Below are positions 1 through 41,565 of a stretch of 41,565 bases of DNA, one piece after another. The stretch is taken from the IMG/VR virus record IMGVR_UViG_3300017605_000254, positions 1 to 41,565 of that record. The stretch is one strand, 5' to 3'. Position numbers and translations under genes: made by a program. The DNA is from a virus. The notes below the pieces were generated by a model. That model saw only the letters and a program-made list of their open reading frames with translations, had not been told where the DNA came from and did not search any database. Within the stretch, counting starts at the first letter, position 1. Each line of letters opens with the position of its first letter.

Positions 1-2
1 CG

Positions 3-725
3 CCGATGCCGGACTGCGCGATCTTCGCCGACACCGGTTGGGAGCCGAAGGCGGTCTACGATCATCTCGCATGGCTAATGTCGGGCGTGCTGCCGTTCCC
101 GGTCCACATCGTGAGTGCGGGCAATATCCATGATGAGTTACTCGCGGGCACGAGCGAGCGCAGCGAAAAGTTCATCTCGATCCCGACGCATCTCAAGGAG
201 GGGCTGAACAAGGGCATCGGTCGGCGGCAATGCACGACGATCTACAAGATCGAGCCGCTCATGCACAAGACGCGCGAGCTTGCTGGCGTGAGCCGGCGCG
301 GAAAGCTTGCGGCTGGATCGATCACGACGTGGATCGGCATCTCGGTTGACGAAATCTATCGGGCTACGCCGTCCAAGGTTCGTTATCAGGTCAAGCGTTT
401 TCCGCTGATCGAAGCGCGCATGACGCGGCACGATTGCCTGCGCTGGCTGGAGCGTCACGGTTATTCATCCCCGCCGAAATCATCCTGCATTGGCTGTCCT
501 CTGCACAGCGACGCGCATTGGCGCGAGGTGAAGAAGCATCCAGCGGAATGGCAGCAAGCAGTCGAGATTGATCGACTGATCCGCACGCGCGACGTGCCGG
601 AAGGCAAGCAGCAGTACCTGCATCAACAGCGCGTGCCGTTGGATCAGGTCGATCTGTCGACCGCGGAGGATCGCGGGCAACTGAACCTGTTCAACAACGA
701 ATGCGAAGGCATGTGCGGTGTGTAA
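3..725 (+). CDS. PAPS reductase-like (adenine nucleotide alpha hydrolase) protein, 5' truncated
   Basis: The frame is open to the left edge, so the real start lies upstream. What remains resembles phage members of the phosphoadenosine-phosphosulfate reductase family: a DTGWEP segment after the first strand, a QCT..YKIEPL segment, and a C-terminal CIGCP cysteine pair. The usual N-terminal SGGxxS ATP-pyrophosphatase loop is not in the window and presumably lies in the missing part. Family members activate substrates by adenylation or pyrophosphate chemistry. In phages the substrate is usually unknown, with nucleic-acid modification a frequent guess. It lies beside nuclease-like genes, so a DNA-metabolism role is more likely than sulfate assimilation. 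Confidence 0.85.
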   Translation, partial: PMPDCAIFADTGWEPKAVYDHLAWLMSGVLPFPVHIVSAGNIHDELLAGTSERSEKFISIPTHLKEGLNKGIGRRQCTTIYKIEPLMHKTRELAGVSRRGKLAAGSITTWIGISVDEIYRATPSKVRYQVKRFPLIEARMTRHDCLRWLERHGYSSPPKSSCIGCPLHSDAHWREVKKHPAEWQQAVEIDRLIRTRDVPEGKQQYLHQQRVPLDQVDLSTAEDRGQLNLFNNECEGMCGV

Positions 726-726
726 A

Positions 727-1050
727 TCACTTTCGCCCGCGCAAAAATTCTTCTTCGTCGGCGGCCGACAGCGGCACGCTCGGGTCATACGCATCGATGT
801 GCGTATCGCCGCGCAGCTTGGCTGCCTCCAGCCGATGACTGCCGTCCTCGATCATCCATTTCAGGCCGGGTTCATCGGGCGGTACGACGTGGATGGGCGG
901 GAACGGTGTCGGACGCGCCGCATACTCTTGGATCAAATCTTGTGCGCCGGGTTGCATGAGCTTGCCTCCCGGCATGGCGCTCTCGCCGTGCTCGATCTTC
1001 GCGATCGGCAAACGCATCAGGGCTTTGGCAATCATATCGCGCATGCTCAT
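727..1050 (-). CDS. Small ParB/sulfiredoxin-fold-like protein
   Basis: This 107-residue protein carries a ParB-type core: a strand with PPIHVVPPDE, then IEDGSHRLEAAKLRG (D69-G70-x-H72-R73), the signature of the ParB nuclease/NTPase-like fold. It lacks the helix-turn-helix and dimerisation domain of a partition ParB. Phage homologs often sit near DNA-modification or nuclease genes. It is the only - strand gene in the left part, convergent with the PAPS-reductase-like gene and divergent from the VRR-NUC gene. A second ATG lies two codons in, and neither start has a clear ribosome-binding site. Function is not known. Confidence 0.75.
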   Translation of the reverse strand: MSMRDMIAKALMRLPIAKIEHGESAMPGGKLMQPGAQDLIQEYAARPTPFPPIHVVPPDEPGLKWMIEDGSHRLEAAKLRGDTHIDAYDPSVPLSAADEEEFLRGRK

Positions 1051-1067
1051 GGCGGGAACGATAGCGC

Positions 1068-1493
1068 ATGAGTGCGGGCGCGCGCCAGCTTCATCTGTTC
1101 AAGGGCAAGCGCCAGCGTGGCGAGCCGGTGCCGCGCGCCAAGGAGTACGCGCTGCACTGCATGGTGGCGGACGCGCTGCGGCGCTGGTGCAGTCCGTCCT
1201 GGCGCTACACGCACCTGCCGCTGGGCGAGCGGCGCGACATGGCGACGGCGATGCGGCTCAAGCGCATGGGCGTCACGCCGGGCTGGCCGGATTTCGTCTT
1301 CGTGCATCTGAGCGGCAAGGTGGTGTGGCTGGAGTTGAAGCGTCCCGGCGGCAGCGCACGCCTCTCCGAGGAGCAAGCCGAACTCGCCGCGTTCCTGGCG
1401 CACGGCAACCCGCACATCGTCAGCAACGATTTCGAGCACGCACTCGACGTGCTGCGCGACTTCGGCATCGTCAGAGCGAGGGTGAGCGCATGA
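1068..1493 (+). CDS. VRR-NUC domain nuclease
   Basis: The 141-residue protein is a stand-alone VRR-NUC (PD-(D/E)XK superfamily) nuclease. The catalytic core is GWPDF (D75) followed by VWLELKRPGG (E89, K91), preceded by a helix with many basic residues. In phages these proteins are thought to act as structure-specific or Holliday-junction-type DNA endonucleases linked to replication or recombination. The stop overlaps the next start by four bases (ATGA), and a VapE-like ATPase follows two genes later, consistent with a replication cluster. The family assignment is firm; the DNA substrate is unknown. Confidence 0.88.
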   Translation: MSAGARQLHLFKGKRQRGEPVPRAKEYALHCMVADALRRWCSPSWRYTHLPLGERRDMATAMRLKRMGVTPGWPDFVFVHLSGKVVWLELKRPGGSARLSEEQAELAAFLAHGNPHIVSNDFEHALDVLRDFGIVRARVSA

Positions 1494-2002
1494 TCCAGAT
1501 CAAGCTGACCTACGGCCAGATCATGATGGCGGCGCATGTCGCGCTGATGCGGCGCACCAGCAACATGCTGCGCCAGATCGCGCCGAAGCATGGTGCGAGC
1601 AATGGCGAGGGCAGTTGGGAAATCGACATCAACGGATGCGTTGGCGAGCTTGCGGTGGCGCGTTATCTGAACCTGTTCTGGTGCGGCTCGCTGAATGATT
1701 TCAAGGCGCGCGACGTCGGCGGGATGGTCGATGTGCGCTCGCGCACCAAGCAGCATTACGAGTTGATCCTGCACCCGGACGATCCCGACGATGTGCCGTT
1801 CGTGCTGGCGTGGGTGAACCTGCCCTACGTCGAATTGAGCGGGTGGACGCTGGCGCGCGACGGCAAGTTCCCCGGCTTCTGGTCCGACCCGGCCGGCGGG
1901 CGGCCCGCATTCTTCGTACCCAAGAAGCATCTCGAGCCGATGCCATCGCTGCTCGACTGGGTGAAGTTCGCGCGCCCCGGCGATGAAGCATTGAGCGCCT
2001 GA
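1490..2002 (+). CDS. Phage protein with PD-(D/E)XK-like pattern
   Basis: The 170-residue protein starts at an ATG overlapping the VRR-NUC stop (ATGA). An N-terminal helix is followed by NGCVGELAVARYL (E53) and then by GGMVDVRSR (D81), a helix-E then strand-D arrangement seen in restriction-endonuclease-like folds. A second half has a GW...ADGR-type exchange region ending in FFVPKKHL. I recognise this as a recurrent phage protein next to VRR-NUC or VapE genes, but it has no established function. A degenerate nuclease is an inference from the pattern and from its neighbour; a lysine matching the catalytic position is uncertain. Confidence 0.7.
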   Translation: MIQIKLTYGQIMMAAHVALMRRTSNMLRQIAPKHGASNGEGSWEIDINGCVGELAVARYLNLFWCGSLNDFKARDVGGMVDVRSRTKQHYELILHPDDPDDVPFVLAWVNLPYVELSGWTLARDGKFPGFWSDPAGGRPAFFVPKKHLEPMPSLLDWVKFARPGDEALSA

Positions 2003-2029
2003 GCGATCACGTTGCACGGGAGCATGCCC

Positions 2030-3247
2030 ATGGATGACAACGTCGTTCACATCGGCCGGCCGCAGGACTGGCGTGAGTTGTGCCAGAAGAACGAGAAGAA
2101 GAAGCTGCTGGCGAACCTGCACAACGCGCTGATCGCGCTGAAGCACGACCCGGCGGTGCGCGACTTCGTGGCCTACGACGAGATGTTGCGGGCACCCGTC
2201 GTCTGCCACGAGATCGGGTTGATCGACACTTGCCACCGCTGGCTCACCGACGTCGACGCGATCACGGTGACGGCCTGGATGCAGGCGAACGGCTTCCCCT
2301 CGATGGGGTTGGAGATCGTCCGCACTGCGCTGGCGAAGCGCGCGGAACAATGTTCGTTCCACCCGGTGAAGGACTACCTGCGCGCCGTGATCTGGGACGA
2401 GGTGCCGCGCATCGGCGTGTGGCTGACGCGCTATCTCGGCGCGCCGCTCAATCCCTACACGATGCACGTCGGCCGGATGTTCATGGTGCAGATGGTCGCC
2501 AGGATCGCCAGCCCCGGCTGTCAGGCCGACCATATGCTCGTGCTGGAAGGGCCTCAGGGCGTGCTCAAGAGCAGCGCCTGTCGCGTTCTCGGCGGGGAGT
2601 GGTACAGTGACCACCTCCCAGAAATAACGAACCAGCGCGAGGCTAGCCAGCATTTGCGGGGCAAGTGGCTGATCGAGGTCGCCGAGATGCACGCCATGAA
2701 CCGGGTCGAGGCGACGCACCTGAAGAGTTTCATCACGCGCACGACCGAACGCTACCGGCCCTACTGGGGCAGGAACGAGGTGATCGAGCCGCGCCAGTGC
2801 GTCTTCGTGGGGACGACGAACCAGTCGGAGTACCTGCGCGACCCGACCGGCGGGCGCAGGTTCTGGCCGGTGCCGACCGCCACGGATGCCGCCATCGATC
2901 TGGAACGGCTCGCCGAGGACCGCGATCTGCTGCTCGCCGAAGCCGTCCAGGCCTACCGCGACAACGATCAGTGGTGGCCCGACCAGCAGTTCGAACGCGA
3001 GTTCATCGCGCCGGAACAGGGACAGCGATACCAAGGCGACATCTGGGAGGACAAGATCGCCGAACACCTCGCCGGTCGATCACGCTGCACCGTCCCCGAG
3101 ATCGCCTCACAGTGCCTCGCCATCCCGTCAGGCCAAATGACCTCGGCTCACAGCCAGCGCATCGCTGCCGTCCTCCGCGAACGCGGATGGCGAGCAAGAC
3201 GCTCCAAACATGATCGGTGGTGGGAATTGTTCCCGGTGACAGGGTGA
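2030..3247 (+). CDS. VapE-like P-loop ATPase (virulence-associated E / primase-helicase family)
   Basis: The protein of about 405 residues has Walker A GPQGVLKSS (about residues 174-182), a Walker B-like WLIEVAEMHA stretch, and a sensor/arginine region VFVGTTNQSEYLRDPTGGRR. This is the standard VapE layout, an SF3-like helicase related to phage primase-helicases. The ATG at 2030 is preferred because GGGAG at 2018-2022 lies seven bases upstream; TTG 2012 and ATG 2024 are in frame but poorly spaced. It likely loads at, or unwinds, the phage origin. The stop codon lies inside the first of several GGTGAC repeats, which suggests its target site sits directly downstream. Confidence 0.88.
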   Translation: MDDNVVHIGRPQDWRELCQKNEKKKLLANLHNALIALKHDPAVRDFVAYDEMLRAPVVCHEIGLIDTCHRWLTDVDAITVTAWMQANGFPSMGLEIVRTALAKRAEQCSFHPVKDYLRAVIWDEVPRIGVWLTRYLGAPLNPYTMHVGRMFMVQMVARIASPGCQADHMLVLEGPQGVLKSSACRVLGGEWYSDHLPEITNQREASQHLRGKWLIEVAEMHAMNRVEATHLKSFITRTTERYRPYWGRNEVIEPRQCVFVGTTNQSEYLRDPTGGRRFWPVPTATDAAIDLERLAEDRDLLLAEAVQAYRDNDQWWPDQQFEREFIAPEQGQRYQGDIWEDKIAEHLAGRSRCTVPEIASQCLAIPSGQMTSAHSQRIAAVLRERGWRARRSKHDRWWELFPVTG

Positions 3248-3425
3248 CAGAGGTGACACTGCCGCTTTGATATAGAGTGTTTTAAAAAGAGAGAGAGAGA
3301 AGCTATATAGGGATTTCAGTGCCACCTCTGTCACTCCGTCACCAGCCAAAATTGCGGATGACACCAAATGACGCTGGTTTTATATGTTTGGATGGAACTC
3401 AGTGATAGGTGACAGAGGTGACACC
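3235..3425. repeat. Iteron-like GGTGAC repeat cluster around an AT/GA-rich core (candidate origin)
   Basis: GGTGAC occurs at 3235-3240, 3243-3248, 3252-3257, 3408-3413 and 3417-3422. The 17-mer GGTGACAGAGGTGACAC is repeated exactly at 3243-3259 and 3408-3424. An inverted copy at 3317-3334 matches 3244-3261 in 17 of 18 positions, with GTCACC again at 3338-3343. Between the arms lies an A/T- and GA-rich stretch (3264-3316). Iterons flanking an easily melted stretch beside a helicase gene are typical of replication origins; alternatively these are regulatory operators or a large hairpin. Confidence 0.5.
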
Positions 3426-3456
3426 GGATCGGGAAGTGTTTTAGCTTAATCATCAG

Positions 3457-3521
3457 GTTTCACATGAAACGTGCCCACGGTACGATTTGCGATTGACACA
3501 AATCCTCGACGCGCATAGTCC
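3457..3521 (+). promoter_or_regulatory. Candidate sigma70-like promoter with upstream palindrome
   Basis: A TTGACA box (3493-3498) is followed after 17 bases by TAGTCC (3516-3521), 40 bases before the start at 3561. Just upstream GTTTCA-CA-TGAAAC (3457-3470) is a 6-bp-arm dyad. GATTTG (3484-3489) and CAAATC (3499-3504) flank the -35 box as another dyad. This would be a suitable late-operon promoter. It is inferred from consensus only. Confidence 0.4.
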
Positions 3522-3560
3522 CGGTCGCAGGCTGATTTGGAACTACCCCCCGAGGCGACC

Positions 3561-3746
3561 ATGGCAAACATGAAGATCGTCAGCCTCATCGACAGCGAGC
3601 TACACCGCGCTCGCCAACAGTCCATCGCCGACCTCGAAAATGTCCAGTCGCAGATTATCGGGAAAATCAACGAAGTGATCGCAATTTGTGACGGATTGCG
3701 ACGCGATGTGGATGATTTGATGGGGGCCGGGGCACCCCGGCACTAA
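3561..3746 (+). CDS. Small coiled-coil protein, first gene of the late operon
   Basis: The 61-residue protein is preceded by GAGG at 3552-3555. It is largely one amphipathic helix (HRARQQSIADLENVQSQIIG onward) with heptad-like spacing, so it probably dimerises. It lies five bases upstream of the TerS-like gene. A role in packaging or regulation is possible from position, but no domain is recognised. An in-frame TTG at 3537 exists but has no Shine-Dalgarno sequence. Confidence 0.6.
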   Translation: MANMKIVSLIDSELHRARQQSIADLENVQSQIIGKINEVIAICDGLRRDVDDLMGAGAPRH

Positions 3747-3750
3747 ACTC

Positions 3751-4050
3751 ATGAAGATGCCTGCCGAATTACGCTCTTTGTGTCGCGGCTATACGGAACA
3801 AAGCGTGCGCTGGATGGCCGGCATCGCGCAGCACAGCGAGAGCGACAGCGCGCGCGTGGCCGCGATCACGGCGCTGTGGGAGCGCGGCTGGGGCAAAGCG
3901 CCGACGACGCACACTGGCGCGGACGGCGACGGCGACATCAAGGTCGTGATCCGGCACATCATCGAGGGGCCAAGCGGTGCGCCGCTCGCGATTGAGCACC
4001 AGACCGTCGAGCACGCTGCGGTGACACCAGATGACACCGACAGCACGTAA
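3751..4050 (+). CDS. Terminase small subunit-like protein
   Basis: The 99-residue protein contains the phrase ARVAAITALWERGWGKAP after an N-terminal helix. This is a hallmark of small proteins encoded just before alphaproteobacterial phage large terminases and often treated as TerS-like DNA-recognition subunits. The region after it (DGDGDIKVVIRHIIEGPSG) forms a short strand and tail. It lies about 430 bp before terL, an unusually wide gap for TerS and TerL. The role is inferred from motif and position; a classical TerS helix-turn-helix is not obvious. Confidence 0.6.
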   Translation: MKMPAELRSLCRGYTEQSVRWMAGIAQHSESDSARVAAITALWERGWGKAPTTHTGADGDGDIKVVIRHIIEGPSGAPLAIEHQTVEHAAVTPDDTDST

Positions 4051-4476
4051 CATCGGCTGCTGCATCAACAGCCGCAGTGTAGCGAGAAGTCGTTGCAGCG
4101 CAGGCACATCTACGCAACATGGTCTCGAGACCGACCACAAAGCTACCGTAGAATATTTGGTCGACCCCCCTGTTGTTACATCTCAGCCAACGAACGTCGG
4201 CTGTCATGTAACGCCCCATCAACTGCCTCACATGAGGCAGTTGTCGCCAAAGTCGCAGTGCGGCGTGTTCGTCCTCCGCGCTGTGGGCGTCGCTGGTGCG
4301 TCTCCTCCCCATCGGCAGGCGCACCAGCGATCGGCCCCTCCAGGCCCCCCGGTAATCCCCCGGGCTATTGCTCGTAAAGGGAACCCATCTCGCACCACCC
4401 ACATTGACGCGCCTCCCACATTTTCGGCAGCGCCTTTCGGCACTGCATCGCGATCTTCCGCACATCCGGCGGGGTT
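4051..4476. other. Palindrome-rich non-coding segment between terS-like gene and terL
   Basis: No convincing gene is seen here; the open frames are low-complexity shadows without start signals. It has four dyads: a 12-bp palindrome GGTCTCGAGACC (4121-4132); a 38-nt imperfect hairpin (4175-4212, outer arms GTTACAT/ATGTAAC and inner arms CAGCCAACG/CGTCGGCTG); a perfect 11-bp inverted repeat CAACTGCCTCA/TGAGGCAGTTG separated by CA (4220-4243); and TCGCTGGTGCG/CGCACCAGCGA (4290-4300 and 4320-4330). Candidates are a cos/pac site, an operator cluster or a structured RNA. Confidence 0.65.
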
Positions 4477-4482
4477 GTGCTG

Positions 4483-5862
4483 ATGGATGCGAGTGGGGAG
4501 ATTACGTTTCCGTCGCGTGGGTGGTTGCCGAGGAGGCACCAGCTAAAGCTGTGGACCCACCTCCAATCCGGGGGGCGGCGTGCGCTGGCAGTTTGGCATC
4601 GGCGTGCGGGGAAGGACGAGATTTGTCTGCATCATGCCTCTGTCTCGATGATGAAGCGGCGTGCGAATTACTGGCACTGTCTCCCCGAATTTCTCCAGGG
4701 TCGGAAGGCGATATGGAGTGCGATTAATCCGCACACTGGCAAGCGTCGGATTGATGAGGCATTTCCGCTGGCGATGCGGGAGAGCACGAACGACAATGAG
4801 ATGTTCATCCGGTATCGGAACGGGAGCACGTGGCAGATTATTGGCAGCGACCGTTATGATGCGACGGTGGGATCATCGGCGGCCGGCATCACGTTCAGCG
4901 AGTGGGCATTAGCGAACCCGAGTGCGTGGGGTTATTTCAGGCCGATGCTGGAGGAGAATGCGGGCTGGGCGGCATTTATCACGACGCCGCGCGGGCGGAA
5001 CCATGCGCATGCGATGTTCAAGCATGCGGAGGTCTCGCCGGCGTGGTTTTGCGAGCGGTTGACGGCGCATGACACGGGGGCGTTGACCGGCACGCAGTTG
5101 GAAGAAGCTCTTGCCGAGTATCAGGCGCTTTATGGCGAGGACGTCGGGACGGCGCAATTCAACCAGGAGTATCTGTGCGACTGGAATGCTGCGATTCTGG
5201 GTGCGTTTTACGCGATGGAGTGCGCCAGGATACGCAACGAGGGGCGCATCATTGAAATAGAGCACCTCCCTGACCAGCCTGTTCACCGGGCCTGGGATTT
5301 GGGGGTGAAGGACGACACGAGCATTTGGTGGTATCAGGCCGTTGGCAGCCAGTTATTCATTCTCGACCACATTGCGCAGAGCGGTGTTGGAGTGGAGTGG
5401 TTTCGCGACGAGATTGCGCGTCGGAAGGTGCAGCATGGCTGGCGTGACGGCGACGATTATGTCCCGCACGATGCGAAGATCAAGGAATGGGGCAGTGGGC
5501 GGACGCGGATTGAGACGATGCAGGCGCTTGGGCTCAATCCTGTGCTGGTGCCGAATGCGTCTTTGGAGGACGGGCGGAACGCGGTTCGCAGAACCCTTCC
5601 GCTGTGTGTATTTCATCCGCGGACGGAGATTGGGGGGTTGGATGCTCTCGAACAATATCGGCGCGAATGGGACGACGAGAAGAAGTCGTTCCGCGCGTCG
5701 GCGGTTCATGACTGGACCTCGCATCCGGCGGATGCGTTTCGGTATTTGGCGCTCAGTTGGCGACGTGCGCCGGCGCGCCCGGTTAAGCATCATCCGGCGT
5801 TACCTTCCGGTTGGGTGATTCCGCCGCCGCGGGAGCATGTGCGGTCGGGGATTGAGTTATGA
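4483..5862 (+). CDS. terL: Terminase large subunit (TerL)
   Basis: The packaging motor is about 459 residues long. The N-terminal ATPase has the deviant Walker A WHRRAGKDE (about residues 38-46) and Walker B-like GITFSEWA. The C-terminal RNase H-like nuclease starts with RAWDLGVKDDT (D272) and includes PHDAKIKEWGSG and a late HPADAFRYLA. It drives DNA into the prohead with the portal and cuts concatemers. GTG 4477 is an alternative start two codons upstream; ATG 4483 is favoured because the G-rich GGCGGGG lies about eight bases before it. Its stop overlaps the next gene by four bases. Confidence 0.93.
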   Translation: MDASGEITFPSRGWLPRRHQLKLWTHLQSGGRRALAVWHRRAGKDEICLHHASVSMMKRRANYWHCLPEFLQGRKAIWSAINPHTGKRRIDEAFPLAMRESTNDNEMFIRYRNGSTWQIIGSDRYDATVGSSAAGITFSEWALANPSAWGYFRPMLEENAGWAAFITTPRGRNHAHAMFKHAEVSPAWFCERLTAHDTGALTGTQLEEALAEYQALYGEDVGTAQFNQEYLCDWNAAILGAFYAMECARIRNEGRIIEIEHLPDQPVHRAWDLGVKDDTSIWWYQAVGSQLFILDHIAQSGVGVEWFRDEIARRKVQHGWRDGDDYVPHDAKIKEWGSGRTRIETMQALGLNPVLVPNASLEDGRNAVRRTLPLCVFHPRTEIGGLDALEQYRREWDDEKKSFRASAVHDWTSHPADAFRYLALSWRRAPARPVKHHPALPSGWVIPPPREHVRSGIEL

Positions 5863-6116
5863 GTTTCACGCTTGCGGACGCGGACGAGTTTGTGCGCCGG
5901 CAGGATTTGCGCCGGGTGGAGGCTGCTTTGCACGCCTACGCCGAGCGTGAGCGGCGCAAGGTGTGGCAGGCGAGTGCCGCGTATCGGTCGATGATGCAGC
6001 GGCTGAACCAGCCGCCGGAATGGATCGGTGCCGCCACTCGTGCGGCCGAGCAGCGGGACATCGAGCAGAACATCGAGCGGAGTTGGGTGCGTTCCGGCTT
6101 CTGGAGGGCACCGTGA
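5859..6116 (+). CDS. Hypothetical protein between terL and portal
   Basis: The 85-residue basic, helical protein (FVRRQDLRRVEAALHAYAE onward) begins with an ATGA overlap of the terL stop. It ends in a GTGA overlap with the next gene, so it is almost certainly translated. No domain is recognised. Its place between terminase and portal is compatible with a packaging accessory, but this is only positional. Confidence 0.6.
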   Translation: MSFTLADADEFVRRQDLRRVEAALHAYAERERRKVWQASAAYRSMMQRLNQPPEWIGAATRAAEQRDIEQNIERSWVRSGFWRAP

Positions 6117-6319
6117 TCAAGCCGCAGGAGTTGCGCGATCACGCGACCGACGCGCACAAGCGCGGCTGTGCGGGGCGCACCTACGAATGCACCTGCGACT
6201 ACGACAAGATCACGGAGCGGCTGCTGCGCGCTGCGGCGAAGCGGATCGAGGAACTGGGGGCGACGACGCGCGGCTATCGCGAGCGCGCGGCGCTGAACAG
6301 AGAGAAACCTGATGCCTAG
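6113..6319 (+). CDS. Hypothetical 68-residue protein with cysteine pair
   Basis: It starts with GTG overlapping the previous stop (GTGA), preceded by GGAGGG at about 6103. It contains GCAGRTYECTCDYDKI, with three closely spaced cysteines resembling a small metal-binding knuckle, then a helix (LLRAAAKRIEELG). Similar short CxC...YDKI proteins occur in other alphaproteobacterial phages without a known role. It overlaps the next gene by eight bases. Confidence 0.6.
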   Translation: MIKPQELRDHATDAHKRGCAGRTYECTCDYDKITERLLRAAAKRIEELGATTRGYRERAALNREKPDA

Positions 6320-6653
6320 GCGCACGGTCATCGGCGAGGGCAAGAAGCTTCCGCTGAACATGCGGACGACGGCGGGATTGCGGGCGAAGATCAACAAGGC
6401 GGCCGGCAAGTCGGGCCGCAGTCTGGTGCAGGAGGTGGAGTATCGGGTGGAGGAGAGTTTCCACCGGGAGCAGTACAGCCGCTTGCATGACGATGTATTG
6501 AGGGTCAAAAGCAGTGTTTTAACGATTGAGCGGAGGAGTTGGGAGCACGGCGAAAATCTGAAGCGGATTTGGCTTTATCTATCCTTGCTGCGCGAGGGAT
6601 CGCCGATCCCGCCCGAACTGGAGTTGGCCGAGCGGGAGTTGGTCGATGGCTAA
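6312..6653 (+). CDS. Arc-like ribbon-helix-helix protein
   Basis: Residues about 12-50 (KLPLNMRTTAGLRAKINKAA through GRSLVQEVEYRVEESF) match the Arc/TraY ribbon-helix-helix pattern: a basic strand, two helices and the SGRSL turn. A helical C-terminal extension of about 60 residues follows. Such proteins bind DNA as dimers and usually repress transcription. It sits directly before the portal gene and overlaps it by eight bases, so it may tune late expression. Its operator is unknown; the dyads upstream of terL are candidates. Confidence 0.7.
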   Translation: MPRRTVIGEGKKLPLNMRTTAGLRAKINKAAGKSGRSLVQEVEYRVEESFHREQYSRLHDDVLRVKSSVLTIERRSWEHGENLKRIWLYLSLLREGSPIPPELELAERELVDG

Positions 6654-9012
6654 GCCCGACGAGGACGAGCGTTATGGCCCGCCGGGCGACCTCGATGAGG
6701 AGCCGAATGCTGCCGACATCCGCCACGATGATCTCGAGTTCAATCCGCAGCTTGAGCCAAAAAAAGCTCTCGCTTGGCTGAACCTGCTGAAGGAGAGCGA
6801 GAAGGCATTCGAGAGTTGGAACGACCACTGCGACAAGATCGATAAATTGTATGGCAACCTCGATCGGCTGTCGCAGATGGGGCGGGACAAAGAGTTTCAG
6901 ATGTTCTGGGCCAATTGCGAGGTGATCAAGCCCGCAATATACAGCACGCCGCCGCAGCCCGTCGTCGTGACAAAATTCAAGGACCGCCGGCCGGTCTATC
7001 AGGCATCTGCCGACATGCTGGAGCGGTGCGTGACGGTGGCGTTTGACAATGCGTACATCCAGGAACTGATGCTCCAGGTGCGCGACGACGTCGCGTTGAT
7101 CGGGCGCGGCGTGGCTTGGTGCCGCTACGAGAGCGGTGGCGAGGGCAACGGGTACTACGACGGCGAGCGGGTTTGCGTCGACTTCAAGCATCGGCGGGAT
7201 TTTCTCCACAGTGTCAGCCGTTCCTGGCCCGAGGTGACGTGGGTTGCCGGTGCGAGCTACCTGACGCGCGAGCAGGCGCGCGATCGGTTCAAGCCTTACA
7301 GCGGCGACGAGTATCAGGACGCGGATTATCGAGTTGATCGCGACAGCCGGGAGGTCGGCGGAGCGGACGCGCGCGAGCGTGCGAAGTTCTGGGAGATTTG
7401 GGACAAGCAGCGCAAGCGGTGCGTGTGGGTTGCCGAGGGCTGCGAGAACATCCTCGATGAGGACGACAGCCATTTGGAGTTGTCGGGATATTTCCCCTGC
7501 CCGAAGCCGGCCTACGGCAGCCTGCAACGTGGCTCTCTCGTGCCCGTCCCCGACGTGCTGCAATACAAGGACCAGTTGGAGGAGTTGAACGACCTGACCA
7601 GCCGCATTCATGCGCTGACGGACGCGCTGGAGGCGAAGGGCTTCTATCCGGCCGGCGGTGCGGAGTTGGCCGACGCGATCCAGAAGGCGATCACGACGCA
7701 CACGCCCGGAAGGGTGCTGGTGCCGATCAGCAATTGGGCCGCATTCGGCGGATCGAAAGAGGTCATCGTCTGGCTGCCGATCGAGCAGATTGCCAGCGTG
7801 ATCCAGACCTGCATCGCGGTGCGCAAGGAGATCGTGCAGGACATTTACCAGATCATCGGCCTCTCCGACATCATGCGCGGGGCATCGGACCCGCGCGAGA
7901 CACTGGGCGCGCAGACGCTCAAGTCCGAGTACGGCTCATCCCGCATTCGCGACAAGCAGTATGAACTGGTGCGCCTGGCCCGCGACCTTGTCTGCATCAC
8001 CGGCGAGATCATCACCGACAAGTTCGACAAGGTGACGCTGGTCGAGATGAGCCAGTCGCAGTTGCCGACCGACGCGATGAAGCGCAAGCAGGTTGGCGAC
8101 ATTCAGCAGCAACTGAGCAACCAGCAGCTTGCGTTGCAGAAGGCGCAGCAACTTCCGCAGTTTGCGCAGGCGCAGCAGCAGAACCCCGAGCAGATGCAGC
8201 AACTGATGGGTCAGGCCCAGCAGATGATGCAGGAGGGTCAGGCCGCCATCACCAAGGTCATGGAGAAGCCGAGCATCGAGCAGGTGTTCCACTTCTTGAA
8301 GGACAATCGGCTGAAGACGTTTGTCCTCGACATCGAGACCGACTCAACGGTGCAGATCGATGAGACCTCCGAGAAGCAGCGCCGCGGCGAGTTCATCGGC
8401 ATGCTGGCGCAACTGCTGCCGCAACTGGCCCAGATGATCATGGCCGACCCGATGACGGCGAATTTCTGCGGCGAGATACTGAAGTTCGCGGTTGCGCCGT
8501 TCCGCGCCGCGCGCAGCCTCGACGGCGCGATAGACGATCTGGTGACGCAGATGGAGAGCAAGGCCGGGCAGCAGCGCCCCGACGACGCCATGACGGTGCA
8601 GGCGAAGACCGCCAAGGAAATCGAGGGGATGAAGATACAGGCGCAGCAGCAGACCGACGCCGCCAAGCTGAAGCTCGAGCAGGCCAAGCTGCAACAGCAC
8701 GACGAGCACACCAAGATGAAGTTGCAGAGCGATCAGGCGATCGAGGCGATGAAGCTGCGCGCCGACCAGACGCAGAACGACGCGCAGGCGCAGCACGCCA
8801 ACATGAAGATGCTGGCGGATCGCGAGAAGCATCAGGCCGACATGCTGAAGGTGAACGCCGACGTGCAGGCCAACGCGCAGAAACTCGACATGGCGCGCGA
8901 GACGCAGCAGATCAAGCACAACGACATCATGGCGCGCGCGGTGGAGCGGCGCGCCATGCAGCAGGCCGCGCAGCAGCGCCAGACGACGCGCGGCTTCCCC
9001 GGGGGTCCGTGA
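6646..9012 (+). CDS. Portal protein
   Basis: This is a 788-residue portal, close in size to the P22-type podovirus portals with a long C-terminal barrel. The first 480 residues form the portal core, including SDIMRGASDPRETLGAQTLK, the conserved stretch of this portal group. From about residue 490 it becomes Gln/Met-rich and strongly helical (QQQ, MQQLMGQAQQMMQ), then a Lys/Gln coiled-coil tail to the end. It forms the dodecameric ring at the capsid vertex that carries terminase and tail. GGGAG upstream supports the ATG at 6646. The downstream start overlaps the stop as TGATG. Confidence 0.9.
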   Translation: MAKPDEDERYGPPGDLDEEPNAADIRHDDLEFNPQLEPKKALAWLNLLKESEKAFESWNDHCDKIDKLYGNLDRLSQMGRDKEFQMFWANCEVIKPAIYSTPPQPVVVTKFKDRRPVYQASADMLERCVTVAFDNAYIQELMLQVRDDVALIGRGVAWCRYESGGEGNGYYDGERVCVDFKHRRDFLHSVSRSWPEVTWVAGASYLTREQARDRFKPYSGDEYQDADYRVDRDSREVGGADARERAKFWEIWDKQRKRCVWVAEGCENILDEDDSHLELSGYFPCPKPAYGSLQRGSLVPVPDVLQYKDQLEELNDLTSRIHALTDALEAKGFYPAGGAELADAIQKAITTHTPGRVLVPISNWAAFGGSKEVIVWLPIEQIASVIQTCIAVRKEIVQDIYQIIGLSDIMRGASDPRETLGAQTLKSEYGSSRIRDKQYELVRLARDLVCITGEIITDKFDKVTLVEMSQSQLPTDAMKRKQVGDIQQQLSNQQLALQKAQQLPQFAQAQQQNPEQMQQLMGQAQQMMQEGQAAITKVMEKPSIEQVFHFLKDNRLKTFVLDIETDSTVQIDETSEKQRRGEFIGMLAQLLPQLAQMIMADPMTANFCGEILKFAVAPFRAARSLDGAIDDLVTQMESKAGQQRPDDAMTVQAKTAKEIEGMKIQAQQQTDAAKLKLEQAKLQQHDEHTKMKLQSDQAIEAMKLRADQTQNDAQAQHANMKMLADREKHQADMLKVNADVQANAQKLDMARETQQIKHNDIMARAVERRAMQQAAQQRQTTRGFPGGP

Positions 9013-9473
9013 TGGCCGACGACCCCATGGGCGAGATGTTCGCGGCTGATCGCTACGGCGCTTCCCCCTACGCGGTGGCGGGGAATTACAGCACGCAATT
9101 GCAGCCGCTCGATGAGATGGCGTTCCGGCAGTGGGTCGACCGGAATAATGTGCCGTTCAATCCAAATACGCAGGGCGCGACCGACTACGATATGCGCGGC
9201 TTCTACCGCGGCATGCAGCAGGAGCACCCGCGCGCCACGTCGGCAATCGATCCGTTCGACCAGCAACTGCATTTCCCCGACTACTGGAAGACGCCGACAC
9301 ATCGGACCTTCAGCCAGGACAGCCAGTGGGCGGGGCCGATTGCGCCGCGCCGCAACGCGCAGGACCAGTTGGCGGCACCGAGCGGGCGCATTCTGTGGGA
9401 CGACAATATCGAGGGGCCGAAGTACCTGCGCGATCGCGGCGGCGGCCTGCTCGATGCGTTGTCGCGGAGGTGA
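9012..9473 (+). CDS. Conserved phage virion-associated hypothetical protein
   Basis: The 153-residue protein starts at the ATG sharing a base with the portal stop. The middle carries TDYDMRGFYRG, LHFPDYWKTPTHRTFS and SQWAG. This order is typical of a protein found beside portals and structural genes of alphaproteobacterial podophages. No catalytic motif is visible. It is likely a minor virion or tail component; the exact position in the particle is unknown. Confidence 0.65.
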   Translation: MADDPMGEMFAADRYGASPYAVAGNYSTQLQPLDEMAFRQWVDRNNVPFNPNTQGATDYDMRGFYRGMQQEHPRATSAIDPFDQQLHFPDYWKTPTHRTFSQDSQWAGPIAPRRNAQDQLAAPSGRILWDDNIEGPKYLRDRGGGLLDALSRR

Positions 9474-9477
9474 CGGC

Positions 9478-9831
9478 ATGGCGATGATGGGCGAGACCTT
9501 CGCGCAGGACGGCTACGGCGCACCGGATGGCGGCTTGTCGCCGCTGGTGCAGCAGCAGATGCAGCGGTTCGCGCAGCGCCGGCCGCAGCCGCAGCCGCAG
9601 CCGCAGCCGGTGCAGCAGGTGCATCGGCTTGGCGTGCCGCCGCCCCCGCCCGGTCCCTTCGCCGCCATGGCGCGCTCGCCGGCACCGAGCGCCGGCACCG
9701 CCGCCATGCAGCAGTCGTTCAACGCCGCCAGCGGGGGTCAGGGGCTTGGCCAGCAGCAGGGCGGCGGCATGTTCGATCCATCGAACTGGAACACGTCGCT
9801 GCCGAGCGGCTCGCTGCTGGGGAGCTACTGA
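9478..9831 (+). CDS. Gln/Pro-rich low-complexity protein
   Basis: The 117-residue protein is mostly disordered, with a QPQPQPQP run encoded by a CAGCCG tandem at about 9585-9611, then a PPPPPGP stretch and Gly/Gln clusters. It ends in the tidy motif GSLLGSY. GGAGG lies seven bases before the ATG. Other genes in this late operon share this composition, so it may be a flexible virion protein. No function is assignable. Confidence 0.55.
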   Translation: MAMMGETFAQDGYGAPDGGLSPLVQQQMQRFAQRRPQPQPQPQPVQQVHRLGVPPPPPGPFAAMARSPAPSAGTAAMQQSFNAASGGQGLGQQQGGGMFDPSNWNTSLPSGSLLGSY

Positions 9832-9923
9832 TGCGCTCCGATCGCACCATCGCCTACGTGCTGGTCGCGATCGCGGTCGTGTGTGCGGTGCTGCTGTTCG
9901 TGTTCAACCGGGTGGCGCACTGA
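9831..9923 (+). CDS. 30-residue single-pass membrane protein
   Basis: A tiny gene wedged between two others by TGATG overlaps on both sides. Its product has a short N-terminal charged segment (MRSDR), one hydrophobic helix of about 20 residues (IAYVLVAIAVVCAVLLFVF) and a short tail. It could be a pinholin-like or injection-related peptide. It is supported by coupling and hydrophobicity only. Confidence 0.6.
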   Translation: MRSDRTIAYVLVAIAVVCAVLLFVFNRVAH

Positions 9924-11212
9924 TGGAAGCCGCCCTCAACGTGCGCGATTTTGGTGCGGTCGGCGACGGCAACACCGACGATACTGCGGCCATCCAGGCC
10001 GCGCTAGATGAGGCATACGGGACGGCTGATAATCCGCATGGTGGTTCGCTAGGCGTATACGCCAACCGGGCGGTCTATTTCCCAAGCGGTTGGTACGTCA
10101 TTTCACGTCCTTTGACGCTCAATGAGGTAGGCGGGGCACATATTTATGGCGAGGGGCGGCTGTCAACCGTCATTCAGAACAACCAGCCGGAAGGCAGTAT
10201 CTTCATCGCGAACGGCATGATGATGAGCAGGATCGAGCGGCTTTCGCTCAATTTGACTGGAGGCGGCGGCGGAGCGGCGTTTGACCTGAACTGGGACAGC
10301 AAGGGGACGGCGTCGCTGCAATCCAACACGTTCGCTGATGTAAGTTTTGGCGGCGGCTCCTACGGGCTGAAGATCGGTAGCGACGGCCACATGGGGTCGG
10401 AAATTCTGGTGCTGAACTGCTATCCCGGCGGCCATTCTGTCGCGGGTATCTATCTCGGCAATTACAACGCCATTGCGGTGTCCGTCATCGGCGGCAATAT
10501 CGCGCAGTGCGACAAAGGCATCTGGGTCAAGCGCGGCGGCGGCTGCAATATTCTGGGTACAGGTTTTCAACTCAACCAGACGGCCGACATCCACATCGAA
10601 AACGGCTGTCAGGACGGTTGGATGATTGCGAACTGCCGCAGCGAAAGCCCGGGTGCTTTTCTGATAGCCCAGCCCGATAGCATCATAGCTGTGATCGGTT
10701 GTGCGCAGACCGGAGGGGATTATTTCCTGAAGGACTGCGGCGCCAAGATCAGTGTCATCAATTGCTATTCGCGTATCGGCAAGGTGCATGGGGCGTCTAC
10801 GTTCAACAACATCAATTCACGGTTCGACAATCCCGATTGGAATGAATGGTACGGCTCGATCGGGAACACTCTTTCTGCAATTCCGGTTGCCGCAAAGGCA
10901 ACAGACTTCACGCTGAAGGCGTCGTTGTCGGGAACGGTCCATACCAATCACGGCGCGAGCGGCGAGGTTGTCTTCACGCTGCCCACGGATACGACGACAT
11001 CGTATCGGATACCGGCTGGGACTTGGTTTGGCTTCGCCGTCGCGAGCGCGCATCCGCTGACGGTCCGGGCGGGGACGGGATGGACGATCGGCGACGCGGC
11101 GCGATCCGCAAGTTCCAGCAGGGTCGGCGATTATTTCGAGGTCATGTGCCTCGCCGATGGCGGCGGTGCCTGGATCGTGCGGTCCGCGAACGGCTCCTGG
11201 GAGGTGCGCTGA
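9923..11212 (+). CDS. Tailspike/tail fibre with pectate-lyase-3-type beta-helix
   Basis: The 429-residue protein begins with NVRDFGAVGDGNTDDTAAIQ. This is the entry motif of right-handed parallel beta-helix proteins of the Pectate_lyase_3 family found in phage tailspikes and depolymerases. Repeating short strands with Asn/Gly turns (GGNIAQCDKGIWV, GCNILGTGF) continue to about residue 300, followed by a beta-rich C-terminal domain. It probably binds or cleaves host surface polysaccharide. Catalytic acids cannot be assigned with confidence. It starts by overlapping the 30-residue gene and is in turn coupled to the next gene by TGATG. Confidence 0.8.
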   Translation: MEAALNVRDFGAVGDGNTDDTAAIQAALDEAYGTADNPHGGSLGVYANRAVYFPSGWYVISRPLTLNEVGGAHIYGEGRLSTVIQNNQPEGSIFIANGMMMSRIERLSLNLTGGGGGAAFDLNWDSKGTASLQSNTFADVSFGGGSYGLKIGSDGHMGSEILVLNCYPGGHSVAGIYLGNYNAIAVSVIGGNIAQCDKGIWVKRGGGCNILGTGFQLNQTADIHIENGCQDGWMIANCRSESPGAFLIAQPDSIIAVIGCAQTGGDYFLKDCGAKISVINCYSRIGKVHGASTFNNINSRFDNPDWNEWYGSIGNTLSAIPVAAKATDFTLKASLSGTVHTNHGASGEVVFTLPTDTTTSYRIPAGTWFGFAVASAHPLTVRAGTGWTIGDAARSASSSRVGDYFEVMCLADGGGAWIVRSANGSWEVR

Positions 11213-11472
11213 TGAGTTGGCGCGACCGCATTGCCAAGCTGCTCACCGGTAAGCGCCCGGACATCACGACCGTTCCGCCGGGGCCGGAGGCGCTGGCATG
11301 GCCGCCGCAGCTTGGGCCGGTCGACCCGGCCGCCCCGCGCGCGATCACGCGGATGGACACGGGGCATCTCGTGGAAGCACCGGCTTTCCCACGACAGCCA
11401 TCGCAGGCGCAGATGAACGTGAACCAGCCCCCCGCCGACGTGCTGCCGTTCAATGATCGGTGGCCGCAATGA
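11212..11472 (+). CDS. Hypothetical 86-residue protein
   Basis: Coupled to the tailspike stop (TGATG) and overlapping the next start (ATGA). It has a basic N-terminal helix (SWRDRIAKLLTGKRPD) followed by a Pro-rich disordered region. It might be a tailspike adaptor or virion peptide. No domain is recognised. Confidence 0.55.
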   Translation: MSWRDRIAKLLTGKRPDITTVPPGPEALAWPPQLGPVDPAAPRAITRMDTGHLVEAPAFPRQPSQAQMNVNQPPADVLPFNDRWPQ

Positions 11473-13235
11473 CCGCGCGCGACGACGGCATCATGGGGCA
11501 ACTTGCGGCGCTCGCCGACTACAATCCCGAGGGCGAGTTTCCGCCGACCTCGATGCCCGACTACATCACGCGCCGCATCGCTCAGGGGCCGCCCGATCAG
11601 AACGCGCTGCGCGGCACGCGCGAACTCGCGCAGATGTATCAGCGCAATCCGAATGCGGTGATGCAGGACATGTATCGTGAGGCACCGCAGGACTTCTATC
11701 GGAAGTATGAAGCCGCGCAGGCCGAGCAGGACGTGGCTCCGCCCGATCCTGTCGGCATGAACCCGTTCGCCGCGGGGCCGCAGGAGCGGCCGGCGGTTGA
11801 TCTGGCGCAGAGCGGATTGCCGAGGGAGGCCGTGGACGCGCTGCGCTGGCAAGGCCTGTCGGACGCCGGCATCGGGCTGGCGAGCGGTGCGACGGTCGCG
11901 CGCATGGTGCCGCATCCGCTGGCGCGCGCCGCCGTGATCGCTGCGCCGATCATGGGCGCGCTGGTCGATCCGGCCGAGGCGCGGGGCAGACCGAAGCCGA
12001 GCGGCTTTCTCGGCGACATCCTGAACATGGGCGACAAGCCGCAGGGCAACTTCAACAACTGGATATTGCGCTACGACCCGGCGTCCGGCGAGCCGAACCT
12101 GTTCCGCGCGACGCAGGGCAACGCGCATGCGTTCAGCGGTCTGGCGACCGGCACGCCGCCCGAGAAGATGACCTATGCGGTGAGCGGCGCGCCGACCTCC
12201 AGCTTGCCGGTGTTCGACCCGGCCGCATACTTCGCCGAGCTACAGCGGCAAAAAGCCGAACTGCTGTTCGGCGTGTCGGATCGCATGGCGGGCGGCGGCA
12301 TGCTGGAACAGGCCGGCAAGACAAAATTCCGCAATCCGATCCCGCAGGAAGCCGGCATTAATTACCCGTTGATCCACGAGGGCAAGGAAATCCCCGGCAT
12401 CCCGAGCGACCTGACGCCGCTGTTCGCCAGCGTGTCAAAGGCTGCGGCCGGCAAGACGATCAATCCGGCGCGCGACGTTCTGGAAGCCGGCGGCGTGCCG
12501 TACTTCGCCGCCGTGAACATGACGCACAAGGCCGGCGACAGCACCAAGCAGATGGCAAACACGGTCTATCAGGCATTGAAGCAGTCGCGACCGGATGAAA
12601 CAGCCATTGGCAAGATCGATGAAGCGGTGCTGAAGAAGATCAATGCTGTGGGCGAACCGCCGTCGCCCTATCCCGGCTTTGCCAGCAAGGAATTGCCGCA
12701 GTGGCTTGATGATGCCGGTCTGACGTTTCGCAATGCGTTCGTGCAGGGTGCCGATGTGTCCCCGGTGCAGAAGGCGACCAATGTCGACGTCGGCCTGCTG
12801 CGCTACGCCAACACCGACCCGCGGCTGCGCTCGACGCCGAGCGGCAGCGCCGGATTGCTGATCGGCAAGATGCGCCCCGAGGCGGGCTACAGCGACTTTC
12901 CGCTGCACTCGAATTACCCCAACACGTTCTTTGGCGAGCGCGGTCAGATCGGCAGTCTGCCGGGATCGATCCCGTTCTCGCTGGTCGGCCCCGAGATGCA
13001 TCGCGCAATGCTGCCGATCACCAATCAGGGAGTATCGCTCGCCAACATTCCGCACACGTCGGTCATGCGCGGCATGCCCGGTGGCCTAACGCGCCAGCCG
13101 GTCAACGACGAGGTCGTGAACAATGTCGGCGAATGGTTTCGGCGGCATCCGCAAGGCTGGAGCATCGCGGCCGGCACGCCGCTGGGGGCCGGGATGATGG
13201 GCGGCCTCGCCGACCAAGGAAACTACAACCAGTAA
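11469..13235 (+). CDS. Large hypothetical virion protein
   Basis: A 588-residue protein whose ATG overlaps the previous stop. The N-terminus is helical and acidic (NAVMQDMYREAPQDFYRKYE). A small-residue hydrophobic segment around residues 135-165 (ASGATVARMVPHPLARAAV onward) could enter a membrane. The rest is globular with short hydrophobic repeats and ends near GAGMMGGLADQGNYNQ. The general style, and the lone membrane-like helix, resemble ejection or internal virion proteins, but no known catalytic domain is seen. A toxin or enzyme domain in the C-terminal half cannot be excluded by eye. Confidence 0.6.
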   Translation: MTARDDGIMGQLAALADYNPEGEFPPTSMPDYITRRIAQGPPDQNALRGTRELAQMYQRNPNAVMQDMYREAPQDFYRKYEAAQAEQDVAPPDPVGMNPFAAGPQERPAVDLAQSGLPREAVDALRWQGLSDAGIGLASGATVARMVPHPLARAAVIAAPIMGALVDPAEARGRPKPSGFLGDILNMGDKPQGNFNNWILRYDPASGEPNLFRATQGNAHAFSGLATGTPPEKMTYAVSGAPTSSLPVFDPAAYFAELQRQKAELLFGVSDRMAGGGMLEQAGKTKFRNPIPQEAGINYPLIHEGKEIPGIPSDLTPLFASVSKAAAGKTINPARDVLEAGGVPYFAAVNMTHKAGDSTKQMANTVYQALKQSRPDETAIGKIDEAVLKKINAVGEPPSPYPGFASKELPQWLDDAGLTFRNAFVQGADVSPVQKATNVDVGLLRYANTDPRLRSTPSGSAGLLIGKMRPEAGYSDFPLHSNYPNTFFGERGQIGSLPGSIPFSLVGPEMHRAMLPITNQGVSLANIPHTSVMRGMPGGLTRQPVNDEVVNNVGEWFRRHPQGWSIAAGTPLGAGMMGGLADQGNYNQ

Positions 13236-13251
13236 CCAAGAGGAGACCACC

Positions 13252-14070
13252 GTGGCTCAATCTGCACTGACCGTGACCCCGCCCTCGCCCAGCCCGCCGA
13301 CGAATTTCCAGTTCACAGGTGCGACGGGACCGAACCCGCCGAACCTCTCGAAGCTCACCTATGCGGGCGCGTTCGCCAACCCGGTCACCAACCCGCCAGT
13401 TGCCGCGGAGATCGACTACGACAACCCGGTGGCTCTTACCGACCCGCTGGCATTCGCCGCCAACAAGGCCGCGTTCACCTTCGGCGGCACCACCGCGGCG
13501 GACACGGCCGGCGGTAACGGCTTCCCCACCGGCTCGCCCAACAGCACCGTCAATGGCACCTATGCGGGCGCAACCAATGGCGCGGTGCCGGCTAGCTCCA
13601 GCGTGGCGCACGAGGGCGCAGGCACCGAGGTGGTGGTCACGCAGACCTACCCGACGACAGTGTTCGTCCCGGGCGGCTCGACCTACTCGGCCGGCATGGT
13701 CGGCGGCCCGCTGCGCACGTTCTCCGATCTCGGCAACTTCACCGGCATCGCCACCGCGGCCGGCGTCATCAACTCGCCGAACGCCACGCATGCGTCGAGC
13801 CTCTCGCCCGCCGTCGCTCCGACGCTCACCTCTGCCTCTGGTGCCAGTAACGTGTCGGGCGTTGGCACGACGACACTCACCGCGACCGGAACCGGCTTCA
13901 CCAAGCAGAGCGTGATCTGGTCGAATGGTATTCCCTACGCGACGACATTCGTGTCGAGCACGTCGCTCACTTGCACGGCACCCAAGAAAGCCACGGCCGG
14001 CACGCTGCCGGTCGCCGTCGTCACTGGCGGCGCGATCACTACCGCAACCGTGAACTGGACCTTCACATGA
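13252..14070 (+). CDS. Decoration-type protein with C-terminal IPT/TIG-like fold
   Basis: Starts with GTG behind an excellent AGGAG (13241-13245). The 272-residue product is Ala/Gly/Thr/Pro-rich. Its last 85 residues (from APTLTSASGASNVSGVGTTT) read as an immunoglobulin-like IPT/TIG domain. Similar Ig-like domains decorate phage capsids or tails and may bind cell-surface sugars. It is coupled by ATGA to another Ig-like gene. Whether it sits on head or tail is unknown; the scaffold and capsid genes lie about 2-4 kb downstream. Confidence 0.65.
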   Translation: MAQSALTVTPPSPSPPTNFQFTGATGPNPPNLSKLTYAGAFANPVTNPPVAAEIDYDNPVALTDPLAFAANKAAFTFGGTTAADTAGGNGFPTGSPNSTVNGTYAGATNGAVPASSSVAHEGAGTEVVVTQTYPTTVFVPGGSTYSAGMVGGPLRTFSDLGNFTGIATAAGVINSPNATHASSLSPAVAPTLTSASGASNVSGVGTTTLTATGTGFTKQSVIWSNGIPYATTFVSSTSLTCTAPKKATAGTLPVAVVTGGAITTATVNWTFT

Positions 14071-14540
14071 GCGCACAATCGATCAACGAACCGCCGGGAT
14101 CGGCGACCAACGCACTGCCGTTCACCGTCGACAGCCTCGACCCGGCAGAGGCCGCGAGCGGATCGGCCGACTTCACGCTCGATGTTCACGGCACCGACAT
14201 TCCGCCCGGTGCCGTGATCGTCTTCGCCGGCCACGACGAGCCGACGACGCTCAACGAGGACGGCACGCTCTCGACCGGCGTGAAGCCGTCGCTGTTCGCG
14301 CCGGCCACCGTGCAGGTAGCGGTGCGCGTCGGGCAGTACCTGTCCAACGCGCTCGACTTCACCTTCACCGACGTGGCCGAAGACGAACTCGCGTCGGATG
14401 TTGAGTTGGGGCGGATGTCACGCCACGAACTCGATGATCTCGCGCGCAACCGCGGCGTCGACATTACGGACGCCCACAACAAGGAAGACGTCATCCATCT
14501 GCTGCTCAAGGACGAGCGCAAGCGCAAACGCAAGAGGTGA
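14067..14540 (+). CDS. Ig-like protein with C-terminal SAP/HeH-LEM-like helix pair
   Basis: The 157-residue protein overlaps the previous stop (ATGA). The first 110 residues are an IPT/TIG-like beta domain (SLDPAEAASGSADFTLDVHG, then FAPATVQVAVRV). Residues about 112-150 (SRHELDDLARNRGVDITDA, then NKEDVIHLLL) look like a HeH/LEM or SAP-type helix-extension-helix module, followed by a KRKRKR tail. In phages such modules occur in head or head-completion proteins. A virion surface protein anchored by the helical module is a reasonable inference. Confidence 0.6.
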   Translation: MSAQSINEPPGSATNALPFTVDSLDPAEAASGSADFTLDVHGTDIPPGAVIVFAGHDEPTTLNEDGTLSTGVKPSLFAPATVQVAVRVGQYLSNALDFTFTDVAEDELASDVELGRMSRHELDDLARNRGVDITDAHNKEDVIHLLLKDERKRKRKR

Positions 14541-14544
14541 CGTT

Positions 14545-15270
14545 GTGGGCCTTCCCGTAGTCACGGTTGCGTCTGGCGGCCTGCCGGTGGTGGAGAGCAC
14601 CATCGGCGGGACACCTGTGACCGAGGCTGGGCGCGGCGTGCCGGTCACCAAGGTCACCGGCCGTCCCGGCATGCCGGTCGTCTACGAGACGATCGGGGTG
14701 GCGGTGCCGCTGGTGCCGACAAACTGGAACCCGGCCGATAAGTCGGCAAGCGTAAACTTGACCAATAGCAATTTGACCGCAACCGCAACCGCAGCCAATA
14801 CAGGCGCACGTGGCGTGAAGGGGTTGGCTACGGGAAAGATTTATTTTGAGGCGACGCTGGTAAACCAAACCAGCGTTGCTACGGCAATTGGTGTTGCGTT
14901 GGGGACGGCAACGCTGGGCCTAACAGCTACAACAACAGCGATCTTGCGGGAGAATGCACAAGTTTGGATTAACGCTACCCAAGTCGGCACCGTGGGTGGT
15001 GGTGCGCTCGTAAATGGCACGATCGCTTGTATCGCCGTTGATATTGGAGCGGGATTGATCTGGTTTCGGAGGGGAGCGGCAGGCACTTGGAACCCGAGCG
15101 GGACAGGCGATCCGGCCGCTGGAACTAGTGGACTTGCGCTGACCGGGATGACCGGGACACTCTATCCTAATTGTATTATGGCGGCGAGCACCGATGCTTG
15201 GACTGCCAACTTCGGCGCGTCAGCCTTCTCTGGCGCGGTGCCTGCCGGCTTTGGATCAGGCTGGGGGTGA
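14545..15270 (+). CDS. SPRY (B30.2-like) domain virion protein
   Basis: The 241-residue protein starts at GTG (14545) behind AGAGG. After an N-terminal Val/Gly-rich segment with repeated GLPVV..., residues about 65-241 show the SPRY pattern: GKIYFEATLV, a VALGT strand, IACIAVDIGAGLIWFRRGAAG, and the C-terminal LYPNCIMA...TANFGASAFSG. The family is known in phage structural proteins as a lectin-like sandwich. It lies in a run of Ig-like decorations, so it likely binds a surface ligand or stabilises the particle. Confidence 0.75.
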   Translation: MGLPVVTVASGGLPVVESTIGGTPVTEAGRGVPVTKVTGRPGMPVVYETIGVAVPLVPTNWNPADKSASVNLTNSNLTATATAANTGARGVKGLATGKIYFEATLVNQTSVATAIGVALGTATLGLTATTTAILRENAQVWINATQVGTVGGGALVNGTIACIAVDIGAGLIWFRRGAAGTWNPSGTGDPAAGTSGLALTGMTGTLYPNCIMAASTDAWTANFGASAFSGAVPAGFGSGWG

Positions 15271-15272
15271 TA

Positions 15273-15575
15273 ATGATCGAGCTAGTCGAGGTCGAGCCGG
15301 GACGGTGGCGAGTGGCGCGCAATACGCGCCCAGCGGCGCGTTCCGATCTGCCGTTGCCCTACGTGATTTCCGACGAGATGCCGCCGACCGAACAGGTCGA
15401 CGGCCGGTTCTACACATCCAAGAGCCGGTTCCGCGCGGTCGGGCGCGCGCTGGGATTAACCGAGGTCGGCACCGAGAAGTTCAAGCCGAAGAAACGCTCG
15501 ACCGACTTGCCCGACGTCAAGGCTGCGCGCCGGCAGGCGATCCGCAAGGCGGTGCAAATCGTGAAGGGCGTGTGA
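15273..15575 (+). CDS. Conserved phage hypothetical (FYTSKSRFRAVGRALGLTEVG motif)
   Basis: The 100-residue protein begins two bases after the SPRY gene. It contains FYTSKSRFRAVGRALGLTEV, a motif common in small proteins upstream of scaffold or portal genes in several podophage groups. A basic C-terminus follows (KFKPKKRS and a late helix). It is coupled to the following gene (TGATG). The likely role is virion assembly or gene regulation; none is established. Confidence 0.6.
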   Translation: MIELVEVEPGRWRVARNTRPAARSDLPLPYVISDEMPPTEQVDGRFYTSKSRFRAVGRALGLTEVGTEKFKPKKRSTDLPDVKAARRQAIRKAVQIVKGV

Positions 15576-15739
15576 TGCCGAGCGTGTCGGCAAAGCAGAA
15601 ACGCTTTATGCAAGCTGCGGCGCACAATTCGCAGTTCGCCAAGGAGGCCGGCATCAAGCAGTCGGTCGCGCGCGAGTTCAACCGCGCCGATACGCGGCGA
15701 GATGCCATCAAGCGAGCGATACGCAAAGTAAAGCGATAG
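15575..15739 (+). CDS. Small conserved basic phage protein
   Basis: This 54-residue protein reads MPSVSAKQKRFMQAAAHNSQ then FAKEAGIKQSVAREFNRAD, which I recognise as a widespread small phage protein of unknown role encoded between the portal and capsid. It is strongly basic and helical, so nucleic-acid binding is possible. The 66 bases after it hold no gene, only a GC-rich leader to the scaffold. Confidence 0.7.
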   Translation: MPSVSAKQKRFMQAAAHNSQFAKEAGIKQSVAREFNRADTRRDAIKRAIRKVKR

Positions 15740-15805
15740 CGGGGGTTATCGCATCCATCAGGCCGGTTTCCGAACCAACGCGCGAGAGCGCGAACGGAGG
15801 CCCGC

Positions 15806-17113
15806 ATGTCAGACGTCGGTATTGCACCCGCACCGAGCGCACCCGCGCCGGCAGCGCCAGCGAACGAAGCGCCGATCAATCCGAACCCGGTCACGACGCC
15901 GACGCCGATCGGCTCGCAGGCCCCGGAAGCGCCGGTCGAGGATCGCCCAGTCAGCCGGCGCGACGCCATCCAGCGCGCATACGACCGCGCCGAGAAGGAG
16001 CGCGGCACGATCCCGCCGGCTAAGGCCAAGATGGGCCACAACCAGCCCCCCGAGGACACGCCGGTCGAGCGTGATCGCAACAAGCCGAAGAGCGATCCCG
16101 GCGCGCCGCTCAACTTGCGCAAGCGCCCCGACGACCAGCCGGCGCACGAGCCGCCGAAGCGCGAGCCGCCACAGCGCGCCGAGCACGGGCACTTCGCCGC
16201 CAAGGGGGGCCAGGATGCTGCGGCATTACGACAGGCACCTCCGGGGCAGCCGACGCAATACCGGCAACTGCCCGAGGGCGCTCCCGGCCGCGATCCGCTG
16301 CCGCGCATGACGCAGAAGGCGAAGGCGGATTGGCACGGCACGCCCGACAGCGTGCGCGTCGATGTCCACCGCATCCACAAGGAGCTTGGCGAGGCGTTCC
16401 TGCGCTACCGCGGTGATCACGAGATCATGAAGACCATTCGGCCATTTCAGGAGATGGCGCAGCAGCACGGCACCACTCTGGAACGCGCGCTGTCGAACTA
16501 CACCCAGATGGAACAGAAGCTGCGCCAGGATGTGGTCGGCGGCCTCGACATCATCGTGTCCAACCTCAACCTGCGCAGCCAGGATGGCCGCAAGCTGACG
16601 CTTCAGGACGTGGCATGGCACGTGCTGAACCAGACGCCCGAGCAGTCGAAGTTGGTGCAGACCCAGAACGCCACCAACGCGCAGGCGCAGCAGATCGGGC
16701 AACTGCATCAGATGATAAACACCCTTGCGCAGGGTGTCGGGCAGTTGCATTATGAGCGCAAGTTCACGCACACCCGGTCCGCGCTCGATCAGTACGCTGA
16801 CAAGCACCCGCGGTTTGATGAACTGGGCGATCTGATCGAAAACGAGATAAAGCTTGGTTTCGACCTAGATACTGCCTACCGGCGCGCCGAGCTACTTCGG
16901 CCCGCAAAGACAGCGGCTCAGACCCGCACCTCCACGACAGCGGCTCAGACCCGCACCTCCACGACAGCGGCTCAGACCCGCACCCCAGACCGCAGCATTC
17001 ATGGCGGGCCGGATGTAGGCCCCTCAAACGGGACATCCCGCCGCCACGAAAAGCCGGTCGACCGCCGCGAAGCCATTTCCAACGCGATGAAGCGCGTCAA
17101 TGGCTCGCTCTGA
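15806..17113 (+). CDS. Scaffolding-like protein
   Basis: The 435-residue protein directly precedes the major capsid gene. About 180 Pro/Ala/charge-rich disordered N-terminal residues are followed by a helical region (residues about 185-360) with TTLERALSNYTQMEQKLRQD and KHPRFDELGDLIENEI. This order is typical of podophage scaffolds. Near the C-terminus a nine-residue unit AAQTRTSTT is repeated. The last basic segment (REAISNAMKRVN) may contact capsid. It likely guides prohead assembly and leaves or is proteolysed. A good AGG-type site (GGAGG) precedes the ATG. Confidence 0.75.
   Translation: MSDVGIAPAPSAPAPAAPANEAPINPNPVTTPTPIGSQAPEAPVEDRPVSRRDAIQRAYDRAEKERGTIPPAKAKMGHNQPPEDTPVERDRNKPKSDPGAPLNLRKRPDDQPAHEPPKREPPQRAEHGHFAAKGGQDAAALRQAPPGQPTQYRQLPEGAPGRDPLPRMTQKAKADWHGTPDSVRVDVHRIHKELGEAFLRYRGDHEIMKTIRPFQEMAQQHGTTLERALSNYTQMEQKLRQDVVGGLDIIVSNLNLRSQDGRKLTLQDVAWHVLNQTPEQSKLVQTQNATNAQAQQIGQLHQMINTLAQGVGQLHYERKFTHTRSALDQYADKHPRFDELGDLIENEIKLGFDLDTAYRRAELLRPAKTAAQTRTSTTAAQTRTSTTAAQTRTPDRSIHGGPDVGPSNGTSRRHEKPVDRREAISNAMKRVNGSL
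16910..16984 (+). repeat. 27-bp tandem repeat in scaffold gene
   Basis: The unit ACAGCGGCTCAGACCCGCAC plus CTCCACG occurs at 16910-16936 and 16937-16963, with a partial 21-bp copy at 16964-16984. It is in frame and encodes TAAQTRTST repeats. Copies appear identical, so this is a recent or homogenised slippage repeat. Confidence 0.9.
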
Positions 17114-17139
17114 CAACCCGATAATCGTGGAGCAACACC

Positions 17140-18165
17140 GTGCCTAATATCGTCCCGGCAACTGCGGTTGCCTATCAGCAAATCCTCTCGATGGCGCTCG
17201 AAGATCGCTCATCGGGATACGAAGACTTGGTGAGCAACAACAACGCGCTGCTCGCCGTGATGCGCCGCAAGGGCCTGTGGCAGACCTACAGCGGCCCGCG
17301 CATTCGCCAAACCCTCCAGATCGGTAAGCAGGTTGCCCAGTGGTATTCGGGCTATGACCAACTGCTTAATCCTGCGATCGATTTGTTCAACGACGCGTGG
17401 TGGGAACCCAAGATGGTGGTGGTCCCCATTGTTCTGTCAATGCAGGAAATCCTCAACAACGCCGGTGAAAACCAGCTACTCGACGTGCTCGACCAATACA
17501 TGGGCGCTGCCGAGAAGGCGCTGGAAGATACCATGGATCAGGGTATCTATTCGGCGGGAACGGCGAACGGCGGAAAACAGATTACCGGCCTCGCCACCGC
17601 GGTGCCGATCGTCACCAACTCCGGCGTCTACGGCGGCATCGACCGCGCCACCGCAGTGGTCTGGCAGACCCAGACATTCGATGCGAACTCGCTGCTGGCA
17701 GGCCAGACGCAGGTGAACTCGACCACCATCCGGCCGATGCTCAATTACGTCATGACGCGGCAGTCGCGCGGTCGCGACTACGCCGATCTGCTCATCATGT
17801 CGCCCGAACACTACGCGGCGTATGACGCAGCCACCATCGCGATCCAGCGGCAACAGAACGAGACGAGCCTCGGCAAGCTTGGTTTTAGCGCGCTCGAATA
17901 TATCGGCGGCGGCAAGCGCGCCGAGATCGTGCTCGACGGCGGCATCGGTTCGAATATGCCGTCGAACACCACCTTCGGGCTTAATACCGATACCTTCCGG
18001 CTGCGGTATCACCCCGATCGTAACTTTGACAAGTTGTTCGACGGCGAAGGGCAAATGCCCATCGACAAGGACTGTATAGCCCAGTTTTTGGGGTGGATGG
18101 GCGAGGTCACTATGACCAACCCGTTCTTCAATTGGAGACTGTACGACAGCGTTCCGGGGTCGTGA
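17140..18165 (+). CDS. Major capsid protein
   Basis: The 341-residue protein begins with GTG behind GTGGAGC. It has the general form of a HK97-fold podophage capsid: a helical N-terminal arm (AYQQILSMALEDRSSGYED), a spine-helix region (ENQLLDVLDQYMGAAEKAL), beta-rich central parts with IMSPEHYAAYD, and a C-terminal ending with PFFNWRLYDS. It lies directly after the scaffold and before a hairpin terminator/attenuator. The fold assignment is from style, length and position. Confidence 0.85.
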   Translation: MPNIVPATAVAYQQILSMALEDRSSGYEDLVSNNNALLAVMRRKGLWQTYSGPRIRQTLQIGKQVAQWYSGYDQLLNPAIDLFNDAWWEPKMVVVPIVLSMQEILNNAGENQLLDVLDQYMGAAEKALEDTMDQGIYSAGTANGGKQITGLATAVPIVTNSGVYGGIDRATAVVWQTQTFDANSLLAGQTQVNSTTIRPMLNYVMTRQSRGRDYADLLIMSPEHYAAYDAATIAIQRQQNETSLGKLGFSALEYIGGGKRAEIVLDGGIGSNMPSNTTFGLNTDTFRLRYHPDRNFDKLFDGEGQMPIDKDCIAQFLGWMGEVTMTNPFFNWRLYDSVPGS

Positions 18166-18250
18166 TTTAGGGAGGGTATAACCCCCAGCCTTGCCTTCCC
18201 TAAAACTCTGGCACCGTCGCCTGCAAACCAACCGGCCGCAGGCGACGGTG
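18166..18250 (+). terminator. Hairpin pair after major capsid gene
   Basis: An imperfect 11-bp dyad (TTTAGGGAGGG, 18166-18176, with CCTTCCCTAAA, 18194-18204) is followed by a perfect 13-bp dyad, CACCGTCGCCTGC at 18212-18224 and GCAGGCGACGGTG at 18238-18250. No strong T run follows the second stem. This could be an attenuator that lowers downstream transcript relative to capsid, or an RNA stabiliser protecting capsid mRNA. Confidence 0.65.
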
Positions 18251-18274
18251 TCCAGCTAAACCCAGGAGAGACCC

Positions 18275-18994
18275 ATGCTTCCGTATAATAACTCACGCGA
18301 CCCAGACGACGCTCTCGTTCCGCTGTTCAAGACCATGGCACGGGAGAACAAGTTCAAGTCCCTGATCGAGGGGCGTCCGATCTACGAGGACATCGAGGTC
18401 GTGGAAATCCGCAAGCCGGGATCGCGCGACTACAGTGTGCATCCCGCCACCGAGGTTTCGCACTGGCAGGACGACCCGAACACGGGTGGCCAGACCCAGA
18501 TCACCTACGCGGAGCGGTTCGCCAAGCAGTACCGGCAGTTCAAGCAGCAGGCCACGCAGACCAAGGTCGGCACGCCGCTCGCGCAGGTGCCGTTCCTCAC
18601 CGAGGCGCGGCGCGCCGAATTGCGTGCGCTCAACGTCTACACCGTCGAGCAACTCGTCGCCGTCGATGGGCAGGAACTCAAGAACCTCGGCGTCGGCGGA
18701 CGCGACCTCAAGAACAAGGCCATCGAGTACGTCGAGGAGAGCAAGCAGGCCGCGCCGAGCATGCAGATGCTGTCCGAACTGGAGGCGCTGCGCGCGCGGG
18801 CGCAACTGCTGGAGGAGGACAACGCGCTGCTGAAGCAACGCAGCACGGTCGCCGAGGCGCAGTTCGAAGACATGGGTGACGAGCAACTGCGCGACTTCAT
18901 CAAATCGCATATGGGCCACGCGCCGCAGGGCAGCCTGCCGCGCAAGGTGCTGGTGCGGATGGCGATGGACGCGCGGCCGGCGAAGGTCGCCTGA
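18275..18994 (+). CDS. Conserved virion-associated protein with helix-hairpin-helix-like segment
   Basis: The 239-residue protein starts behind AGGAGAG. It contains TYAERFAKQYRQFKQQATQT, a motif I recognise in proteins just downstream of podophage capsids. After it comes FLTEARRAELRALNVYTVEQ with LGVGGRDLKNKAIEY, resembling a helix-hairpin-helix or SAM-like unit, then a coiled coil and a basic tail. It may be a capsid-associated, DNA-contacting protein. Its stop shares a base with the next start (TGATG). Confidence 0.65.
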   Translation: MLPYNNSRDPDDALVPLFKTMARENKFKSLIEGRPIYEDIEVVEIRKPGSRDYSVHPATEVSHWQDDPNTGGQTQITYAERFAKQYRQFKQQATQTKVGTPLAQVPFLTEARRAELRALNVYTVEQLVAVDGQELKNLGVGGRDLKNKAIEYVEESKQAAPSMQMLSELEALRARAQLLEEDNALLKQRSTVAEAQFEDMGDEQLRDFIKSHMGHAPQGSLPRKVLVRMAMDARPAKVA

Positions 18995-19719
18995 TGTCGC
19001 TTCTCTCGGTGGTGCAGCAGGTTTGCTCTGTGGTCGGCGTCGCCCGGCCACAGGCCGTCATTCCCGGCATCGGCAGCAACCGCACCATGCAGGAGATGTT
19101 CGACCTCGCCAACGAGATGGCGCAGCGCATTGCCTACGACACGCGCGACTGGCAGGGGCTGCGCCGGCAGGCGACTTTTGTCGGCAACGGTACGCAGACG
19201 GCATTCGATCTTCCGGCCAACTACAAGCGCATGCTGCTGACCAGCAACGTGTGGCGCTCGACTTCGAAAGTGCAGCCGATGCGCTTCATCGCCGACCCGG
19301 ACGAGTGGATACAGCGCGTCTCCGTTGGCTGGTGCGACGCAGTCGGCGAGTGGACGCTGATGGGCGGACAGATGCTCATCGTCCAGCCGATGGGCAGCGC
19401 CGTGACCGCGACGTTCCTCTATCTCGACAAGAACTGCATCAACCTGTCGCAGACACCCGGCGGCTTCGGCAACGAGTTTCAGAACGACGCCGACACCTTC
19501 CGGCTCGATGAGAGATTGTTAAAACTCGGCATGATTTGGCAGTGGAAGGCGAACAAAGGATCGCCCTACGCCGAGGACATGGGCACCTATAGCGACGCCA
19601 TCGCCAACGTCATGGGCCACGACCAGCCCGCGTCGACCTACATCGGGCGCTCGCCGATCTCGGCGAATGTGCGCGTCGCCTATCCGTTCACGACGCCGTC
19701 GTCTGTGGTCGGGCCATGA
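18994..19719 (+). CDS. SU10-adaptor-like head-tail connector protein
   Basis: The 241-residue protein begins LLSVVQQVCSVVGVARPQAV, has an LANEMAQRIAYDTRDWQGLR helix, and then beta strands with FDLPANYKRMLLTSNVW. This matches the adaptor-family proteins of podoviruses such as SU10, which bridge portal and tail nozzle. It is coupled by TGATG to the upstream gene and by ATGA to the next. A minor ambiguity is whether it is the adaptor or a tail tubular A-type protein; these roles are homologous. Confidence 0.7.
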   Translation: MSLLSVVQQVCSVVGVARPQAVIPGIGSNRTMQEMFDLANEMAQRIAYDTRDWQGLRRQATFVGNGTQTAFDLPANYKRMLLTSNVWRSTSKVQPMRFIADPDEWIQRVSVGWCDAVGEWTLMGGQMLIVQPMGSAVTATFLYLDKNCINLSQTPGGFGNEFQNDADTFRLDERLLKLGMIWQWKANKGSPYAEDMGTYSDAIANVMGHDQPASTYIGRSPISANVRVAYPFTTPSSVVGP

Positions 19720-21401
19720 GCGTCCATCAGGCATTCCGCCGCCAGCCGGTGCCGGGGCAGTTCGCGCAGCAACTGCGCACGATCACGATCCCCGCGCCGA
19801 CGCGTGGCATCATCATGCACGAGAACGAAGCCTTCATGGGGCCGGGTTCGTGCATCGTCTCCGACAACTGGTTGCCGACCATGCGCGGCGTGAAGCTGCG
19901 CGGCGGCTGCATCCGATATTGCGTGTTGCCCGAGACGACGATGGTCGTCTCCGCATTCGAATATACCCACGGCACTTCCAACCAGCGCATGTTCGCCGGC
20001 AACGCTACCAAACTGTACGACGTGAGCAGCACGACGCCAGTGCTGGTGCAGGCCGGGCAACTAAGCGGCAACTACGCCGCCGCGCAGATCACCAGTGCGG
20101 CCGGCGTCGACACTCTCACCGCCGTCAACGACGCTGGCGACTTCCCGCTGCAATTCAACGGCAGCGCCTGGACGGTGCTCAATGCCAGCCAGATCAACGC
20201 CAGCGGACCCGGAAGCACGAACGTCGCCGCCGGCAAGAACCTGACCTATGTCTGGAAGTATCGCAGCCGGCTGTTCTTCGTTGAAGCAGACAGCATGAAC
20301 GCATGGTATCTCGGCATCGATAGCATTGCAGGCACGTTGCAGAAAATCCCGCTGGCCGGCAACGCGACGAAGGGAGGGAAACTATTATTCGGAGCGAGTT
20401 GGTCGGTGGATGCGGGCGACGGCATCGATGACAAGTGCGTCTTCGTCACCGATCTCGGCGAGGTGCTGATCTTCACCGGTAATAATCCCGCCGACCCCGC
20501 CAACTGGCGGCAGGAGGGTCGCTACGCCCTCTCGCCGCCGCTGGGCATGAACGGTCACATCTCGGTCGGCGGCGACCTCATCATCCTGACGGTCGACGGC
20601 ATGGTGCCGCTCAGCCTCGCGATCACCAAGGACGCCGGTCAGCTTGAACTCGCGATGCTGACGCGCGCGATCAAGCCGCTCTGGCGCGATAACGTGGACG
20701 AGAAGCGCGCATTCGCATGGTCGGCCAAGAAGTGGGACGAGTTCGGCGGCATCTTCATCGCGATCCCCGGTGGTCAGGTTGGGCAACGTTATTGCCTCGC
20801 CGCCAACAACGCCACCGGAGCGTGGGGGCGCTGCATGGGATGGGACGCCACCTGCTTCATTCGGCAGCGCGCGGACTGCTTCTTCGGGACGCAGGACGGC
20901 GTCATCATGCAGATGGACCGCACCGGCTTCGATGATGGACAGCCTTATCTGGCCACGTTGGTCGGGGGCTGGGAGATGTTTCAAGCGCCGTCGCAGCAGG
21001 TGGTGTGGCATCAGGCGCGTGCGATCTTCAATGCATCGGTGCGCGAGCCGTTCCAGCCGCAGATATCAGCATGCACCGACTTCATTCTCACGCTGCCGCC
21101 CGCGCCACCGATTGGTCTCGATATTCCGCTCGCCGACGTGTGGGACCAAGGACAATGGGGGCCGCCGGGTTCCGGCAGCCTGATCCCGCCGCCGCCGGCC
21201 GATGTCACCGCATACGCGCAGTGGGACCAGCCGGGGCCGGCGAAGCCGGTGAACCGGAACACCATGTGGGTGAGCATCGGCCTCACCGGCTTTTCGCATG
21301 CGCCGATTGTGCAGATTTATGTCGGGCAACAGGTCGCGCCGAAGGTCGAGTTGGTCGCGATCGCGGCGACCTACGAGATCGCTGGCGTGAACGTCGATTG
21401 A
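19716..21401 (+). CDS. Tail nozzle-like protein
   Basis: The 561-residue protein follows the adaptor with a four-base overlap. Near the start ITIPAPTRGIIMHENEAFMG with SDNWLPTMRGVKLRGG is the entry motif of large beta-propeller-like tail proteins in podophages, which form the nozzle below the adaptor. Beta strands with Gly/Asp turns continue throughout. The C-terminal part has a disordered Pro-rich stretch and a final beta hairpin. Placement and size fit the nozzle, but the fold is not directly proven. Confidence 0.65.
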   Translation: MSVHQAFRRQPVPGQFAQQLRTITIPAPTRGIIMHENEAFMGPGSCIVSDNWLPTMRGVKLRGGCIRYCVLPETTMVVSAFEYTHGTSNQRMFAGNATKLYDVSSTTPVLVQAGQLSGNYAAAQITSAAGVDTLTAVNDAGDFPLQFNGSAWTVLNASQINASGPGSTNVAAGKNLTYVWKYRSRLFFVEADSMNAWYLGIDSIAGTLQKIPLAGNATKGGKLLFGASWSVDAGDGIDDKCVFVTDLGEVLIFTGNNPADPANWRQEGRYALSPPLGMNGHISVGGDLIILTVDGMVPLSLAITKDAGQLELAMLTRAIKPLWRDNVDEKRAFAWSAKKWDEFGGIFIAIPGGQVGQRYCLAANNATGAWGRCMGWDATCFIRQRADCFFGTQDGVIMQMDRTGFDDGQPYLATLVGGWEMFQAPSQQVVWHQARAIFNASVREPFQPQISACTDFILTLPPAPPIGLDIPLADVWDQGQWGPPGSGSLIPPPPADVTAYAQWDQPGPAKPVNRNTMWVSIGLTGFSHAPIVQIYVGQQVAPKVELVAIAATYEIAGVNVD

Positions 21402-21408
21402 GGGCAGC

Positions 21409-22950
21409 ATGGCACTGAGAAGAATAACGGCGCAGGACGTTGATGAACTCCGCATGCCGCCATCGGGGCAATATGGCGGCGACCCGCGCGGTGCGGTCGA
21501 TCCGGCCGCGTTGCTCGCCGCGTCCTGGCAGACGCCCTACGATGTCGACGCGCGCCGCGCCGCGATCACCAAGGCGCTGCTCGATCAGCAGGCCGCGCAG
21601 CAGGTGGCGGCGGCTGCACCCGTACCCACAACGCCGCGCGATGCCGCCGGCATGGGCACGTCGCCGTTCGACTACAAGGACATTGCGCAGGGCACGGCGG
21701 GTGGCCCGCAACCCGGTGACGCGTCGAATGTTTCAATCGATGCACTGTTTGGTGCGCGCACACCCAGCTATGACGAGGGCAGGCCACCGGCACCGACACC
21801 GGCAACACCGACACCCGCGACACCGACACCGACGCCCGAGCCTGAAACCGGGCGTGGCCGCGTCTCGGTCACGCCTACGCCGCAGTCGATACGGGATGAG
21901 GATCAGAATACGCCGCAACCAGACTTCCCCGGCGGCGTGCCGACGCCCGGTGCGCGCACCATGGCGGACATGCCGCCGAGCGATACGCCGGTCACACCGG
22001 AAAACACACCTCAACCCACCACCCCAAATCCGAATGAACTGCCGAGCGTGAGCAACTTTGCAACGCCGAACGTGTTCAGCGGGCCGCCGGCCGGCAATGT
22101 GTTAGCCCCCGCTGTCGGCTACAATGTGCTTGGTCAGCCTGCCGCCCCCAACGCGACACCTACCCCGACATCAACCTTTACGCCAGATTTTAACACAGCC
22201 ACCCCTAATGCAGGGTTTGGAAAGGGCGGGTTTGGTGGTCCCGGGGAGTTTGGCCGTGAAGGCACTGCGGGCGGTCCCGGCGCACCCGGACAGGGCGGCA
22301 AGGGCAGTGTGGTGTCAGACGATCAAACGGACCAAGCACTAGCAGACCTTACCGAAAGCATGCAGGCCATCAACGAGATGGGCCGATCAATGACGGGAGC
22401 ACCACCCGCCGCTCCGAGTGATTATGATTTTGGTAAAGATGAAGGCGGAAAGGGGCCGTTCGATCCTGGCGGCCCCGGCTACAGTCCCGGAGCGGCGCTC
22501 GCGGCGGGAGCCGCAATGGCTGCCGCTGCCCCCAGCGGTTACGGAGGGCGTAGCGGGTTTGCCGGTGCCGGCTTGGCCGACATGGTCGGCGCGATGACTG
22601 CACCCGGCATGCCGTCTCCCGGCGGCGGGACGTTCGATCCTGGGTGGGGAGATGTCGATCTCGGCGATCTCGGCGCTCCGGGTGCTGCCGACACCGCGGG
22701 CCTGACCGACACGGGGCCGATGGGCGGCGACTTCTCGCCCTCCGCAGCCGACATGGCGGCTGCGGCACCGGGCGGCATCGACATGGGCGGCTCAGCGACC
22801 GGCGGCAATGCCGGCCCCGGCATGGGCATGAGCGAAGGCGCGGCCGCGGCTGCTGCGGCTGCCGCTGATGCGGCTGCGGCTGCGGCTGCTGCTGAGGGCG
22901 AAGGTGGCGGCCAGGAGGGTGGTGGCGATGAAGGCGGGGCTGCACCGTAA
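21409..22950 (+). CDS. Low-complexity disordered virion protein
   Basis: The 513-residue product is almost wholly low complexity. It has a helical N-terminus (DVDELRMPPSGQYG; LLAASWQTPYDVDARRAAIT), then TPATPTPATPTPTPEP, Pro/Gly/Asn-rich linkers, long Gly/Ala/Ser tracts, an AAAAAAADAAAAAAAAEGE run and a GGGQEGGGDEGG tail. Shine-Dalgarno GAGGG precedes the ATG. It lies between nozzle and the GNAT-like gene. A virion or ejection role is likely from position only. Its stop shares a base with the next start. Confidence 0.65.
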   Translation: MALRRITAQDVDELRMPPSGQYGGDPRGAVDPAALLAASWQTPYDVDARRAAITKALLDQQAAQQVAAAAPVPTTPRDAAGMGTSPFDYKDIAQGTAGGPQPGDASNVSIDALFGARTPSYDEGRPPAPTPATPTPATPTPTPEPETGRGRVSVTPTPQSIRDEDQNTPQPDFPGGVPTPGARTMADMPPSDTPVTPENTPQPTTPNPNELPSVSNFATPNVFSGPPAGNVLAPAVGYNVLGQPAAPNATPTPTSTFTPDFNTATPNAGFGKGGFGGPGEFGREGTAGGPGAPGQGGKGSVVSDDQTDQALADLTESMQAINEMGRSMTGAPPAAPSDYDFGKDEGGKGPFDPGGPGYSPGAALAAGAAMAAAAPSGYGGRSGFAGAGLADMVGAMTAPGMPSPGGGTFDPGWGDVDLGDLGAPGAADTAGLTDTGPMGGDFSPSAADMAAAAPGGIDMGGSATGGNAGPGMGMSEGAAAAAAAAADAAAAAAAAEGEGGGQEGGGDEGGAAP

Positions 22951-23417
22951 TGCTCGAGTACGTCTACGAGAACAGTGATGCGGTCGCGTGGGCAGTCGCG
23001 CGGATGATCCCGCATTGCCGCGCGCGCGGCTTCGGCAAGTGTAAGGCCATCGGCGTGTTGGAGAACGGCCGACTGATCGCCGGCATCGTCTACAACCAGT
23101 GGAACCCGGAGGCCGAGACCATCGAGATCACCGCGGCCTCGATCTCGCCGCGCTGGCTGACGCGCGAGACGATCCGGCGGATGTACGAGTTTCCATTTGA
23201 GCAATGCAAGGTGCAGATGGTTATTCAGCGCACGCCGGCCGACGACGTGCGCCTGCTGGAGCAACTCGCGCGTGGCGGTTATTTCTTCGTACATCATCCA
23301 CGTCTGTTTGGTCGCAACCGCGACGGCATCTATGCGTGCCTGACGCGCGAGACGTGGGAAAAAAGCAAATTCATCAAGCGCCAGGATTTAGTGCCCGCAA
23401 TAGATAAGGCAGCATGA
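22950..23417 (+). CDS. GNAT-like acyltransferase fold protein
   Basis: The 155-residue protein has the strand-helix order of a GNAT N-acyltransferase: GVLENGRLIAGIVYNQWNPE (strands), then EITAASISPRWLTRETIRRM, the strand leading into the cofactor-binding helix, and a late VQMVIQRTPADDVRLLEQLA. A canonical RxxGxG/A loop is not clear, so activity may be altered or lost. GNAT-like proteins of this type are found within tail modules of podophages. They may act early after injection or in virion modification. Confidence 0.7.
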   Translation: MLEYVYENSDAVAWAVARMIPHCRARGFGKCKAIGVLENGRLIAGIVYNQWNPEAETIEITAASISPRWLTRETIRRMYEFPFEQCKVQMVIQRTPADDVRLLEQLARGGYFFVHHPRLFGRNRDGIYACLTRETWEKSKFIKRQDLVPAIDKAA

Positions 23418-23418
23418 C

Positions 23419-23784
23419 ATGCCCTACGATCAACAGGCGGTAGGTTTCGGCAGCGGCGGTGCTGACATGCGCGACCGCATCACGCAGGCGCTCATGAACG
23501 TCCAAAATCCGCCACCGCAGACGCAGATGCCGCAAGCGCCGAGCCTGCCGCACCCAGCACAGATGCCGGCGGCGGCGCAGCCGACGAGCACGGGTGCGAT
23601 GGGCGGCGGAATGCCGGGAGCCGGCGGCATGCCGATGCAGCAGCCGGGGATGCCAATGCCAGGAATGCCGCCGTCGATGCCGGGAATGCAGCCGGGAATG
23701 TCGGCGGCAATGCCGGGAATGCCGGGTGCTCCTGGCGGAGTGCAACAGCAACCGCAAGCGGCCCCGATGGGCGGGAGGTACTAA
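23419..23784 (+). CDS. Met/Pro/Gly-rich low-complexity protein
   Basis: The 121-residue protein has a short ordered N-terminus (ADMRDRITQALMNVQN), then Gln/Pro-rich sequence and imperfect MPGM-type repeats (GMPMPGMPPSMPGMQPGM). It lies two bases after the GNAT-like gene and directly before a S74-type protein. Met-Pro-Gly repeats are seen in phage virion linkers. No function is assignable. Confidence 0.6.
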   Translation: MPYDQQAVGFGSGGADMRDRITQALMNVQNPPPQTQMPQAPSLPHPAQMPAAAQPTSTGAMGGGMPGAGGMPMQQPGMPMPGMPPSMPGMQPGMSAAMPGMPGAPGGVQQQPQAAPMGGRY

Positions 23785-25299
23785 GTGTCGTTCAGCGATC
23801 CCCCGACCCCTCCCGATCCGATCCGCACTGCGAGCGCCGCGACGGCGACGAACGTCAGCACGTCGGTCGCGAATGCGTTCCTCAACAACATCAACCAGAA
23901 CACGCCGGAAGGTCAGCTTCGCTACGACGTTCCCGAGGGCGCTGCCGGCACCTATTCGTGGAGCGATCCGACCACCGGGCAGACCTACAATATCCCGCGT
24001 TTCACCGCGACGCAGATACTCTCGCCGCAGCAGCAGGCCATCCGCGACCAGACGGTCGGCGCGCAGACCAACCTCGCCACCATGGCGAACCAGCAGAGCG
24101 GCAATCTGCGCGACTTGATGAACCGGCCTTTCAATCCGAGTACCGGCGCGCCAGGAACGGGCCAAGCCAGTTGGCTGAACGATCCCCAGTTCTGGGCCTA
24201 CAATAGTCTCGGGCAATTCGGCGACAACGTACCGCTACAGCAAAGTCTCGGCGACTACGGCTCGCAGCAAACTGGCTTTGGCGACGCCGGCAACATCCAG
24301 CGCGACTACGGGGCGAATGATTTCAGCGGCGATCGCACGCGCGTTGAGGAAAGCCTCTACCAGCGCATGGACCCGCAGTTGCAGCGCGACCGGGCCAATC
24401 TGGAAGCGCGCCTGAAGGATCAGGGCATCCAGTACGACAGCCCCGCCTACGCGGCTGCGATGGACAACTTCAATCGGCAACTGACCGACACGCGCCTCGC
24501 CATCACGGCGCAGGGCGGGCAGGAGCAAAAGCTCCAGGCCGACATGGCGGCGCAGCGCGCCGGCTTCGCCAACGCCGCGCAGCAGCAGGCCTACACGCAG
24601 GCGCAAGGCCGCGGCCAATTCTATAACACAGCGCAGAACACACAGTTTCAGGAGGGATTGCAGGCCGGCACCTTCGCCAACCAAGCGCAGAAGGATGCGT
24701 TCCAGCAGGCGGCGTCGCGTGGCGAGTTCGCCAATGCCGCCGCCGCGCAGAACATGGCGCGCAATCAGGCCATCTTCAATGCTGCAAACCAGCAGCGCAA
24801 CCAGTATATGGGCGAGCAGTATCAGCAGCGCAATCAGCCGATCAACGAGATCACGGCGCTGCTGAGCGGCTCGCAGGTGTCGGGGCCGAGTTTCGTTAAT
24901 ACTCCGCAGCAAAACATCCCGACGACCGACGTGGCGGGACTGATTAACAACCGCTTCAGCCAAGACCTCAGTGTCTATCAGCAGCAGAGCGCAAACTTTA
25001 ACAGCCTGATGGGTGGGATATTCGGCATGATGGGCGGCTTGGCGCGCGGGCAATTGTCCGACCGGCGCGCCAAGGAGAACATCGACAAGGTCGGCACCGT
25101 GTTCGCGGCCGGCCCCGATGGCGAGAAGCCGCTGCCGGTCTACGAGTACAGCTACAAGGCCGACCCGGCGAGCACGAAGCACATCGGCCCGATGGCGCAA
25201 GACGTGGAGCGCATCGATCCGAAGTCAGTGATGACGACACGCAGCGGCACGAAGTACATCGACCGGACCCGGCTGGGGTCCATCCTGAAGGTGGCATGA
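23785..25299 (+). CDS. Tail protein with C-terminal S74 chaperone-like segment
   Basis: Starts at GTG right after the previous stop, behind GGGAGG. The first 420 residues are Gln/Asn/Ala-rich and helical, with repeated R(G)xFxNAAQ units (QRAGFANAAQQQAYTQAQ; SRGEFANAAAAQNMARNQA). From about residue 425, LSDRRAKENIDKVGTVF, then YEYSYKADPASTKHIGPMAQ and DVERIDPKSV give the peptidase-S74/intramolecular chaperone signature. These domains trimerise and self-cleave on fibre proteins. Because the body is not beta-helical, it may be an ejection or helical fibre-like protein. Confidence 0.75.
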   Translation: MSFSDPPTPPDPIRTASAATATNVSTSVANAFLNNINQNTPEGQLRYDVPEGAAGTYSWSDPTTGQTYNIPRFTATQILSPQQQAIRDQTVGAQTNLATMANQQSGNLRDLMNRPFNPSTGAPGTGQASWLNDPQFWAYNSLGQFGDNVPLQQSLGDYGSQQTGFGDAGNIQRDYGANDFSGDRTRVEESLYQRMDPQLQRDRANLEARLKDQGIQYDSPAYAAAMDNFNRQLTDTRLAITAQGGQEQKLQADMAAQRAGFANAAQQQAYTQAQGRGQFYNTAQNTQFQEGLQAGTFANQAQKDAFQQAASRGEFANAAAAQNMARNQAIFNAANQQRNQYMGEQYQQRNQPINEITALLSGSQVSGPSFVNTPQQNIPTTDVAGLINNRFSQDLSVYQQQSANFNSLMGGIFGMMGGLARGQLSDRRAKENIDKVGTVFAAGPDGEKPLPVYEYSYKADPASTKHIGPMAQDVERIDPKSVMTTRSGTKYIDRTRLGSILKVA

Positions 25300-25300
25300 C

Positions 25301-27379
25301 ATGGCATCGGTAACAGGCGAAGACACTCCCACGACTGTCCAGGGCGGGCAGGGTCCGATCAATCCGGCGCTGCCGAACAGCTTCATCTTGGGCGGCGGCA
25401 CCGACGTTTCGATGGAGGAACTGAAGCGGCGGCGCGCCATCGCGCTCGCACTCGCGGCGCGCTCTAAGGGCTATCCAAAAACGCTGGGCGAAGGCTTGAC
25501 CTCTTTCGGCCAGGACATTGGCGACGTGCTCGCCGAGCGTCGGCTGACGGCGCAGGAACAGGCGTACAACGACCGCTACAACAAGGCTTCCAGTGCAGCA
25601 ATTGCGCCAATTGTGGGAGCGCCGGCCGCAGCGCCACCAGCCGGCGCTCGATCCGATGCCGACCCGCGTGACCGAATAGCGGCATTGTATGCCGGCGGGT
25701 CGGGAGGTGCCGCAGCAAACCCTACGGAGGCGGCGGGGGCATCCTCGCCGCAGGCGTCGACCCCAGAACTTGGTGGCCAAGCGGATGACAGCGCGGTGTG
25801 GAGCGCCCGCGCCAATGCCATCGGCGGCATCGAAACCGGCGGCACGCGCGATCCCTATCGGACGGTCGGCGTGCCTACGAAGTACGGTCCCGCGCTTGGA
25901 CGCTACGGTGTGGTCGCGGCGAATGTCCCCGCCTGGACGCAGGCGGCGCTTGGACAGCCGATGACGCCGCAGCAGTTCCTCGCCGACCCGAAGGCGCAGG
26001 ATGCCGTGTTTCAGCATCGCTTCGGCGACTACGTCAATCGCTTCGGCGAGGAAGGCGCAGCGCGCGCATGGTACGGCGGCGCGGGACAGAACAACCTCAA
26101 CGCCACCGACGCCTTTGGCCGGCTGACCGTCAAAGGCTACGGCCAGGACTACCTGAACCGATTGCAGGGGCAGCGGCGCGGCGCGCCGACCAGCGCGCTG
26201 ACGACCGGGACCGTCTCGGATGCGCCGCCGGTCACCGGCCTGCCGGTGGGCGATGAGAACCCGCCGACCCCGACCGACATCCAGCCGATGCCGACCATGG
26301 TCGCGCAGGCTGGCACTGGTGCGCCGCCGGCTGGGGTCGGCAGAATACCCGGGGCGTTCGATCCGCGTATTCCTGAGCCTCCTACGCCTGCCTCGGGGAT
26401 GCGTCCCGCCGATCCGGTGATGACGGCAAGCCGACCGAAGCCGGTCCCGCCGGTCATGGATACAAAGCTAACCCCTGAAGAGGTGGCCGGCTGGAACCTG
26501 ATGCGCCAATTCCCCGGCGATGAGCGCGCCGCGAGGGATGGTCAAGCAATGATGGCGTTGGGCGCGGCCAAGCGCAAAGCCGCCTATGATGCTCAAAAGG
26601 AAATATTCGACAAGGACATCTCGGCTTGGCACACGCAACAGGAGAGTGAGCGGGTTTACGAACGTGAGCGGCCGACCAAGGACTTTCAGCTTTCGGAGAT
26701 GCGTCAGAAGGCGCAGCAGGCCGAGCAGGACCGCGCCGATTTTCCGCTTGGCATCGACAAGCATGCGGCAATCGTCAAGGACAGCTACGAGGGGGTCAAG
26801 AACATCCCGAAGGCGCAGGCTGCGATCAACAATGTGCGCGATTTGCTCGCCAGCGACAAAGGCATGTTCACCGGCAGCGACGCCAATATCAAATTGAGCC
26901 TCGCCAAATGGGCGCAGGTTGCTGGTGCGCCCTACAATCCCGCAGCGTCGAACACCGAGACCTTCCGGGGACTGATCGTGCCGATACTGGCTGCGCTGCG
27001 TCCCACCATCGTGGGACCGGGCGCACAATCCTTGCCCGAATTGCAAATGCTGAAGGACGCCGCGGCCGGCAACATCACGCTGGAGCGCAAATCAATCGAG
27101 AACATTCTCGGCGTCATCGAGAAGCAGGGTGTGCTCGATGCGGTCAACCATCAGCGCATCGTGATCGCGAACTCCGGCAGCGGGCCGCGGGCGGATAATC
27201 TGCGACAGGTTTACTCCAGCAGTTACCCTCTGCCGATGGAGAAGCTCGTCCCGCGCGGTGCGGTCGAGATGTTGCGCAAGAAGGTTGCCGAGAACCCGGA
27301 CAAAGCCGCTGCCGAAATAGAGGAGTTCAATAAGGACTATTACACGCCGGGGCTGGCCGAGAAGGTGTTGGGAAGGTAA
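25301..27379 (+). CDS. Virion ejection protein with lytic-transglycosylase-like domain
   Basis: The 692-residue protein has an N-terminal helical/disordered part, then a lysozyme-like SLT-type domain at about residues 165-290. It includes AIGGIETGGTRDPYRT (likely catalytic E178), TKYGPALGRYGV, DAVFQHRFGDYVNRFGEE and AARAWYGGAG. The later part is Pro-rich then helical to the end. Such virion-borne transglycosylases open peptidoglycan during DNA entry. It may also be the main lytic enzyme of this phage because no separate endolysin is visible. It follows the S74 protein by one base. Confidence 0.8.
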   Translation: MASVTGEDTPTTVQGGQGPINPALPNSFILGGGTDVSMEELKRRRAIALALAARSKGYPKTLGEGLTSFGQDIGDVLAERRLTAQEQAYNDRYNKASSAAIAPIVGAPAAAPPAGARSDADPRDRIAALYAGGSGGAAANPTEAAGASSPQASTPELGGQADDSAVWSARANAIGGIETGGTRDPYRTVGVPTKYGPALGRYGVVAANVPAWTQAALGQPMTPQQFLADPKAQDAVFQHRFGDYVNRFGEEGAARAWYGGAGQNNLNATDAFGRLTVKGYGQDYLNRLQGQRRGAPTSALTTGTVSDAPPVTGLPVGDENPPTPTDIQPMPTMVAQAGTGAPPAGVGRIPGAFDPRIPEPPTPASGMRPADPVMTASRPKPVPPVMDTKLTPEEVAGWNLMRQFPGDERAARDGQAMMALGAAKRKAAYDAQKEIFDKDISAWHTQQESERVYERERPTKDFQLSEMRQKAQQAEQDRADFPLGIDKHAAIVKDSYEGVKNIPKAQAAINNVRDLLASDKGMFTGSDANIKLSLAKWAQVAGAPYNPAASNTETFRGLIVPILAALRPTIVGPGAQSLPELQMLKDAAAGNITLERKSIENILGVIEKQGVLDAVNHQRIVIANSGSGPRADNLRQVYSSSYPLPMEKLVPRGAVEMLRKKVAENPDKAAAEIEEFNKDYYTPGLAEKVLGR

Positions 27380-27382
27380 CTC

Positions 27383-28978
27383 ATGGGCAAATATGACCCA
27401 GACAATTCTGCCTTCTATGGCGCCACCGCGCCGGCCACGGGCGGAAAGTACAGTCCCGAAGCTCATCTCCCTACCGTGTCGGCGGCTGAGCCGCCACCGG
27501 GCGTGAACGCATCATGGTGGGACACTGCAAAGCAGTACGGTCAGACCGTGGACGATGCAGTCCGCGCGGCCGGGAATGCGGTCAGCTTCGGCATGGCGGA
27601 TCGTCTTGCCGGCGCAATGCCGGGAACGAGCACTGACGAACAGGTCAGACTGTCAGAGGAGGCGCGCAAGCGCAGCCCCTACGCTTCGATAGCGGGAGAT
27701 GTTGCTGGTGCAGTCATGCTGCCGGGGATCGGCGGCAGGCAACTCGCAGCGCGCTATGGCGGCGGTCTGCTGGCGCGTGGCGCAGGCTACGGCGCGGAGG
27801 GTGCCGTGCTGGGGGCGGCGCAGGGCGCAGGCAACACGTACAGCGGCAAGCCGCTGGACTACATCACCAACGCCGGCACGAGCGGTGCAATGGGTGGCAT
27901 TCTCGGCGCAGGCATGGGTGCGGCTTTCGGCCCGCGCGGTGGAATGCGTTCAAGTGCCGAGGTGCCGACGACGCCGGAATTGTACGCGGAAAAAAACATC
28001 AACTATCGCGATCTGGCGAACAGTCCTGCGCTTTATGAGGCGAATGCGCTGGCACGCGCTGCCACGCCGACCGAAGATGTTCTGCGTGCGGAGCGGTTCC
28101 ATCCAAACGACAGTCCGCGCACCTTCCAGGCCGTCGAGGAGATGCGCGCACCACCGACGACGGCCCATCTCGGTCTCGGTGCGCCGGTTTCCCCCGGTGA
28201 CATAGAATACATCCGCAAGGGTCTCACTCAGATCAATCCGCTGACTGGAGCGACAGACAAGGCGAGCGCCGGCTACGTGAAGCGCGCCCTCGATAATTTC
28301 GTCCTCAATCCGCCTCCCGGCGCAGTGTTGCCCGGCACAGAGGCGGCTGCGGCCGAGGCGACCGCGCTGGCCAATCGCGCCCGCGGGAATTACGGCGGCT
28401 ACAAGCGCGGCCAGATGTTCGATGACATGATCGAGAATGCGACCACCAGCGCGGGGGGTGCGGCGTCGGGGCTAAATCTACAGAACAGACTGCGCCAAGT
28501 CGTGGGTTCAGGACTTCGGCAGAAGGAAGGCACGTCGGCGTTTTCGCGCGCCGGATACAATCCCGAAGAGATCGCCAAGCTGACCGATTTTGCGCGCGTG
28601 CCCATCGGGGACGCTTCGCTGCGCTATGTGGATCGCCTATTCGGCGGCGGCGGCGGTCTCGGCGCAGTGGTTGCCGGTGGTGTCGGCGCTGCCGGCGGCG
28701 GCACTTTGGGACATTATTTCAAGGATGATCCGACATGGGGCGGCGTGGCCGGTGTAGGCATTCCGGCGGCCGGTCTTGGTCTGCGTCTGCTGGGCAATCG
28801 ACGCGCCACCCAGAACATGGCCAATCTCGGTGACATGATCCGCCGTCGCACACCACTTTATCAGGAACGCGCCGCCACGGCACCGATGGTGCCGCCGGCT
28901 GGCGGCGGCATGCCAGCTTCGGCGCGCGATGCCATGGTGGTTGAATTGCTTCGGCGGCAACAGCAGGCAGAGGAATAA
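27383..28978 (+). CDS. Gly/Ala-rich membrane-active ejection-like protein
   Basis: The 531-residue protein has small-residue hydrophobic stretches: around residues 105-170 (DVAGAVMLPGIGGRQLAARY, GAGYGAEGAVLGAAQGAG, GAMGGILGAGMGAAFG) and a second set near residue 425-460 (GGLGAVVAGGVGAAGGGTLG). Glycine-zipper segments of this kind suggest membrane insertion. It follows the transglycosylase gene, so it fits the second or third ejection protein that forms the DNA channel in podoviruses. The C-terminus is basic and Pro-rich. Confidence 0.65.
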   Translation: MGKYDPDNSAFYGATAPATGGKYSPEAHLPTVSAAEPPPGVNASWWDTAKQYGQTVDDAVRAAGNAVSFGMADRLAGAMPGTSTDEQVRLSEEARKRSPYASIAGDVAGAVMLPGIGGRQLAARYGGGLLARGAGYGAEGAVLGAAQGAGNTYSGKPLDYITNAGTSGAMGGILGAGMGAAFGPRGGMRSSAEVPTTPELYAEKNINYRDLANSPALYEANALARAATPTEDVLRAERFHPNDSPRTFQAVEEMRAPPTTAHLGLGAPVSPGDIEYIRKGLTQINPLTGATDKASAGYVKRALDNFVLNPPPGAVLPGTEAAAAEATALANRARGNYGGYKRGQMFDDMIENATTSAGGAASGLNLQNRLRQVVGSGLRQKEGTSAFSRAGYNPEEIAKLTDFARVPIGDASLRYVDRLFGGGGGLGAVVAGGVGAAGGGTLGHYFKDDPTWGGVAGVGIPAAGLGLRLLGNRRATQNMANLGDMIRRRTPLYQERAATAPMVPPAGGGMPASARDAMVVELLRRQQQAEE

Positions 28979-28983
28979 CCAAC

Positions 28984-30192
28984 ATGCCGCGCAATCCCGG
29001 AACTGGCGTCTACACCAAGCCCGCGCCCGATGTGGTGACCGGCACGACGGTGGAGAGCAAGGTCTACAACGACTTCGTCAACGACGTGACGCTCGACCTC
29101 AACACGGCGCGTCCCATCGTGGCGGGCGGGACCGGCGCGAGCAGCGCCACGGCGGCGCGGACCAATCTCAGTGCCGAAGTGCGCGGTGTGCAGGTTACCA
29201 ACTACGATACTCATGTTTTCGAGGCCGGGTCGTTCTACTCGATTACGGGGGCAACGAGTGCCCCGAACGGGACCGATTATTTTGTCGGCACTGCACAACT
29301 GTTCGACGCGAGCAACATATATATCCAAGTGTGGTCGTTACAGACGCCTACTCCGGCCATATTTTATGTACGGCGAAAAAACGGAGGCTCTTGGAGCGCC
29401 TGGATACGGCAGTCCGATGGCGACCTCACCATTTCCAAAAGCAACCCGACCATATTTTTGAACAAGACAGGATCAGGACAGATCGCGCAAATACAAGGAA
29501 CCACCACTAATTCGGCTCGCTGGGCGGTTGTTCTTGGCGACGCTGTTGCCGAGGCGGGAGCCGACGCTGGTTCCAATTTTGGCATCTGGAGGTTCAACGA
29601 TGCTGCGGCGTTCCAGGATGCGCCGCTTACCATCACACGCTCGACTGGCAGGGTGACGCTGGCGAGTACCCTCCAAGTCAACAGTGCCGTAGCCGTCGGC
29701 ACCACGCCCGGTACCGCTCCGGGCGTAGGAAATACGACCTTGGGTGTCGAGTTGACCGGAGGCAGGCTGTACGCGAGTTGCCCAACCGCGTACAGCGCAT
29801 TCAATACGAACCAGGACGGCATAGACGTTGCTTTTTTCCGCAGCGGCGTATTCGTCGGGAACATCTCGGTTACGACGACCGCTACCGCCTACAACACGTC
29901 CTCCGATGAGCGTCTCAAGGAAGACCTGAAGTCATTCGACGCGGGCAATATCATTGACGACACCAATGTCTATGACTTTGCGTGGAAGGCAACCGGACTA
30001 CGCTCGTATGGCGTGATCGCGCAGCAGGCCAAGGATATCTATCCGCACGCGACGTTTCATGACGGGAAGGAGGACCGCTGGTACATCGACTATAGTAAAT
30101 ATGTGCCGGTGATCCTGCAGGAATTGAAGGCGCTGCGGGCGCGCGTTGCGGAGTTGGAAGGCAGGCTTGGCGCGGGAGCGCAGCCGGCATGA
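28984..30192 (+). CDS. Tail fibre with C-terminal S74 chaperone domain
   Basis: The 402-residue protein has a short N-terminal virion-anchor-like region (PRNPGTGVYTKPAPDVVTGT), beta-rich central parts (including an SxSWSAWIRQSDGD-type fibre repeat), and a clear peptidase-S74 domain from about residue 306 (SSDERLKEDLKSFDAGNII, then YGVIAQQAKDIYP). It ends in a coiled coil (ILQELKALRARVAELEGRLG). The S74 domain trimerises the fibre and is cut off on maturation. It likely binds host receptor, complementing the beta-helix tailspike. The stop overlaps the next start (ATGA). Confidence 0.85.
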   Translation: MPRNPGTGVYTKPAPDVVTGTTVESKVYNDFVNDVTLDLNTARPIVAGGTGASSATAARTNLSAEVRGVQVTNYDTHVFEAGSFYSITGATSAPNGTDYFVGTAQLFDASNIYIQVWSLQTPTPAIFYVRRKNGGSWSAWIRQSDGDLTISKSNPTIFLNKTGSGQIAQIQGTTTNSARWAVVLGDAVAEAGADAGSNFGIWRFNDAAAFQDAPLTITRSTGRVTLASTLQVNSAVAVGTTPGTAPGVGNTTLGVELTGGRLYASCPTAYSAFNTNQDGIDVAFFRSGVFVGNISVTTTATAYNTSSDERLKEDLKSFDAGNIIDDTNVYDFAWKATGLRSYGVIAQQAKDIYPHATFHDGKEDRWYIDYSKYVPVILQELKALRARVAELEGRLGAGAQPA

Positions 30193-30374
30193 ACGTCCCG
30201 ACCGATGTCGCTGCGAAAGTTGTCGAGAGCCTGCGCGGTACTCCGTTTGTCCTCGCATTGGTGATCATCAACATCATGGCGCTCGTCGGTTTCGGTCTGG
30301 TGCTCAACTCGATATCGAACGCAATGGAAAGGCGCGAAGGCTGGGTGAAGTACTGCCTCGAAAATAGGAAATGA
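30189..30374 (+). CDS. Small single-pass membrane protein, holin-like
   Basis: The 61-residue protein has an N-terminal amphipathic part (VAAKVVESLRG), one hydrophobic helix (FVLALVIINIMALVGFGLVL) and a basic tail (SNAMERREGWVKYC). Similar one-helix proteins are encoded just after tail fibres in alphaproteobacterial phages. It overlaps the fibre gene (ATGA), four bases before another membrane protein. Holin or antiholin is likely. Confidence 0.7.
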   Translation: MNVPTDVAAKVVESLRGTPFVLALVIINIMALVGFGLVLNSISNAMERREGWVKYCLENRK

Positions 30375-30377
30375 CCC

Positions 30378-30614
30378 ATGATCGGAACTGTGATCGGCGT
30401 TATTTTTGCGCTCATTATCCTGGGCGTACTGTGGTGGGGTGTGCAGCAGCTAATGGCCCTGATCCCGATCGCAGAGCCGTTTCGGACAATCATCTACGTC
30501 CTCTGTGTGATCGTGATGGTGTTGGTCGTGCTGTGGGTCATTGCAGTGCTGCTAGGCATGGCGGGCATTCACGTCCCGAGGTTTGGCTCATTGGGTTTTC
30601 CGATACTGACGTGA
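30378..30614 (+). CDS. Two-helix membrane protein, holin-like
   Basis: The 78-residue protein has two predicted transmembrane helices (TVIGVIFALIILGVLWWGV; TIIYVLCVIVMVLVVLWVIA) separated by a short PIAEPF loop. I recognise a similarity to small Thivi_2564-type membrane proteins seen in phages. With the preceding single-helix protein it forms a plausible holin pair for host lysis. The stop is overlapped by a possible tiny gene. Confidence 0.7.
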   Translation: MIGTVIGVIFALIILGVLWWGVQQLMALIPIAEPFRTIIYVLCVIVMVLVVLWVIAVLLGMAGIHVPRFGSLGFPILT

Positions 30615-30682
30615 GCGAGGTGCCGCTGCCACGTCCGCGTCCACCCGAGGCGGACCAGCCATCGATCTGTGAGGGATGTTGA
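30611..30682 (+). CDS. Possible 23-residue Pro-rich peptide
   Basis: A GTG overlapping the holin-like stop (GTGA) opens a short frame SEVPLPRPRPPEADQPSICE ending next to the following start. It has no clear Shine-Dalgarno sequence and no signal. Translation by coupling is possible, but it may be only a spacer. Confidence 0.25.
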   Translation: MSEVPLPRPRPPEADQPSICEGC

Positions 30683-31260
30683 TGCCTGAGTTCTTCTCAC
30701 AAGCGGCAGAGGAAACGCGCAACAGGATCGCGCAGCAAATGCTGGCGCAGCAACTGGCGCAGGCCGCGCCTGCTGGCGAGATTTTCCCGCACAGTCCAGC
30801 GGCGGCGACCTTCGATTTCTCTCCAGGCGACATGCCAACGGGTTCGTTACCGGAGGCGACGGCGACGGCACAAACACAAGGTCTCTTCGATCCCGGCAAC
30901 ACCATGCAGGGAGGGAATTTGCCAACGGGTCGCGATGCGTTCGACAACGAGAGCGTACAGGATTGGGGCGGCGTCTTCTCTCCCGACCCCACCATGACCG
31001 CTCCTTCAGATTTTGCAACCCCTGCACCCTTTGATGACAGTGCGGTGCCATCCGACAACGCTCCCGTTACTCCGGGTTACAACATGCCAGAATTTAATCC
31101 CGATCTGGGTCTTCCCTCCGCTCCGAACGAGCAAGATGCATCGCTCTCCGCTCCTGGCGGTGCTCTGGGCATTGCTGATCTCGGGTCGCTTGGCATTGCT
31201 GATCTTGGTGAGGGTGCTGACAGTAGTGGCGGCGACAATACTGGCGGCAGCGTCGGTTAA
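30682..31260 (+). CDS. Hypothetical acidic low-complexity protein, last late gene
   Basis: The 192-residue product starts at ATG 30682 behind GAGGG (30671-30675); an ATG at 30676 is a poorer choice. An N-terminal helix (EETRNRIAQQMLAQQLAQAA) is followed by a disordered Pro/Asp/Gly-rich acidic body with repeats LGIADLGSLGIADLGE near the C-terminus. It is the last + strand gene before the terminator. No function is assignable. Confidence 0.6.
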   Translation: MPEFFSQAAEETRNRIAQQMLAQQLAQAAPAGEIFPHSPAAATFDFSPGDMPTGSLPEATATAQTQGLFDPGNTMQGGNLPTGRDAFDNESVQDWGGVFSPDPTMTAPSDFATPAPFDDSAVPSDNAPVTPGYNMPEFNPDLGLPSAPNEQDASLSAPGGALGIADLGSLGIADLGEGADSSGGDNTGGSVG

Positions 31261-31279
31261 ATGGTTCCTATCCAAACTG

Positions 31280-31307
31280 AAAACCCCCGCCGTAGCGGGG
31301 GTTCTTT
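31280..31307. terminator. Bidirectional rho-independent terminator
   Basis: CCCCCGC (31284-31290), loop CGTA, GCGGGGG (31295-31301), then TTCTTTTTT on the + strand. On the - strand the same stem is followed by TTTT. It lies 23 bases after the last late stop and 8 bases after the last - strand stop, so it ends both converging operons. Confidence 0.9.
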
Positions 31308-31308
31308 T

Positions 31309-31548
31309 TTACTCAAACTTGCCGGGGGCGCTGCGGCGAGGTGGACCCTTTGGCAAGGTGCGAATGGTCCCCACCTTCGGCACGGTGGGATCGATGACGA
31401 AGGGTCTCAGTCCATCCGGCCTTGCGCAGGGATCGATGACCATGCCGGCGCGCGCCGGCATGGGTAGCACCTCATCAGGAGAGGGGTAGCAGGTAGCGTT
31501 GGCGCTGCCGGTCGCCATGACTGCGATGCAGATTGCGATCCTGATCAT
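31309..31548 (-). CDS. Small secreted protein
   Basis: The 79-residue protein starts at ATG 31548 with a signal-peptide-like N-terminus (MIRIAICIAVMATGSANA, then TCYPSPDEV). The mature part is Pro/Arg-rich with two cysteines. It is the last gene of the long - strand operon, 22 bases after another secreted-type gene. A longer in-frame start would bury the signal. A spanin-like or periplasmic role is possible. No lipobox is clear. Confidence 0.55.
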   Translation of the reverse strand: MIRIAICIAVMATGSANATCYPSPDEVLPMPARAGMVIDPCARPDGLRPFVIDPTVPKVGTIRTLPKGPPRRSAPGKFE

Positions 31549-31570
31549 TCGTCCAGGCCGATCAATCCGG

Positions 31571-31885
31571 CTACTTGGGCGGCCGGGGCGGCCGGTCGGT
31601 CCATTTGAAGGAGGATAGTGGCTCTGGCTCATTCAGCATCCCTGTTCCGCGATACGGGTCCACGTCCGCCTCCAACGGTGGACGGGTCGAGAGTGGATGC
31701 ACCCATCCCCGGACCTCGCCACCCTTGAACGTATCCTCCCCCTTCGTGGGATCGCCGAAGTGTCCGTTCCACAGCTTGCGGCGGTCCTCGATGTTGACGG
31801 ATGCGGGTTGCGCGTGCGGGCGGTGAAGCACTGCTGCACCAACCAAGGCGGCGAGACACACGCCGGTCAGCAGGATCGTTCTCAT
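31571..31885 (-). CDS. Small protein with N-terminal signal or anchor
   Basis: The 104-residue protein begins MRTILLTGVCLAALVGAAVL, a typical signal peptide or membrane anchor, with a likely cleavage after HAQ near residue 26. The rest is hydrophilic (NIEDRRKLWNGHFGDPTKGE) and Pro-rich at the end. Its start overlaps the membrane-peptide stop by ATGA. It may work with the preceding transmembrane protein as an inner-membrane/periplasm pair. No family is recognised. Confidence 0.6.
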   Translation of the reverse strand: MRTILLTGVCLAALVGAAVLHRPHAQPASVNIEDRRKLWNGHFGDPTKGEDTFKGGEVRGWVHPLSTRPPLEADVDPYRGTGMLNEPEPLSSFKWTDRPPRPPK

Positions 31886-32025
31886 CGCGCATCCTCCTCG
31901 AGCTTGCGCATGCGACGGTCATGGCGTCGACCATCAATAAACAAACCAATGGTGCCGATCACGATAGCGAAAATCAGCCAGCAGAAGAAGCCGATAGTCG
32001 CACCGACTACAATTGCTTCCAACAT
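31882..32025 (-). CDS. 47-residue single-pass membrane protein
   Basis: Starts behind an excellent GGAGG seven bases upstream. The product has one transmembrane helix (AIVVGATIGFFCWLIFAIV onward) and a basic tail RRHDRRMRKLEEDAR. The tail closely matches the end of the preceding coiled-coil protein, HDRRLRKLEEGA. Starts and stops overlap on both sides (TGATG with the upstream gene, ATGA with the downstream). Probable membrane partner of the neighbouring small proteins. Confidence 0.7.
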   Translation of the reverse strand: MLEAIVVGATIGFFCWLIFAIVIGTIGLFIDGRRHDRRMRKLEEDAR

Positions 32026-32064
32026 CACGCACCCTCCTCAAGCTTGCGCAGGCGACGGTCGTGG
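31889..32064 (-). repeat. Duplicated 3' gene segment carrying a ribosome-binding site
   Basis: Two stretches (about 31889-31923 and 32029-32064) share nearly the same sequence. Each codes for the closing HDRR[ML]RKLEE of one gene and holds the GGAGG site for the next. This implies local duplication of a small gene or of a gene end. Confidence 0.7.
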
Positions 32065-32237
32065 TCGAGCACCATCGAGCGCAACCCGGCGATTTCCAGC
32101 GTCAGCCCCTGCACGGCACCCTCCAGCCGGATCACGATGCCGGTGAGCACCGTGATGCTATCGCGCACGCGCGCTTGCTCCTCGATCAAGCGCAGCATCT
32201 GCGTACCGAGAAACTCTAGTGTGATTGTTTCAGCCAT
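32025..32237 (-). CDS. 70-residue coiled-coil protein after integrase
   Basis: The ATG shares a base with the integrase stop. The protein MAETITLEFLGTQMLRLIEE onward is mostly a heptad-patterned helix (ITVLTGIVIRLEGAVQGLTLE) ending in DHDRRLRKLEEGA. Similar small helical proteins occur in phages without a known role. It is the first of four tiny genes in a coupled cassette. A longer upstream frame into the integrase gene has no start signal. Confidence 0.65.
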   Translation of the reverse strand: MAETITLEFLGTQMLRLIEEQARVRDSITVLTGIVIRLEGAVQGLTLEIAGLRSMVLDHDRRLRKLEEGA

Positions 32238-33520
32238 CACGCTGCCCTCCGGGTGCGCAGCAGGACGACCTTCGGGGTGTTCTCCGCGGGGCGGGCCTGC
32301 GGCGCGCTGGACGGCACCAGCGAGAGGCAGTGGTCCGCCCACGCTGCCATCAGCGGGAGCCGCTCATCCTCCAGCGTGTCGCGCGCATACGCGCCTTCGG
32401 TCGCACCGTACACCTTGTGGGCAAGCGCGAACTCTGCCGCCTCGCGCTGCATCTGCGGCAGCACCGGGGTCTTGGTCGCCCAAGTGCGGAACGACGAACG
32501 CATGCCATGCACGCTGATCGGGTTGCCTTCGGCGTCGAGCAGGCCGCGCTTGCGCAGTGCGTTGCGGATGCCGTTGTCGCCGTACACCTCGTTGCCGCCG
32601 CTGACCGCATCGGTGGGGAACACCCACTTCGCATCCTTCGGCAGCCGGCGAAGCTGAGCACGCAGCAACTCGACCACCCGCGGCGGCAGCGCGACGACGT
32701 GATCGCGGCGCGCCTTGATCTTCTTCGCCGGGATCGTCCAGCGGGCGTTGTCGAGGTCTAGCTCGCGCACCTCCATGCGGCGCACCTCCTGCGAGCGGCC
32801 GGCGCAGAGGATGATCAACTCGAGCACGCGCGCGCTGGTCGCCGGATCGTAGGACAGGTCGAGCATCAGCGCCGGCACCTGCGCGAACGGCAGCGAGGGG
32901 TGGTTGCGCACCGTGTGCAGCGTGGCGAACGGCTTCAGCACCGCGCGCTCCTTCAGGCCATCCTCCCACGCTGCCGGGTTGTCACCCGTGCGCAGCTTGC
33001 GCGCTTTGGCGACCTTGAACAGCGAGAAGAGCACCTGCCGCGTCTTGGTTGCGGTCGGCGGCTTCACGGCCCAGATCGGCTTCAGCGCCGCCTCGACGTG
33101 CTCAGCCTGGATGGCGTGAAGCTGGAGCCGGTGCAGCGTCGGCACCACCTTGACGGCGCGCGCCCAAGCCTCCTGTTCCTTCGGGGACAAATGCGACACG
33201 ATGCCGGGGAGGGCTTCGTCGCACCATGACTTGAAGTCGACGCCGTCGCGGCTGGCGTTGCGCTTGGCGCGGGGGTCGACGCCGTTGCGCTTCAGGTCGT
33301 AGGCATAGCCGCGCACCAGTTCGCGCGCCTTCGCCAGCGTGATCTCGGCGATGGTGCCGAGACGCATCCACGGGCGTTCCGCTCCGATTTTGAAGCGATA
33401 GACGAAGTAGCGGCTCGCGCCTTCCACGACGAAGTACAGGCCGGTCACGTCGCTGTCGGTGTAGGTGCCGTCCGGCAGGGTCTTGAGGTTGGTCTGGTGG
33501 GGGGGGTGTTTGGTGGTCAT
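32237..33520 (-). CDS. int: Tyrosine-recombinase integrase, P4-type
   Basis: A protein of about 427 residues with the N-terminal DUF4102-like arm-binding domain (TGLYFVVEGASRYFVYRFKI, then WMRLGTIAEITLAKARE), a helical core-binding domain and a C-terminal catalytic domain. In numbering from ATG 33520, key residues are R242 (CAGRSQEVRRM), H338-x-x-R341 (HGMRSSFR), H368 and nucleophile Y378 (EGAYARD). AAGG nine bases before ATG 33520 favours this start over ATG 33529. It integrates the phage, so the phage is temperate. It reads toward the terminator, away from the attP-like region. Confidence 0.93.
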   Translation of the reverse strand: MTTKHPPHQTNLKTLPDGTYTDSDVTGLYFVVEGASRYFVYRFKIGAERPWMRLGTIAEITLAKARELVRGYAYDLKRNGVDPRAKRNASRDGVDFKSWCDEALPGIVSHLSPKEQEAWARAVKVVPTLHRLQLHAIQAEHVEAALKPIWAVKPPTATKTRQVLFSLFKVAKARKLRTGDNPAAWEDGLKERAVLKPFATLHTVRNHPSLPFAQVPALMLDLSYDPATSARVLELIILCAGRSQEVRRMEVRELDLDNARWTIPAKKIKARRDHVVALPPRVVELLRAQLRRLPKDAKWVFPTDAVSGGNEVYGDNGIRNALRKRGLLDAEGNPISVHGMRSSFRTWATKTPVLPQMQREAAEFALAHKVYGATEGAYARDTLEDERLPLMAAWADHCLSLVPSSAPQARPAENTPKVVLLRTRRAA

Positions 33521-33545
33521 GATCGTCATCCTTCGGGTGTGGGGG

Positions 33546-33839
33546 TCACTGACCGGCTTCGATGCAGCAATTGCGTAGCGGCTGGACCCGACCGCAGACG
33601 ACGCATTGTCGGAGGATCAGCCTCCGACCGTAGCCGCGCGCGTCGATGATGATGGTGTTGCCTTCGTCGTCAATGCTGAGACCGGGGAGCCGCTTGACCT
33701 TGCGGACAACGACCTTGTGGCTGGTGCCCATCAGGATGCCGGCTGCTTCCCGGTCGGCGGTGTCCTTGCGGGCGTATGTGCCGATCTTCCGGCCGTTCAC
33801 ATGAACCTCGTAGAGGTAGTAGCGGGTCTTGGCAGTCAT
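33546..33839 (-). CDS. Small hypothetical protein with cysteine-rich C-terminus
   Basis: The 97-residue protein begins MTAKTRYYLYEVHVNGRKIG and has a basic core (SHKVVVRKVKRLPG), then CVVCGRV...NCCIEAG, a CxxC pair that could bind zinc. A longer upstream frame starts inside the repeat-rich region and is unlikely. It is expressed just before the integrase gene. No family is recognised; a recombination accessory is conceivable from position. Confidence 0.6.
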   Translation of the reverse strand: MTAKTRYYLYEVHVNGRKIGTYARKDTADREAAGILMGTSHKVVVRKVKRLPGLSIDDEGNTIIIDARGYGRRLILRQCVVCGRVQPLRNCCIEAGQ

Positions 33840-33851
33840 TTCCGTCCGTCC

Positions 33852-34200
33852 TCTGGTTCCGACCACTCTGTGCCGCTGTGAGAAGCATAACCGCACAGGC
33901 TTGGTCCAAAGTGCCCAGCAAATCGCTGGTCACAGTGCGGTTGTGGCACGGCTGACGATTTCCGTCAACTCCGACCACTTTCCGACCACTCTGAACGTGG
34001 TTCTCGGGGAACTTCAGTGAACGTCAGCGCACGTCAGCGACACAAGGCGCTGCGGCACAGGGACTTCGCGAACGTCGGCGAACGTGGGTAACCACAGAAA
34101 ACCGCAAAAAGTTGTGGGTGCCGCAGCGGCACAGCACCCTGGAAGTCATTATGCCGCAGGGGTTTCTGCACTTAGGCCTCCGAAGGTCCGACCACTTTAT
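33852..34200. other. attP-like/regulatory repeat region upstream of integrase module
   Basis: No gene is seen here. CCGACCACT occurs four times in one orientation (starting 33859, 33971, 33982, 34188). GAACGTCAGCG-like units occur at 34019-34029, 34029-34041 (variant) and 34070-34080. A nested dyad has outer arms AACCGCAC (33889-33896)/GTGCGGTT (33935-33942) and inner arms CCAGC/GCTGG (33915-33929). A 15-bp palindrome GTGCCGC-A-GCGGCAC lies at 34118-34132. Repeats of two kinds around an otherwise bare stretch beside int are typical of integrase arm sites and Xis sites. Confidence 0.55.
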
Positions 34201-34400
34201 TACCCATCGTGAGGAGGCTCCAGGGGCTGCGCCCATCCATTGCCGTCGCATACCGTGTTGCACCAGTTCGTCGCGTCGCGCCAATTGGGGAACGGCCCAT
34301 ACACAATGAAGCCATCGGCTGGATTGCTGCCGACAAGTACGACGTGCGGCCCCGCCTCAAGTTCCTCAATCATCTTGTTGCTGACCGGCCATGTCCTCAT
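34200..34400 (-). CDS. Small conserved phage protein (VLVG..DGFIVYGPF motif)
   Basis: The 66-residue protein overlaps the excisionase-like gene by ATGA. The central HVVLVGSNPADGFIVYGPFP, followed by DATNW and a late WAQPLEPP, matches a recurrent small phage protein of unknown function. It is the last gene of the coupled series before the attP-like region. Confidence 0.65.
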   Translation of the reverse strand: MRTWPVSNKMIEELEAGPHVVLVGSNPADGFIVYGPFPNWRDATNWCNTVCDGNGWAQPLEPPHDG

Positions 34401-34624
34401 GCCACGCCCGCCTTCTTACCATCCTTCGCCGGCAGCGCCGCCAGCCAGCGATCCAGATCGGCGCGCAGGATCACGGTGCGTCGCCCGATCTTGCGCGCCA
34501 CGAGACCGCCGCGGATAGTCGCCTTGTAGATCGAGGTGCGACCGCAGCCGGCGACCTTGCCGGCTTCCGCCAGCGACAGCGCGGGCTTCTCGTTCAGGCG
34601 GATGACGGCGGCGGTTTTCGTCAC
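34397..34624 (-). CDS. Excisionase-like helix-turn-helix protein (HTH_17)
   Basis: The 75-residue protein begins at GTG overlapping the upstream stop (GTGA). It has the HTH_17/MerR-type helix-turn-helix pattern: ALSLAEAGKVAGCGRTSIYK, then GGLVARKIGRRTVILRADLD and RWLAALP. Such proteins act as excisionases (Xis) or small regulators. Being close to the integrase and the attP-like region makes Xis the most likely role. A longer in-frame start exists upstream but reads a different gene's sequence. Confidence 0.75.
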   Translation of the reverse strand: MTKTAAVIRLNEKPALSLAEAGKVAGCGRTSIYKATIRGGLVARKIGRRTVILRADLDRWLAALPAKDGKKAGVA

Positions 34625-35010
34625 TGCTTGTACTCCCATGTTGCGCCGCACACCGGGCAGACCAGCATCAGCTTGGCGCCCTCCCGGCGCACCGTCTTGT
34701 TGGCGCGGCTGTCGCACTTCGGGCAGGCGCGCGGTGAGATGGTGCCGCTGTGTGTCAGGCCGGGCAGCGGACCACCAGGAGCGATCCACCCTGTGGAACT
34801 CATCGAGCCGGTCGTGGCGTTGCCATCCAACACGATGATCTCCATCGGCTCGCCCAGCGGCAGGTGCGCTTGCTCCAGCAGGTTGCTCGCCTCGATCAGC
34901 AGATCGGCGGCGTCGCGCATCACGCGCCCTATCACATCATCATACTCATGCACATCGCTCGCGATGATATGCGCCGCGCAGGTCCGCATGCGGTCGGTGA
35001 GGTCACTCAT
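34621..35010 (-). CDS. Phage protein with C-terminal zinc ribbon
   Basis: The 129-residue protein has an N-terminal helical part (DRMRTCAAHIIASDVHEYDD) and a C-terminal CPKCDSRANKTVRREG with a second pair CPVCGATWEY, a clear four-cysteine zinc ribbon. The ribbon resembles Lar-type and other small phage zinc proteins. It is coupled to its neighbours by overlapping codons. A role in DNA or RNA binding is likely; the partner is unknown. Confidence 0.65.
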   Translation of the reverse strand: MSDLTDRMRTCAAHIIASDVHEYDDVIGRVMRDAADLLIEASNLLEQAHLPLGEPMEIIVLDGNATTGSMSSTGWIAPGGPLPGLTHSGTISPRACPKCDSRANKTVRREGAKLMLVCPVCGATWEYKQ

Positions 35011-35257
35011 CGGATTTTCTCGCAGGGCTTAGCGGCGCCAAGGCGATGTCGCTGCGCAATTCAAACTCTAGCATGCGCAGCCGCTTCAACTCATCGTCTT
35101 GCGCGTCCATGTGTTGCGCCGCTTCAGCCAACTCTAGCTCCAGCATCTTGTTCTCTGCGCGTAGCCGCTCGATCTCGGCACGTAGCGGGGCGGGGTCAAC
35201 CATAACGCGCGGGTTGACCGCTGGTGGCACCAGATAGTCATCCTCGGTGTCAGTCAT
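35003..35257 (-). CDS. Small coiled-coil phage protein
   Basis: This 84-residue protein starts at ATG 35257. After an acidic start (TDTEDDYLVPP), residues 25-70 form a heptad-rich helix (PLRAEIERLRAENKMLELEL). It overlaps both neighbours by eight bases. Typical of phage early-operon proteins without a known role. Confidence 0.6.
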   Translation of the reverse strand: MTDTEDDYLVPPAVNPRVMVDPAPLRAEIERLRAENKMLELELAEAAQHMDAQDDELKRLRMLEFELRSDIALAPLSPARKSDE

Positions 35258-35546
35258 CGCGTTCACCCGTGGCTAGCGCGGCGATGCACATCTGCTTGGT
35301 CTGCTCGCATACACAGTGGCCCTCCGCGAAATCATCAACAGCTTGCTCTAGCGCATCGCGCAGCCGCTCGATCTCGGCGTCACGCATGGCGGTCCCGTCG
35401 AGCAGCATATTCACGGCGGTTGTCAACCGTTCGATCTCGTCGGCGGCCTCGATACAATCATCATCCGGGGTGTCACAAATCTTGCCGTTTTCTCCGGTGA
35501 TTGCTAATCGGCGATTGCGCAGCCGCTCGATGAGGTCGGTGTTCAT
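35250..35546 (-). CDS. Small helical phage protein
   Basis: The 98-residue protein begins MNTDLIERLRNRRLAITGEN. It contains CIEAADEIERLTTAVNMLLD and further heptad helix with a late CVCEQTKQMC cysteine cluster. It is in a chain of overlapping genes (ATGA with the previous, eight bases with the next). Such Ear-like early proteins are common in phages; no function is assignable. Confidence 0.6.
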   Translation of the reverse strand: MNTDLIERLRNRRLAITGENGKICDTPDDDCIEAADEIERLTTAVNMLLDGTAMRDAEIERLRDALEQAVDDFAEGHCVCEQTKQMCIAALATGERDD

Positions 35547-35929
35547 CGGCGGCACCGCCAATGTTGGTAACCGCGCACCGAATATGATACGCGCCGGAGG
35601 CCGTGCCTCGCGCAGACATCCATCGGCGAGCGTAGTGCTGCGCGCCGCACCAAGCGGGCCGGTGGAGATGACCTAGCAGGCGTCTCCACCGGCTTGCTCG
35701 TGCTCTCGCGGACTTGGGCATCACCTCCCTCCTGCGCCGACCATTTTTCTGATGTCAGCGAAATGGTCGGCACGATGGCGAAGCGCATGGCGAAGCTGTC
35801 GCTCATGCGCCGCATGGTGATGCCCTCCGTCATCACCGCGGTCGGCACCATCGGGGGCGCTGCCTTGGGCCACGCCCCCCACATCAGGATCGGCACCGGG
35901 ATCGCGGCCAAGGCAGCAGCGTAGCGCAT
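35543..35929 (-). CDS. Hypothetical protein with N-terminal hydrophobic segment
   Basis: The 128-residue frame begins MRYAAALAAIPVPILMWGAW, perhaps a signal anchor. Both ends couple with neighbours (TGATG upstream, ATGA downstream), which favours a real gene. The second half is basic and low complexity and looks less protein-like, so the true product may be partly degenerate. No homology is recognised. Confidence 0.5.
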   Translation of the reverse strand: MRYAAALAAIPVPILMWGAWPKAAPPMVPTAVMTEGITMRRMSDSFAMRFAIVPTISLTSEKWSAQEGGDAQVRESTSKPVETPARSSPPARLVRRAALRSPMDVCARHGLRRVSYSVRGYQHWRCRR

Positions 35930-36243
35930 CAGTCCAACCTCGCCACCTCAAACGTGTCATCGGGCTGGACGATGGCGACGAAGTCGCTCTCGTATACGAC
36001 GATGACCTCGTCGCGCAGGCTTGTCATCGCAATCGGCTCCTGCGGAGGGTCGCCGGGATAGAGCAAGCGGTAGCCTTTGGTGAGTTTGAACTTGCCCGCT
36101 CCGACCGGCTGCCATCCACCAAATTGATAGTTGGCATCGATCTGCTTCTTTGCGCTGCGCGGATCGGCATCGTTAAGGAACGACGGAAGGAACCCGAGGT
36201 GTTCCGCCTTCATGCGAGGGTGCAACAGTGCCCATACCATCAT
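35929..36243 (-). CDS. Conserved phage protein (DPRSAKKQIDANYQFGGW motif)
   Basis: The 104-residue protein starts at ATG 36243 behind AGGAAG. Its core DPRSAKKQIDANYQFGGWQP, then YPGDPPQEPIAMTSLRDEVI and VAIVQPDDTFEVARLD, matches a widespread small alphaproteobacterial phage protein of unknown role. A longer in-frame reading extends to 36312 with no ribosome-binding site. The 72-base gap upstream holds no gene. Confidence 0.75.
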   Translation of the reverse strand: MMVWALLHPRMKAEHLGFLPSFLNDADPRSAKKQIDANYQFGGWQPVGAGKFKLTKGYRLLYPGDPPQEPIAMTSLRDEVIVVYESDFVAIVQPDDTFEVARLD

Positions 36244-36315
36244 GAGACTTCCTTTCATCACGTCAGGAGTTTCAGACGCCTCACGGTACATGAAGGATAA
36301 AGCCACTCGCAACGG

Positions 36316-36534
36316 TTAAACCGGCAGCTTCATCTGGTTGACCGACGTGCGGTAGTCCTCCGCGATTGCTTCCATGACGGCGATCCGCCGCTTCGACTGC
36401 GCGTCCGACATGGACCCCTTGGCGACGAGACCGGGGAACACCTTTCGCCGCATCGCGATCTCGCGCTCGACTTCGGCGAGTTTCTCGAGGTCGGAGTAGT
36501 CTTTCATGCGTGCCTCGATCATCGCAGCCTCCAT
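36316..36534 (-). CDS. Small conserved helical phage protein
   Basis: The 72-residue protein overlaps the previous stop (TGATG). It has LEKLAEVEREIAMRRKVFPG then SDAQSKRRIAVMEAIAEDYR, a helix-turn-helix-like hairpin common in phage early operons. No role is established. Confidence 0.65.
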   Translation of the reverse strand: MEAAMIEARMKDYSDLEKLAEVEREIAMRRKVFPGLVAKGSMSDAQSKRRIAVMEAIAEDYRTSVNQMKLPV

Positions 36535-36725
36535 CAGCCACCGGACAGGATTGTCGTGTTCTCCTCCTGCTCCAGGCGCGAGGCTTCATCGATCGCCTTC
36601 TGGAGTTTGTCGCCGTCCGAGGTGGCGGCACCGACCATCATCTGAAGGCGACGGTGCAGCGCCATGATGTGGCGCGCCTCCGACAGCACCTTGTGATACG
36701 CAGTCATCAGTTCAGATTGTTTCAT
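36534..36725 (-). CDS. Small helical protein
   Basis: The 63-residue protein (MKQSELMTAYHKVLSEARHI onward) is almost wholly helical, with an acidic C-terminus. It overlaps the gene before it by 14 bases and the gene after by one. No domain is recognised. Confidence 0.6.
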   Translation of the reverse strand: MKQSELMTAYHKVLSEARHIMALHRRLQMMVGAATSDGDKLQKAIDEASRLEQEENTTILSGG

Positions 36726-36906
36726 CGGGTTGCTTTCGTAGCCGGCGCTCGTACTTGCGCACGATGTCCTCGACTGCCTTCGGGTCTTTCTCCACGGCGC
36801 TTATCGCCCAGCGCAGCGTGCGCAGGTTCTGCTGCTCGGTGCGCTGCGTCTGCGCCTTGATCTGCTCGCGGTACTGCCGTTGCAGTTTGGCTGCGCTCGA
36901 TGTCAT
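36712..36906 (-). CDS. Small basic helical protein
   Basis: The 64-residue protein starts at ATG 36906, overlapping the upstream stop at 36903. It is strongly basic and Gln-rich (KLQRQYREQIKAQTQRTEQQ; IVRKYERRLRKQ). It is possibly a nucleic-acid-binding coiled coil. A longer upstream frame has no protein-like character. Confidence 0.6.
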   Translation of the reverse strand: MTSSAAKLQRQYREQIKAQTQRTEQQNLRTLRWAISAVEKDPKAVEDIVRKYERRLRKQPDETI

Positions 36907-37133
36907 TTCTTCACCCTGCGTTCCTTCATCTCGATGATCGGTGCGCCGACCTCGCAGGTGACCCACGCGACCGACTGCACGACGACGACCGTCAGTCCCG
37001 GTTCCGACTTGGCGAGTTCGCGCGCGCGCTTCTGCGCCTTGGCTAAGGTTCCGAAGGCTTCGGGAACTTGGTCACGGACGCTGAAGCTGACGTGTCCTTC
37101 ACCGTCGATGACGAACCACTCTCGTCCTGCCAT
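36903..37133 (-). CDS. Small beta-rich hypothetical protein
   Basis: The 76-residue protein reads MAGREWFVIDGEGHVSFSVR, then a helix (FGTLAKAQKRARELA) and strands (LTVVVVQSVAWVTCEV). It resembles short alpha/beta phage proteins without a name. Its 5' end overlaps the upstream gene by about 91 bases, an unusually long overlap, so the start may be further downstream. Confidence 0.5.
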   Translation of the reverse strand: MAGREWFVIDGEGHVSFSVRDQVPEAFGTLAKAQKRARELAKSEPGLTVVVVQSVAWVTCEVGAPIIEMKERRVKK

Positions 37134-37354
37134 CCGTCGATCCTCCCCCGCTCGAACTCACGCACCTCGCGCAGCATCGTCAGGATGCTCAGCGGATTGC
37201 GCGCCGCGGCATCAACTGCGACCTTTGTCCCGGCGTAGAACATCATGCGCGCGATCTCGATTTCGATTTCGTTGCGCGCGTGCCTTTCCAATTCGTTGCG
37301 CCACTCTTTCCAGCCCCTTGTCAGCGGTCCGAGGTAGTCGCTCTGGTGCGGCAT
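37043..37354 (-). CDS. Small hypothetical protein overlapping both neighbours
   Basis: The 103-residue protein contains RNEIEIEIARMMFYAGTKVA and MLREVREFERGRIDG, a pattern seen in early phage proteins. Its C-terminus is Ser/Pro-rich. It overlaps the following gene by 91 bases and lies within the long 3' part of the preceding helix-turn-helix frame. A start at internal Met near 37246 would shorten the overlap. Confidence 0.55.
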   Translation of the reverse strand: MPHQSDYLGPLTRGWKEWRNELERHARNEIEIEIARMMFYAGTKVAVDAAARNPLSILTMLREVREFERGRIDGWQDESGSSSTVKDTSASASVTKFPKPSEP

Positions 37355-37532
37355 GCGACGGCGCTCCTCTCCTGTTGCGGTGTCGGCTCAGCCAGCGACT
37401 GGCGACGTCGTCGCGCCAGATGATCAACTTGCCGGCATGGATCATCGGCTCAGGTAAACGCCCCTGCTCGACCCATCGCAGCACCGTGCGCTTCGACACG
37501 CCGATGCGCTCGGCGAGTTGATCAAGTGTCAT
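37212..37532 (-). CDS. HTH_17/MerR-like DNA-binding protein
   Basis: The N-terminal 50 residues, MTLDQLAERIGVSKRTVLRW, then GRLPEPMIHAGKLIIWRDDV and ASRWLS, are a clear HTH_17 excisionase-like domain. The remaining 55 residues are basic and lie on top of the next gene in another frame. The last part looks like a chance extension, so the essential protein may end near residue 52. It likely acts as a small regulator or Xis. Confidence 0.65.
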   Translation of the reverse strand: MTLDQLAERIGVSKRTVLRWVEQGRLPEPMIHAGKLIIWRDDVASRWLSRHRNRRGAPSHAAPERLPRTADKGLERVAQRIGKARAQRNRNRDRAHDVLRRDKGRS

Positions 37533-38370
37533 CCTTCGCGGCCTTCAGTTCCTCGATCCGGCGCGTCACCATTTCCTTCAGACGGGCGGGTTGCTCGCGA
37601 TCGTGCCACTCGACGTTGCCGCGCATGGCGCGCTCGGCGTTCCACTTCATCGTTAGCTCGTCGGCCGAGACCGCGTTTGCCATGGTGACTTGCCACTGCA
37701 ACGCGTAGGCGTCGCCGGATGTGGCCGGCGGCAAATCCGACACGGGTGTCGGTTCTGGTTTGGGCGGGTCGTAGCCACCCGGCACACCCGGTGTGTGCTC
37801 CTGGCGCTCGGCCTCGTTCTTCACCTCGGTCGGCGTCACGTCGATGACCGGCTGCTCGCCTTCGAACAGCAGGCCCATCAGTATCTCGGGCGTGTGGCGG
37901 CGGCCCCAGATGCGCGCCCCCGCGTAGGCGAGTTGCTGCTCGGGCTGCGTCGTCCAGACCTTGTTGGCGGTCTTCACCTGATCGATGTGGACCGAGACGA
38001 TGCGCTTGGTGGTCTCATCGGTGAGGCGACCGCTCACGACCACAGCCTTGGCGTTGCCGTCCTCGTCGTAGTCGTATTCGTAGTTCAGCCGCTCGGCGAG
38101 ATAGCCGCTCGTGTTGAGCAGCGCCGCGGTCAGCTTGCCGCTGAAGAACAATCGTCCCGACACGACGGACACCTCCCCGATGACCATCAGGAAATCGAGG
38201 TTGCGGTTGCGGCAGAACGACATGACCAGCCAGCAATCGGCGGGCGACTTCTGGAAGTGCGGCGGGATCAGCCGCGCCATTGCGAGCCGCTCGGCGAGTT
38301 TCATCAAATCCATCGGGTCGCTCGGCAGCGCGATCGCGGTGCCGACACTGGGCCGGGTCTGGTCGTTCAT
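37522..38370 (-). CDS. recT: RecT-family single-strand annealing protein
   Basis: The 282-residue protein has the RecT core: AERLAMARLIPPHFQKSPAD, CRNRNLDFLMVIGEVSVVSG, FSGKLTAALLNTSGYLAERL and YAGARIWGRRHTPEILMGLL, followed by a Pro/Glu-rich linker and a C-terminal helical region. It pairs complementary single strands during phage recombination. No RecE-type exonuclease adjoins it; the VRR-NUC and other nuclease-like genes lie at the left end of the window. It overlaps the next gene by 11 bases. Confidence 0.85.
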   Translation of the reverse strand: MNDQTRPSVGTAIALPSDPMDLMKLAERLAMARLIPPHFQKSPADCWLVMSFCRNRNLDFLMVIGEVSVVSGRLFFSGKLTAALLNTSGYLAERLNYEYDYDEDGNAKAVVVSGRLTDETTKRIVSVHIDQVKTANKVWTTQPEQQLAYAGARIWGRRHTPEILMGLLFEGEQPVIDVTPTEVKNEAERQEHTPGVPGGYDPPKPEPTPVSDLPPATSGDAYALQWQVTMANAVSADELTMKWNAERAMRGNVEWHDREQPARLKEMVTRRIEELKAAKDDT

Positions 38371-38385
38371 TTCATCCTCATGGGG

Positions 38386-39492
38386 TTAGGCGGCAGCGTG
38401 CGCCACCGTGATCTCGCGCTCGATCTTCTTCTTCGTCGCGGTGGACAAGGTCTCGGCGACGCGCGGCGTCAGGCGCTTGGTGCGCTTGCCGCTGTTGATG
38501 AAGCTGATCATCAGTTGATAGAGCATCTCTTCGGCCTGCCCGGCGGAGCCGGCGAGACGCTGCCACTCCTTGTCGCTGAGCGGGAAGGCGCGGATTTTCT
38601 TGCGCAGGTCGGCCTCGATGAACAGCCGCTTGTTGTCCTCGCCGCGCCAGAAGTCGGTGTGGTTGGCGAGCAGGCGGGCGAACGCCTTCAGGAACGTGCC
38701 GCGCAGATGCGTCGCGCAGGCGCGATACTGGATGGTGCGGACCCCGAAGCACTCATCGACCAGATTGAAATAGACCGCGGTATTGTCGCGCATCACCGGC
38801 AGGGTGACGGCGTGCTCCAGCGTGATCAGCGAGGCGAGGATTTCCTTGATGGCGTTCGACAGGCCCGGGCCGAAGGCGGAATGCAGCGCGCACACCATCT
38901 TCACGTAGAGCAGCGCCGTGATCAGTTCGTCGCGGGTCATCGCCTGCTTCCACGAGACGCGACCTTGCAGCACGAAGCCGCGCTGCTCGGTGAGCGCGTA
39001 GAGCATCATCAGCGGGCGGCACTGGTCGCGCAGATTGCGCAGCAGCACGTTGGGCGAGACCTTGCGCTGGGTGGCGTTGAGCTTGTGGAAACGTTCGCGC
39101 TCCCACTGCTCGGTGGTATCGAAGTGGATAACGGCACCGATCCGCACCACCGACTGCGGATGCAGCGAGGCGTACTCGATCGCGGTGCCGATGCGCTGCT
39201 TGCCGTCGATCGCGAACACCGGGTCTTGCAGCAGATACTCGTCGTTTTTCTTGGCCTCGCGGAAGCGTTGGCCGCGCATGCCGAGTTCGACATCGGGCAA
39301 TTGCTCGCCGCACTTGAGCGCCTGGAAGATGCTCTCGCGCGATGCGATGGGGGCAAGCTCGCGCTGGTAGTCGGCGAACTGGATGCCTTGCAGCGAGGCC
39401 GGATCGATCACGCCGCGCAGGATGATGGTGCCGCCGCGCGAGGGGCTTTCCTCCAGCCCGCCGAACAGGATGCGGATATCGCTTTGGCTCAT
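38386..39492 (-). CDS. ParB/DGQHR-like protein
   Basis: The 368-residue protein has the DGQHR/ParB-type core: DYQRELAPIASRESIFQALK (residues 41-60), then PVFAIDGKQRIGTAIEYASL (DGKQR at 96-100) and FHKLNATQRKVSPNVLLRNL. The C-terminal 200 residues are helical. The core is shared with ParB nucleases and with DGQHR proteins such as DndB of DNA phosphorothioation loci. A regulatory or nucleic-acid-processing role is likely. It sits between RecT and a DUF3102-like protein, within an operon of overlapping genes. Confidence 0.65.
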   Translation of the reverse strand: MSQSDIRILFGGLEESPSRGGTIILRGVIDPASLQGIQFADYQRELAPIASRESIFQALKCGEQLPDVELGMRGQRFREAKKNDEYLLQDPVFAIDGKQRIGTAIEYASLHPQSVVRIGAVIHFDTTEQWERERFHKLNATQRKVSPNVLLRNLRDQCRPLMMLYALTEQRGFVLQGRVSWKQAMTRDELITALLYVKMVCALHSAFGPGLSNAIKEILASLITLEHAVTLPVMRDNTAVYFNLVDECFGVRTIQYRACATHLRGTFLKAFARLLANHTDFWRGEDNKRLFIEADLRKKIRAFPLSDKEWQRLAGSAGQAEEMLYQLMISFINSGKRTKRLTPRVAETLSTATKKKIEREITVAHAAA

Positions 39493-40139
39493 TTATGTCC
39501 CTCCATTTTGGATACTTCCAGCACGTCGAACCAGTTGCGCGCGGTACGGATCAGCGCGGCGAGGTCGCGGATTTGCTGATGCTTCATGCCGCGGTGTACG
39601 GCGGCGAGGTCGACGCCATCAAACTGGCGCACCATCACCTGCAAGGTGTCGATCATCTTCTCGGCCCAGAGGTGCGGCTCGATCGGCGGGCGCGCTTCCG
39701 GTTCCGACAGCGTGACTGTCGGCGTCGCGTGTTTATTCGGCCGTTCGCGGCGGCTCTTGCGGGCGACGATCAAGTCCAGGGCGGTAAGCGTCGGCTTGAT
39801 CCGCCCCTGCGCGAGCCAGCGTTCCAATTCGGCATCATCGAAGTGGCATAGCTCGTAGACGGTCGTCCAAGCGGTCGGCAAAACGTGCCGAATGGAACGA
39901 TTTGCCAGGAACGTCTTCGCGGCAATCGTCATCAGTTTGCGCGCGGTGCCGACGCCGAACGGCAGCCGGCGGCGGATCATGTCCTCGAAGTCGCCGTGGG
40001 GCAGGGCGGCCTTCGCGTCGAGCATGGCCTGTCCGGTATCGAAGACGGCATCCAACCCCTTGGCCCAGCGGTTGTGGATGGTCTCGGTCCATGCGCTGAC
40101 CGACTTCTGCGTGTCGAACTGCACGACGGAACCCATCAT
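39489..40139 (-). CDS. DUF3102-like DNA-binding phage protein
   Basis: The 216-residue protein has the DUF3102-like pattern: TGQAMLDAKAALPHGDFEDM, then RRRLPFGVGTARKLMTIAAK, a helix-turn-helix-like stretch often found in phage and plasmid early genes. The C-terminus is helical and ends in DVLEVSKMEGHK. It overlaps the next stop by four bases. Its partner is probably the neighbouring DGQHR-like or Gp157 protein. Confidence 0.75.
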   Translation of the reverse strand: MMGSVVQFDTQKSVSAWTETIHNRWAKGLDAVFDTGQAMLDAKAALPHGDFEDMIRRRLPFGVGTARKLMTIAAKTFLANRSIRHVLPTAWTTVYELCHFDDAELERWLAQGRIKPTLTALDLIVARKSRRERPNKHATPTVTLSEPEARPPIEPHLWAEKMIDTLQVMVRQFDGVDLAAVHRGMKHQQIRDLAALIRTARNWFDVLEVSKMEGHK

Positions 40140-40642
40140 TTGACCCTCATTGCGAGCACTGGCTCGGCGTTCGATAGCTCGGCACCGGGGACCGGCTGAC
40201 CATCGGCGAATGCCTGCTTGATCGCGACCCTGTCGGGTTCGCGGCGGACGCGGATGAACTGGGGCGGCAGCATCTCCTCATCGATCACGATGACCTTCGG
40301 GGTGCCGGCGCGGATCGAGAGCGTGGCGGCCGGCAGTTCGATCTTCCGCACGCCGGCTTGCTCCATCATCTTGTAAGCGAGGGCGCGCAGCGCCTCGATG
40401 CGGCGTTCGAAGTTGTCGGAGCGCAGCCTCATGTCGGCGAGCACAGCCTTGAGGCCGCGCACCTGCGCGTCCGCCATCAGCATCTGGGTGACGGTGGCGG
40501 CGAGAAACTCGTTGAGGCTGGTCTGCCCCTCCAGCGCGTCGAGCCGGAACACCTCGTCGTCGCTGTCGAAGATTTCGGGGTGCTGCCGCTTCAGCAACTC
40601 GATCTCGTGATGCAGATAGGCGGGATCGAGTGCGCGCGTCAT
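40136..40642 (-). CDS. Gp157 family protein
   Basis: The 168-residue protein is Gp157-like: a helical N-terminal half (MTRALDPAYLHHEIELLKRQ through LADMRLRSDNFERRIEALRA) and a beta C-terminal half TLSIRAGTPKVIVIDEEMLP with a closing IKQAFADGQPVPGAELSNAE. AAGGTGAG seven bases upstream supports ATG 40642. It is the first gene of the leftward operon. Gp157 proteins are associated with phage DNA replication or protection in Siphoviridae; the mechanism is unclear. Confidence 0.85.
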   Translation of the reverse strand: MTRALDPAYLHHEIELLKRQHPEIFDSDDEVFRLDALEGQTSLNEFLAATVTQMLMADAQVRGLKAVLADMRLRSDNFERRIEALRALAYKMMEQAGVRKIELPAATLSIRAGTPKVIVIDEEMLPPQFIRVRREPDRVAIKQAFADGQPVPGAELSNAEPVLAMRVK

Positions 40643-41322
40643 TGCGCTCACCTTTGTGCTGTATGGTGAGATGCTTTATTGGTTTGGACGCTGAACTCAG
40701 GGTCGCAGAGCGTGACCGGTCACCCACCGGGTGCCGGGTGGTTGATGACAGTAGGACCACTGGGGAAAAACTGTCCCCGCCTATTTGGTCTTTCGACCTG
40801 TTATATTCGGCGGGCCGCCCGACATAAGGGAAGCCCAGTGGTCCTGGTAGTTCCGCTGCCGATGACCATCACGACACCGACAACGAGCGCACTATGCGCC
40901 ATCTCACCAATCATGAAAACGGGGGAATCGTTGCAGCATGCTCTGCGAAGGACGCTGTGACGGTGGGGCACCCGATTGTGGCTGCGACCGGATTGACAGT
41001 GCCGTATTGCGTCGTGCAACCGGCCTAATCCATTGTGCCGCAAGGGCTGAAACCGCCACCTCACACCCCATGAAATGTGGCAGTGCGGTTACAACTGTAA
41101 ACGGTAGCCCGCTAGCGATTTCCGATATGTGCCTGCGGCGCAGCCACATCTTTATGTCAGGCTCAGTGACCATTTGTCTAGATATTAACAGTTGAAAATA
41201 TTTTTCGGCTGTGCTGGCGAAGTGATGGAACGCTGTGTTTGCGGGCGTTTTCTCACATCCCCTGAATTTGACAGTGCCGCATTCAGCCCCACTGTGGGGT
41301 GCCATCGCAGGAGAGCATCCCG
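40643..41322. promoter_or_regulatory. Divergent control region between leftward operon and Cro-like gene
   Basis: No convincing gene is seen; one frame at 40894-41028 (44 codons) has no clear ribosome-binding site. The region holds GTGACCGGTCAC (12-bp palindrome, 40712-40723), the 12-bp inverted repeat AGGACCACTGGG (40753-40764)/CCCAGTGGTCCT (40834-40845), and two near-identical 16-mers TTGACAGTGCCG[TC]ATT (40993-41008, 41268-41283). CCCCAC-T-GTGGGG (41287-41299) is a palindrome in the Cro leader. TTGTCT (41174-41179), 17-base spacer and AATATT (41197-41202) form a candidate + strand promoter. This is likely the lysis-lysogeny switch region. Confidence 0.6.
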
Positions 41323-41565
41323 ATGGCCAAGCAATACGTCCTCATCACCACCGTCGACGGCGTGATCGCCAAACTGGGCGGCGAGCACGAGGTCACGCGC
41401 CTCACCAAGCGCGGCTACACCGCGGTGTGCAACTGGCGCGTCGCGAAGCGGTTTCCAGCGACGCTGTATCTCGCGATGCAGACCGCGCTGATCGAGGCCG
41501 GCGCGGTGGCGCGACCGCAGCTATGGCGGCAGGCACACGCACGCAACGGATTGCGGACGCCGCTC
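41323..41565 (+). CDS. Cro-like regulator, 3' truncated by window edge
   Basis: The 81 visible codons (MAKQYVLITTVDGVIAKLGG, then HEVTRLTKRGYTAVCNWRVA and KRFPATLYLAMQTALIE) match a family of Cro-like phage helix-turn-helix regulators with an AV.NW recognition helix. AGGAG at 41309-41313 lies nine bases before the ATG. Only the C-terminus and stop are missing. It is divergent from the leftward operon, so it probably represses at the palindromes in the control region. Confidence 0.75.
   Translation, partial: MAKQYVLITTVDGVIAKLGGEHEVTRLTKRGYTAVCNWRVAKRFPATLYLAMQTALIEAGAVARPQLWRQAHARNGLRTPL

Follow-up and report, generated by a model that had tools for sequence, protein, structure and literature searches.

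The spacer between the terminase genes

What does the dyad-rich stretch between the small and large terminase genes of this phage do? A preliminary description of the locus offered three possibilities: a packaging initiation site of the cos or pac type, an RNA regulator of terL, and a binding array for an Arc-like protein. The window, i.e., the whole stretch of DNA analyzed, comprises 41,565 bp. It is a virus record with no end repeat, judged by gene content (tyrosine integrase, portal of PHROG 12082, and capsid of PHROG 9953) to be a temperate podovirus. The phages of this group are uncultured soil phages known mostly as metagenome contigs. At the left edge of the window lies a fragment resembling phosphoadenosine phosphosulfate reductase (6 to 725) that matches the profile from residue 188, which suggests that the record is cut there. 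Toward the other end, a RecT-like annealing protein (37522 to 38370) and a Mu Gam-like end-protection protein (40136 to 40651) are both encoded on the minus strand.

On the plus strand, a terS-like gene for 99 amino acids (3751 to 4050) is followed by terL (4477 to 5862; PHROG 2, E = 3.7e-17). The spacer between them (4051 to 4476) measures 426 bp, in agreement with the ~430 bp estimated earlier. The gap had also been called exceptional among tightly overlapped operons; it is indeed bare and structured, but exceptional only in a relative sense, since the distance from terS to terL among relatives ranges from −23 (a 23-bp overlap) to +2391 bp (~2.4 kb). The junction is therefore a variable site.

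The small protein was assigned as TerS, which we infer from its constant position and from a profile match to phage PaP3. Scanning IMG/VR for terL gave 80 loci, 74 of which have a homolog beside terL. A profile of 41 TerS homologs matches the oligomerization core (residues 72 to 112) of 6W7T (E = 0.005), identified as the PaP3 small terminase (PMC7672466); because an unrelated viral protein scored better in the same search (E = 0.0004), the match is modest. The terS-like protein has no Pfam match, and no HTH was recognized in its 99 residues. Its AlphaFold model, with two main helices, is of middling confidence (pLDDT of 72, pTM of 0.43), and no PDB fold matched the model better than E = 3.8.

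A 150–amino acid open reading frame (4031 to 4483) spans the gap and touches both terS and terL, and an open frame of similar layout is present in relatives L001 to L003, L005 to L007, and L051, where indels between sister phages are few or frame-keeping. A small translated gene overlapping both terminase genes is nevertheless highly improbable. The G+C content of the frame is flat across codon positions (0.62/0.62/0.59), without a clear third-position excess, compared to the clear third-position enrichment of terS (0.64/0.54/0.83), terL (0.62/0.49/0.71), and the portal gene. Substitutions in the gap between sister phages fall nearly evenly across positions, with no clear codon pattern. Amino acid identity between sisters is only slightly above that of random placement, and in more than one frame, i.e., a constraint little beyond chance; the control, terL of L007 and L051, gave 0.97 versus 0.73 (terS and terL of L001 and L002 were misaligned and left out as controls). 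The frame is also interrupted in L004, L009, and L161. Because codon-position G+C is flat and the substitutions have no clear codon pattern, we take the gap to be noncoding.

Dyads and folding of the spacer

The 12-bp palindrome described earlier is found as GGTCTCGAGACC (4121 to 4132). It is followed by an imperfect hairpin with a 2-nt loop (4175 to 4212), by the predicted perfect 11-bp dyad with a 2-nt spacer (4220 to 4243), and, ~20 bp before the conserved core considered below, by a strong hairpin (4290 to 4330; 14-nt arms at 93%) that contains the 11 perfect pairs reported for a dyad with a 19-nt loop. The hairpin at 4175 to 4212 had been credited with 16 of 18 pairs, whereas its arms form 15 of 18 Watson-Crick pairs; the sixteenth is a G-T wobble that appears only when the minus strand is folded. 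The first three dyads are specific to the window, the 12-bp palindrome having no matching sequence among relatives. The 5′ arm of the strong hairpin, CTGGTGCG, also occurs in L001 to L004 and L009.

Folding of the spacer was compared with that of dinucleotide-shuffled sequence, as the preliminary description had proposed. The z score was −6.32 for 4051 to 4476 (0 of 100 shuffles folded as well) and −7.34 for the originally flagged part, 4121 to 4330 (0 of 200). With a second shuffle set, the z score of the gap was −5.07; coding segments of 400 nt taken from the window ranged from −3.8 to +1.6. An exact-dyad search (arms of ≥9, loop of up to 45) placed in the gap 2 of the 21 dyad clusters of the whole 41.6 kb.

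Among the closest relatives, the z scores of the corresponding gaps range from −4.7 to +1.4. Values below −3 were obtained for L009, L007, L003, and L051, while the gaps of L001 (+1.4) and L002 (−1.2), from the same clade, are unstructured. A blastn search of relatives and annotated phages found no copy of the window's gap. Since the gap has no copy elsewhere and the folding of relatives' gaps differs widely, the palindromes are not the conserved part of the locus. The compensatory changes sought in relatives were not found, the stems having no homologs there to covary. By sequence comparison, the hairpins of the window are lineage-specific.

A conserved core downstream of terS

Alignment of the gaps of the closest relatives revealed a G+C-rich core of ~40 bp, GGTAATCCCCCGGGCTATTGCTCGTAAAGGGAACCCATC, which occupies positions 4351 to 4389 on the plus strand of the window, within a core region of 4347 to 4393, just outside the flagged interval 4121 to 4330. 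In all, 24 phages have a related core 3′ of terS. A first sequence model found the core in 10 of the 51 records searched, exclusively in the terS-terL gap except for an end overlap in record G006; the core was also detected in L161. In a second clade, a related motif, GGGTGGGGTGGTCTCCGGGGGGTATGTCGGGGTTGAAT...GGTACCGGTACCGGTTA, lies just 3′ of terS, and the gaps carry accessory genes. The core was further found in L214 and L216, which represent a third lineage.

The core of the window is hit by the models with E = 2e-10 and 3.2e-7, values obtained with the window in both training sets; when the window was left out of model building, the core ranks first in the 41.6 kb (E = 0.001). When each profile excluded the phage tested and its listed near copies, the core was the top hit in its own locus in 23 of 26 tests, including that of the window. 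In near-complete records, significant hits occur once per genome and in the terS-terL gap. The exceptions are a repeat in G006, which is the end overlap, and a weak hit away from terL in G033 (E = 0.005). The core shows two properties expected of a pac or cos site, placement in the terminase module and conservation among relatives.

On the terL tree, core carriers cluster (3 changes versus 10.4 expected, a count made before the second clade was recognized), and the ten records of the first model together with L161 fall into two neighboring clades. The TerL profile of the core clade matches the TerL structures 4znj and 4zni. Sequence models place the core 3′ of terS in two neighboring clades and one further lineage. 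In L008 and L010, a core-like sequence can be seen by eye, yet no model detects it, so we count these loci as unproven carriers. No core was detectable in third-clade phages whose TerS is about equally similar (L074, L053, and L046).

GTDB genomes contain 37 distant terL relatives, and those that were searched yielded no core. Additional matches to the core pattern in IMG/VR were judged to be due to chance: L140 is unrelated, and seven others have no terS or terL homologs in the stretch examined. Matches of a second-clade core to Klebsiella phages at a genome end are weak (E = 0.3) and probably also chance. Just after the core, L001 to L004 carry a near-perfect Shine-Dalgarno–like sequence, GGAGGTGATC/GGAGGTAATC, after which no start codon is obvious.

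No structure is seen in the core itself (mean z score of +0.37 over 24 phages). Folding is stronger in the 78 nt that precede it than in control windows (8 of 24 below −2, compared to 7%; P = 0.008), and the stems formed there are unrelated in sequence among the 24 phages. L009 and L161 have in common an island of ~170 bp comprising two dyads, the core, and AGAGCGGGAGGTTGCG, while the rest of their gaps is unrelated. A shared core with differing dyads would fit a DNA site whose dyads are exchangeable more readily than it would fit a conserved RNA. A leader or noncoding RNA controlling terL, as the preliminary description envisaged, would account for the strong folding of the window (z score of −7.3) and of the four relatives' gaps below −3. 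The unstructured gaps of L001 and L002, the unstructured core, hairpins without homologs, the absence of any Rfam match to the gap at gathering thresholds, and the minus-strand genes that lie between core and terL in some relatives make such an RNA quite improbable.

The Arc-like protein does not fare better. Its gene is located at 6312 to 6653 of the window, between terL and the portal gene, and among the flanks of relatives only those of L008 and L010 yielded it, the very loci where no model detects the core. Core-bearing relatives whose searched flanks gave no Arc-like gene beside terL contradict the proposed binding array.

An IHF-like site next to the core

In 10 of 13 phages (the second clade and L214), an exact 13-bp IHF consensus, WATCAANNNNTTR, is located 45 to 130 bp upstream of the core; the remaining 3 have it with one mismatch. 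The exact match was present in 0 of 399 random windows. The order in the second clade is terS, IHF-consensus site, core, accessory genes, and terL. The IHF-consensus site is absent from the window and from the detected cores of its clade. IHF acts at the cos site of phage lambda.

An extended IHF-like motif occurs in 20 copies in 837 kb and in none in the reversed sequence. Sixteen copies lie just 3′ of terS, including those of L013, L016, L045, and L048, near copies in which cores were detected as well, and that of L010, which is in the inverse orientation. In L054, L061, and L070, the extended motif sits at a distance from terL, in intergenic regions rich in repeats.

These distant copies, together with the highly variable terS-terL spacing and cargo, would be compatible with a replication origin or recombination site, in which the IHF-like site, the dyads, and the G+C-rich core serve replication or exchange. 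We consider this improbable: the core is linked to terS, and the window has a separate candidate for an iteron-type replication origin, GGTGACA repeats (3235 to 3424) around an A+T-rich stretch after a vapE-like gene. Between these repeats and terS lies a palindrome, GTTTCACATGAAAC (3457 to 3470), that closely resembles a bacterial parS site. Seven relatives have its 12-bp center upstream of terS as well.

In second-clade relatives L047, L055, L049, L024, and L043, accessory open reading frames on both strands separate the core from terL; examples are a polysaccharide-lyase–like gene (L055) and one encoding DUF7694 (L049). Such an arrangement fits a genome end or a module boundary.

A putative packaging site

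We favor, with moderate confidence, the reading of the spacer as a cis-acting DNA site of the terS-terL module and a putative packaging initiation site, pac- or cos-like. Of the options in the preliminary description, this is the best supported one, through the core at 4347 to 4393 and not through the palindromes of the flagged interval. Terminase would recognize concatemeric phage DNA at the spacer and make the first cut there. It may assemble on the upstream part, where IHF bending or DNA hairpins would help in some lineages; the cut would fall within the G+C-rich core or close to it, with packaging then proceeding into terL. A more speculative proposal, which we rate as rather doubtful, is that the start site is read by a minimal, HTH-less TerS, with lineages swapping the aid (an IHF site in one clade, strong hairpins in another) while keeping the core, and with recognition relying on DNA shape and on reading by TerL instead of on sequence contacts made by TerS.

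Several points speak against a packaging site: third-clade phages with a similarly related TerS have no detectable core, the window has no IHF-consensus site, the placement differs from the usual cos position upstream of terS and from that of P22 pac inside terS, and a conserved motif beside terS could serve transcription instead. In this main rival, which is unlikely though a real possibility, the hairpins would end transcription coming from the replication and terS side, and the core would be a late promoter or regulator site for the operon running from terL to the tail genes. The site does lie between replication and morphogenesis genes, the GGTACC/GGGAACCC dyads in the core resemble an operator, promoters also use IHF, and in third-clade phages terS is preceded by a terminator-like hairpin with a T-rich stretch after it. 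However, the region from 3200 to 6000 has no site resembling an intrinsic terminator, the only promoter-like match upstream of the core is weak (9 of 12), and the core is unlike −35/−10 boxes. Moreover, terS keeps its upstream place, whereas terL can be separated from the core by minus-strand genes.

A long conserved hairpin, AGGGCGCGTAtTGTCCG...CGCGCCCT, is located 69 to 388 bp upstream of terS in L030, L057, L060, L077, L021, L011, L061, and others, in most of them with a T-rich stretch after it. Its stems differ between phages with pairing kept, and it may be a terminator or a terS-linked element.

If the spacer is a packaging site, later cuts could be made at the same site (cos) or by a headful mechanism (pac), and we slightly favor the latter. 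PhageTerm assigned headful packaging to phage Mx9, which has a related TerL and capsid; no HNH gene was found in the 15 records searched; and near-complete records continue through the core. The pointers to cos are the PaP3-like TerS match, the genome-end–like cargo, and the G006 overlap on the core. In this near-complete record, identical 69-bp ends (L098/L099) cover the core and the 3′ arm of the hairpin; since overlaps of arbitrary length are also seen at ends that lie within genes (e.g., 57 bp in G043), the position of the overlap may be due to chance. At least six near-full-length records (G000, G003, G009, G015, G031, and G054) run through the core and have their ends at other positions, which leaves fixed ends unsupported. 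Overall, the choice between pac and cos is not settled by the contig ends.

Comparison with known packaging systems

PaP3, a LUZ24-like podophage, resembles the present system in its TerS oligomerization core and in having a terS-linked DNA site. It produces a 20-base 5′ overhang and has a larger TerS with an HTH (PMC3488191, PMC7672466), unlike the 99–amino acid TerS of the window, in which no HTH is recognized. The PaP3 20-base cos sequence was not found in the core of the window (longest common word of 6, which is background level); a 9-base word in L002 only is within the background tail.

The second-clade arrangement, with an IHF-consensus site and a G+C-rich core beside terS, is similar to lambda cos (cosQ-cosN-cosB). 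Lambda cos lies upstream of terS, whereas the present core is downstream of it and the window has no IHF site. An upstream position is usual for the cos sites of isolated phages (PMC4802629). With headful phages such as P22, SPP1, and the relative Mx9, the locus shares the linkage of the site to terS. In P22, the 22-bp pac sequence lies within terS (PMC9611059), while the present site is intergenic and accompanied by dyads. The TerL of Mx9 is 38% identical, its capsid is related, and headful packaging was assigned to it by PhageTerm (PMC10281127). A cos-like site beside the terminase genes is also a feature of HK97-type systems; an HNH domain or endonuclease gene was found in 0 of 15 records, window included, which argues against an HK97-type cos system.

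Few phages have a known packaging site, and sequence alone seldom reveals one. The terminase-linked sites described here form a family whose members align among some two dozen soil phages not yet cultured. The family offers a core that can be mutated, and it includes one clade with an IHF-type partner site, another in which hairpins have been swapped, and a hotspot for cargo genes between core and terL. It thus allows a concrete test of how a very small TerS chooses DNA and helps to define genome ends in a group seen mostly as metagenome contigs.
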